Positions 1 to 36,121 of a DNA stretch of 36,121 nt are shown one piece after another. A model generated the notes under the pieces. It saw nothing but the letters and a program-made list of their open reading frames with translations. It ran no database searches and was not told the DNA's origin. A program made the position numbers and the translations under genes. This stretch comes from Gammaproteobacteria bacterium (GTDB lineage Bacteria > Pseudomonadota > Gammaproteobacteria > CAIRSR01): positions 1-36,121 of the forward strand of contig CAUYTW010000122.1 of assembly GCA_963575715.1 (NCBI GenBank), written 5' to 3'. Each line of letters opens with the position of its first letter. Within the stretch, counting starts at the first letter, position 1.

Positions 1-32
1 AATTATCGCGGTTAATATCATGTTTTTATTCC

Positions 33-56
33 TATTTTAGTGTTAACAGGCCCTAG
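33..56 (+). repeat. IS982-type terminal repeat, right end
   Basis: This stretch is the inverted copy of positions 719-742, with one mismatch over 24 bases (core TGTTAACA). The copy at 719 leads into a recognisable IS982 transposase start, so this one is best read as the right end of another IS982-type element whose body lies to the left of the window. The two ends face outward from ispF. The family assignment rests on the copy at 719, not on this site itself. Confidence 0.55.
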
Positions 57-84
57 GTTAAAAAGTTCTTCGATGGAACATCAT

Positions 85-120
85 TCCATTAAAGCCCCCG
101 CATTTATGCGTGGGGTGATT
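85..120 (-). repeat. Hairpin element downstream of ispF (IS200/IS605-like end)
   Basis: On the minus strand this reads AAATCACCCC, then a stem CGCAT/ATGCG, then GGGGCTTTAATGG. It is closely similar in layout and sequence to positions 24520-24554, the start of the omegaRNA region before the IscB remnant. It lies 28 bases after the ispF stop codon and could act as its terminator, although there is no long T run. Mobile-element origin is inferred from the match to 24520. Confidence 0.5.
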
Positions 121-147
121 TATTTTTGTCTATGAATGCCTTCAACT

Positions 148-693
148 TCAACTGCAAGAAAAAACAGAAGGCGGCGCTTCCTCCACCATGGCTAAAACCA
201 GCGGTTTCCGCGCCAAATTTGGATGAACAATTAACAACGCCACGGCATGAGCTGCAATACCTTCTTCCCGGCCAGTGTAACCCATGCGTTCGGTAGTAGT
301 AGCTTTGACATTCACCTGACCAACCGACACTTCCAAGTCAGATGCCAGATTCATCCGCATTGTTTCCAGGTAAGGAGCAAGTCGCGGTACCTGGGCAACG
401 ATGGTGATGTCAACGTTCCCCACAATCAGCCCGATCCGCCGTAAACAAGCCATGACCCTGCGTAATAATTCGCGGCTGTCAATACCCGCAAATTCCATCG
501 AAGTGTCCGGAAAATGTCGCCCGATATCCCCAAGCCCTGCGGCTCCCAATAAAGCATCGCAGAGGGCGTGGATTACTACGTCACCATCCGAATGGGCCAA
601 TAGCCCGCGATCAAATTGAATAGTGACACCACCCAGGATCAAAACGCGATCCGATGAAAAACAGTGGGCATCAAAGCCGTGACCAACACGCAT
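148..693 (-). CDS. ispF: 2-C-methyl-D-erythritol 2,4-cyclodiphosphate synthase
   Basis: IspF converts CDP-methylerythritol 2-phosphate to the cyclic diphosphate in the cytosolic MEP pathway to isoprenoids. The N-terminus [10 protein letters not shown] holds the metal ligands D8 and H10, followed by [14 protein letters not shown] (H34, D36 and H42 region), the FPDT loop and the C-terminal [22 protein letters not shown]. An upstream in-frame start would add 14 residues that the family lacks, so the ATG at 693 is chosen. The tail after AVALLIVHP (about 25 residues) is longer than usual, and the protein has 181 residues against about 157-160 typically. The usual partners ispD and truD are absent: the gene sits alone between two IS982-type ends. 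Identification is secure. Confidence 0.95.
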
Positions 694-718
694 GATCAAT
701 TTTCCTGTAGTGGATTGA

Positions 719-908
719 CTAGAGCCTGTTAACACTAAAATAACGTGAACTCGACGTAAGCAGTATGATAAACGGTTGTATTCATTAACTTATAATCTCT
801 AAGAGATCTTACCATGAATACATTAGGCCACATTGACTTAACCAATTTATTCGTTGATGTTGATGATTTTTGTAGAGTTTTTATCCCCGCCTGGCTCCAG
901 TCCCTGTT
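719..908 (+). mobile_element. IS982-type element, left-end fragment
   Basis: The left terminal repeat (719-742, GAGCCTGTTAACACTAAAA core) is followed about 70 bases later by the first codons of an IS982-type transposase. The element is cut at 908, where a different repeat (909-940) begins. No right part of this copy is visible in the window. Confidence 0.6.
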
Positions 909-933
909 ATTAATCTGTGCATTGGTTAGGTGA
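814..933 (+). pseudogene. IS982 family transposase, N-terminal fragment
   Basis: The ATG at 814 opens a 39-codon frame: MNTLGHIDLTNLFVDVDDF continuing CRVFIPAWLQSLL, then LICALVR and a stop. The N-terminus matches the IS982 transposase pattern (DLTxLFxxVDDFCxxFxPxW). The last eight or so codons are read from the foreign repeat at 909-940, so the transposase is broken after about 31 residues and has no catalytic domain. A plausible RBS (AGAGA) lies just upstream at 801-805. Confidence 0.65.
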
Positions 934-940
934 CACTCTT
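909..940 (+). repeat. 32-bp terminal repeat, left copy
   Basis: It begins ATTAATCTGTGCATTGG and ends GACACTCTT. Positions 2676-2707 are its exact inverted copy (32 of 32 bases), and a diverged direct copy starts at 2606. It interrupts the IS982 transposase fragment. This is probably the end of an insertion sequence or MITE whose family I do not recognise. Confidence 0.7.
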
Positions 941-1838
941 GGGGGGAATGGTTCGGTCTTGGTTAAAGGAAGAGGTGGATTAACACCAGAAAAAACATCC
1001 ATACAAGGATATTTCTCGAATAATCAAATGTCTCAGCTCGTATAGAGCTAAAAAACCATAAAATGGATATCTGCTAGAACCCGGAAGATAGCAACCACTT
1101 GCAGGATCTGTGGTATGGCATGTTCATTTTATGGTGCTCTAGCTATAGCGCGATTGCCATGGTCGCTTTGCAACGAAACCTTGTCGTGGAATCCGTCTGG
1201 ACGGTATACTAGATATATCTTTGGTTCATCATTCAGCGGTCGATAGCTAAACATCCATAGCTGGTGCCGAAGTCTGCGTCGCTGCCAGGCATGAATCAAA
1301 AAACGTGCCACCAATTTTTCATTGAAGCTACACCCTGGATGGTGAACGCCTCTGCTGATTCAAGCCATTACATAGAGTGAAGTCGAAACCGGGTCGATAA
1401 TTTTTCGGTTTCGATAGCGTAGTAGGGCGTTCGGCGACAGAGGTTGGTGGTTCGCCCCGTCTAGTGGGGTTTGCGAGCCAAAGGACGTCGCGTTACCATT
1501 ACTTTGGGATTTAGGGTATGCGGTTCTGTCAAGAAGACCCGGAAGAGGAAGAGCAGATAAAACCCGCTGGGCAGTGTCGATGATTACATCGTTACGGGCG
1601 GGAGGGCCACGAACTTTATATGCGTGGAGTACGATAGCCCCTAATCGTCCGGTGGCGATAGCGTTACTGGAATGTTGGCGTCCAATAAATCGCGAACCAA
1701 ACCAGTATTCCGTCGGAACGAAGTTGGATGTTGACCGACTACGCATTAGGGACGAACTCCAATCATGGGTTTTAACCTGAATATTCTAAGTCAAGTTTTT
1801 TTAACAAAGATAATTCTCTGATTATTTAATTCTTAATT
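941..1838. other. Intergenic stretch without a supportable gene
   Basis: About 900 bases between the repeat at 909-940 and the tRNA. On the minus strand 1746-1360 and 1314-1129 are open in one frame, separated by a TGA at 1360-1362, and could be read as one gene of about 200 codons broken by a stop. The product (for example LHAYKVRGPPARNDVIID and FLIHAWQRRRLRHQLW) matches no family I recognise and has no clear RBS. It may be a decayed transposase or chance reading. Nothing else is seen apart from possible promoter-like AT-rich sequence at 1795-1835 before the tRNA. Confidence 0.4.
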
Positions 1839-1914
1839 GGGGCCGTAGCTCAACTGGGAGAGCGTCGTGTTCGCAATGCGAAGGTCAGGGGTTCGATCCC
1901 CCTCGGCTCCACCA
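1839..1914 (+). tRNA. tRNA-Ala (anticodon CGC)
   Basis: The cloverleaf can be written out. The acceptor stem GGGGCCG pairs with CGGCTCC, the D stem is GCTC/GAGC, the anticodon stem is TCGTG/TGCGA with loop TTCGCAA (anticodon CGC, reading codon GCG), and the T arm is AGGGG-TTCGATC-CCCCT. An encoded ACCA closes the 3' end. Two stem pairs in the anticodon arm are G-T wobbles. The gene is the only intact unit within the mobile-element debris of 0.7-2.7 kb and is enclosed by the 32-bp inverted repeat pair (909-940 and 2676-2707). Confidence 0.95.
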
Positions 1915-1937
1915 AATGAGAGTCCAAAGAAGTCCAC

Positions 1938-1964
1938 AAGCCCGCGATACTGCGGGCTTTTTTT
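1938..1964 (+). terminator. Rho-independent terminator of the tRNA-Ala gene
   Basis: AAGCCCGC (1938-1945) pairs with GCGGGCTT (1952-1959) around the loop GATACT, followed by an uninterrupted T run to 1964. It lies 24 bases after the tRNA CCA end. Confidence 0.9.
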
Positions 1965-2086
1965 ATGTCTGAATGTTCAGGGAAGACCAACCACGTTTAA
2001 TTGAATCCAGGGGTAACTGGTGGTAAGTTGGGGTAGCCGTTCTGCGCTTGAAGGAGTTACCCCAAAATGACCTTAACCGATATCAA

Positions 2087-2143
2087 TAGGAGTTACGCAG
2101 TTGAATTGTAATACTTTAATTTTGGTATAGATAAATACAACTA
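2087..2143 (+). repeat. Partial MITE arm (GGAGTTACGCAG family)
   Basis: It begins GGAGTTACGCAGTTGAATTG at 2089, preceded by TA, and matches the left arm of the complete MITE at 3876-4054 through the following TAAT. After 55 bases it is interrupted by a second copy of the same terminal repeat at 2144, which belongs to the IS701-like element. It is probably a MITE hit by a related full-size element. Confidence 0.6.
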
Positions 2144-2572
2144 GGAGTTACGCAGTTGACAAACAATTGCGTTAAAATACAACAATGAATCCTCCGAAAT
2201 GCAGTGCACACGATTACATCCAGTTTTTAATCGCCACCCCGCGTAATTATAGTTGCACGGAGGCTGCCAAAGTCTCCCCGATAATTAACGCTCCTCCCGC
2301 GCATGACGCTTTTACACGGCTTTTATCCCGTAAGGAGCCACAATTCAGATGAATTGTGGCTGGAAGTAGAATCCCTCATCGATAAAACCAAAGGGATTTT
2401 GGTTATCGATGATTCAACTCTTGACAAGCCTTACGCTCGTCAAATCGACCTGGTCAATTATCATTGGTCAGGGAAACATCATGCAACCGTTCCAGGAATC
2501 AACCTGATTACGCTGCTTTGGACGGACGGCGATAGTTACGTCCCCTGTGATTATCGAATTTATACTAAACGA
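2144..2572 (+). mobile_element. IS701-like element, left part
   Basis: The left end is GGAGTTACGCAGTTGAC at 2144, preceded by TA, and the transposase start codon follows at 2185. The right end is missing: the element is cut at about 2572 by a hairpin repeat (2573-2592). Its terminal repeat is the same as that of the two short MITEs at 3876 and 11961, which makes it the likely source of the mobilising transposase. The IS701 assignment comes from the transposase, not the ends. Confidence 0.65.
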
Positions 2573-2602
2573 CTACCGGCTAAAGCCGGTAGGTTTCTCT
2601 AA
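2185..2602 (+). pseudogene. IS701-like DDE transposase, frameshifted and truncated
   Basis: From the ATG at 2185 the protein reads MNPPKCSAHDYIQFLIA and onward to AHDAFTRLLSRKEP. It then leaves frame between about 2330 and 2345, and continues in the frame of 2303 as NSDELWLEVESLIDKTKGIL, VIDDSTLDKPYARQ, HWSGKHH, INLITLLWTDGD and DYRIY. The VIDDSTLDKP segment carries the first catalytic Asp region of this DDE family. After DYRIYTK the coding sequence runs into an unrelated hairpin and stops at 2602. A full transposase would be roughly three times longer, so the gene is inactive twice over: one frameshift and one 3' truncation. Confidence 0.75.
2573..2592. repeat. TAAA-loop hairpin
   Basis: CTACCGGC and GCCGGTAG form a perfect 8-bp stem closed by TAAA. 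It cuts the IS701-like transposase. The same hairpin type (G/C stem around TAAA) recurs at 24525, 27344, 28296 and 36070 and belongs to the IS200/IS605-like end family described in the findings. Confidence 0.6.
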
Positions 2603-2605
2603 CAT

Positions 2606-2707
2606 ATTAATCTGTGCATAAGTAAGGTGACACTTAAAAATTGTGTGATAGGCTGTGGACTGGATCTCCAATTTTAAGAGTGTCACCTAACCAATGCACA
2701 GATTAAT
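2606..2707. repeat. 102-bp MITE with about 35-bp terminal inverted repeats
   Basis: The left arm begins ATTAATCTGTGCAT and runs through GGTGACACTTAAAA. The right arm is its inverted copy with a few differences (TTTTAAGAGTGTCACCT to ATTAAT). Only about 30 unique bases lie between, so nothing is encoded. The right arm is identical to the inverse of 909-940. No target-site duplication is obvious. Confidence 0.75.
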
Positions 2708-2876
2708 AGTTGTTACCACAAAATTAGAAGAAATCTGGTTTTTTTAACATCTAATTCGTTCAAACCAGCCTACCTTTAGCGGGAAAAAGCGACATAATTG
2801 CCGTTCTACTGGTTAAACTAAGCTATATCAAACATCTCACGTTAGATAAAATTAAACATTTAAGAATTAAAATTTA

Positions 2877-3824
2877 ATGAATAATAAATTTCTAATAGAT
2901 ACTTTAGAAGGATTAACGGCTCCTAATAAATATTTAAAAAGCTGTTATATGTACGATGCAACGGGCGATAATTTGTTTCAAGAAATTATGAAACTTGATG
3001 GTTATTATCTCACTCATTGTGAATACGAGATTTTTGAGAAGTATAACGATGAAATGATGACTATTTTTTCTGACAGTACAGAAAAATTTAATCTTGTTGA
3101 GTTGGGGGCAGGTGATGGTCACAAAACCAAGATTATTTTGAAAAATTACGAAAAAAGTCATAAAAAAACAACTTATATCCCAATTGATATTTCAGAAAAC
3201 ATTTTAACGCTACTAAAAAATGATTTGGCGATATTGCATCCAGATTTGCAAATAAAGCCTATAGTTGGCGATTATATTAGTGCATTAAAAATGCTGATGA
3301 ATTCTGAAGAAAAATGTAAAAATGTGGTGATGTTTATTGGTAGTACCATAGGTAATTTTTTGCCCTCAGAAACCGAAATTTTTTTGCAAGAACTGACAAG
3401 CTGTCTTGATAGTGGCGATATGATGCTCATAGGATTTGATTTGAAAAAAAGCCCTTCAGTGATTAAAAAAGCTTATCCTTCAAATATATTTTCTGAAAGT
3501 TTAGTTAAAAATATTTTAGTGCGGATTAATAATGAGTTACAAGGTAATTTTGAATTAGAGTGTTTTGAATACTTTTTTTTTTACAATCCCGTTAATGGCT
3601 TAGGAGAATCTTCATTAATTAGTAAAAAAAATCAAACGGTTAATTTATTAGCTTCTAATACTGAAATTAGCTTTAAAGCATGGGAAAAGATTAGTGTTTG
3701 CTATCATCAAAAATACGAAGAAGCTGATATTGAAATTTTTGCAGAAAAATCGGGATTTACGGTCGTGCGTAATTTTTATGATGTTAATAAATACTTTTGT
3801 AATTCTATTTGGAAATTAAAATAG
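2877..3824 (+). CDS. EgtD-like histidine-family SAM methyltransferase
   Basis: A 315-residue protein of the Methyltransf_33 (EgtD-type) family, whose best-known member trimethylates histidine on the way to ergothioneine. Family hallmarks are visible in order: YMYDATGDNLFQEIMKLDGY near residue 22 with the following YLTHCEYEI, the SAM-binding loop ELGAGDGHKT near 75, YIPIDIS near 99, and FIGSTIGNFLP near 149. No EgtB/OvoA sulfoxide synthase lies nearby, so the substrate is open: histidine, or another amino or imidazole group. Codon use is strikingly AT-rich compared with flanking core genes, and no clear RBS precedes the ATG. The nearest downstream gene is a P-type ATPase of the same composition, now separated by a MITE. 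Recent acquisition is likely. Family confident, substrate not. Confidence 0.8.
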   Translation: MNNKFLIDTLEGLTAPNKYLKSCYMYDATGDNLFQEIMKLDGYYLTHCEYEIFEKYNDEMMTIFSDSTEKFNLVELGAGDGHKTKIILKNYEKSHKKTTYIPIDISENILTLLKNDLAILHPDLQIKPIVGDYISALKMLMNSEEKCKNVVMFIGSTIGNFLPSETEIFLQELTSCLDSGDMMLIGFDLKKSPSVIKKAYPSNIFSESLVKNILVRINNELQGNFELECFEYFFFYNPVNGLGESSLISKKNQTVNLLASNTEISFKAWEKISVCYHQKYEEADIEIFAEKSGFTVVRNFYDVNKYFCNSIWKLK

Positions 3825-3875
3825 AAGTATTGATAATGTTGATTTAGTTGTAAAACCTTTCTACTTTAACATATA

Positions 3876-4054
3876 TAGGAGTTACGCAGTTGAATTTGTA
3901 ATTCTATACAGGATTGAGTTTTTTCTATCATTCTGCGCGGAGGTCGCGTTAGCGACCGCAGTCGCAGAATCTATGTGTAGTATGTAGATGGATTCTGTGA
4001 CTCCGCTTCGCTGCGCGCAGAATGACTTCCTATTTTTCAACTGCGTAACTCCTA
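3876..4054. repeat. MITE of the GGAGTTACGCAG family, complete copy 1
   Basis: The ends are GGAGTTACGCAGTTGAA (from 3878) and its inverse TTCAACTGCGTAACTCC (to 4052), flanked by TA on both sides. A second nested inverted repeat inside (TCATTCTGCGCG and CGCGCAGAATGA) brackets a GC-rich core unlike the AT-rich surroundings. It lies between the methyltransferase and the ATPase, just 8 bases before the ATPase start, and could have separated the two genes from a shared transcript. Confidence 0.85.
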
Positions 4055-4062
4055 ATATAAAT

Positions 4063-6096
4063 ATGTTACCTATTTTACCATTTATTGCTCTGGGCAGCAT
4101 AATTTATGTTGCTGTGAGTGATTTTTATAAAAAACGTTTTGATAAAGCTGAGTTATCTGTTGTTCCTACAGATATAATTGATTCTACAAAAGTATCAGAA
4201 AATTTTGACCCTATTGCTAAAGAGAAAAATGTTAAAAATGATTTGGTTTATTCAATAAGCGCATTAACATTAACTGGCATAGGTATTGTAGCATTATTAC
4301 CAGCTTTAGTTTTAATTGCTATTCCAATCGAGCTATATTTATTTCTGCCTTTCATCAGGCGCGGTTATCTTAAGTTATTTGAAAATAAAAAAATTAGTGT
4401 TCATTCGGTTGATACAGTTGTATCTTTAGTTTTAATAAGTGGCGGCTATTTTTTTGCTTCGGCATTATTCTTTACTTTTTTCAATATCAGCCAACTTTTA
4501 TTATTAAAGACACAACGACAATCTCAAAAAAATTTAACTAGTATTTTAGGTGAACAGCAAAACTCAGTTTGGTTATTTAAAGATGGAGTTGAAATAGAAA
4601 TTGCTATTGATAATCTTCAACAAGGTGACATCATTATTGTGCAAGCCGGTGAAATGATTGTTGTAGATGGGAGAATCACATTTGGTATTGCCAGTATTGA
4701 CCAGCATATTTTAACGGGTGAATCTCAACCCGTTGAAAAAACGATTGATGATGAAGTATTTGCCGGAACAGTTGTCTTATCAGGAAAATTATTTGTACAG
4801 GTGGAAAAGGCCGGTAAAGAAACGGTGGCAGAACAAATTGGGGTCATTTTAAACGACACAGCTCATTTTGAATTTAATGTGCAAACCAGAGGCGAACGCT
4901 ATGCTGACCAAGCTGCGTTACCAACTTTAATTATTGCGGGTCTTACATTCCCATTATTAGGTTATGCGAGTGCGGCAACCGTATTATTTGCAACATTGGG
5001 GTCTAATATGCGGATTATTGCGCCAATAAGTGTCCTTAATGCTTTAAAAACAACTTCAAAGCACGGCGTATTAATCAAAGATGGTCGCGCATTGGAATGT
5101 TTAGCGAATGTGGATACGGTGATTTTTGATAAAACCGGAACGCTGACAGAAGAACAACCGCACATCGGTCGTATTTATACTGCCGCTAATTATGATGAAA
5201 ATACTGTGCTAACTTTAGCGGCGTGTGCTGAATACCGACAGACCCATCCGATTGCTAAAGCCATTGTGCAAGCCGCACAACAACGCAATCTACCGTTAAA
5301 CGCAATCGAACACGCCCATTATGAAGTAGGTTATGGCTTAAAAGTTAATACGCAGGAACAGGTTATTTGTGTCGGAAGTTGGCGTTTTATGCAGATGGAA
5401 CAAATTACTATTCCAATGACAATGCAATCTATACAGGAAGATTGTCAAGAACAAGGTTATTCTGTTGTTTATGTGACGATTAATCAACAACTAGTTGGTG
5501 CAATTGAATTGCTTCCTACTTTGCGTTCTCATATTAAAGAAATTGTTGATCAATTGCATCAGCGTAATATTAAAACTTATATTATGTCGGGTGACAATGA
5601 AAAGCCCACGCAACAATTAGCGAAACAATTAAATATTGATGAATATTTTTCCGAAGTATTGCCCACAGACAAAGCCAATTTAATTGTCGAATTACAGGCA
5701 CAAGGAAGAAATGTCTGCTTTATTGGCGACGGTATCAATGATGCAATTGCTTTAAAACAAGCGAATGTGTCAATTTCATTACACGGAGCTTCCAGTATTG
5801 CGACAGATACCGCGCAAATTTTGTTAATGGACAGTGGCTTGGAACATATCCCTTGGCTATTTGAATTTGCTGATAAATTAAACAGCAACTTACAACGTAG
5901 TTTAATTCTCAGTGTCATTCCAGGGTTTATCTGTATTGGCGGGGTTTATTTACTTCATTTTGGTGTTATCGCGGGTACTATATTATACAATGTGAGTTTG
6001 GCGGTTGGAGTTGGAAATACTATGGTATTAAATGACTCATGCGAAAAAATTAATCAACACAATAAATTAGGGCGTGTTCACAGTAAAGGGGGTTGA
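4063..6096 (+). CDS. P-type metal-ATPase-like protein lacking the CPC motif
   Basis: A 677-residue P-type ATPase. Visible motifs are LTGESQP (actuator, T218-E220), DKTGT with the phosphorylated D356, HPIAKAI (the HP signature of P1B pumps), a MSGDNE nucleotide-domain segment, and GDGINDA at about 555. Hydrophobic segments lie near the N-terminus, before the actuator, before DKTGT and at the C-terminus. There is no N-terminal CxxC metal domain. The CPC/SPC membrane motif expected about 40 residues before DKTGT is replaced by SNMRIIAPIS, so the transported ion cannot be predicted. The ATG at 4063 is chosen because an upstream extension lies inside the MITE. The last eight codons (from 6070) are read from an inserted IS end, so the native C-terminus is lost or altered. 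Composition is AT-rich like the upstream methyltransferase. Confidence 0.85.
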   Translation: MLPILPFIALGSIIYVAVSDFYKKRFDKAELSVVPTDIIDSTKVSENFDPIAKEKNVKNDLVYSISALTLTGIGIVALLPALVLIAIPIELYLFLPFIRRGYLKLFENKKISVHSVDTVVSLVLISGGYFFASALFFTFFNISQLLLLKTQRQSQKNLTSILGEQQNSVWLFKDGVEIEIAIDNLQQGDIIIVQAGEMIVVDGRITFGIASIDQHILTGESQPVEKTIDDEVFAGTVVLSGKLFVQVEKAGKETVAEQIGVILNDTAHFEFNVQTRGERYADQAALPTLIIAGLTFPLLGYASAATVLFATLGSNMRIIAPISVLNALKTTSKHGVLIKDGRALECLANVDTVIFDKTGTLTEEQPHIGRIYTAANYDENTVLTLAACAEYRQTHPIAKAIVQAAQQRNLPLNAIEHAHYEVGYGLKVNTQEQVICVGSWRFMQMEQITIPMTMQSIQEDCQEQGYSVVYVTINQQLVGAIELLPTLRSHIKEIVDQLHQRNIKTYIMSGDNEKPTQQLAKQLNIDEYFSEVLPTDKANLIVELQAQGRNVCFIGDGINDAIALKQANVSISLHGASSIATDTAQILLMDSGLEHIPWLFEFADKLNSNLQRSLILSVIPGFICIGGVYLLHFGVIAGTILYNVSLAVGVGNTMVLNDSCEKINQHNKLGRVHSKGG

Positions 6097-6680
6097 AAAA
6101 TGATACGTTTTATGCTAGACGACGAAAAATGGGCGCGAATTGAAGGGCAACTACCAGGAAAGCCAACCGATAAAGGTGGGCGGGCAGTGGATAATCGGCT
6201 GTTCGTCGAGGCGATTCTATACATGGCCAGGGTTGGTAATCCCTGGCGCGATTTGCCCACAGAATTCGGGAATTGGCATTCCATATACGTGCGTTTTTCG
6301 CGATGGGAAGTCTCCGGGGTTTGGACACGTCTCGTAAAGACTTTCCAGGGAGACGCTGATTTGGAAGAGTTATTTATCGACTCGACCATTGTTCGTGCTC
6401 ACCAACATGCGGCGGGTGCCCGCAAAAACAGTGGCGACCAGGCGATTGGCCGTTCGCGTGGCGGGTTGAGCACCAAAATCAATACCTGCGTGGATGCCTT
6501 GGGTAATCCGATACACTCGATTATCACGGGTGGTCAAGTCGCCGACATCTCTCAAGGGCCAGCATTGGTCGAATCCACCGCCCCGAAACTACGGAAGCCG
6601 TCGTGGCCGATAAGGGTTACGGACAGTGACGCATTTGTTGAAATCATCCTGGCAATAATTTACTTACTGTGAACACGCCC
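6070..6680 (+). mobile_element. IS5 family (IS427-type) element, internally shortened
   Basis: Terminal inverted repeats GGGCGTGTTCACAGTAA (17 bases identical) end at 6070 and 6680, and a TA duplication flanks both sides (6068-6069, 6681-6682). At 611 bases the element is shorter than usual for the group because the transposase 3' part is missing while the right end is intact. The left end overlaps the 3' end of the ATPase gene. Confidence 0.85.
6100..6672 (+). pseudogene. IS5/IS427-type transposase, defective
   Basis: The protein begins MIRFMLDDEKWARIEGQLPG. It includes the N-terminal DUF4096-like part (NRLFVEAILYMARVGNPWRD, LPTEFGNW) and the first catalytic aspartate segment FIDSTIVRAHQHAAGARK. 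Near 6590-6625 the reading frame slips for about ten codons (the expected AVVADKGY becomes SWPIRVT) and then returns at DSDAFVE, destroying the second catalytic Asp motif. It stops within the right terminal repeat, so the third catalytic residue (Glu) is also absent. It therefore could only move with help from another copy. Confidence 0.8.
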
Positions 6681-6715
6681 TAGGATACTACCACTACAAT
6701 TATATTGAATTGACG

Positions 6716-7162
6716 TTAATCAGTCGCCATTACTACTCGTCTTCGCTCGATGTAACCAATATCCGCTACGGAAGCATCCGTCGCGGGGCAGGTATTAGAT
6801 AAACAAGCCACTGAGGCAATCTGATAAACAATAACAGTAAGTGATTTAAATAATTTTAGTGTTTCATCATAAGTCTCTCCTTCTTTGTAGGAGTTGGAAA
6901 CACAGGTTACGGTTACGTGAAAGCCGATATCCGCAACGAGATCCAGCGTCATGCTGGGACTGCATGTTTTCTCCTTTATCGCCTTATAAAGACCCCATTC
7001 ATTCCCAGCTCGTGCCGCCTGCCAGGCCTTAGCCGACAGAATATCCTGCGCCGAGGTTGTTTGTTGCAAAATACTGATAGAAACGATGGAGGAAGACAGA
7101 ATAGTAAGGATGACTAGAATGACAATGGCTGCGATGGCACCGAATCCGCGTTGCAGGTTCAT
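6716..7162 (-). CDS. mshP: MSHA biogenesis protein MshP-like
   Basis: A 148-residue pilin-like protein: a short N-terminus MNLQRGFGAIAA followed by the hydrophobic segment AIVILVILTILSSSIVSISI, then a helix with AKAWQAARAGNEWGLYKAI typical of MshP, and a small C-terminal domain with three or four cysteines. It overlaps the upstream mshO by 4 bases (ATGA at 7159-7162), indicating translational coupling. In MSHA operons mshP is normally followed by mshQ. Here the next feature downstream is the IS5 element ending at 6680, so the operon end is missing. The call rests on gene order and the pilin-like N-terminus. Confidence 0.7.
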   Translation of the reverse strand: MNLQRGFGAIAAIVILVILTILSSSIVSISILQQTTSAQDILSAKAWQAARAGNEWGLYKAIKEKTCSPSMTLDLVADIGFHVTVTCVSNSYKEGETYDETLKLFKSLTVIVYQIASVACLSNTCPATDASVADIGYIERRRVVMATD

Positions 7163-7995
7163 GGAGCGTTATCCACATGAACGCCTAGCGAAAGAGCAAT
7201 ACTTTCATCAGATCTTTTTAATTCAAGTCTCATCCAGAGGAAACCGCTTTGTTGAGTAGATCCATGATTGGGATCATAAACAAAAATGCAATTTTCCACG
7301 TCGGTGGCGACCACAGCTCCATTAACAAGAGCGCAAGAAATTGACCGATCAGCATCGAAGGTTGATACAGTTCGATAGAGGCGATTTCCGACACAGTTAT
7401 AGAATAGCGTCTGTTCAGCATTCGGTACGATAACGAAACGCCCGCCGTTGTAACCACTTGGGAACTGGAAACTAGTAACGGTGATGCGGTGAAGACCGTC
7501 TGAAACGCGGGGAATGCTTGGCGCTGCGATGATCTGGACGCGATTGGTACCCGCGTAAATATCGTCTGTATTCTGATTGTCGATGACGATCCAATCATTT
7601 TGGGCTGGTACCGTTGTTAGTGACGAAAGTACATCGAACTCCGTGGTGGTGTGAGTTACATCAAGCGGTGCGCTACAGGTGGTCGAGGGCAGACATGGTA
7701 ACGGCGTATCATTGGCGGTATCTGATGCCATTCGATAGCGACCACCTGCTATTGTTGGCACGAGTTGGAAACAAGTAGTTGATACTGATCGAATAGAATT
7801 AGGCACCGCGCTACGAATATCGCGTTCAATGCGACGCAAGGCTGTATCCGCGAGGTCGATTAGATCGGAGCGGCGGCGAGTATCGACGTAACCATCAATG
7901 ACTGGTTTGAGAAATAATGTGATCGAAGCAGCAATAATTCCGGTAATCATAATTACCATTATTAATTCGATCAGGGTAAAGCCATAAGATTTCAT
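7159..7995 (-). CDS. mshO: MSHA biogenesis protein MshO-like (type IV prepilin-like)
   Basis: The start at 7995 gives MKSYGFTLIELIMVIMITGI, a classic type IV prepilin leader (cleavage after Gly5, Phe +1, Glu +5) followed by a membrane helix. A TTG further upstream would add eight residues before the leader and is less likely. The body contains RRSDLIDLADTALRRIERDI, a pattern shared by MshO and PilW-type minor pseudopilins, and a beta-rich C-terminal domain. It would be an inner-membrane subunit processed by a prepilin peptidase and built into the MSHA pilus tip or base. It overlaps mshP by 4 bases. No other msh genes are present in the window. Confidence 0.75.
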   Translation of the reverse strand: MKSYGFTLIELIMVIMITGIIAASITLFLKPVIDGYVDTRRRSDLIDLADTALRRIERDIRSAVPNSIRSVSTTCFQLVPTIAGGRYRMASDTANDTPLPCLPSTTCSAPLDVTHTTTEFDVLSSLTTVPAQNDWIVIDNQNTDDIYAGTNRVQIIAAPSIPRVSDGLHRITVTSFQFPSGYNGGRFVIVPNAEQTLFYNCVGNRLYRTVSTFDADRSISCALVNGAVVATDVENCIFVYDPNHGSTQQSGFLWMRLELKRSDESIALSLGVHVDNAP

Positions 7996-8230
7996 TAGGA
8001 TTTCATGAAAAATTCTCAAAGATTCGGAAGTTATTAAAACAAATTAATTTTTTGTACAATCTCTAAATTGATTAAGAAATTAACACATCATCTATAAATT
8101 CAACACTAAAGCCTGCTTCTTAAAATATACAAATAAATATTTATATGCACAAATTAAAAATAATTCATTCTACGTTGATAGGCATTGCACCTGTAACGGG
8201 AGTCCTAGTATTTGTATCTATTACAAGCTA

Positions 8231-8545
8231 CTAAAATAATGCCTCTTCCGTTTGTTCTTCGATTAAGTTCAAATCGTTATCACGAGCAAAGTTGATCAAA
8301 AATTCATAACCATCTGCGTTGGTTTCCCAAAGTTCTTTCTTTATAAGTAAAGATTTTATTCCATTACGAAAGCCGATCTGTAGATAGGGAGAAAAAGATC
8401 GCCGCCGTTCAATTCCTGTGGTTAGCATACAGTTTTTTAACTGTTCGGAACCCTGAAACGCATAGTTGGCCATACAGCCTTGTAATCGTTCTGCCCAGTC
8501 GTTAGAACGAAATATACGCCCTTTTCGAGTGATTCCCTGAATCAC
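8231..8545 (-). CDS. DUF3579 family protein, paralogue B
   Basis: A short cytosolic protein of the DUF3579 family with the conserved core VIQGITRKGRIFRSNDWAER followed by LQGCMANYA, SPYLQIGF and EFLINFARDNDL. The function of the family is unknown. It is similar along its length to the neighbouring protein encoded at 8750-9064, but has a 15-residue insertion between CMANYA and RRRSFSPY. The GTG at 8545 gives no N-terminal leader. In frame further upstream, an ATT at 8579-8581 follows GGAG with 7-base spacing and would give the length expected from the paralogue, so a rare ATT start or a mutated start is possible. It is probably a diverged duplicate. Confidence 0.65.
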   Translation of the reverse strand: MIQGITRKGRIFRSNDWAERLQGCMANYAFQGSEQLKNCMLTTGIERRRSFSPYLQIGFRNGIKSLLIKKELWETNADGYEFLINFARDNDLNLIEEQTEEALF

Positions 8546-8678
8546 AACACAGGAGGGTCGATTCTCGAATTTGATTTCAATAGAAAATCTCCTTTTATTT
8601 GAAATAGCAGGGATTCATGATATTTTCAAGCGGGAGACCATAAAACAACTACCACATTTTGTCAGATTCATAAATCAT

Positions 8679-8708
8679 CCTCTCTACCGTCAGTTTTTGG
8701 TAGAGAGG
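8679..8708. terminator. Hairpin between the two DUF3579 genes
   Basis: CCTCTCTACC (8679-8688) and GGTAGAGAGG (8699-8708) form a perfect 10-bp stem. It lies 42 bases after the stop of the 8750-9064 gene on the minus strand. There is no T run after the stem in that direction, so it may stabilise or attenuate a transcript rather than terminate it. Confidence 0.5.
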
Positions 8709-8749
8709 TTCTAGCCTGCCGTTATCGCACCAGTCGGATATTTTTTTGC

Positions 8750-9064
8750 TCACTGGTTAACCGCTACGGCGAATCCGTTTTGCTCTGACTCTTCACTCAT
8801 CTTAAGATTATTGTCGCGAGCAAAAGATATCAGAAACTCATAACCCTTCGGATTGATTTCCCGGAGTTCAGGTTCTATTACCAGAGATTTCATTCCCGTC
8901 AGGAAACTGACATAAACATACGGAGAAAACTGCTGGCGACGGCCTGGTCCTACCGTGGTCATACAACCACAGAGACGCTCCGCCCAGTCACGCGGACGAA
9001 AGGTTTGACCACGAGCAGTGACACCTTGAATAACAAGACGTTGGGCTTTAGTTTGGGAAAGCAT
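8750..9064 (-). CDS. DUF3579 family protein, paralogue A
   Basis: A 104-residue DUF3579 protein: MLSQTKAQRLVIQGVTARGQ, then TFRPRDWAERLCGCMTTVG, SPYVYVSF, SLVIEPEL and GYEFLISFARDNNLKM. Every block of the family is present without insertion, so this is the better-preserved member of the tandem pair. The start is clear, with AAGGAG placed about 7 bases before the ATG. The long upstream region (9065-9419) carries a good sigma-70-like promoter and an inverted repeat. Function is unknown for the family. No catalytic motif is seen. Confidence 0.85.
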   Translation of the reverse strand: MLSQTKAQRLVIQGVTARGQTFRPRDWAERLCGCMTTVGPGRRQQFSPYVYVSFLTGMKSLVIEPELREINPKGYEFLISFARDNNLKMSEESEQNGFAVAVNQ

Positions 9065-9210
9065 GTTGAACTCCTTACAGTTAGGAAAATTTGATTAAAC
9101 GGATAAGGTGTGTTGAAGTTACGCGAATCCGTTGATTTAGTATTTTTACTTTGTAAGTGTCTATTACCCTGGGGATATACTAGACACTATAGGTGGTAGT
9201 CCTTACTATA

Positions 9211-9264
9211 TAAGGGATAACCCTTACTTGAAATAAAGTTTACACGCATATTTTTTTTTGTCAA
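9211..9264 (-). promoter_or_regulatory. Promoter and palindromic operator candidate upstream of DUF3579
   Basis: On the minus strand TTGACA (9264-9259) and TAAACT (9242-9237) are 16 bases apart, a good sigma-70 pair. Just downstream, where transcription would begin, TAAGGG and CCCTTA (9211-9226) form a 6-bp inverted repeat around ATAA, a suitable repressor site. The remainder of 9065-9419 is AT-rich and holds no gene. It must also contain the panD promoter, which I cannot place. Confidence 0.45.
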
Positions 9265-9393
9265 GACCTGATCCAGGTATTTTTAAAATTTTTTGATTAG
9301 TATCGACCGGCACAATGGTTTTGCTCACGATTAACCAATTCCGGGTAGTGGGCTAAATGTTTAGCGACCATTACACTATAAGTTTAAGTATCC

Positions 9394-9413
9394 CCTCTCA
9401 CCGACTTTAGAGG
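9394..9413 (+). promoter_or_regulatory. Possible Shine-Dalgarno-sequestering hairpin before panD
   Basis: CCTCT (9394-9398) can pair with AGAGG (9409-9413), the likely ribosome binding site of panD, which ends 6 bases before the ATG. The stem is only 5 bp and could be chance, but a similar layout recurs before three other genes. Confidence 0.3.
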
Positions 9414-9419
9414 TGCTCC

Positions 9420-9809
9420 ATGCAGTGCATGATGCTGAAGGCGAAGCTGCACCGCGTCACCGTCACCCATGCCCATCTTCATTACGAAGGCTCCTGCGCG
9501 ATTGATGGCCGGTTACTTGACGCCGCAGGAATCCATGAGTACGAACAAATCCATGTCTACAACATCGACAACGGCGAACGGTTTATCACCTATGCCATCC
9601 GCGCTGAGGATGACTCGGGCATCATTTCGCTCAATGGTGCCGCCGCTCACAAGGCTAACCCTGGCCATCTTGTCATCATTTGTGCCTATGCACTCGTTAC
9701 AGAGCAAGAATTACGCCAATTTAAGCCGTCGCTGGTGTACGTGGACAACGCCAATCGTATCCGTCAAATTCGTAACGCCATCACCAGTCAGGTTGACCAG
9801 CTCATCTAA
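9420..9809 (+). CDS. panD: Aspartate 1-decarboxylase proenzyme
   Basis: PanD decarboxylates L-aspartate to beta-alanine for pantothenate and CoA synthesis. The protein (129 residues) contains [20 protein letters not shown]: self-cleavage occurs between Gly24 and Ser25, generating the pyruvoyl group on Ser25. Further family blocks are [20 protein letters not shown] and VIICAYAL. The ATG at 9420 makes the N-terminus align with the classic form (MxxxMLxxKLHRV). Length is normal and all key residues are present. It stands as a single plus-strand gene, divergent from the DUF3579 pair and followed about 100 bases later by ygiQ with a hairpin leader between. No panB or panC is nearby. Confidence 0.95.
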
Positions 9810-9837
9810 GATAAGTGTCAGATTCAGGCTCAAGTCA

Positions 9838-9911
9838 TTGGTTATAAAACCAAAGGCAGCATTTCCTCCTCACGACCTATCGGGATCGTAGGATTTACAC
9901 GCCGAGGATCT
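9838..9911 (+). repeat. Structured leader element, copy A (before ygiQ)
   Basis: In order: a perfect hairpin TTGGTT-ATAA-AACCAA (9838-9853), then TTTCCTCC (9862-9869), then a second imperfect hairpin around CCTA/TAGG (9876-9892), then GAGG (9904-9907) four bases before the ygiQ ATG. The same order of parts is found at 28269-28335 and 33813-33876. Positions 9874-9911 also match 24981-25018 closely, including an identical ACGCCGAGGATCTAT. CCTCC could pair with the Shine-Dalgarno GAGG. It is probably a mobile-element end serving as the leader. Confidence 0.55.
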
Positions 9912-11954
9912 ATGAATTCCCGTTCGGAAGCTGCGCTTTGCGTTGTTAATTCGACACCCAATCTTTTCGCTTACCCAAAATTTTGGGCGCGGCGCTTCGG
10001 TATCGCTCCATTTTTGCCCATGTCCCTGGCGGAAATGGATGCGCTTGGCTGGGATGGTTGCGACATTATTCTCGTTACTGGAGACGCCTACGTGGACCAT
10101 CCGAGCTTCGGAATGGCTCTGATTGGACGATTGCTGGAAGCACAGGGATATCGAGTGGGGATCATCGCCCAACCGGATTGGCGTCAGGTCGATTCATTTC
10201 GGGTATTAGGACGACCAGGTCTGTTCTTTGGCGTCACCGCCGGGAATATGGATTCCATGGTGAATCACTACACCGCTGATCGGCGACCGCGTAGTGATGA
10301 TGCTTACACTCCGGGTGGAGCAGCCGGACGCCGTCCGGATCGATCTGTAATCGTCTATTGCCACCGTCTGCGCGAGGCATTTCCTGGCGTGCCGCTGGTC
10401 GTTGGGGGCATTGAAGCCAGCTTGCGGCGGGTAGCGCATTATGATTATTGGTCAGACCAGGTGCGTCGCTCACTCCTGGTGGATGCTAAGGCCGACATCC
10501 TGCTTTATGGTAATGCTGAACGCGCGCTGGTAGCGCTTGCCGCACGCTTGGCGCGGGGAGAAGCCATTGACACTATTCATGATCTGCGGGGTAGCGCATT
10601 TTTGCGTCGTGGGCTACCCGCAGGCTGGATTGAAGTAGTCGCTACTACCATGGATCCACAGCGTTCCATCGCGAGCTTCCAGGATCACGCTCCTGATAAT
10701 TCCTGCGGCGACGACAGGAGCCATACGGTGATTCGCCTGCCGTCGTTCGAGGAAGTCAGCCGCGATCCCCTGTGCTATGCCCACGCTTCCCGGGTTCTGC
10801 ATCGAGAAACCAACCCCGGCAATGCCCGTGCGCTTGTCCAGAGCCACGGCGACCGTTATCTGTGGCTCAACCCCCCTCCGTTTCCGCTGACCACTCAAGA
10901 ATTAGACCGAGTTTACGAATTACCCTATGCCCGTCGTCCCCACCCCACCTATGGCACGACTCCTATTCCGGCCTACGAGATGATCCGCTGCTCAGTCACC
11001 ATCATGCGGGGTTGTTTTGGTGGATGCACTTTTTGTTCGATAACCGCGCATGAGGGGCGCATCGTCCAATCACGCTCCGAGGAATCCGTGATCCGCGAAA
11101 TCGAGCAAATACGCGATAATGTGCCCGGATTCACCGGAGTAATTTCTGACCTGGGTGGACCGACCGCTAATATGTACCATCTGCGTTGTCGGGAGCCACA
11201 CATTGAGTCCCTTTGTCGTCGGCCATCCTGCGTTTATCCCAACATCTGTTCCCGTCTGACTACCGATCACACGCCGCTCGTCAAGCTTTATCGGCGCGCA
11301 CGCAGCTTGCCCGGCATTCGACGGGTATTGATTGCTTCTGGGTTACGTTACGACCTAGCGGTACTCGCGCCCGATTATCTCCGCGAACTGGTGGCTCATC
11401 ATGTAGGGGGTTATCTCAAAATTGCCCCTGAGCATATCGCGCCCGCACCCCTGGCTAAAATGATGAAGCCTGATATCGTGGCCTACGATCATTTCAAATC
11501 GTTATTTGATCGCCATTCACGCGCGGCTGGCAAGGAGCAATACCTGATTCCCTATTTCATGGCGGCCCATCCAGGTACCCGTGACGAGGACATGCTCACC
11601 CTAGCTTTGTGGCTCAAACATCATGATTACCGCCTCGACCAGGTACAAACCTTTCTTCCCTCGCCAATGGCGCTAGCCACCACCATGTATCACACGGGCC
11701 ATGATCCTTTGCGTTGCGTGAAACCCGGCTCTGAAATGGTCCATGTTCCCAAGGGCGAACGCCAACGGCGTCTCCATAAAGCATTCTTGCGTTGGCATGA
11801 CCCCATTAATTGGCCGCTACTCCGCGAGGCGTTGCGGCAGATGGGCCGTTCCGACCTGATTGGCAAGGGAAAATTTGCTCTTGTCCCGTCTGAATCCCCG
11901 ACTAGAAGAGGTTTGGGGATAAAAAATCCGCGAATAATTCATAGAAATATTTAA
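9912..11954 (+). CDS. ygiQ: YgiQ family radical SAM protein
   Basis: A 680-residue member of the UPF0313/YgiQ family of radical SAM enzymes, whose substrate is not established. The N-terminal third is a cobalamin-binding-like fold region ([20 protein letters not shown], then [16 protein letters not shown]). The radical SAM cluster motif [11 protein letters not shown] gives three cysteines at about 368, 372 and 375 that bind the 4Fe-4S cluster, and a further cysteine-rich stretch [18 protein letters not shown] follows. The C-terminal part holds KIAPEHI and the [20 protein letters not shown] block. Length matches the family. Its ribosome binding site lies at the end of a repeated structured element, and a MITE follows directly after the stop. 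Confidence 0.92.
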
Positions 11955-11960
11955 TAATCT

Positions 11961-12075
11961 TAGGAGTTACGCAGTTGAATTTTAACCGTTTGATTCCGCT
12001 AGAAAGTCACTAAAAGATTATTTTTTGCAACCGATTGAAAATGTTAAGTATATTTTTTCAACTGCGTAACTCCTA
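11961..12075. repeat. MITE of the GGAGTTACGCAG family, complete copy 2
   Basis: The ends are GGAGTTACGCAGTTGAA (from 11963) and TTCAACTGCGTAACTCC (to 12073), flanked by TA on both sides. The interior of about 80 AT-rich bases is unrelated to that of copy 1, so only the ends are conserved. It lies between ygiQ (stop 11954) and the ygiM-like gene (start 12093). Confidence 0.85.
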
Positions 12076-12092
12076 AATCTAATAATTTAATC

Positions 12093-12803
12093 ATGAACCA
12101 CAGCAATGACCATCATTCCATTCCGTTTGGAGGATCCGTGTACCGCTTGATTTCCTGCCTATTGCTGGCCGCCTTGCCTTTTATCGCCGTCACTGCAGGG
12201 CCGGTGCGTTACGTCACCGACAACCTCTCGATTCCAATGCGCACCGGAACCACGCTGCAACACAAAATTCTCAAAATGCTGCCAAGCGGTGTCGCCGTAG
12301 AAGTGCTGGAAGCTAACAACGACAATACCAGGGTTAAGGCGCAAGGAGCCGAGGGTTGGGTACTGACTCGTTTCCTAGAAAATATTCCTCCTGCACGCAT
12401 CCGTTTGGATCAGGCCGAACAAAAAGTGGCCACTCTCGAATTGGAGAACACCCGATTGAAAACTGAAATTAAAGGAGTTGGAGAACATCGCAGCCAAACG
12501 GAAAGTAATTACCAAAAACTTCAAGAAGACAATCAACATCTTCGCGCCAATCTCAATACATTGCGTCAGACTGCTGCTAACGTGATTGACATCGCCAAAC
12601 AAAATGATGAACTCAAGAAGCGTTTAATCGAACTGGAACGCATTCGTCAGGCCCTGCAACAACAAAATGCGGTGCTCCAGGATCGCACGGCTCGGGATTG
12701 GTTCATGATCGGCGCGGCGGTAGCCATCGCGGCGATGGTAGTCAGTCTCCTGACCCCGAAAATGATACGCTGGCGACGACGCTCGCAGTGGGATACGCTT
12801 TAA
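12093..12803 (+). CDS. ygiM: TIGR04211/YgiM-type SH3 and membrane-anchor protein
   Basis: A 236-residue envelope protein. Domains in order: a signal peptide (hydrophobic ISCLLLAALPFIAVTAG, about residues 20-36), a bacterial SH3 domain (about 37-100, with YVTDNLSIPMRTGTTLQHKI and EGWVLTRFL), a long coiled coil (about 105-205, rich in Q, E, L and N), and a C-terminal membrane helix (WFMIGAAVAIAAMVVSLLTP, about 206-225) with a basic tail. The layout equals E. coli YgiM, whose role is unclear but is probably linked to the cell wall. A MITE lies immediately upstream, so its promoter is either within the MITE or lost. A hairpin after the stop probably terminates it. Confidence 0.85.
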   Translation: MNHSNDHHSIPFGGSVYRLISCLLLAALPFIAVTAGPVRYVTDNLSIPMRTGTTLQHKILKMLPSGVAVEVLEANNDNTRVKAQGAEGWVLTRFLENIPPARIRLDQAEQKVATLELENTRLKTEIKGVGEHRSQTESNYQKLQEDNQHLRANLNTLRQTAANVIDIAKQNDELKKRLIELERIRQALQQQNAVLQDRTARDWFMIGAAVAIAAMVVSLLTPKMIRWRRRSQWDTL

Positions 12804-12810
12804 GATAATC

Positions 12811-12835
12811 CCCACGAAAAAGTTCGTGGAACTTT
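12811..12835 (+). terminator. Terminator-like hairpin after the ygiM-like gene
   Basis: CCACGAA (12811-12817) pairs with TTCGTGG (12822-12828) around AAAG, followed by a short T-rich stretch (CTTTTAAT). The tract is weak for a factor-independent terminator. Confidence 0.5.
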
Positions 12836-12868
12836 TAATAAATATTTATATTAATTAATAAATTACTT

Positions 12869-14068
12869 ATGTTTTCACCATCATCTTCATTGCTACCTGA
12901 AGGATTGCCGCCCTTAACGGATGAGGCTGTGGTGCGCATGGAAGAAATGGTTGCCTTATTGCGTCAACGCATCCGCGATCAATCGGGAAGCATTTCTTTT
13001 TTCGACTACATGGATGCGGTTCTCTATGCTCCGGGGCTGGGCTACTACACCGGAGGACTGCGGAAGTTTGGTGCTGCTGGCGATTTTGTTACCGCACCCG
13101 AGATTTCGCCACTCTTTGGTCAATGCGTGGCACGCCAGGTGGCGGAAATCCTGGTATGGCTCGGAAATGGAGAAGTTCTGGAGGTAGGCGCGGGAACGGG
13201 TACGCTGGCGGTGGATCTGTTGCAAACCCTCGATATCTTAGGAGTTGCGCCGCGTCGTTACCTGATTCTGGAACTTTCCAGCGAGCTGCGTGCCCGACAG
13301 GTGGAAACTTTGATGGCGCGTTTGCCTCATTGGATGGATCGCGTGGAATGGCGCGTGGACCTTCCCGACCCAGGCTGGGAGGGAGTCATTGTCGCTAATG
13401 AACTGTTGGATGCCCTGCCCGTTCATCGTTTCGAGCTGACTCGACAGGGTGTCAACGAACTTCGGGTGGCTTGGGGGGATAATGGTTTCGAGTGGCGCGC
13501 GGTGCCTGCGGAAGGCTATCTGGCGTCAGCTCTGGAGAAGTGGCAAGCGAGTTATGGTGCGGAACTCGATACGGGTTATGTCTCCGAACTGGGACTTGCG
13601 GCGGCGGCGTGGCTGACCACCGTGGCGGATCGTCTACGACGAGGCGCAATATTGTTGATGGATTACGGTTACCCAGGCCGGGAGTATTATCACCCACAGC
13701 GGTACAATGGAACCCTCGCCTGCCACTACCGTCATCGTCGTCATGACGATCCATTGATTCTTCCTAGTTTACAAGACATTACCGCCCATGTGGATTTTAC
13801 CGCCATGGCAGAGGCAGCCGCTGCTGCGGGTCTAACCGTCGCTGGGTATACTACCCAGGCCCATTTTTTAATTGCTACGGGAATTGCAGAAATTAGCCCG
13901 CTAGTAAATCCCGCCGACACTAAAGCTCAATTATCCCTGTCAAATCAAATACAACGCCTAACCCTACCTCAAGAAATGGGTGAACTTTTCAAGGTGCTAG
14001 CGCTCACTCGTGGAATAAAAGAGGAATTGCTTGGATTCATGAATCGTGATTTACGCAATCGACTTTAA
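12869..14068 (+). CDS. Class I SAM-dependent methyltransferase, MidA/NDUFAF7 (COG1565) family
   Basis: A 399-residue member of the family that includes mitochondrial NDUFAF7, an arginine methyltransferase needed for complex I assembly. Bacterial members are little studied. Visible blocks are ISFFDYMDAVLYAPGLGYYT (about residues 43-62), GDFVTAPEISPLFGQ (about 72-86), the SAM-binding loop EVGAGTGTLAVDLL (about 111-124), VIVANELLDALPVHRF (about 174-189) and LLMDYGYPGREYYHP. All expected motifs are present and the length is normal. It starts after an AT-rich spacer without a clear RBS. No methylation target is encoded nearby, so the substrate is unknown. Confidence 0.88.
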   Translation: MFSPSSSLLPEGLPPLTDEAVVRMEEMVALLRQRIRDQSGSISFFDYMDAVLYAPGLGYYTGGLRKFGAAGDFVTAPEISPLFGQCVARQVAEILVWLGNGEVLEVGAGTGTLAVDLLQTLDILGVAPRRYLILELSSELRARQVETLMARLPHWMDRVEWRVDLPDPGWEGVIVANELLDALPVHRFELTRQGVNELRVAWGDNGFEWRAVPAEGYLASALEKWQASYGAELDTGYVSELGLAAAAWLTTVADRLRRGAILLMDYGYPGREYYHPQRYNGTLACHYRHRRHDDPLILPSLQDITAHVDFTAMAEAAAAAGLTVAGYTTQAHFLIATGIAEISPLVNPADTKAQLSLSNQIQRLTLPQEMGELFKVLALTRGIKEELLGFMNRDLRNRL

Positions 14069-14314
14069 CATCACAGATGTTTGATGATTGAAATTTATCA
14101 TCACATCCTGAAACAGATTTGTAGCGTTGAGCGTTACCAGGCTCGCGGTGCGAGCGCCTAATGGAATTATATTGGATTCGCAATCTAGGCTTTCTTACGT
14201 CTAGAAATATTTTTCTTCCAAAACAAAATTTGTGATCTGGAAAGAAAAGCTCATTTATACGAAATGCAGTTCACGATTATTTAGCCGCTCATCTTTACAT
14301 ATTGCCTGTATCAT

Positions 14315-14331
14315 CAACTACGTAACTCCTA
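14315..14331 (-). repeat. Single arm of the GGAGTTACGCAG terminal repeat
   Basis: CAACTACGTAACTCCTA differs at one base from the right arm of the complete MITEs. No matching left arm is found in the preceding 250 bases. The sequence at 14259-14280 resembles the start of the IS701-like transposase gene (2193-2218), so this may be the end of a decayed deletion derivative. Confidence 0.45.
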
Positions 14332-14360
14332 AAATCTTTTGTTTCATTAGCGAATGGAAT

Positions 14361-15146
14361 ATGAAATTATTATTTGGAATCATTACTTTAATTGGGGCGC
14401 TCTTCATCTCAACAATTGCCGCCTATTTTAGCATTATTGGTCTTGCCATAATTTTTGCTGCGGCTTTTATGCCTGTGGTAGTCATGACCGGAGTTCTCGA
14501 AGCAGGAAAAATAATTGCTTCGGTGTGGTTGCATACTAATTGGAGCAATGTCGAAGTAAGCTGGATCCATAAAATATATCTTACTCTAGCGATCATTGCG
14601 CTTATGCTAGTCACTGCGGTTGGTATTTATGGATTTTTAAGCAAGGGTTATTTTGAACAAAAAGCTCCGCTCGCCAGCGTCAATTTTCAGATTATCCGAT
14701 GTGAGCAAAGCATTGCCCAGGTTGAACACGAGAACGTCAGATTTCAAAATAATTTGGATCAGCTTGATAAATTTGTTGACGCCTATCTTAAAAATGACAA
14801 AATAACCATCAGCATCAAAGAAAGAAAAGAACAAAAAGTTGAACGTGATGCAATACAAAATCAGCTAGATAAAAATATGAAGGAAATTTCTCGGCTGAAT
14901 GACGAGCTGCTGTCATTTCGTATGAAAACGAATGATATTGAGACCGAGCTTGGGCCAATTAAATATGTTGCCATGTTATTTGGACTACAAGATACGAGCA
15001 AGGCGGTACGGACGCTTATTTTGTTGTTAATGTTCGCCTTTGACCCGCTGGCGATTGTTTTAATTCTTTCTGCGTCTATTTCTTTACGGGAATATTTTGC
15101 GGCAAAAGCCATAACTAAAAACAATTCCTATCCTACTGATAAATAA
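14361..15146 (+). CDS. Phage-like membrane protein with central coiled coil
   Basis: A 261-residue membrane protein starting with MKLLFGIITLIGALFIST. Two hydrophobic helices (about residues 1-55) include IIGLAIIFAAAFMPVVVMTG followed by VLEAGKIIASVWL. A third is near LAIIALMLVTAVGIYGFLSK. A charged coiled coil covers about 110-215, and a fourth hydrophobic stretch TLILLLMFAFDPLAIVLIL precedes the C-terminal ISLREYFA. I recall this layout and the IYGFLSKxxxEQ block from uncharacterised proteins of marine and cyanobacterial phages. That is memory, not a search. An upstream in-frame start would read through a repeat arm, so the ATG at 14361 is chosen. The gene interrupts the expected 5' part of the following APH-like gene. 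Confidence 0.6.
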   Translation: MKLLFGIITLIGALFISTIAAYFSIIGLAIIFAAAFMPVVVMTGVLEAGKIIASVWLHTNWSNVEVSWIHKIYLTLAIIALMLVTAVGIYGFLSKGYFEQKAPLASVNFQIIRCEQSIAQVEHENVRFQNNLDQLDKFVDAYLKNDKITISIKERKEQKVERDAIQNQLDKNMKEISRLNDELLSFRMKTNDIETELGPIKYVAMLFGLQDTSKAVRTLILLLMFAFDPLAIVLILSASISLREYFAAKAITKNNSYPTDK

Positions 15147-15167
15147 ATGAATTAAATTATAGACCTC

Positions 15168-16454
15168 GTGAGTAGAAGCAGCACCCGCCCTCACCAAATC
15201 AATATGGTTCAATTCCTTAACGAAGATCAATTTGATCAGCTACTCGCCCAAGGGGCGCTGCAGCGTGCCTGGATTGATGATCTCGCGCATCGAGTAGCAA
15301 CTTTTCATCGGATGATTCCCCCAATCTGCACGAACAGTCCTTATGGTACCCCCGTAGCGGTATTCAAGGCTGTGATCGAGAATTTCCGCCATCTCCGCGT
15401 TAGGTCTCAAAGTTTCGCTGATCGACGACGCGTAACCAGCCTGGAAACCTGGAGTCGAACTCAATATGCCAGGCTTGCGCCACTCATGGCCGCACGGCGA
15501 AGTGGCAAATTCGTGCGTGAATGCCACGGTGATGCGCATCTTGGTAATATTTTCCTGATCAGTGGCGAAGTGACGATTCGAGATGCCATTCAATCCAACT
15601 CAGACTTGCGCTGGATTGACACTATCAACGAGGTTGCCTTGCTTCTTATGGATTTCGATGAACGCGGCGCGTTTGATTTTGCGGCACGTTTCCTGGATCT
15701 TTACTTGGAGGACAATGGAGATTACGCCGGGCTTGCACTATTGCGTTTTTATCAAGTCTATCAAGCATTAGTCCGCGCTAAAAAAATGGCGATCCACCTG
15801 AACCGGAAAGACCTGGACATGACCGAACGGGACGCTACGCTGGCCAGCTATCGGCGTTATTTAAAGTTGGCGTTAGGGTATACCCGTCCATCACCACGTT
15901 TGCTGGTGATTGCTCATGGTCCTTCTGGCGTCGGCAAAACCACACTGACCAATCATCTCCTCCATCGCTTGGGAGCGATACGGATACGCTCAGACGTTGA
16001 ACGCAAACGATTATTTGGCCTCATGCCGCTAGAACGTTCGGAATCGCGACAATTCGAGGGAATTTATACGGCAGAAGCCAATCGACGCACCTATCAACGC
16101 ATTGAGGATCTTGCGGCGGAAGTATTAGCCGCAGGATTCACGGTGATTGTCGAGGCCACTTTTCTCAAACGGCGGGGCCGGGATGCGATGCGCGCACTTG
16201 CGGCACGGCAGGGAGCGGTCTTTGCGTTGCTTGACTTGCGTGCCACGCCCGCGACCCTCCACGCACGGATTGTTGAGCGGCAACGGGTCGGGTTGGATGC
16301 CTCAGAAGCGGGAGTGGCAGTGCTTGAGCATCAATTGGCAACTGCCGAGCCGCTCACCAACGATGAAATGGGTGCCGCGCTTTTGGTGGATACTGAGTCG
16401 AATGTAGACATGGACGATCTCGCGGCGTGGTTGCGCGCGCGCGCCTGCGGTTAA
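15168..16454 (+). CDS. APH-like / P-loop kinase fusion (COG2187-COG0645), N-terminally truncated
   Basis: A 428-residue two-domain protein. The first part is an aminoglycoside-phosphotransferase-like domain with the catalytic loop RECHGDAHLGNIFL (HGDxHxGN) and the metal-binding WIDTINEVALLLMDFD. The second is a small-molecule kinase-like domain with Walker A AHGPSGVGKTTL (about residue 247) and a lid-like VERQRVG region. Relatives carry about 100 more residues at the N-terminus, including the nucleotide-binding half of the APH domain. Here the family similarity starts abruptly at MVQFLNEDQF (about residue 13), just after the phage-like gene ends. The GTG at 15168 is the first start available. 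This is probably a remnant with an active kinase domain at best. It is convergent with the minus-strand chaperone cluster. Confidence 0.75.
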   Translation: MSRSSTRPHQINMVQFLNEDQFDQLLAQGALQRAWIDDLAHRVATFHRMIPPICTNSPYGTPVAVFKAVIENFRHLRVRSQSFADRRRVTSLETWSRTQYARLAPLMAARRSGKFVRECHGDAHLGNIFLISGEVTIRDAIQSNSDLRWIDTINEVALLLMDFDERGAFDFAARFLDLYLEDNGDYAGLALLRFYQVYQALVRAKKMAIHLNRKDLDMTERDATLASYRRYLKLALGYTRPSPRLLVIAHGPSGVGKTTLTNHLLHRLGAIRIRSDVERKRLFGLMPLERSESRQFEGIYTAEANRRTYQRIEDLAAEVLAAGFTVIVEATFLKRRGRDAMRALAARQGAVFALLDLRATPATLHARIVERQRVGLDASEAGVAVLEHQLATAEPLTNDEMGAALLVDTESNVDMDDLAAWLRARACG

Positions 16455-16474
16455 AGCCTGATTGTCGTCAGGCT
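16455..16474. terminator. Bidirectional hairpin between convergent genes
   Basis: AGCCTGA (16455-16461) and TCAGGCT (16468-16474) form a perfect 7-bp stem around TTGTCG. It directly follows the plus-strand stop and includes the minus-strand stop codon. No T run is present, so termination would be weak. Confidence 0.5.
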
Positions 16475-17964
16475 GCCTGCGCGAGCGCGGATCGTGCATT
16501 GACCGCAGCCCACTGTTCAAGATGAACTAGATCGTCCGCGCGGGTTTTTGCCAGCGGAATAATTTCTGCCAGCGACATTTTGAGGTCGCTGTTGGTCAGC
16601 TCACGATAATTATCGCTAAAGGCACGATACAGTCCGCTGACAATGGCCTCCTCAATCTCAGCGCCGGAATAGCCACGACTCGCCGATACTAGTCCCGAAA
16701 GATCGAAACGCGCTGGATCCCGTTTGCGTCGCGTGAGATGGATACTGAAGATACTCCGTCGTTCATACTCACCCGGTAAACCAACGAAAAATAGTTCATC
16801 AAAGCGACCCTTGCGAGTGAATTCCGCTGGTAGGCGTCGAATATCGTTGGCGGTGGCGATAACAAATACGGGAGCCTGGCGGTCCTCCAGCCAGGTAAGA
16901 AAAGTGCCAAATAATCGCCGCGCGACTCCGCTATCGTGAGTTTGGCCCAACCCACTGAACGCCTTTTCCAGCTCATCAATCCAAAGTATGCAAGGACTAA
17001 TCACCTCAGCGGTATGCAAGGCACGGCGCAGACGAAGTTCGGATTCACCGAGCAACGCAGCGTACACTCGCCCCAGATCCAGTCGTAGCAACGGTACCTG
17101 CCAATCCATCGCCAACGCCTTGGCGGATAGGCTTTTACCACAACCCGGCACGCCCACCAGTACCACCCCCCTGGGAGGACGCAAACCGAAATCCTGGGCA
17201 TCGGCGTCGAAGGCGCGCCGCCGTTGAGCGAACCATTCCTTGAGCCGTTCCAGACCACCAACATCGGCAAAACTGACTTCGGGTTGGCGAAATTCCAGAA
17301 TGCCTTCTTTGCGTACAATTTGTTCTTTTTCGGCTAAAACATCGGGAACGCAAGCCAGGTTCAGCTCTCCATGACGTGCGAGACTGCGGCGGAGAACACG
17401 TTCTGCCTCGCTACTGGTTAAGCCTAATACTGCCCGCGCCAAAGTTTCTTTGATCGGCTGCTCTGTTGACGGGCCACCAGAATGAGCTGCTATTGTTTCC
17501 ACTAGGTTTCCAAGTGCGGCCACGTCCGGCGACGGGTAGAACAACAGCGTGGCGTCTGCCATCAATTCCTCGGGAATCGTCGTTGGTGGACCAAGGAATA
17601 CCATGCTTTTACGAATCCGCTTGGCGGTCGCAACGGCATCACGAATCAGGCGTAAACACACAGGAGTGAAATGACGATGGATATCGAGGAATATGTAAAT
17701 AGCATCGATCGATTCCTGAATAACCTGCTCAAGGGCCAGTAGCGGATCAGATCGATTGGTTTGAGGAGTCACCCGGCGTCCTGCTTCGTCTCGTAACCCG
17801 GTGGTTTCACTCCAGATAAATAACGCGATTTCTTTTTTAATTGCCAGCCTTGCGCGCACTTGTCGTAGCGATGCCAAGGCGCGCTCTTCCTCGTAAGTTT
17901 GCAACCAAAGCAGCGGAAAACGCGCTCGTAGATGTAGCTCAATTAATTCTTCGACAGGGTTCAT
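16468..17964 (-). CDS. Ycf46-like AAA+ ATPase
   Basis: A 498-residue AAA+ ATPase of the Ycf46/COG0464 type. The N-terminal 250 residues (MNPVEELIELHLRARFPLLW, then LQTYEEERAL) match the family's degenerate first domain. The second is a full AAA module with Walker A VGVPGCGKS (about 271-278), Walker B ILWIDELEK (about 324-332), sensor 1 IATAND, and an arginine-finger region FTRKGRFDELF. The ATG at 17964 is chosen because the in-frame extension lies inside the preceding gene and lacks family similarity. Only 13 bases separate it from that gene. It is the last gene of a six-gene minus-strand cluster with Hsp70 and a thioredoxin-TPR, which suggests a remodelling or unfolding role. That is inference. 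The chloroplast and cyanobacterial homologue is otherwise linked to carbon uptake control. Confidence 0.88.
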   Translation of the reverse strand: MNPVEELIELHLRARFPLLWLQTYEEERALASLRQVRARLAIKKEIALFIWSETTGLRDEAGRRVTPQTNRSDPLLALEQVIQESIDAIYIFLDIHRHFTPVCLRLIRDAVATAKRIRKSMVFLGPPTTIPEELMADATLLFYPSPDVAALGNLVETIAAHSGGPSTEQPIKETLARAVLGLTSSEAERVLRRSLARHGELNLACVPDVLAEKEQIVRKEGILEFRQPEVSFADVGGLERLKEWFAQRRRAFDADAQDFGLRPPRGVVLVGVPGCGKSLSAKALAMDWQVPLLRLDLGRVYAALLGESELRLRRALHTAEVISPCILWIDELEKAFSGLGQTHDSGVARRLFGTFLTWLEDRQAPVFVIATANDIRRLPAEFTRKGRFDELFFVGLPGEYERRSIFSIHLTRRKRDPARFDLSGLVSASRGYSGAEIEEAIVSGLYRAFSDNYRELTNSDLKMSLAEIIPLAKTRADDLVHLEQWAAVNARSALAQAA

Positions 17965-17977
17965 AAAACAAATTAAA

Positions 17978-18709
17978 TTAATGTGTTGGCGAGGTTGATG
18001 TCTGAGCAGCGGGAGTCGATTCCTGCCCTGATTGAGAAAAACGTGTTCCGAGTTCTCCCATGACCATGCCCAAAGCAGTAATGCGTTCTTCCTGACGCGC
18101 TCCAAGAGCGCGAATTGATTCGCGTTCAAGCGCTACAGCCTGCTCTAGCGCGGCAAGACGTTCCACAATCTCGCGGAATGGTTCTTTTTGCGTGGTGGTC
18201 GCAGTCTGAATTGCAGTGCCCATGATGGTGATGGCCTTTTCAAGCCCTTCCAAATGCTTTTCAAGGGCAGTTATCCGTCGCTCGTCTACTTCATGAAAAT
18301 TATCTAATACTGCTTCCATGCGAATACTTGCCGATGAATAGGATTGAATTGCTTGAACGAGCACAATTCCTCCCAATAAGAGGATGACTAAATATTGAAT
18401 CGCTAGATGCAAATTAGCGCGCAAGAGGATCAAACGAGATGGGCGATCTTTTATCTCCATGGCTAATTCCATTGCTTGTTGAATCTCTTGATTGTCTGGT
18501 TGTATAGATTGAACCGCGCGCCAATGATCAATTGCGGCGTCGAATTGTCCCTGTTGAACTAAAATTCTACCCCGTAACAGCCCTGCACGAACTGGATCCT
18601 CAACCGGAGAGGGTAGAGTATCCAACAGGGAAAGCGCAGCACGGTAATGACCCGAGGCTGCAAGACGCTCGGCCTCGATAAAAATCGATTGAGTATTAAT
18701 AGGAGTCAT
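17978..18709 (-). CDS. Membrane TPR and coiled-coil protein of the Hsp70 cluster
   Basis: A 243-residue protein of no family I recognise. The ATG at 18709 begins MTPINTQSIFIEAERLAASG. Residues 8-90 form TPR-like helices (HYRAALSLLD, GQFDAAIDHWRAVQSIQPDN). One membrane helix follows (about 103-122, LAIQYLVILLLGGIVLVQAI), then an extended coiled coil to the C-terminus (RITALEKHLEGLEKAI, ERLAALEQAVALERESIRAL), ending in a low-complexity Ser/Thr tail. The TPR side would face the cytosol and the coiled coil the periplasm, or the reverse. Upstream in-frame codons overlap the end of the Hsp70 gene, so the later start is preferred (38-base gap). It may tether the chaperones to the inner membrane. Confidence 0.7.
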   Translation of the reverse strand: MTPINTQSIFIEAERLAASGHYRAALSLLDTLPSPVEDPVRAGLLRGRILVQQGQFDAAIDHWRAVQSIQPDNQEIQQAMELAMEIKDRPSRLILLRANLHLAIQYLVILLLGGIVLVQAIQSYSSASIRMEAVLDNFHEVDERRITALEKHLEGLEKAITIMGTAIQTATTTQKEPFREIVERLAALEQAVALERESIRALGARQEERITALGMVMGELGTRFSQSGQESTPAAQTSTSPTH

Positions 18710-18747
18710 TGCTTGCCAGCGTTTTGTGGAAAGTTTCTGGACAAACT

Positions 18748-21369
18748 TCAGGAAAGAACAATAGACGGCGATTTTCCTGTCTTTTTGGATGCCAGCCGAT
18801 CTTTGCATGGGCCAGAAAACATACAGTCTTCAATCCATTGGTGCATATCCGGAATTATTTTATCAATACGCTTGATATATTGACTAATTTGTACGACATC
18901 TTCCTTGGCAAGCATTTCCACGCCGCCTTTAGCTTCCATGCTGTCTAAAAATTCATTTGCATCGTGAACCAGAGTTACTTGCGCTACCGGCCCTTCATGG
19001 CCACCAGCGGCGAGTATTCGTAGCATTAGCTGCTCGTATGGACACACCCGGATCTCATTATCTAATTCTTGTAATTCTTTTTCTAATTGCTCATGATTGG
19101 ATCCAATGGTTAAATATTCTCGATGAATGATCGCCAAACGATTTTTATGACGCCTGGCATTCATCATTACTTCGGGATCCTTGCTTTTTTCAAGCAAATC
19201 GATAATTCGTCCTAAATTTTCCATGAGAATTTCAGTGCGTTTAGTTTTCTGCACGCGTTGCAGATAGAGGATTGTCCCCTTCATTTCAGCCAGATGCTGT
19301 TGGGCGCGCCATTGATTGCCAATACGCTCTCCACCCTCGATTTGTTGCGCACGGTGTAGATCTCTGGCGATACTTTGTTCTGCTTCTTGTTCATTCAGTT
19401 TTGATAATACCCGTTCCACTTCAAGATTACGCTTGCGAGTCTGAATATCCCGGATCACTTTAAGTTCGTTAGTGATTTCCTTCAACTGATAGGTTAATTC
19501 GTCAATAGAAGAGGGCAAGGCATCGGTTTTGGTGAATTCAGCATCGAAATCCTCACCCAGTAACTGGACATAGGCCGAAATGGTAATCTTTTGCGAACCA
19601 TCGGATTCCAGTTGCACGTCTACTTCTGTACCTGCGGGAAGATCGCGAGTAACACGGCGATCATCGCCCTTGATGATGAGCGTTCCCACGGGCACTGCGC
19701 AATTCAAAGTATTTTCTTCCTCTCCAACGATATTAAGTACCGAAGCAACCGCTGGAATCCACAAAACGTCATCATTGTCTCCCTTGCGAAGCTGCTTGGT
19801 GGTCTTGAATCTTCTACGACCATGGGCGGGAAGCGCTGCGCCGCGTTGAATAAGAATTGTCGCACTTCCATCAGCGGTTCCAATGCGCAATGAGGTCGGT
19901 TGTTGATTTTTTGGCGGGGTAACATAGGGATACCAAATACGTGGCCCTTCCTCGTGCGCAAGAATTTTTCCTTCGTTATCGTAAACATTGGTGGTGAATG
20001 TCGAAAGAAAGGGCTTTCCTTTATCAACCAGCAGCAGATCGGCCTCGAATAATCCGCGTTCATCCAAGGAAAGACGTCCACTGGACCAAAGTTTGTCATC
20101 GCGTTCGATTTCCACAGAAAGTTCCGCCATGGATATATCTTCCCCTTCCACCGCGCCCATCAGATGATAAGTGGAAATGCTGGAATGGGCATCAGCTTGA
20201 AGTTTAAGCGTGATCTGTCCCATTTTTTTGTTAGCGTGATTGTTTTCGTTATCGGGATGGGGAATTGTTGCCGCGTAGATAGCCGCTCCCTGAGCTACAG
20301 CAGTCATGGGATCAATTCGATCCAGTAATGGAATCCCAAGACGCTCACTTAAAACTTTTCTTATATAGGGTGTTTTTGTGGGGCCACCGACCAAAATGAC
20401 CGAATCAATTTGTTCGTTGCGTAATTTTTGACGTTCCAGTAGTGTTTCACAGACCTGTGCCGCGCGCGCCACATCAGGCGTAATTAATTGCTCATAGGTT
20501 TCACGGGTAATCTCCATATCAACAGGAACAGTCTCTCCATTATCATCACAAGCAAGATCTATTTCCAATTTTGCCCTGCGTTGCGTAGAGAGCTTTATTT
20601 TTAAATCCTCAATTCGCAATCTCAGTCGTCCGCGATCCTGAGAGAATCTATCGCTACGCTGAAATTGTTCCATTGGATATTCTTTTGAGAGCTGCTCCAT
20701 GATGTATTCATATAGAGTATGGTCAAAATTTCGACCTCCAAGATAATTATCTCCAGCGTGGCCATCTTCCAATACCCGCATTTCCCCTTTGCGTACCACA
20801 ACCAACGAAACATCGAGAGTCCCTCCACCTAAATCAAAGACCATCCATTGCGCGCGTTCATCAGAGGCATTGAATCCATAGGCAAGGGCTGCCGCCACAG
20901 GTTCTTGAAGAAGTTCAAAATGATGTAATCCAGCTAATTCAGCTGCGCGGCGAGTTCCTTCTACTGCTGCCTGATCGAACATGGCAGGTCGGGTAATGAT
21001 CGCTGATTTTGGACGTTCGCCCGTCTCACGCTGACAAAGATCCAGCAATTCGCCAATAACCAATCCTCCCAGTTCAGGTCCAGTGAGGGTTTTTCCCGAT
21101 GCAGAAAATTTATATTCAATATTGCGACCGATATCGGGTTTATATTCACCGATACCACTACCTTCGGTTTCGGGTAAAGTCAACAATGACTCACGCGCGG
21201 TTTTTCCCACGTATTTCGTACCGCGCTTGGTAAAATAAACAAATGAAGGCATTACCCGCTCGGTCGGAGTTGGACCTATTACCCATACTCCACTCGCTTC
21301 CATGACCGCGATGGCTGAATTGCTGGTGCCGTGATCGATGCCGATATTTACAAAACGATTGCTTGACAT
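18748..21369 (-). CDS. Divergent Hsp70 family chaperone with long C-terminal extension
   Basis: An 873-residue Hsp70, longer than DnaK (about 640). The nucleotide-binding domain shows IGIDHGTSNSAIAVME (phosphate 1), LLQEPVAAALAYGF, FDLGGGTLDVSLVVV (phosphate 2) and SVILVGGPTKTPYIRKVL (adenosine), so ATP binding should be intact. A substrate-binding-like beta region follows (about 400-600), and beyond 600 a long, mostly helical extension (LDNEIRVCPYEQLMLRILAA region) replaces the short DnaK lid. There is no C-terminal EEVD or DnaK-type acidic tail. It lies 17 bases after a possible GrpE-like gene and is preceded by a thioredoxin-TPR gene. No J-domain gene is present. It is probably a specialised cytosolic chaperone rather than the housekeeping DnaK. 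Confidence 0.9.
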   Translation of the reverse strand: MSSNRFVNIGIDHGTSNSAIAVMEASGVWVIGPTPTERVMPSFVYFTKRGTKYVGKTARESLLTLPETEGSGIGEYKPDIGRNIEYKFSASGKTLTGPELGGLVIGELLDLCQRETGERPKSAIITRPAMFDQAAVEGTRRAAELAGLHHFELLQEPVAAALAYGFNASDERAQWMVFDLGGGTLDVSLVVVRKGEMRVLEDGHAGDNYLGGRNFDHTLYEYIMEQLSKEYPMEQFQRSDRFSQDRGRLRLRIEDLKIKLSTQRRAKLEIDLACDDNGETVPVDMEITRETYEQLITPDVARAAQVCETLLERQKLRNEQIDSVILVGGPTKTPYIRKVLSERLGIPLLDRIDPMTAVAQGAAIYAATIPHPDNENNHANKKMGQITLKLQADAHSSISTYHLMGAVEGEDISMAELSVEIERDDKLWSSGRLSLDERGLFEADLLLVDKGKPFLSTFTTNVYDNEGKILAHEEGPRIWYPYVTPPKNQQPTSLRIGTADGSATILIQRGAALPAHGRRRFKTTKQLRKGDNDDVLWIPAVASVLNIVGEEENTLNCAVPVGTLIIKGDDRRVTRDLPAGTEVDVQLESDGSQKITISAYVQLLGEDFDAEFTKTDALPSSIDELTYQLKEITNELKVIRDIQTRKRNLEVERVLSKLNEQEAEQSIARDLHRAQQIEGGERIGNQWRAQQHLAEMKGTILYLQRVQKTKRTEILMENLGRIIDLLEKSKDPEVMMNARRHKNRLAIIHREYLTIGSNHEQLEKELQELDNEIRVCPYEQLMLRILAAGGHEGPVAQVTLVHDANEFLDSMEAKGGVEMLAKEDVVQISQYIKRIDKIIPDMHQWIEDCMFSGPCKDRLASKKTGKSPSIVLS

Positions 21370-21386
21370 AATTGACGATAAATAGA

Positions 21387-21932
21387 TTAAGGTGGCCTGG
21401 CAACAATACCCCGAGCGGTTTGAATCAATTTACCGTGAAGGAATATTACGGGATTTTCGCAAACCACGATTTTCGGTTTGGTCAAGGATGGATCTATTTC
21501 TGCCACCGCGATATTTTCAAAATCGAGCCTTCCTTCATGATACTCTTGTCCGGTCAGATCATGGTATTCAATCCCTTGTTGCTCGAAAGCTTGTTGTAGA
21601 TATTCCGTCGCTGTTCGCAAACGACGGACCGGGCGTGGTGGACTTGGCATTCGTTCCAGTTGCGCCAGGTGCGAGGTCAGACGAAAATGTTCATTGCAGA
21701 TATTTTTTGCGAATTCCTCGGTAATACCGCTTCCATTATGTTTTGTCAAATGCCGCCGATATTCTTCTTCAGCCTTGACAAACGGAGTAAGGGCGGCAAT
21801 TACCGCCCTGCTTGCGGACATTCGCCACGCGACGGCGACAGATGGCGTGATCCGAAACGGAGCAAAAAAACTACGCTGATATGTGTTTGCCAGAAAACGT
21901 CGCGTGCGGGAAATCAGGCATTGTAGTGACAT
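21387..21932 (-). CDS. Uncharacterised Hsp70-linked protein, possibly GrpE-like
   Basis: A 181-residue protein between the thioredoxin-TPR and Hsp70 genes (gaps of 31 and 17 bases). The N-terminal 45 residues are basic (RTRRFLANTYQR). The middle is helical (AEEEYRRHLTK, FAKNICNEHFRLTSHLAQLE). The C-terminal part has TEYLQQAFEQQGIEYHDLTG, then QEYHEG, IDPSL and VIFLHGKLIQTARGIVARP. This resembles the GrpE beta-domain pattern (G-[IV]-E-x-x-D-x-x-G-x-x-[YF]) and its terminal hydrophobic strand. GrpE is the nucleotide exchange factor of Hsp70, and the position next to a divergent Hsp70 fits that reading. The resemblance is weak and seen by eye only. It could equally be an unrelated co-chaperone. 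The start codon is uncertain. Confidence 0.6.
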   Translation of the reverse strand: MSLQCLISRTRRFLANTYQRSFFAPFRITPSVAVAWRMSASRAVIAALTPFVKAEEEYRRHLTKHNGSGITEEFAKNICNEHFRLTSHLAQLERMPSPPRPVRRLRTATEYLQQAFEQQGIEYHDLTGQEYHEGRLDFENIAVAEIDPSLTKPKIVVCENPVIFLHGKLIQTARGIVARPP

Positions 21933-21963
21933 GCGGTTTGCCGAAAAAGCAAAAATTTTATTC

Positions 21964-22836
21964 CTAGTGCAGGAGATTAACTAGACGTTTACGATAACGC
22001 ACTACTAGCTGGTTATCCGCACCGAGAAATGCAAAAATGGTGAGAAGCGCCTTACGTGCGCCATCATCACGAAATTTACGATCACGTCGCACAATTTCTA
22101 ATAAGTTTTCTATCGCTTCCAAATAATTTTTTGCTATTAATTGTGTCGTTGCCAAACAATAACGCGCGTCATGATCCAAGGGGTTTGCTGCGAGAAATGC
22201 TTCCAGGGTTTGATGATTCGTATCCCGGGCGGTCTTTACGAGTTCGAGATACGAGATAAGCATTTCTGCTTCACCAAGCTCATATTGAAATGCACTCAGA
22301 ATGGATTCTGCTTCTCGCAATTCGTTTCGCGTAAGGAATAAGCGCGCCAAATCAAGTTGTATGGCCTTATTAGCGGGTTCTAACTCAATGGCGCGACGTA
22401 AATTGACTAAAGCGTCATCAAAGTTGCCCTGTTCGCACGCTGCGGCCGCCTGTTGTCGTAATTGCCCGGCTTTTTGATCAACGTGGCGATCAAGATAACT
22501 ACGCACTACTTTTTCGGGTTGAGCACCCATGAATTCTTCCACTACTTTACCGTGGCGGAAAATTTTCACGGTGGGTAGATTCCTTACTCCATAACGCTGG
22601 GCAAGCTCTCGTTCCTGATCAGTGTTGACCTTGGCAAGAGCAAATTTACCCTGGTATTCCTGAGCAAGCCTGGCTAGCATTGGCATTAATACCTGGCACG
22701 GACCGCACCAGGCCGCCCAAAAATCGACCACTACCGGAACGTCCCGTGAACGATCAATAACTAAGGTCGGAAACGTGGTTGACGTGACATTAAAAACAAG
22801 ATTGTCTTCGGACATATTTTTAAGAGTGTCTGCCAT
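21964..22836 (-). CDS. cnoX: Thioredoxin-TPR co-chaperone, CnoX/YbbN family
   Basis: The N-terminal thioredoxin domain (about residues 12-118) carries the active site WAAWCGPC (Cys44 and Cys47) and the cis-proline RNLPTVKIF. The C-terminal half is TPR-like (NFDDALVNLRRAIELEP, NELREAESILSAF, LEAIENLLEIVRRDRKF). CnoX proteins hold oxidatively damaged clients and pass them to Hsp70 or GroEL. E. coli CnoX lacks a functional CxxC, while this one keeps CGPC and could also reduce disulfides. Two starts are possible: 22836 (MADTLKNM), which overlaps the mltD end by 17 bases, or 22815 (MSEDNLVF), which fits the family better and avoids the overlap. Neither has a clear RBS, so coupling to mltD translation is likely. 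Confidence 0.88.
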   Translation of the reverse strand: MADTLKNMSEDNLVFNVTSTTFPTLVIDRSRDVPVVVDFWAAWCGPCQVLMPMLARLAQEYQGKFALAKVNTDQERELAQRYGVRNLPTVKIFRHGKVVEEFMGAQPEKVVRSYLDRHVDQKAGQLRQQAAAACEQGNFDDALVNLRRAIELEPANKAIQLDLARLFLTRNELREAESILSAFQYELGEAEMLISYLELVKTARDTNHQTLEAFLAANPLDHDARYCLATTQLIAKNYLEAIENLLEIVRRDRKFRDDGARKALLTIFAFLGADNQLVVRYRKRLVNLLH

Positions 22837-24394
22837 GAGTTCGAGATGAATGCTTGTTGTGAGCGGCCTTAATCACGGAATGCCGCTGGTGTTGCAAGGA
22901 CTGAGCATCGTGATGCTTTCCTCGCGCCAAAATTGTTGCTTTTATCCGGCCATGTTTATTCACTTGATCGGTATGTCCATGGCTTTTCGTCAAGACTACT
23001 GCTTCAGTGCCTTGGCTCAAGGTTAAACGTTGACCGGGATGCAGAGAAACACGCGATTTAAGATGGTTCCAAGCAATAATATCCTTTACGCGAACCCCCG
23101 CAGCGCGCGCCAGACTTCCGAGAGTATCACCACGACGCACCACATGGATCATCTGTACTGGAGCTCGATTTGTGATGGCATTTTCCGTGGATGGTTCAGG
23201 GGCAGCGGATACTGGCTTGATGTCGGCCTCCACAGGTGGTGCGTCACTCGCCCTCTGGAAAGGCGAAAGTTCCTGGGGATCCATCGCCGCCAGACGTGCC
23301 TCAAACAGTCGTGCCTGCGGCTCCGGCAACAAAAAATTTCCTCCCTCGGAATCCGTTTTTCCCTGGCGATAGGCGGGATTAAGACGTTTCATTTCATGCA
23401 AAGAAATATCTGCAATTTCCGCGACTTTTGCCAAGTCTACCTGATAATCAATCTTGACCGAGACGACCGGTCGATCACGCAGGGTTTTGAGTTGGACACC
23501 ATAATTTTGAGGTTCAGCGATGACGGCTGCCAAGCCCAGGATGCGGGGTACGAAGGCGCGTGTTTCGGCGGGAAGCTCCAATGACCAAAAATCAGTAGGC
23601 TTGCCGTGGGCAAGATTTCTCCGAATGGCACGCGAAACACTGAATTCTCCACAATTATAGGCAGCCATGGTAAGCAACCAGTCACCCTCGAAATCGTCGT
23701 TGAGCTTTTGAAGATAATCCAGGGCTGCATGGGTCGATGCAAACACATCACGACGACCATCATAATGCTGGTTCAACTCTAGCCCCCAATGGCGCGCCGT
23801 CCCCGGGATGAGCTGCCACAGTCCGGCAGCACGCCGGGGAGAAGTAGCCCGAGGCTGATAGGCGCTCTCCACCGCTGGTAGCAACGCCACTTCCACGGGC
23901 ATATTTCGCCGCTGCACCTCTCCCAACACGAAATTGAAATAAGGCTCGGCCTGCTCCGAGATATAGTCTAAAAAGCGTTGGTTACGGGCATAAAAATTGG
24001 CTTCTTTCTGAATGCGAGGATGATCAGGTTCAGTCAGAGTTACCAAATCGCCTACCGTATCCCATAAACTGACAACATTTTCTTCTAAATCATTATGTTC
24101 TTTCTTTATTGGTGTTTTGGTGAACCAATGACTGAATCCAAAATTCTTTACCCTACTGGAAGGCGTCAGTTCAGATTCTGATTTTTTCCACCATGCAGTT
24201 AACCAATCAATTTTTCCACTCGTATTGCCTTCTTCCTCCTGGGTAAGGGAATTTGACTCATCTTGTCCCTTTAATACCAGGGAATCTGGGTTATCCTGAG
24301 AATCTGCATCACTTTTTTGATAGGCGGGATCACTCGCGCAACCTGAAAGACTAATGGCGAATAACGAGGATAACGTAAGAATTATTTTTTTCAT
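22820..24394 (-). CDS. mltD: Membrane-bound lytic murein transglycosylase D
   Basis: MltD cleaves peptidoglycan glycan strands with formation of 1,6-anhydro ends. The protein has a lipoprotein signal MKKIILTLSSLFAISLSGCA (lipidated Cys19), a low-complexity acidic linker, an SLT domain with catalytic Glu176 in LLPAVESAYQPRATS and the following GLWQLIPGTARHWGL, then one LysM domain (IHVVRRGDTLGSLARAAGVR, about residues 417-465) and a histidine-rich basic tail. E. coli MltD has two LysM repeats and this one has a single clear copy. It is the first gene of the minus-strand cluster and overlaps the start of the thioredoxin gene by up to 17 bases. Whether it has any functional link to the chaperones is unknown. 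Confidence 0.92.
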   Translation of the reverse strand: MKKIILTLSSLFAISLSGCASDPAYQKSDADSQDNPDSLVLKGQDESNSLTQEEEGNTSGKIDWLTAWWKKSESELTPSSRVKNFGFSHWFTKTPIKKEHNDLEENVVSLWDTVGDLVTLTEPDHPRIQKEANFYARNQRFLDYISEQAEPYFNFVLGEVQRRNMPVEVALLPAVESAYQPRATSPRRAAGLWQLIPGTARHWGLELNQHYDGRRDVFASTHAALDYLQKLNDDFEGDWLLTMAAYNCGEFSVSRAIRRNLAHGKPTDFWSLELPAETRAFVPRILGLAAVIAEPQNYGVQLKTLRDRPVVSVKIDYQVDLAKVAEIADISLHEMKRLNPAYRQGKTDSEGGNFLLPEPQARLFEARLAAMDPQELSPFQRASDAPPVEADIKPVSAAPEPSTENAITNRAPVQMIHVVRRGDTLGSLARAAGVRVKDIIAWNHLKSRVSLHPGQRLTLSQGTEAVVLTKSHGHTDQVNKHGRIKATILARGKHHDAQSLQHQRHSVIKAAHNKHSSRTHGRHS

Positions 24395-24519
24395 GGATTT
24401 TTTCCCAAATCTTTTATAGGTATTTTATTGTGAAATAATACTCCAAAATATTGTGCACTATTACCCAAAAAAGACAACCTCTATACTGGGAAATTCTCCG
24501 TGGAACTAGCAGCTATCGT

Positions 24520-24809
24520 AAATCACCCTACGGCTAAAGCCGGCGGCTTTATGGATAAAGCTGGTTTATCAGCCTGAATCTGGGAAATCGGGCGACGTTC
24601 AACAAAATAAAAGACTCACCCTGGGGCTATCGGCAGACAGGCAGTTCGTAGCTCTGCAAGCGGTGGATGCAGACAATCCAGGAATGAAACGCAACGCTTG
24701 GTCGCAAGGTTCAAAATATCAAACCGAAGCTGAGTTGCAACTTTGGCGAGAGGAGTGAAGCCGAAAGGCTTCCGTCACTAGGCGCATAAACGCAATTTTT
24801 AGGAAAACA
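24520..24809 (+). ncRNA. Probable omegaRNA (HEARO-type) of an IscB-family element
   Basis: A 290-base stretch without coding potential ends exactly at the start of the IscB remnant, where omegaRNAs of IscB/IsrB lie. Stems that can be read: GATAAA/TTTATC (24554-24570), TCTGCA/TGCAGA (24653-24673) and GAAGCC-GAAA-GGCTTC with a GNRA loop (24757-24772). It also begins with a TAAA hairpin (24525-24547) and includes CGGGCGACGTTC (24589-24600). The 5' end would hold the guide, read from flanking DNA left of about 24520. Identification rests on position, structure and the ORF that follows. A covariance-model search was not possible. Confidence 0.6.
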
Positions 24810-25022
24810 ATGGCCGTTTTTGTATTAGATAAACGCAAGAAATCGCTCATGCCGTGCAGCGAAAAACGGGCGAGGAAGCTGCTGAAATCGGGCCGTGCCT
24901 GCGTACATCGGATTACTCCATTCACAATCCGGCTGGTTGATCGCAAAGTTAGCGATTGTGTATTGCAACCGCTCACCCTTGACCCTACAGGATCGAGGGA
25001 TGTCCACGCCGAGGATCTATAA
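24810..25022 (+). pseudogene. iscB: IscB/IsrB-family RNA-guided nuclease, N-terminal fragment (RRXRR domain)
   Basis: The frame MAVFVLDKRKKSLMPCSEKR, continuing ARKLLKSGRACVHRITPF and TIRLVDRKVSDCVLQPLTL, is the N-terminal RRXRR (PLMP) domain of IscB/IsrB proteins. It breaks off at LDPTGSRD, right where RuvC-I (normally LDPGSKTTG) should begin, so there is no RuvC, bridge helix or HNH domain. A full IscB has about 400-500 residues. The last 40 bases match a repeat also found before ygiQ, so the remnant seems to be an internal deletion that joined the element's left part to its right end. RBS AGGA precedes the ATG by 7 bases. Confidence 0.75.
24981..25020 (+). repeat. Structured leader element, copy B (partial, before the yafS-like gene)
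   Basis: It matches 9874-9913 (before ygiQ) with few differences and ends with the same ACGCCGAGGATCTAT. GAGG at 25011-25014 is the likely ribosome binding site for the ATG at 25025. The TTTCCTCC and first hairpin of the other copies are missing here, replaced by the IscB fragment. Confidence 0.55.
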
Positions 25023-25024
25023 AA

Positions 25025-25786
25025 ATGACCGTCAATGTCGATACCGTGCATGCTCAATTACGGCAATGGTACCGCCAGGTTCCAGGTCGATGGGTGTCAC
25101 GGGCGGAACGAGATCAATTAGATGCTTTTTTACCATCGCTAAAAGGGAAGCGTATCGCCCAGATCGGTTGTCTGAGCGCGTCCAGCCTGTTAGCAAGCAG
25201 TCAAATACCACATCGAATTATATTAGATCCAGCAGTACATGCCCTGGACGTAGGACCTGACATTCATGCACATGCAGATGCATTGCCATTCGATGCTGAG
25301 ACGATTAATGTTCTGGTGTTGCCGCATACCCTGGAATTCGCATCTGACCCGCATGGCGTGCTCCGCGAAGTAAACCGTGTATTGTCTCCAGAAGGTTATG
25401 TAGTCATCATCGGTTTTAATCCTTGGGGATTATGGGGACTATGGCGATTATTTCGGAAGCACGGTGGCGAAGTGCCTTGGTGCGGCTATTTTTTTGGAGT
25501 TTCACAGATCCATGCCTGGCTTAGGTCGCTCGACTTCCAGATTGCACGCAGCCATTATTTCTTTTTTCTCCCACCCTCGCGGCACGAGACCTTGATGCGT
25601 ATCCTATCCTTCCTGCATGTACCTGGCAGTCAATGGTTTCCAATCAGTGGTCTCTACCTTGTGGTAGCTCAGAAGCGGATTGCCGGTCTGACTCCCATTC
25701 GTTTACGCTGGGAAGAGATTCGCTCCCCACTACCCGACTTATGCTGGGTCGAGCCTAGCGCTCCCGAAGCCAATCATGGCCCATGA
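25025..25786 (+). CDS. YafS-like class I SAM-dependent methyltransferase
   Basis: A 253-residue methyltransferase of the Methyltransf_11 type. The SAM-binding region is modified: [20 protein letters not shown] near residue 40 replaces the usual glycine-rich loop. Later blocks are [19 protein letters not shown] (motif II-III) and [20 protein letters not shown] with [14 protein letters not shown], the latter typical for E. coli YafS. In E. coli yafS is also beside rnhA, and here the two overlap by 11 bases. The target of YafS-type enzymes is not known. The Shine-Dalgarno lies in a mobile-element end, so the gene may have lost its original promoter. Confidence 0.85.
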
Positions 25787-26222
25787 AGTGGAAATCTATA
25801 GCGATGGTGCCTGTCGTGGAAATCCAGGTCCCGGAGGCTGGGCAGCTATCCTGCGTTACCAAGGAAAAGAAAAGTGCCTGTCTGGCGGGGAACGCCACAC
25901 GACAAACAATCGTATGGAGCTGATGGGTGCCATCCAAGGTCTGGAGGCTCTCCGCCGTCCCTCGTTGGTATCTCTGTATACGGATTCTCAATATGTGCAA
26001 AAAGGTATTACTCAGTGGCTGGCCAACTGGAAACGTAATGGTTGGCGTACCACGACGCGCACTCCTGTCAAGAATGCCGATCTATGGCAACGCCTAGACG
26101 CTGCGTCGTTCTCACACCAAATCAATTGGCGGTGGGTTCGCGGTCATGACGGCAATAACGGCAACGAATTGGCCGACCATATCGCCAATGCTGCGATTGA
26201 TGAATTTTTAATAAAAAATTAA
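25776..26222 (+). CDS. rnhA: Ribonuclease HI
   Basis: RNase HI cuts the RNA strand of RNA-DNA hybrids (Okazaki primers, R-loops) in the cytosol. The 148-residue protein keeps the catalytic set Asp10 ([17 protein letters not shown]), Glu48 (TTNNRMEL), Asp70 (LYTDSQYV) and Asp134 (NELADHIAN), plus His124 ([11 protein letters not shown]) and the basic handle [12 protein letters not shown]. Length is that of the E. coli enzyme. The start codon overlaps the end of the yafS-like gene by 11 bases, so the two are probably translated from one message. In E. coli dnaQ follows divergently. Here prmB follows instead. Confidence 0.96.
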
Positions 26223-26268
26223 AGATTGTGCATTTCAACAACGAAAATCATTTCTCTGGTGATCGCGC

Positions 26269-27306
26269 GTGAAAAAACCGTCCACAAAAACAAAATTTGC
26301 GCAAGAAAAAGTGATGGAGCTCGAGTTTGTAGAAAAATCCATGTCAACCGAACAGGACGCGGTGGAGCTGGAAGCCGTCGAGGAATTACGCACCGTGCGT
26401 GATCTTATCCGTTGGGGAGCGAGTCGCTTTGCGGCGGCAGGACTCGTCTTTGGTCATGGCATGGATAATCCTTGGGACGAAGCAACAAATTTGACGCTGC
26501 ACACTCTTCACCTGCCTCCCCAGGTACCGGATCGGATCGGCAACGCCCGACTGACGACTTCTGAACGTCGCAAGGTAATCGAATTATTTCGGCGGCGGAT
26601 TACCGAGCGTCGGCCCGCAGCCTATTTAACTCAAGAAGTCTGGTTCGCGGGTCTACCTTTCTATATCGATGAGCGCGTGCTGATTCCACGTTCGCCGATT
26701 GCTGAATTAATTGAAAGGGGATTTGATCCCTGGCTTTCGGAACAACGAATTGGACGTATTCTTGATATCGGGACCGGATCGGGTTGCATTGCCATCGCCT
26801 GCGCCATGGCCTTTCCTGGAGTAACGGTGGATGCCGTAGATATCTCCAGCGACGCCCTGGAAGTAGCGCGAATCAATATTGAACGTCATGAAGTGGGTGA
26901 TCAAGTGAATCTCATCCACTCGGACCTCTATCAGGGATTGGGAGAACGCTATTATGACCTCATAGTGAGTAATCCACCCTATGTTCCCCTGGCGCGAATG
27001 AAGACCTTGCCACCTGAGTACCAACATGAGCCAGCCTTGGGCCTAGCAGCAGGAAAAGAGGGATTGGATACCGTTTCGCGGCTTTTGCAAGGCGCTGACC
27101 GTCACCTCACAATGGAAGGGATACTAGTGGTTGAGGTGGGAGACACTTCCACGGCCCTGGAAGAACGTTTGCCGGAGGTTCCTTTCTTATGGTTGGATTT
27201 CGAGCGCGGTGGTGGTGGCGTATTTTTGCTCACTGCTGAACAAGTACATAATTATCGCAGCTATTTTAATACCATGTTTCAATCCGCATCCGACCTCATC
27301 TGCTGA
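26269..27306 (+). CDS. prmB: 50S ribosomal protein L3 N5-glutamine methyltransferase
   Basis: PrmB methylates a glutamine in ribosomal protein L3. The SAM-binding loop RILDIGTGSGCIAIACA (about residues 163-179) and the catalytic IVSNPPYVP (about 231-239, binding the target glutamine) are intact, preceded by the PrmB N-terminal helix region (RTVRDLIRWGASRFAAAGLV) and LIPRSPIAELIERGF, which separates PrmB from PrmC. The GTG at 26269 gives about 30 residues more than usual. ATGs at 26314 and 26341 are alternatives, and the family's N-terminus would fit 26341 best. It is probably in the same transcript as rnhA (46-base gap). Confidence 0.9.
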   Translation: MKKPSTKTKFAQEKVMELEFVEKSMSTEQDAVELEAVEELRTVRDLIRWGASRFAAAGLVFGHGMDNPWDEATNLTLHTLHLPPQVPDRIGNARLTTSERRKVIELFRRRITERRPAAYLTQEVWFAGLPFYIDERVLIPRSPIAELIERGFDPWLSEQRIGRILDIGTGSGCIAIACAMAFPGVTVDAVDISSDALEVARINIERHEVGDQVNLIHSDLYQGLGERYYDLIVSNPPYVPLARMKTLPPEYQHEPALGLAAGKEGLDTVSRLLQGADRHLTMEGILVVEVGDTSTALEERLPEVPFLWLDFERGGGGVFLLTAEQVHNYRSYFNTMFQSASDLIC

Positions 27307-27343
27307 ATGACAAAGCCATCGACAGATTGAGGTCGGTGGATTG

Positions 27344-27433
27344 CCTCCCCGTAAACGAGGAGGTTACCAAAAAGGATAAGGATAACGATGCTTACGCATC
27401 GTTGTCTAATTTAATTAATACCCCTGAATGGGG
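27344..27433. repeat. Three consecutive hairpins downstream of prmB
   Basis: CCTCC/GGAGG (27344-27363, inner CG-TAAA-CG), AACGATGC-TTAC-GCATCGTT (27384-27403, perfect 8 bp) and CCCC-TGAAT-GGGG (27421-27433) follow one another between prmB and the next gene. The first has the TAAA loop of the hairpin family seen elsewhere in the window. This may be a transcript-stabilising or terminating structure, or an IS200/IS605-like end. No gene is needed to explain it. Confidence 0.5.
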
Positions 27434-27479
27434 AGGTCTCAAACCAGCAAGAAAATTTGATGAGATAGGATTGAATATC

Positions 27480-27782
27480 ATGCGTCGCGCTAAGAGCTTA
27501 AACGAATATATTGAATTAGTGGATCAAGCCATTTTCGAGGTAGGAGAACTTCGGGCCGCCGATGAATGGGAACAAGAAGAAGGCGGAGGCATTCTCGATT
27601 TTCCTGTTCCCTTAATCAACCAGTTGCGCCAGCTCAAGGAAGAATTAACTGCTGAATGTCATATATTTGGAGAAAGAGATTTGTCCTTGATGAAAATTGT
27701 CCGCGCCAACGCGCGTCAAATACCATTCAACGGTTTATTCGATATCATCAATCAAACTCATCGTTTGGGACTAGAAAATTGA
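27480..27782 (+). CDS. Small uncharacterised protein between prmB and rsfS
   Basis: A 100-residue acidic, helical protein: MRRAKSLNEYIELVDQAIFE, VGELRAADEWEQEE, LINQLRQLKEELTAECH and KIVRANARQIPFNGLFDIIN. I recognise no family. An upstream TTG at 27327 would add 51 residues read through the three hairpins, which is unlikely. AGGA precedes the ATG at 27480 by 10 bases. There is no signal peptide or membrane segment. It is probably cytosolic and co-transcribed with rsfS 46 bases downstream. Confidence 0.6.
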   Translation: MRRAKSLNEYIELVDQAIFEVGELRAADEWEQEEGGGILDFPVPLINQLRQLKEELTAECHIFGERDLSLMKIVRANARQIPFNGLFDIINQTHRLGLEN

Positions 27783-27828
27783 GCATTGCGTATAAAAATC
27801 GAATCCCTGGTTGGAGGGCCAATAACGA

Positions 27829-28206
27829 ATGCACGCTGAACAACTGAAAAATTTCGCTGTCGAGGCTCTTGATGACCTCAAGGGTAAGGAAATCGAGGTA
27901 TTGGATGTGCGTGGCAATAGTACCGTAACCGATTTCATGGTCATGGCGAGTGGATCATCGGATCGCCAGGTAAAGGGCCTAGCCAATCATTTAATTCATA
28001 AAGCCAAGGAGCAAGGCATTAGACCATTGGGAATAGAGGGAGAAAGAATTGGAGAATGGATTTTGGTCGATTTAGGAGATGTAGTGGTGCATGTCATGCA
28101 ACCACATATTCGCGCTTTCTATAATCTTGAAACACTGTGGGGAAATAACAACCGTTCACGCGGGGAGTACAGCGACAAACCCCGTCCTTTAGGGCAGGGT
28201 AATTAA
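27829..28206 (+). CDS. rsfS: Ribosome silencing factor RsfS
   Basis: RsfS binds L14 on the large subunit and blocks joining of the 30S subunit when nutrients are low. The protein shows the whole Oligomerisation/DUF143 core: [60 protein letters not shown] and [16 protein letters not shown]. Family proteins end near this point. The last 15 or so residues ([15 protein letters not shown]) are read through an inserted hairpin (28180-28199) and look acquired. The usual partner rlmH does not follow. Confidence 0.93.
28180..28199 (+). repeat. Hairpin overlapping the rsfS 3' end
   Basis: CCCGTCC pairs with GGGCAGGG around TTTA, with one bulged A. It belongs to the TTTA/TAAA-loop family of the window and encodes the last residues of RsfS. 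It may also act as a transcript end. Confidence 0.5.
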
Positions 28207-28268
28207 CAAATTACAAGCTTGGTTATTATTTAATTCAGGGCTGACAACTGGGGAAGAATTTTTTAACA

Positions 28269-28335
28269 GACGGTTGCAAAACCGTCTCCTTTCCTCCCTA
28301 TGGCTAAAGCTAGGGTGGCTCTCTCGGAGACTTTT
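28269..28335 (+). repeat. Structured leader element, copy C (before the ABC-2 permease)
   Basis: In order: hairpin GACGGTT-GCAA-AACCGTC (28269-28286, perfect 7 bp with a GNRA loop), TTTCCTCC (28290-28297), hairpin CCCTA/TAGGG with inner GC-TAAA-GC (28296-28315), then GGAG (28326-28329) six bases before the GTG start at 28336. The order of parts equals copies A and D. CCTCC is complementary to the Shine-Dalgarno GGAG and could mask it. Confidence 0.6.
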
Positions 28336-29106
28336 GTGAATGAGATTAATTGGCGCGGCATGGCTACCTTGTTCGCCAAGGAAACCCGCCGTTTTCTCAA
28401 GGTGCTTGTCCAGACTGTGCTGACGCCGGTCATGATGGCTTTGCTTTATCTGCTGGTATTTCGTCAAGTCCTGGAGGAACATTTTCAACCCTATCCTGGA
28501 ATTTCTTATGGGGCTTTCCTGGTACCGGGATTGGTGATGATGGTTTTGCTCCAAAATGCATTTTCCAACAGTTCCTCAAGTATCATTCAATCCAAGATGA
28601 CGGGTAATCTCATTTTCGTATTATTGGCACCGCTCTCACCTGGCGAGCTTTATCTTGCCTTTGTGGCTGCGGCGGTGGTGCGAGGACTATTGGTGGGATT
28701 AGGAGTATGGCTCGCTGCCTTTTCATTGGTAACCGTGCCCATGGCGCAGCCATTTTGGGCGTTGTTGTTCGCGGTGCTTGGTGGAAGCATCCTGGGAGCC
28801 TTGGGGTTGCTTGCCGGAATCTGGGCGGATAATTTTGATCGCCTGGCGGCTTTTCAGAATTTTGTGATTTTGCCGCTCTCATTTCTTAGTGGTGTTTTTT
28901 ATTCCCTGCGTGATTTGCCGCCTTTCTGGAAACACGTCTCAGCTTTTAATCCTTTCCTTTATCTCATTGATGGATTTCGTCACGGCTGCATTGGTGTTTC
29001 CGACACGAATCCATGGTTTTCCGCTACTATCTCTATTCTGGCAATGGCAATGGTGAGTATTGTATGTATTTACGTGCTCCATAGTGGTTATAAACTTCGC
29101 AATTAG
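28336..29106 (+). CDS. ABC-2 type transporter permease
   Basis: A 256-residue inner-membrane permease of the ABC-2 family (exporters of polysaccharide, drug or nodulation-factor type). Six hydrophobic segments are visible, with typical blocks TLFAKETRRFLKVLVQTVLT near the N-terminus, YGAFLVPGLVMMVLLQNAF, and FYSLRDLPPFWKHVSAFNPF, the last being the conserved C-terminal motif. The GTG at 28336 is chosen: GGAG lies six bases before it, and the ATG at 28300 falls inside a hairpin. The partner ATP-binding subunit normally sits just upstream, but here only hairpin elements and rsfS are found, so the permease is an orphan. The transported substrate is unknown. Confidence 0.85.
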   Translation: MNEINWRGMATLFAKETRRFLKVLVQTVLTPVMMALLYLLVFRQVLEEHFQPYPGISYGAFLVPGLVMMVLLQNAFSNSSSSIIQSKMTGNLIFVLLAPLSPGELYLAFVAAAVVRGLLVGLGVWLAAFSLVTVPMAQPFWALLFAVLGGSILGALGLLAGIWADNFDRLAAFQNFVILPLSFLSGVFYSLRDLPPFWKHVSAFNPFLYLIDGFRHGCIGVSDTNPWFSATISILAMAMVSIVCIYVLHSGYKLRN

Positions 29107-29173
29107 ATATTATTTGGACTCCCACCCAGCATTTTAGCCTTCTCTTTTTCGTATAATCCGCACAATAGCGCAA

Positions 29174-29821
29174 GTGATAACCATACAACAATCTTCACTT
29201 TCCTTGAAATTGCTCAGAAGTGGTTCAAAAGAATTAGCTCTTGACCTATCCGAGGTAACTCTTGAATCTTTGTTGCATTATCTGAATTTACTCCTTCATT
29301 GGAATCGAGTTTATAACCTGACAGCGATAAACGACCCGATGGAGATAGTAATCAAGCATTTGCTGGACAGTCTTGCCGTAATTTCCCACCTTCCTCCTGG
29401 TCAAATGTTGGATGTGGGAAGTGGTGCCGGATTACCAGCTATTCCTCTTGCTTTGGCTATACCGGGATTACAGGTAACCGCTCTGGATAGCAACCAAAAA
29501 AAAGTTCGATTTATTACTCAGGTGGCCCTGGAATTAGGTATCAAAAATTTGACAGTAGTCCATCAGCGCGTGGAAAACTACTCACCAAAAATTCTCTATG
29601 ACGTAATAATCGCGCGTGCTTTCGCCAAGGTGTCTGAATTTGTCGCTGCCACTTTTCATCTCCTGGTTCCAGGTGGGCAATGGTTGGCAATGAAGGGAAC
29701 TCGTCCCGATGCAGAATTAATGACACTGCCGGTAGGATGCAGGCTCAAGGAGGTGATTCCGTTACGGGTGCCAAATCTTGAGGCCGAGCGCCATTTAGTG
29801 GCGTTGGTGGCAATTCCTTGA
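29174..29821 (+). CDS. rsmG: 16S rRNA m7G527 methyltransferase
   Basis: RsmG (GidB) methylates N7 of G527 of 16S rRNA, and its loss gives low-level streptomycin resistance. The 215-residue protein has LLHWNRVYNLTAINDPMEIV and KHLLDSLAV, the SAM loop MLDVGSGAGLPAIPLA (about residues 77-92), VTALDSNQKKVRFI, VIIARAFAKVSEFV and LAMKG. The GTG at 29174 gives the expected length. In many bacteria rsmG is next to parA/mnmG, which is not the case here. No strong RBS is visible. Confidence 0.94.
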   Translation: MITIQQSSLSLKLLRSGSKELALDLSEVTLESLLHYLNLLLHWNRVYNLTAINDPMEIVIKHLLDSLAVISHLPPGQMLDVGSGAGLPAIPLALAIPGLQVTALDSNQKKVRFITQVALELGIKNLTVVHQRVENYSPKILYDVIIARAFAKVSEFVAATFHLLVPGGQWLAMKGTRPDAELMTLPVGCRLKEVIPLRVPNLEAERHLVALVAIP

Positions 29822-29848
29822 TTACGCTAAATTTAGGAGCAGTGACGC

Positions 29849-30697
29849 ATGGCTGATATTCAGGAAACATTTTTGCTTCAACTTACCGAAGATTTGGTCA
29901 ACAATCGGATAATGTTGCCGACCTTGCCTGAAGTCGCGCTGCGCGTAAAAAAAATAGTGGAAGATGATCGCAGCACTCCCGGAAAAATTGCACGAACAAT
30001 AGGAAGCGATGCGGCGCTTTGTACACGATTATTGCGGGTTGCCAACAGTACTCTTTATCGTGGCCGATCTCCCATTAAGAATGTGCAAGAAGCAATCTCT
30101 CGTTTGGGGATGTCGCAAGTACACAATATTGTCAATGCCCTGGTTATGGAGCAGCTCTATCAGATGGCATCGATCAAGGCACTGCGTCCGCATCTAGCCC
30201 GTCTGTGGGCGCATAGTACGCGGGTTGCAGCCGTTGCCATGGTGCTTGCGCGCCGTTACACTAAAATTTCGGCGGAGCAGGCGATGCTTTGTGGGCTTAT
30301 CCATGACGTGGGAATCCTTCCTATTCTTAGTCGGGCTGAGGAGTATCCTGCTTTATTCAATAACCCCAACATGCTGAACGCACTTGTCACCGATTTACAT
30401 GGTGACGTCGGCCATACCATTCTTGAATCCTGGCGCTTTCCTGCGGAATTTTCCGCCACCGCCGCCGAGCACGATGATTTGACCAGAGAGAGCGGTCCAG
30501 AAAAAAATCTTGGAGATGTCATCCAGGTTGCCAATTTATTAAGTTACGTTGGTACGGATCATCGCCACACGGCGGTTGACTGGAATACGGTACCCGCTTT
30601 CACCAAGCTCGGAATTATTCCAGCGATGGGGATCACGGTACTTAAAGAAGCTGAAACCGAAATCCGTGAAACCCAGATAATGCTTGGATGCCAATAA
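29849..30697 (+). CDS. HDOD domain protein
   Basis: A 282-residue protein made of one HDOD domain: TLPEVALRVKKIVEDDRSTP, IARTIGSDAALCTRLLRVAN, AISRLGMSQVHNIVNAL, an HD-like core with GLIHDVGILPIL, and a C-terminal helix set. HDOD proteins sense or relay signals in regulation of motility, biofilm and stress. Most lack phosphohydrolase activity, and here the usual HD metal pairs are incomplete. No attached output domain (EAL, GGDEF) is present. RBS AGGAG lies 10 bases before the ATG. It starts 27 bases after rsmG and may be co-transcribed with it. Confidence 0.9.
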   Translation: MADIQETFLLQLTEDLVNNRIMLPTLPEVALRVKKIVEDDRSTPGKIARTIGSDAALCTRLLRVANSTLYRGRSPIKNVQEAISRLGMSQVHNIVNALVMEQLYQMASIKALRPHLARLWAHSTRVAAVAMVLARRYTKISAEQAMLCGLIHDVGILPILSRAEEYPALFNNPNMLNALVTDLHGDVGHTILESWRFPAEFSATAAEHDDLTRESGPEKNLGDVIQVANLLSYVGTDHRHTAVDWNTVPAFTKLGIIPAMGITVLKEAETEIRETQIMLGCQ

Positions 30698-30740
30698 AAA
30701 CTCAATGCCAATTTTTTAGCGCCGCCATCGAGGCTTTATC

Positions 30741-31757
30741 ATGTTCCTCCACTCCATTAAATATCGATCATTCCTGTCGCTCACTGCCATGGCTGCAACG
30801 CTGGCTTGGCTTCCTGCTACCACGCGCGGGGAAATGGCCACTGAATTACCGCAGGTCAACGAGTTCATTGTCGAAATGGCTGCTCGTCATGATTTTACGG
30901 TTTCGGCCCTGCGGACAATTTTCGATCAAGTTGTGCTGCGCCCAGAGATTATTGAAGCTATCAGCCGTCCGGCAGAAGGTAAGCCCTGGTTTCAATACCG
31001 CGAACTATTCCTCACTCCGGCACGAATTGATGGTGGTATCGAATTTTGGCATAAGCATCGGAGTGCGCTATCAATTGCGCAAACTCGATATGGAGTCGAG
31101 GCCGCAGTGATCGTTGCCATTATCGGCGTAGAGACTCGTTATGGCGCTAAAACCGGCACCCATCGCGTCCTGGAGGCATTAACCACGTTAGCTTTTCAAT
31201 ATCCGAAACGCGCTCCTTTCTTTCGTGCTCAACTGGAAGAATACTTACTCCTAACGCGCAATGAAGGAATGGACCCATTACTGGCTAAGGGTTCCTACGC
31301 TGGCGCAATGGGGCTACCTCAATTCATGCCTACCAGTTTTAGAGATTTTGCCGTGGATTTGAATGGAGATGGTCATCGTGATATATGGAATAATCCAGAT
31401 GATGCCATTGGTAGCGTAGCCAATTATTTACATAGCAATAACTGGCAGCCGAGTGGATCAATCGCAGTGCCGGTAGACCTGGCAAAGGATGCTGATCCAG
31501 ATTCATTGGTGGGGGCCGATCTTAAGCCAAATCTACGCCTGGATCGTTTCCGTTCTTTGGGACTGTTGCCGAGTGAGCCTGTCTCCGGTAATCCTGCTGC
31601 GGCCTTGTTGCGCTTAGAGGGAAAAGATGAACCGGAATATTGGCTATGCTTTCAAAATTTTTATGCGATTACTCGCTATAACCGTAGTCCACTTTACGCC
31701 ATGGCGGTCCATCAACTCGCTCAAGAAATCGCAGCGGGCATGAACGATCACGATTAA
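30741..31757 (+). CDS. mltB: Lytic murein transglycosylase B
   Basis: A periplasmic enzyme that cleaves peptidoglycan glycan strands. The N-terminus has a signal peptide (SLTAMAATLAWLPATTRGEM) without a lipobox cysteine, so it would be soluble, unlike E. coli MltB. The catalytic glutamate is Glu131 in AIIGVETRYGAKTGTHRVLE. Further blocks are LAFQYPKRAPFFRAQLEEYL, KGSYAGAMGLPQFMPTSFRD, the Ca-binding-like DLNGDGHRDIW and AIGSVANYLHSNNW. Length is normal. It follows the HDOD gene by 43 bases and ends 10 bases before the convergent argA stop. Confidence 0.93.
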   Translation: MFLHSIKYRSFLSLTAMAATLAWLPATTRGEMATELPQVNEFIVEMAARHDFTVSALRTIFDQVVLRPEIIEAISRPAEGKPWFQYRELFLTPARIDGGIEFWHKHRSALSIAQTRYGVEAAVIVAIIGVETRYGAKTGTHRVLEALTTLAFQYPKRAPFFRAQLEEYLLLTRNEGMDPLLAKGSYAGAMGLPQFMPTSFRDFAVDLNGDGHRDIWNNPDDAIGSVANYLHSNNWQPSGSIAVPVDLAKDADPDSLVGADLKPNLRLDRFRSLGLLPSEPVSGNPAAALLRLEGKDEPEYWLCFQNFYAITRYNRSPLYAMAVHQLAQEIAAGMNDHD

Positions 31758-31767
31758 TGCGTCGCAA

Positions 31768-33150
31768 CTATTGGTATTGACCTAATTCTTTTATAAATAC
31801 TTTAGAATTGCGCTGCCAGTTGTATAGTGCCTGACGCGCCACGGGTAGACTTTCAAGCGGAGCCGCCGCGAAGCCACGTTCTTGAAACCAGTGAGCGGTA
31901 TGCGTAGTGAGTACAAACAGGCGTCGGATTCCCTGAATCCGCGCTAGACGCTCAATGTAAGCGAGTAAGAGGTCGCCTCGCCGCTGACGGCGATAATCGG
32001 AATGCACCGCCAGACAAGCCAGTTCTCCAACGCTCTCTTCCTGAAAAGGGTGGAAGGCCGCGCAGCCGATAATAGTTCCATCGCGTTCTGCCACCACGAA
32101 CTGATCCACCTCATTCTCTAGTCGTTCGCGGGAACGACGCACCAGCACTCCTTGAGCCTCTAGGGGGATGATAAGTTCCAGGATTCCGCCCACGTCATCA
32201 ATCGTCGCCGGGCGCAGATCATCATAACCGCCAGGGTCGATGAGGGTACCGTTGCCGTCACGTGTGAAAAGTTCCATCAATAGCGCGCCATCGGTGTGGC
32301 GACTGATCAAATGAACCCGACCCACGCCACGACGCAAGGCGTGGACGGCTCCCCTTATCTGGCTTCTCAGGGGTTCTGCCGCTGTTTCGGGTGAGCTCAA
32401 CCATTCTTCGGCTTTTTCCAGGGTAAGTTGGGGAATGAGCTTTCCGTCACGGTTTACTACACCAGGACCATCTACCAAAAATATCAGTTTATCGGCGGCA
32501 AGTTCCGCTGCTGTGGCCATCGCCACCTCTTCGGCGCTTAAATTGAACACTTCTCCAGTCGGAGAATAACCGATGGGAGGTAGCACCACGATATCCTGTC
32601 CATCCAGATGACGCCGCAAGGAATCGGTATCTATCCGGCGTACCTCGCCGGTGTGTTGGTAATCAATCCCGTTGCGTACTCCCAACGGACGGGCGGTGAC
32701 AAAATTACCGGAAGTGACGCGGATTCGTGCCCCTGCCATCGGAGAGTTGGCAAGCCCCAACGAAAATAATGCCTCGATCCGGGCGCGCACGCTGCCTGTG
32801 GCCTCCAGCACGCACATCAGGGCAGCGTCATCTGTGACGCGCAAGCCGTGCTCATAGCGCATTTCCAATCTGCGGGCACATAAGCGCGCCTCAATCTGGG
32901 GCCGGGCACCGTGGACCAGCACCAGGCGTACCCCCAGACCGCCGAGCAGCGCCAGATCGTGGACAAGATCTGGAAATCCATCGTCCTGGACAGTCTCGCC
33001 ACTCAGCGTCACTACGAAGGTGCGACCACGGTGAGCATTAATATAGGGCAGCGCGTTGCGAAGAGACGTAACTATGGTATCGACGCGCGAGCAGGCTGGA
33101 TGCCGGACTTCTTGGTTTATATAACCGCTATCTGTTGCCATTGGTTTCAT
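31768..33150 (-). CDS. argA: Amino-acid N-acetyltransferase (N-acetylglutamate synthase)
   Basis: The first step of arginine synthesis: acetyl-CoA plus glutamate gives N-acetylglutamate. The 460-residue protein is the classic fused form. An amino-acid-kinase-like domain lies first (residues 1-295, with FVVTLSGETVQDDGFPDLVH, LVLVHGARPQIEARL and LAADKLIFLVDGPG), then a GNAT domain (about 315-450) with the acetyl-CoA loop SDYRRQRRGDLLLAYIERLA and LTTHTAHWFQERGF. The arginine feedback site is in the kinase-like part. The start is 30 bases from the divergent rhodanese gene, so the promoters overlap or lie inside the neighbouring gene. An alternative start is 33141. Confidence 0.95.
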   Translation of the reverse strand: MKPMATDSGYINQEVRHPACSRVDTIVTSLRNALPYINAHRGRTFVVTLSGETVQDDGFPDLVHDLALLGGLGVRLVLVHGARPQIEARLCARRLEMRYEHGLRVTDDAALMCVLEATGSVRARIEALFSLGLANSPMAGARIRVTSGNFVTARPLGVRNGIDYQHTGEVRRIDTDSLRRHLDGQDIVVLPPIGYSPTGEVFNLSAEEVAMATAAELAADKLIFLVDGPGVVNRDGKLIPQLTLEKAEEWLSSPETAAEPLRSQIRGAVHALRRGVGRVHLISRHTDGALLMELFTRDGNGTLIDPGGYDDLRPATIDDVGGILELIIPLEAQGVLVRRSRERLENEVDQFVVAERDGTIIGCAAFHPFQEESVGELACLAVHSDYRRQRRGDLLLAYIERLARIQGIRRLFVLTTHTAHWFQERGFAAAPLESLPVARQALYNWQRNSKVFIKELGQYQ

Positions 33151-33180
33151 TTATCATGGATTACGAATTTGGAGACAGCA

Positions 33181-33609
33181 ATGGATCACAAAATTATAAA
33201 TAGCCTCACACCGAGACAATCCTTTGAATTCTTGCAACAAAATCCACTGTCGATATTAATCGACTGCCGTTCCTCAATGGAATTTCTGTTCGTCGGACAC
33301 CCTGTCGGGGCGGTTCATGTTGCATGGATCGATGAACCGACCTGGGATATCAATCCTAATTTTGTTGCCGAGGTCCGTAAGGTAATCCAGGGAAGGACCT
33401 CCTCAAACCATCAAGTCGAGGATAATCCACTGTTGCTTATTTGCCGCAGTGGAAAACGTTCCCTCGATGCGGGTAAGGCATTACTTCAAGCGGGTTTTCA
33501 CGCACTGTATAACATAACCGAAGGTTTTGAGGGTGATCTCGATGACAAACACCAGCGCGGAAATGCAAATGGGTGGCGCTTCCACGGCTTACCCTGGGAA
33601 CAGTGTTAA
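33181..33609 (+). CDS. Rhodanese-like domain protein
   Basis: A 142-residue single-domain rhodanese (sulfurtransferase-like). Motifs are SILIDCRSSMEFLFVGHPVG, AVHVAWID and the active-site loop LLLICRSGKRSLDAGKALLQ with the catalytic Cys in CRSGKRS, then YNITEGFEGD. CRSGKRS is the usual six-residue loop of single-domain rhodaneses. The ATG at 33181 is supported by GGAGA 5 bases upstream. Longer reading would run antisense into argA and is rejected. Substrate unknown (thiosulfate or persulfide carrier). Confidence 0.88.
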   Translation: MDHKIINSLTPRQSFEFLQQNPLSILIDCRSSMEFLFVGHPVGAVHVAWIDEPTWDINPNFVAEVRKVIQGRTSSNHQVEDNPLLLICRSGKRSLDAGKALLQAGFHALYNITEGFEGDLDDKHQRGNANGWRFHGLPWEQC

Positions 33610-33639
33610 ATTTATCCCTCTCGAAATCAAGAGATTTTA

Positions 33640-33876
33640 ACCCTTCGAGATCGAAGGGTATCCACGCTACAAAATCTGTCAACGATCCCCCGTTCGAAAG
33701 GCTACAAACCACGAATAAGCGAGCGAGGGGAGCCACTCCACAAGGTGTGTATTTGGGTAAAGGCTTCCCGCTGGGAAAGACCAGCAACTTTACAGATTTT
33801 GCTATCTTAAGGGGGCGGAGAAACCCGTCCTCTCTTTCCTCCTCGCCCTAAAAGGCGGGATTTTTCGGGGACACTG
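33640..33876 (+). ncRNA. Structured non-coding region ending in leader element copy D
   Basis: 237 bases with no convincing reading frame but many stems: ACCCTTCG/CGAAGGGT (33640-33659, perfect 8 bp), GGGGAGCC/GGCTTCCC (33727-33769), GCTGG/CCAGC (33770-33785), GGGCGG/CCGTCC (33813-33830), then TTTCCTCC (33835-33842), CTCGCC-CTAAAA-GGCGGG (33842-33859) and the Shine-Dalgarno GGGGA (33867-33871) before the ATG at 33877. From 33813 it has the same order of parts as copies A and C. It is probably the right end and guide-RNA-like tail of an IS200/IS605-type element. Alternatively it is a cis-acting leader RNA. The first hairpin may also terminate the rhodanese gene. Confidence 0.5.
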
Positions 33877-34188
33877 ATGAATATAAAAAATTCAAGTGAT
33901 GAACTTTCACAGGAAGAAATCATCCTGAGAGCAGTAAAAACTGTTCTGACTAAAGTGATTAGGGACACCGCAGTAGCACCCGGAACGCTTCATCCTTTGA
34001 CCGCTCCAACGCGCGACGAGATCCGCCATTGTTTCGTGCTCATCACGCAACGCGAGCAGGAGCTTGCCTTGAGCGCCGGACGTCCTGCAACGGATCGTCC
34101 GCATTTCAAGGATGAGTCGCCTGTGCCCAAAGATACCGTCATTCCCATTTCTAGTATCAAACGCCCGCGCCGAGAATTTGATGAATGA
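33877..34188 (+). CDS. Small uncharacterised protein upstream of hpt
   Basis: A 103-residue protein: MNIKNSSDELSQEEIILRAV, KTVLTKVIRDTAVAPGT, LHPLTAPTRDEIRHCFVLIT, then QREQELALSAGRPATDRPHF and a charged C-terminus. I recognise no domain. There is no signal peptide or membrane helix. The stop codon overlaps the start of the phosphoribosyltransferase gene by 4 bases (ATGA, 34185-34188), so the two are translationally coupled and probably function together. Its RBS lies in structured leader element copy D. Confidence 0.7.
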   Translation: MNIKNSSDELSQEEIILRAVKTVLTKVIRDTAVAPGTLHPLTAPTRDEIRHCFVLITQREQELALSAGRPATDRPHFKDESPVPKDTVIPISSIKRPRREFDE

Positions 34189-34727
34189 ATCACATAATAA
34201 ATGAGGTATTTGCCAATGCTGATACCTTATATTCCATAGTAGCGGTGGAAGCGGCCCTCAATCGTCTTGCCGCCGATATTACTATGCGCTTGGCTGATCG
34301 CAACCCTTTGATATTATGTGTGCTTACCGGTGGCATTATACCTGTTGGACAATTGCTTCCCCGGCTGACTTTTCCACTTCAACTTGATTATATTCATGCC
34401 ACTCGTTATGCAAACCAGACCAGCGGCGGGGAACTTACCTGGGTGGCGCGTCCTACTACGTCGTTAGCCGGACGTGTAGTTTTGGTAGTAGATGACATAT
34501 TGGATGAGGGTATTACCTTGGCGGCTATTCTCAATGACTGTCAAAGCGCGGGTGCCAGCGAAGTTTTGAGCGCTGTATTGGTGCGCAAGGATCGTCCTCG
34601 CCAAATAAATTTAGTTCCGGATTTCGTAGGTCTGGAAATCCCAGATTATTATGTTTTCGGCTACGGCATGGACTATCACGGCTATTGGCGTAATGCCGCC
34701 GGTATTTACGCAGTCAAGGGGTTATAA
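34185..34727 (+). CDS. hpt: Hypoxanthine-guanine phosphoribosyltransferase
   Basis: It transfers phosphoribosyl from PRPP to hypoxanthine or guanine in purine salvage. The 180-residue protein has LCVLTGGIIPVGQLL (flexible loop side), RVVLVVDDILDEGITLAAIL (PRPP-binding loop, about residues 96-115) and VPDFVGLEIPDYYVFGYGMD (base-binding hood). This type is found next to thioinosine/adenosine phosphorylases in gammaproteobacteria. It overlaps the previous gene by 4 bases and is followed 2 bases later by mtiP, whose product hypoxanthine is its substrate. Confidence 0.9.
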   Translation: MNHIINEVFANADTLYSIVAVEAALNRLAADITMRLADRNPLILCVLTGGIIPVGQLLPRLTFPLQLDYIHATRYANQTSGGELTWVARPTTSLAGRVVLVVDDILDEGITLAAILNDCQSAGASEVLSAVLVRKDRPRQINLVPDFVGLEIPDYYVFGYGMDYHGYWRNAAGIYAVKGL

Positions 34728-34729
34728 TC

Positions 34730-35527
34730 TTGAAATCAGCATCAGGCAAAGTTTTAGCAATTATAGCGGGAAGTGGTTTGACCTCTCTGCCGGATTTAAA
34801 AATCACCCAGGTGGATGAAAACATTTCTACTCCTTATGGAGAACCTTCCGGGCCACTCACACATGGTATTCTGTATCAACGGGAGATTCTTTTTCTTGTT
34901 CGCCATGGAGTTGGACATACGATTCCACCGCACCGTGTCAACTATCGAGCGAACCTGTGGGCCTTGAAAGTAGCGGGGGCCAATCGGATCCTGGCAGTCA
35001 ACGCGGTAGGCGGAATCCATGCCGATCTCGGTCCTGGGCGCATTGTCATTCCCGAGCAGATTATCGATTACACTTTTGATCGGGAGCATACCTATTGCGA
35101 CGGTAATCCAGGGATGATGCCAACCCCCGATGAGCAGAACAACGAGGAAATTCATGTTACTCATGTTGATTTTACCTATCCCTATTGTATGACTCTACGA
35201 GCGCGGCTCCTTGCTGCTTCGGCAGCAGCGGGGATCGACATCTATTTTGGAGGTACCTATGGCGCCACCCAGGGGCCGCGTCTGGAAAGCAAAGCAGAAA
35301 TTGACCGCATGGAGCGCGATGGCTGTCACATGGTGGGCATGACTGGGATGCCCGAAGCGGGTCTTGCCAAAGAATTAGGCTTGTGCTACGCATGTTGCGC
35401 AGTCGTATCCAATTGGGCCGCCGGACGCGCAGACACCGACATTTCAACCGTGCAGATGGAGCGCGTGTTGCGTACTGCGATGGATAAGGTGCGGGTTCTT
35501 ATCGAGCCGCTCATGCTGGGGCTGTAA
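34730..35527 (+). CDS. mtiP: S-methyl-5'-thioinosine phosphorylase (MTAP family)
   Basis: A member of the PNP/MTAP family 2 (265 residues). Motifs are VLAIIAGSGLTSLPDL (phosphate), LFLVRHGVGHTIPPHRVNYR (phosphate-binding His), ILAVNAVGGIHADLGPGRIV (base/sugar), GGTYGATQGPRLESKAEIDR and GCHMVGMTGMPEAGLAKELG, the last with the Met of the ribose site. Close gammaproteobacterial homologues cleave methylthioinosine to hypoxanthine and methylthioribose-1-phosphate rather than methylthioadenosine. Specificity is inferred from that and from the adjacent hpt. It starts with TTG, two bases after hpt, and is followed by def after one base. Confidence 0.85.
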   Translation: MKSASGKVLAIIAGSGLTSLPDLKITQVDENISTPYGEPSGPLTHGILYQREILFLVRHGVGHTIPPHRVNYRANLWALKVAGANRILAVNAVGGIHADLGPGRIVIPEQIIDYTFDREHTYCDGNPGMMPTPDEQNNEEIHVTHVDFTYPYCMTLRARLLAASAAAGIDIYFGGTYGATQGPRLESKAEIDRMERDGCHMVGMTGMPEAGLAKELGLCYACCAVVSNWAAGRADTDISTVQMERVLRTAMDKVRVLIEPLMLGL

Positions 35528-35528
35528 A

Positions 35529-36095
35529 GTGACAATTCGTACCTTATTACGGATGGGTCATCCGCTCCTGGTCAATATCGCCGAGCCGGTCACCACTTTC
35601 GATACTCCTCAACTCCACGACCTGGTACAAGATCTCCGCGACACCATGGAGGCTCATCAGGGCGTTGGGTTGGCTGCTCCCCAAATTGGAGTGGGGTTGC
35701 GGGTGGTAGTCTTTGGCCTGAGGAGTCATTCCAATTATCCTCATATCGAAGAGATTCCCTTTACCACTCTAGTTAATCCGATCTTGGATTTCATGGATGG
35801 CGAGATAGATCAAGCGTGGGAAGGCTGTCTATCCGTACCGGGAATGCGTGGTGTGGTGCCTCGTTATACCTGTTTGCGCTACCGTGCCTTTGATGTCCAT
35901 GGCGTTCCGCTGAGTAAAGATGAAGTGACTGGCTTTCACGCGCGGGTGATTCAGCATGAATGCGATCACCTCGACGGCATTCTGTACCCTTATCGTATCC
36001 ATGACTTACGTCACTTTGGATTTACCGACGAGTTGTTTCCGAGTCACGCCGGCGAAAGGACGTCAGGAACCCCACGGCTAAAGGCGGGGGCTTGA
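35529..36095 (+). CDS. def: Peptide deformylase
   Basis: It removes the N-formyl group from nascent proteins. The three family motifs are present: GVGLAAPQIG (about residues 45-54), EGCLSVPG (metal ligand Cys100) and QHECDHLDG (His143, Glu144, His147). The 188-residue length is slightly above the usual. The final GERTSGTPRLKAGA is read from a hairpin element at 36069-36092 and looks like an acquired tail. The GTG start at 35529 follows mtiP by one base. The usual neighbour fmt is not in the window but could follow to the right. Confidence 0.95.
   Translation: MTIRTLLRMGHPLLVNIAEPVTTFDTPQLHDLVQDLRDTMEAHQGVGLAAPQIGVGLRVVVFGLRSHSNYPHIEEIPFTTLVNPILDFMDGEIDQAWEGCLSVPGMRGVVPRYTCLRYRAFDVHGVPLSKDEVTGFHARVIQHECDHLDGILYPYRIHDLRHFGFTDELFPSHAGERTSGTPRLKAGA
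36069..36092 (+). repeat. TAAA-loop hairpin overlapping the def 3' end
   Basis: ACCCCACGGC-TAAA-GGCGGGGGCT: CCCC (36070-36073) pairs with GGGG (36087-36090) around a TAAA loop. The same sequence type lies at 24525 (ACCCTACGGCTAAAGCCGG) and, inverted, at 90-117. It supplies the last codons and stop of def and may act as a terminator. Confidence 0.5.
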
Positions 36096-36121
36096 GAAGT
36101 CAAATTCACAAGTTCGAACTT

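Follow-up and report, generated by a model that had tools for sequence, protein, structure and literature searches.

A chromosomal gene block kept in an uncultured family of Thiotrichales brings together a long, divergent Hsp70, a small GrpE-like protein, a membrane-anchored TPR protein, and a CnoX-type chaperedoxin. We lean toward reading these genes as a membrane-linked machine of an Hsp70 and its nucleotide-exchange factor, coupled to CnoX and probably not run by canonical J-proteins. The basis of this reading is gene order, homology, residues lost and kept, and a single transmembrane (TM) helix.

The window, by which we mean the whole 36,121-nucleotide stretch of DNA that was analyzed, comes from an assembly of 3.7 Mb in 363 contigs (genome G000). 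Inspection of open reading frames (ORFs) confirmed the layout given in the initial annotation: six adjacent minus-strand genes, running from position 24394 to 16468 in the order mltD, cnoX, GrpE-like, Hsp70, TPR/TM, and AAA+ (Table 1). With the TPR gene taken to start at 18709 and the AAA+ gene at 17964, the gaps are 31, 17, 38, and 13 bases, and mltD overlaps cnoX by 17 bases. Promoter and terminator scans gave results close to shuffled expectation. The reported absence of a J-domain protein was borne out by a domain scan of the cluster genes, and the TPR protein, considered as a hidden J-protein, was rejected (probability of 0.3% against the J profile). Elsewhere in the window, positions 2001-6000 have a low GC content (0.34-0.36) and hold a methyltransferase-like ORF and a P-type-ATPase-like ORF.

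Table 1. Genes of the cluster and the codon at the J-domain contact position
Feature	Coordinates	Strand	Basis
MltD-like lytic transglycosylase (SLT + LysM)	22820..24394	minus	Pfam/NCBIfam domain scans
CnoX-type chaperedoxin, 290 aa (Trx CGPC + TPR_20)	21964..22836	minus	Domain scan, family comparison
GrpE-like protein, 181 aa	21387..21932	minus	Profile alignments; no Pfam or NCBIfam match
Long Hsp70, 873 aa	18748..21369	minus	PF00012 and alignments with relatives
E152 codon, equivalent to DnaK R167 (J-domain contact)	20914..20916	minus	Residue alignment
TPR - single TM - coiled-coil protein, 243 aa	17978..18709	minus	TPR domain match, TM prediction
AAA+ ATPase, 498 aa	16468..17964	minus	AAA domain match

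The order mltD-cnoX-GrpE-like-Hsp70-TPR/TM is common to all four sequenced genomes of the family, which represent two genera and include two relatives that are uncultured Thiotrichales bins. The block is contiguous in three of them (G000, G001, and G003) and spread over two contig ends in G002. The gene that follows the TPR gene is different each time: the AAA+ gene in G000, a 175-residue membrane protein in G001, an FGE-like ORF in G002, and a hemerythrin-like ORF in G003 (the last two names were assigned by eye). This constancy of order in four of four genomes, while the downstream gene varies in all four, speaks for a functional unit and indicates that the block is not a chance grouping. 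Its most conserved gene is Hsp70, with 79-83% identity among family members versus 55-70% for CnoX, the GrpE-like protein, and the TPR protein. Tight spacing is not constant, since the gaps in G001 measure approximately 200-300 bases and hold a repeated element, CACCTATGCGGTGA. Copies of this element lie in two widened gaps of G001 (L028:11349-11362 and 12166-12179); it is absent from the window.

The Hsp70 consists of an NBD (approximately residues 1-372), a beta insert (385-480), an SBD-beta (485-612), and a helical C-terminus (620-873). It matches PF00012 with 241.8 bits against a gathering score of 20.6, over residues 9-368 only, and falls below the cut-off of the NCBIfam DnaK model TIGR02350 (236 versus 822.55 bits). 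Positions for ATP binding and hydrolysis (D8, T11, K70, E171, D194, and T199) are kept, and so is the GrpE loop, which by a published criterion is deleted in HscA (PMC8215388). What has been lost are two features through which J-proteins act: residues H33 and D35 of the DnaJ HPD motif contact linker residue L391 and R167 of DnaK (PMC8215388; PMC13012618). The VLLLD (VLLLDV) interdomain linker had no match in any of 22 long Hsp70s, and none of these 22 has arginine at the R167 position, whereas it is present in all 19 other Hsp70s compared. The position is occupied by E, A, S, V, P, or D in the long Hsp70s, and by E in all four family members. Because both features are gone, canonical J-proteins are predicted not to drive this Hsp70; because the loss is clade-wide, the missing J-protein would be a property of the Hsp70 itself.

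In an NBD tree, the window Hsp70 and long Hsp70s from mobile elements form one clade, apart from DnaK, HscA, and other Hsp70s, with a support of 1.0; the clade also takes in one long-branch sequence (L006). The NBD, the beta insert of approximately 100 residues, and the SBD-beta align between the window and mobile proteins (insert plus SBD: probability of 95% over 190 columns). By these comparisons, the Hsp70 belongs to a distinct, little-described clade that lacks the arginine and the linker for J-domain contact. A search with its C-terminal part found the four relatives and only a small number of distant genomes: 7 of 369 in the class and 5 of 398 in the phylum, each count including one marginal match. 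Family-specific peptides from this part, searched against genome and viral contigs, matched close relatives or nothing. Long ORFs of G015 and G049 were considered as relatives and rejected, as they belong to ordinary grpE-dnaK-dnaJ and hscBA sets. AlphaFold models made with shallow alignments had pLDDT values of 41 for the GrpE-like protein and 50 for the Hsp70, too low for a fold search.

The initial annotation had proposed a possible GrpE-like factor directly upstream of the Hsp70 and a profile check of it against GrpE. The protein has no match in Pfam (including PF01025) or NCBIfam, is not among the GrpE matches of G000, and on its own gave no significant match in the PDB. Nevertheless, its residues 76-181, approximately, align with the mini-GrpEs of plasmids (window family versus mini-GrpEs: probability of 85% over 101 columns), and residues 110-181, approximately, align with the final helix and the beta-wing of GrpE. 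The proposal is supported by a profile pooled from the window family and the mini-GrpEs, which matches this part of GrpE with a probability of 90%, versus 0.07% for unrelated control pairs; the profile of the window family alone reaches 1.2%. As the family alone does not match GrpE, we refer to the product as GrpE-like rather than GrpE, and this dependence on the pooled profile counts against the machine that we propose. A GrpE-like gene lies directly upstream of Hsp70 both in the family and in relatives on plasmids, in an ICE, and in an island.

Could this simply be an ordinary extra Hsp70, a paralogue that uses the DnaJ and GrpE of the host and sits beside cnoX by chance? Such partners are available: G000 has a canonical grpE-dnaK-dnaJ set, hscA, and a further Hsp70/GrpE/J set, and the block occurs in only four related genomes. 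However, all four carry the dedicated GrpE-like gene, R167 and the linker are lost across the whole clade, and the order is conserved while the downstream flank varies; we therefore regard this explanation as improbable. Other chaperone genes were seen in the family as well. G003, G000, and G001 (L074, L075, and L077) have a second J-domain/GrpE pair with PPE in place of HPD. Downstream of the block in G001, on the other strand (L028:6-7127), are RAMP-superfamily, HEAT-like, and FGE-like ORFs together with a true Pfam GrpE, the G000 counterpart of which is on C352 (L067).

Plasmids of Pseudomonas, Shewanella, Aeromonas, Vibrio, Polaromonas, Sinorhizobium, and Aminobacter carry distant long Hsp70s of approximately 830 residues. 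The gene is part of a five-gene mobile operon in Shewanella, E. coli HeN100, genome G226, and several IMG/VR contigs, where the order is mini-GrpE, Hsp70, AAA+, single-TM protein, and J-like protein. The mini-GrpE is a 114-126-residue ORF directly upstream of the Hsp70, and the single-TM protein of Shewanella carries a peptidoglycan-binding domain. The arrangement varies: the J-like gene precedes the TM or peptidoglycan-binding gene in G124, G525, and Vibrio, and in Sinorhizobium and Aminobacter the J-like domain is fused to the TM part, with no AAA gene at that place. A single TM helix is again found in the partner proteins of Shewanella, Sinorhizobium, and Aminobacter. The likeness of the J-like domain to J-domains is modest (probability of 48%), and the HPD motif is absent from every copy examined. 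We found no published description of this operon in the open-access literature.

Carriers of the mobile operon include plasmids, an ICE-like region, a Tn7-like element, and, in E. coli HeN100, a RADAR/Dnd island, where the five genes (L131:13586-20369) accompany RADAR rdrB and a dptF remnant; this is the only match among 5,426 E. coli genomes. On the Shewanella plasmid (L086:7529-15316), the operon lies directly behind the Tn7-like genes TnsA to TnsE and is likely transposon cargo. The long Hsp70 of Sinorhizobium medicae (L091:6014-10416) is interrupted by an ISNCY transposase. In G094 (L039:3013-7292), a frameshifted long Hsp70, a J-like ORF, and an AAA fragment lie between two integrase-type ORFs, with a short segment repeated on both sides.

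These surroundings suggest that the block may be a domesticated anti-phage or conflict system, in which the Hsp70 and mini-GrpE came from a mobile defense operon and would still sense or disable invader complexes at the membrane. The closest relatives of the pair neighbor Tn7-like transposition genes, ZorA, restriction and Fic genes, or the RADAR and Dnd remnants of HeN100, or lie in the ICE-like region, and predicted conflict systems are known to include HSP70-GrpE themes (PMC7159879). Yet the block is chromosomally fixed and its Hsp70 is the slowest-changing gene, unlike defense genes; the block lacks the J-like and TM partners of the mobile operon, and its AAA+ protein is of another kind. 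PADLOC (2.0) models neither the Hsp70 nor the mini-GrpE, and apart from one weak match these two proteins had none there. A defense role is plausible for the mobile operon; for the block fixed on the chromosome it is less so, and we consider it unlikely there.

In the membrane-linked machine that we favor instead, the anchor would be the TPR protein. As the initial annotation had envisaged, it has one TM helix in all four family genomes (approximately residues 100-118 in the window), and the basic stretch before this helix points to a cytosolic TPR part; the C-terminus of the protein carries a conserved LGARQEERITALGMV. Sequence searches linked it neither to the membrane proteins nor to the J-like proteins of the mobile loci, a point against the machine. 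The proposed link of CnoX to the Hsp70 is strengthened by the presence of cnoX in the block in all four genomes. CnoX combines a WCGPC thioredoxin with TPR_20 in the window; the intact CGPC site noted earlier is real, but it is not conserved, the three sister genomes having CNPC, CNPC, and CAPC. Elsewhere, CnoX passes clients to DnaK and GroEL (PMC6282202).

The two outer genes of the cluster fare differently. Among genomes with a CnoX match (1.5-kb flanks), mltD adjoins cnoX in the Thiotrichales family only. It is next to a methyltransferase gene, rnhA, and dnaQ, and a position beside rnhA/dnaQ is usual for mltD in E. coli and other gammaproteobacteria. At this ordinary locus it gives no sign of the envelope function that it had seemed to suggest, and MltD is probably not part of the machine. 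As for the AAA+ gene, a search for the annotated gene order recovered mltD-cnoX-GrpE-like-Hsp70-TPR in the whole family but placed the AAA+ gene next to Hsp70 in G000 only. Its absence from this locus in the other three genomes led us to reject it as a core or conserved member: it is an accident of G000 or a late addition, probably a later neighbor of the block. Its GC content is 0.54, versus 0.46-0.48 for the TPR-to-CnoX genes; two paralogues lie at other loci of G000, and approximately one-fifth of the class genomes sampled carry a full-length homologue. A six-gene envelope repair machine that includes both proteins, although in keeping with the compact same-strand layout in the window genome and with the AAA+ gene of the mobile relatives, is accordingly very improbable: besides the usual locus of mltD and the absence and deviating GC of the AAA+ gene, the window AAA+ differs in kind from the mobile one, with 25-28% identity confined to the core. 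Two further observations concern these genes. A convergent kinase-like gene with AAA_33 at its C-terminus (15168-16454) shares the raised GC of the AAA+ gene, and in G001 (L085:584-5196) a homologue of the window AAA+ lies by a 541-aa Hsp70-fold protein, a radical-SAM activase-like ORF, and a 130-aa ORF.

We envisage the following mechanism; its exchange activity, independence of J-proteins, transfer of clients, and site of action are inferred from sequence. The core would be the dedicated pair of Hsp70 and nucleotide-exchange factor (18748-21932) together with the TPR protein, which its one helix would anchor in the inner membrane. The Hsp70 would hydrolyze ATP and hold and release unfolded or complexed clients, and the GrpE-like protein would open its nucleotide cleft. 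Recruitment and triggering would most likely fall to the TPR-TM protein in the window family and to the J-like domain without HPD in the mobile relatives. CnoX may hand oxidized or unfolded clients to the long Hsp70, by analogy with CnoX-DnaK. The machine would therefore probably handle its clients where the inner membrane faces the cytoplasm. On the other hand, the ordinary DnaJs of the genome could act on the Hsp70 in another way, and the CnoX link comes from four genomes of one family, CnoX being absent from the mobile loci seen.

A broader scenario, which we hold as a tentative possibility, is an Hsp70 branch without control by J-domain and HPD, which would rely on a mini-GrpE and a membrane trigger, would have spread as a five-gene operon via plasmids and defense islands, and would have become fixed in the Thiotrichales family as a CnoX-fed, redox-linked membrane chaperone. 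J-domain proteins are regarded as obligatory partners of Hsp70, with the D35-R167 contact as the trigger of hydrolysis. A clade without R167 and the linker, with mobile members beside HPD-less J-like proteins, would be a natural experiment on other ways of switching Hsp70, testable in E. coli given the operon in one of its genomes. The operon is also a candidate chaperone-based island system absent from PADLOC 2.0.

Among known systems, the window block shares with the mobile operon the mini-GrpE directly upstream, the Hsp70 architecture, the lost R167, and a single-TM partner; it differs in having no J-like or homologous TM protein, in being chromosomal, in the addition of CnoX, and in an AAA+ gene of a different kind that is not conserved. 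GAP1-N2 GTPase conflict systems likewise combine HSP70, GrpE, and a partner of the DnaJ or TPR type (PMC7159879), whereas no GTPase or effector gene was seen beside the window block, where none of the eight genes scanned for a GTPase core (14232-24394) received a family assignment as a GTPase. The NBD with ATPase residues, the GrpE loop, and a partner with a putative GrpE-type wing recall DnaK-DnaJ-GrpE; unlike that system, the window Hsp70 lacks the VLLLD linker and R167 and has a beta insert and a helical tail of approximately 250 residues, its GrpE-like protein has no long-helix match, and the block has no J-protein. HscC is likewise a specialized Hsp70, and its membrane-anchored helpers DjlB/DjlC are single-pass proteins with genes close by (PMC8215388); HscC, however, has no GrpE loop and works with J-domains, whereas the window Hsp70 keeps the loop and its helper is a TPR protein. 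Finally, the window CnoX is, like CnoX (YbbN) of Caulobacter, a Trx plus TPR_20 protein with CxxC (PMC6282202), but it is linked to an Hsp70 other than DnaK.
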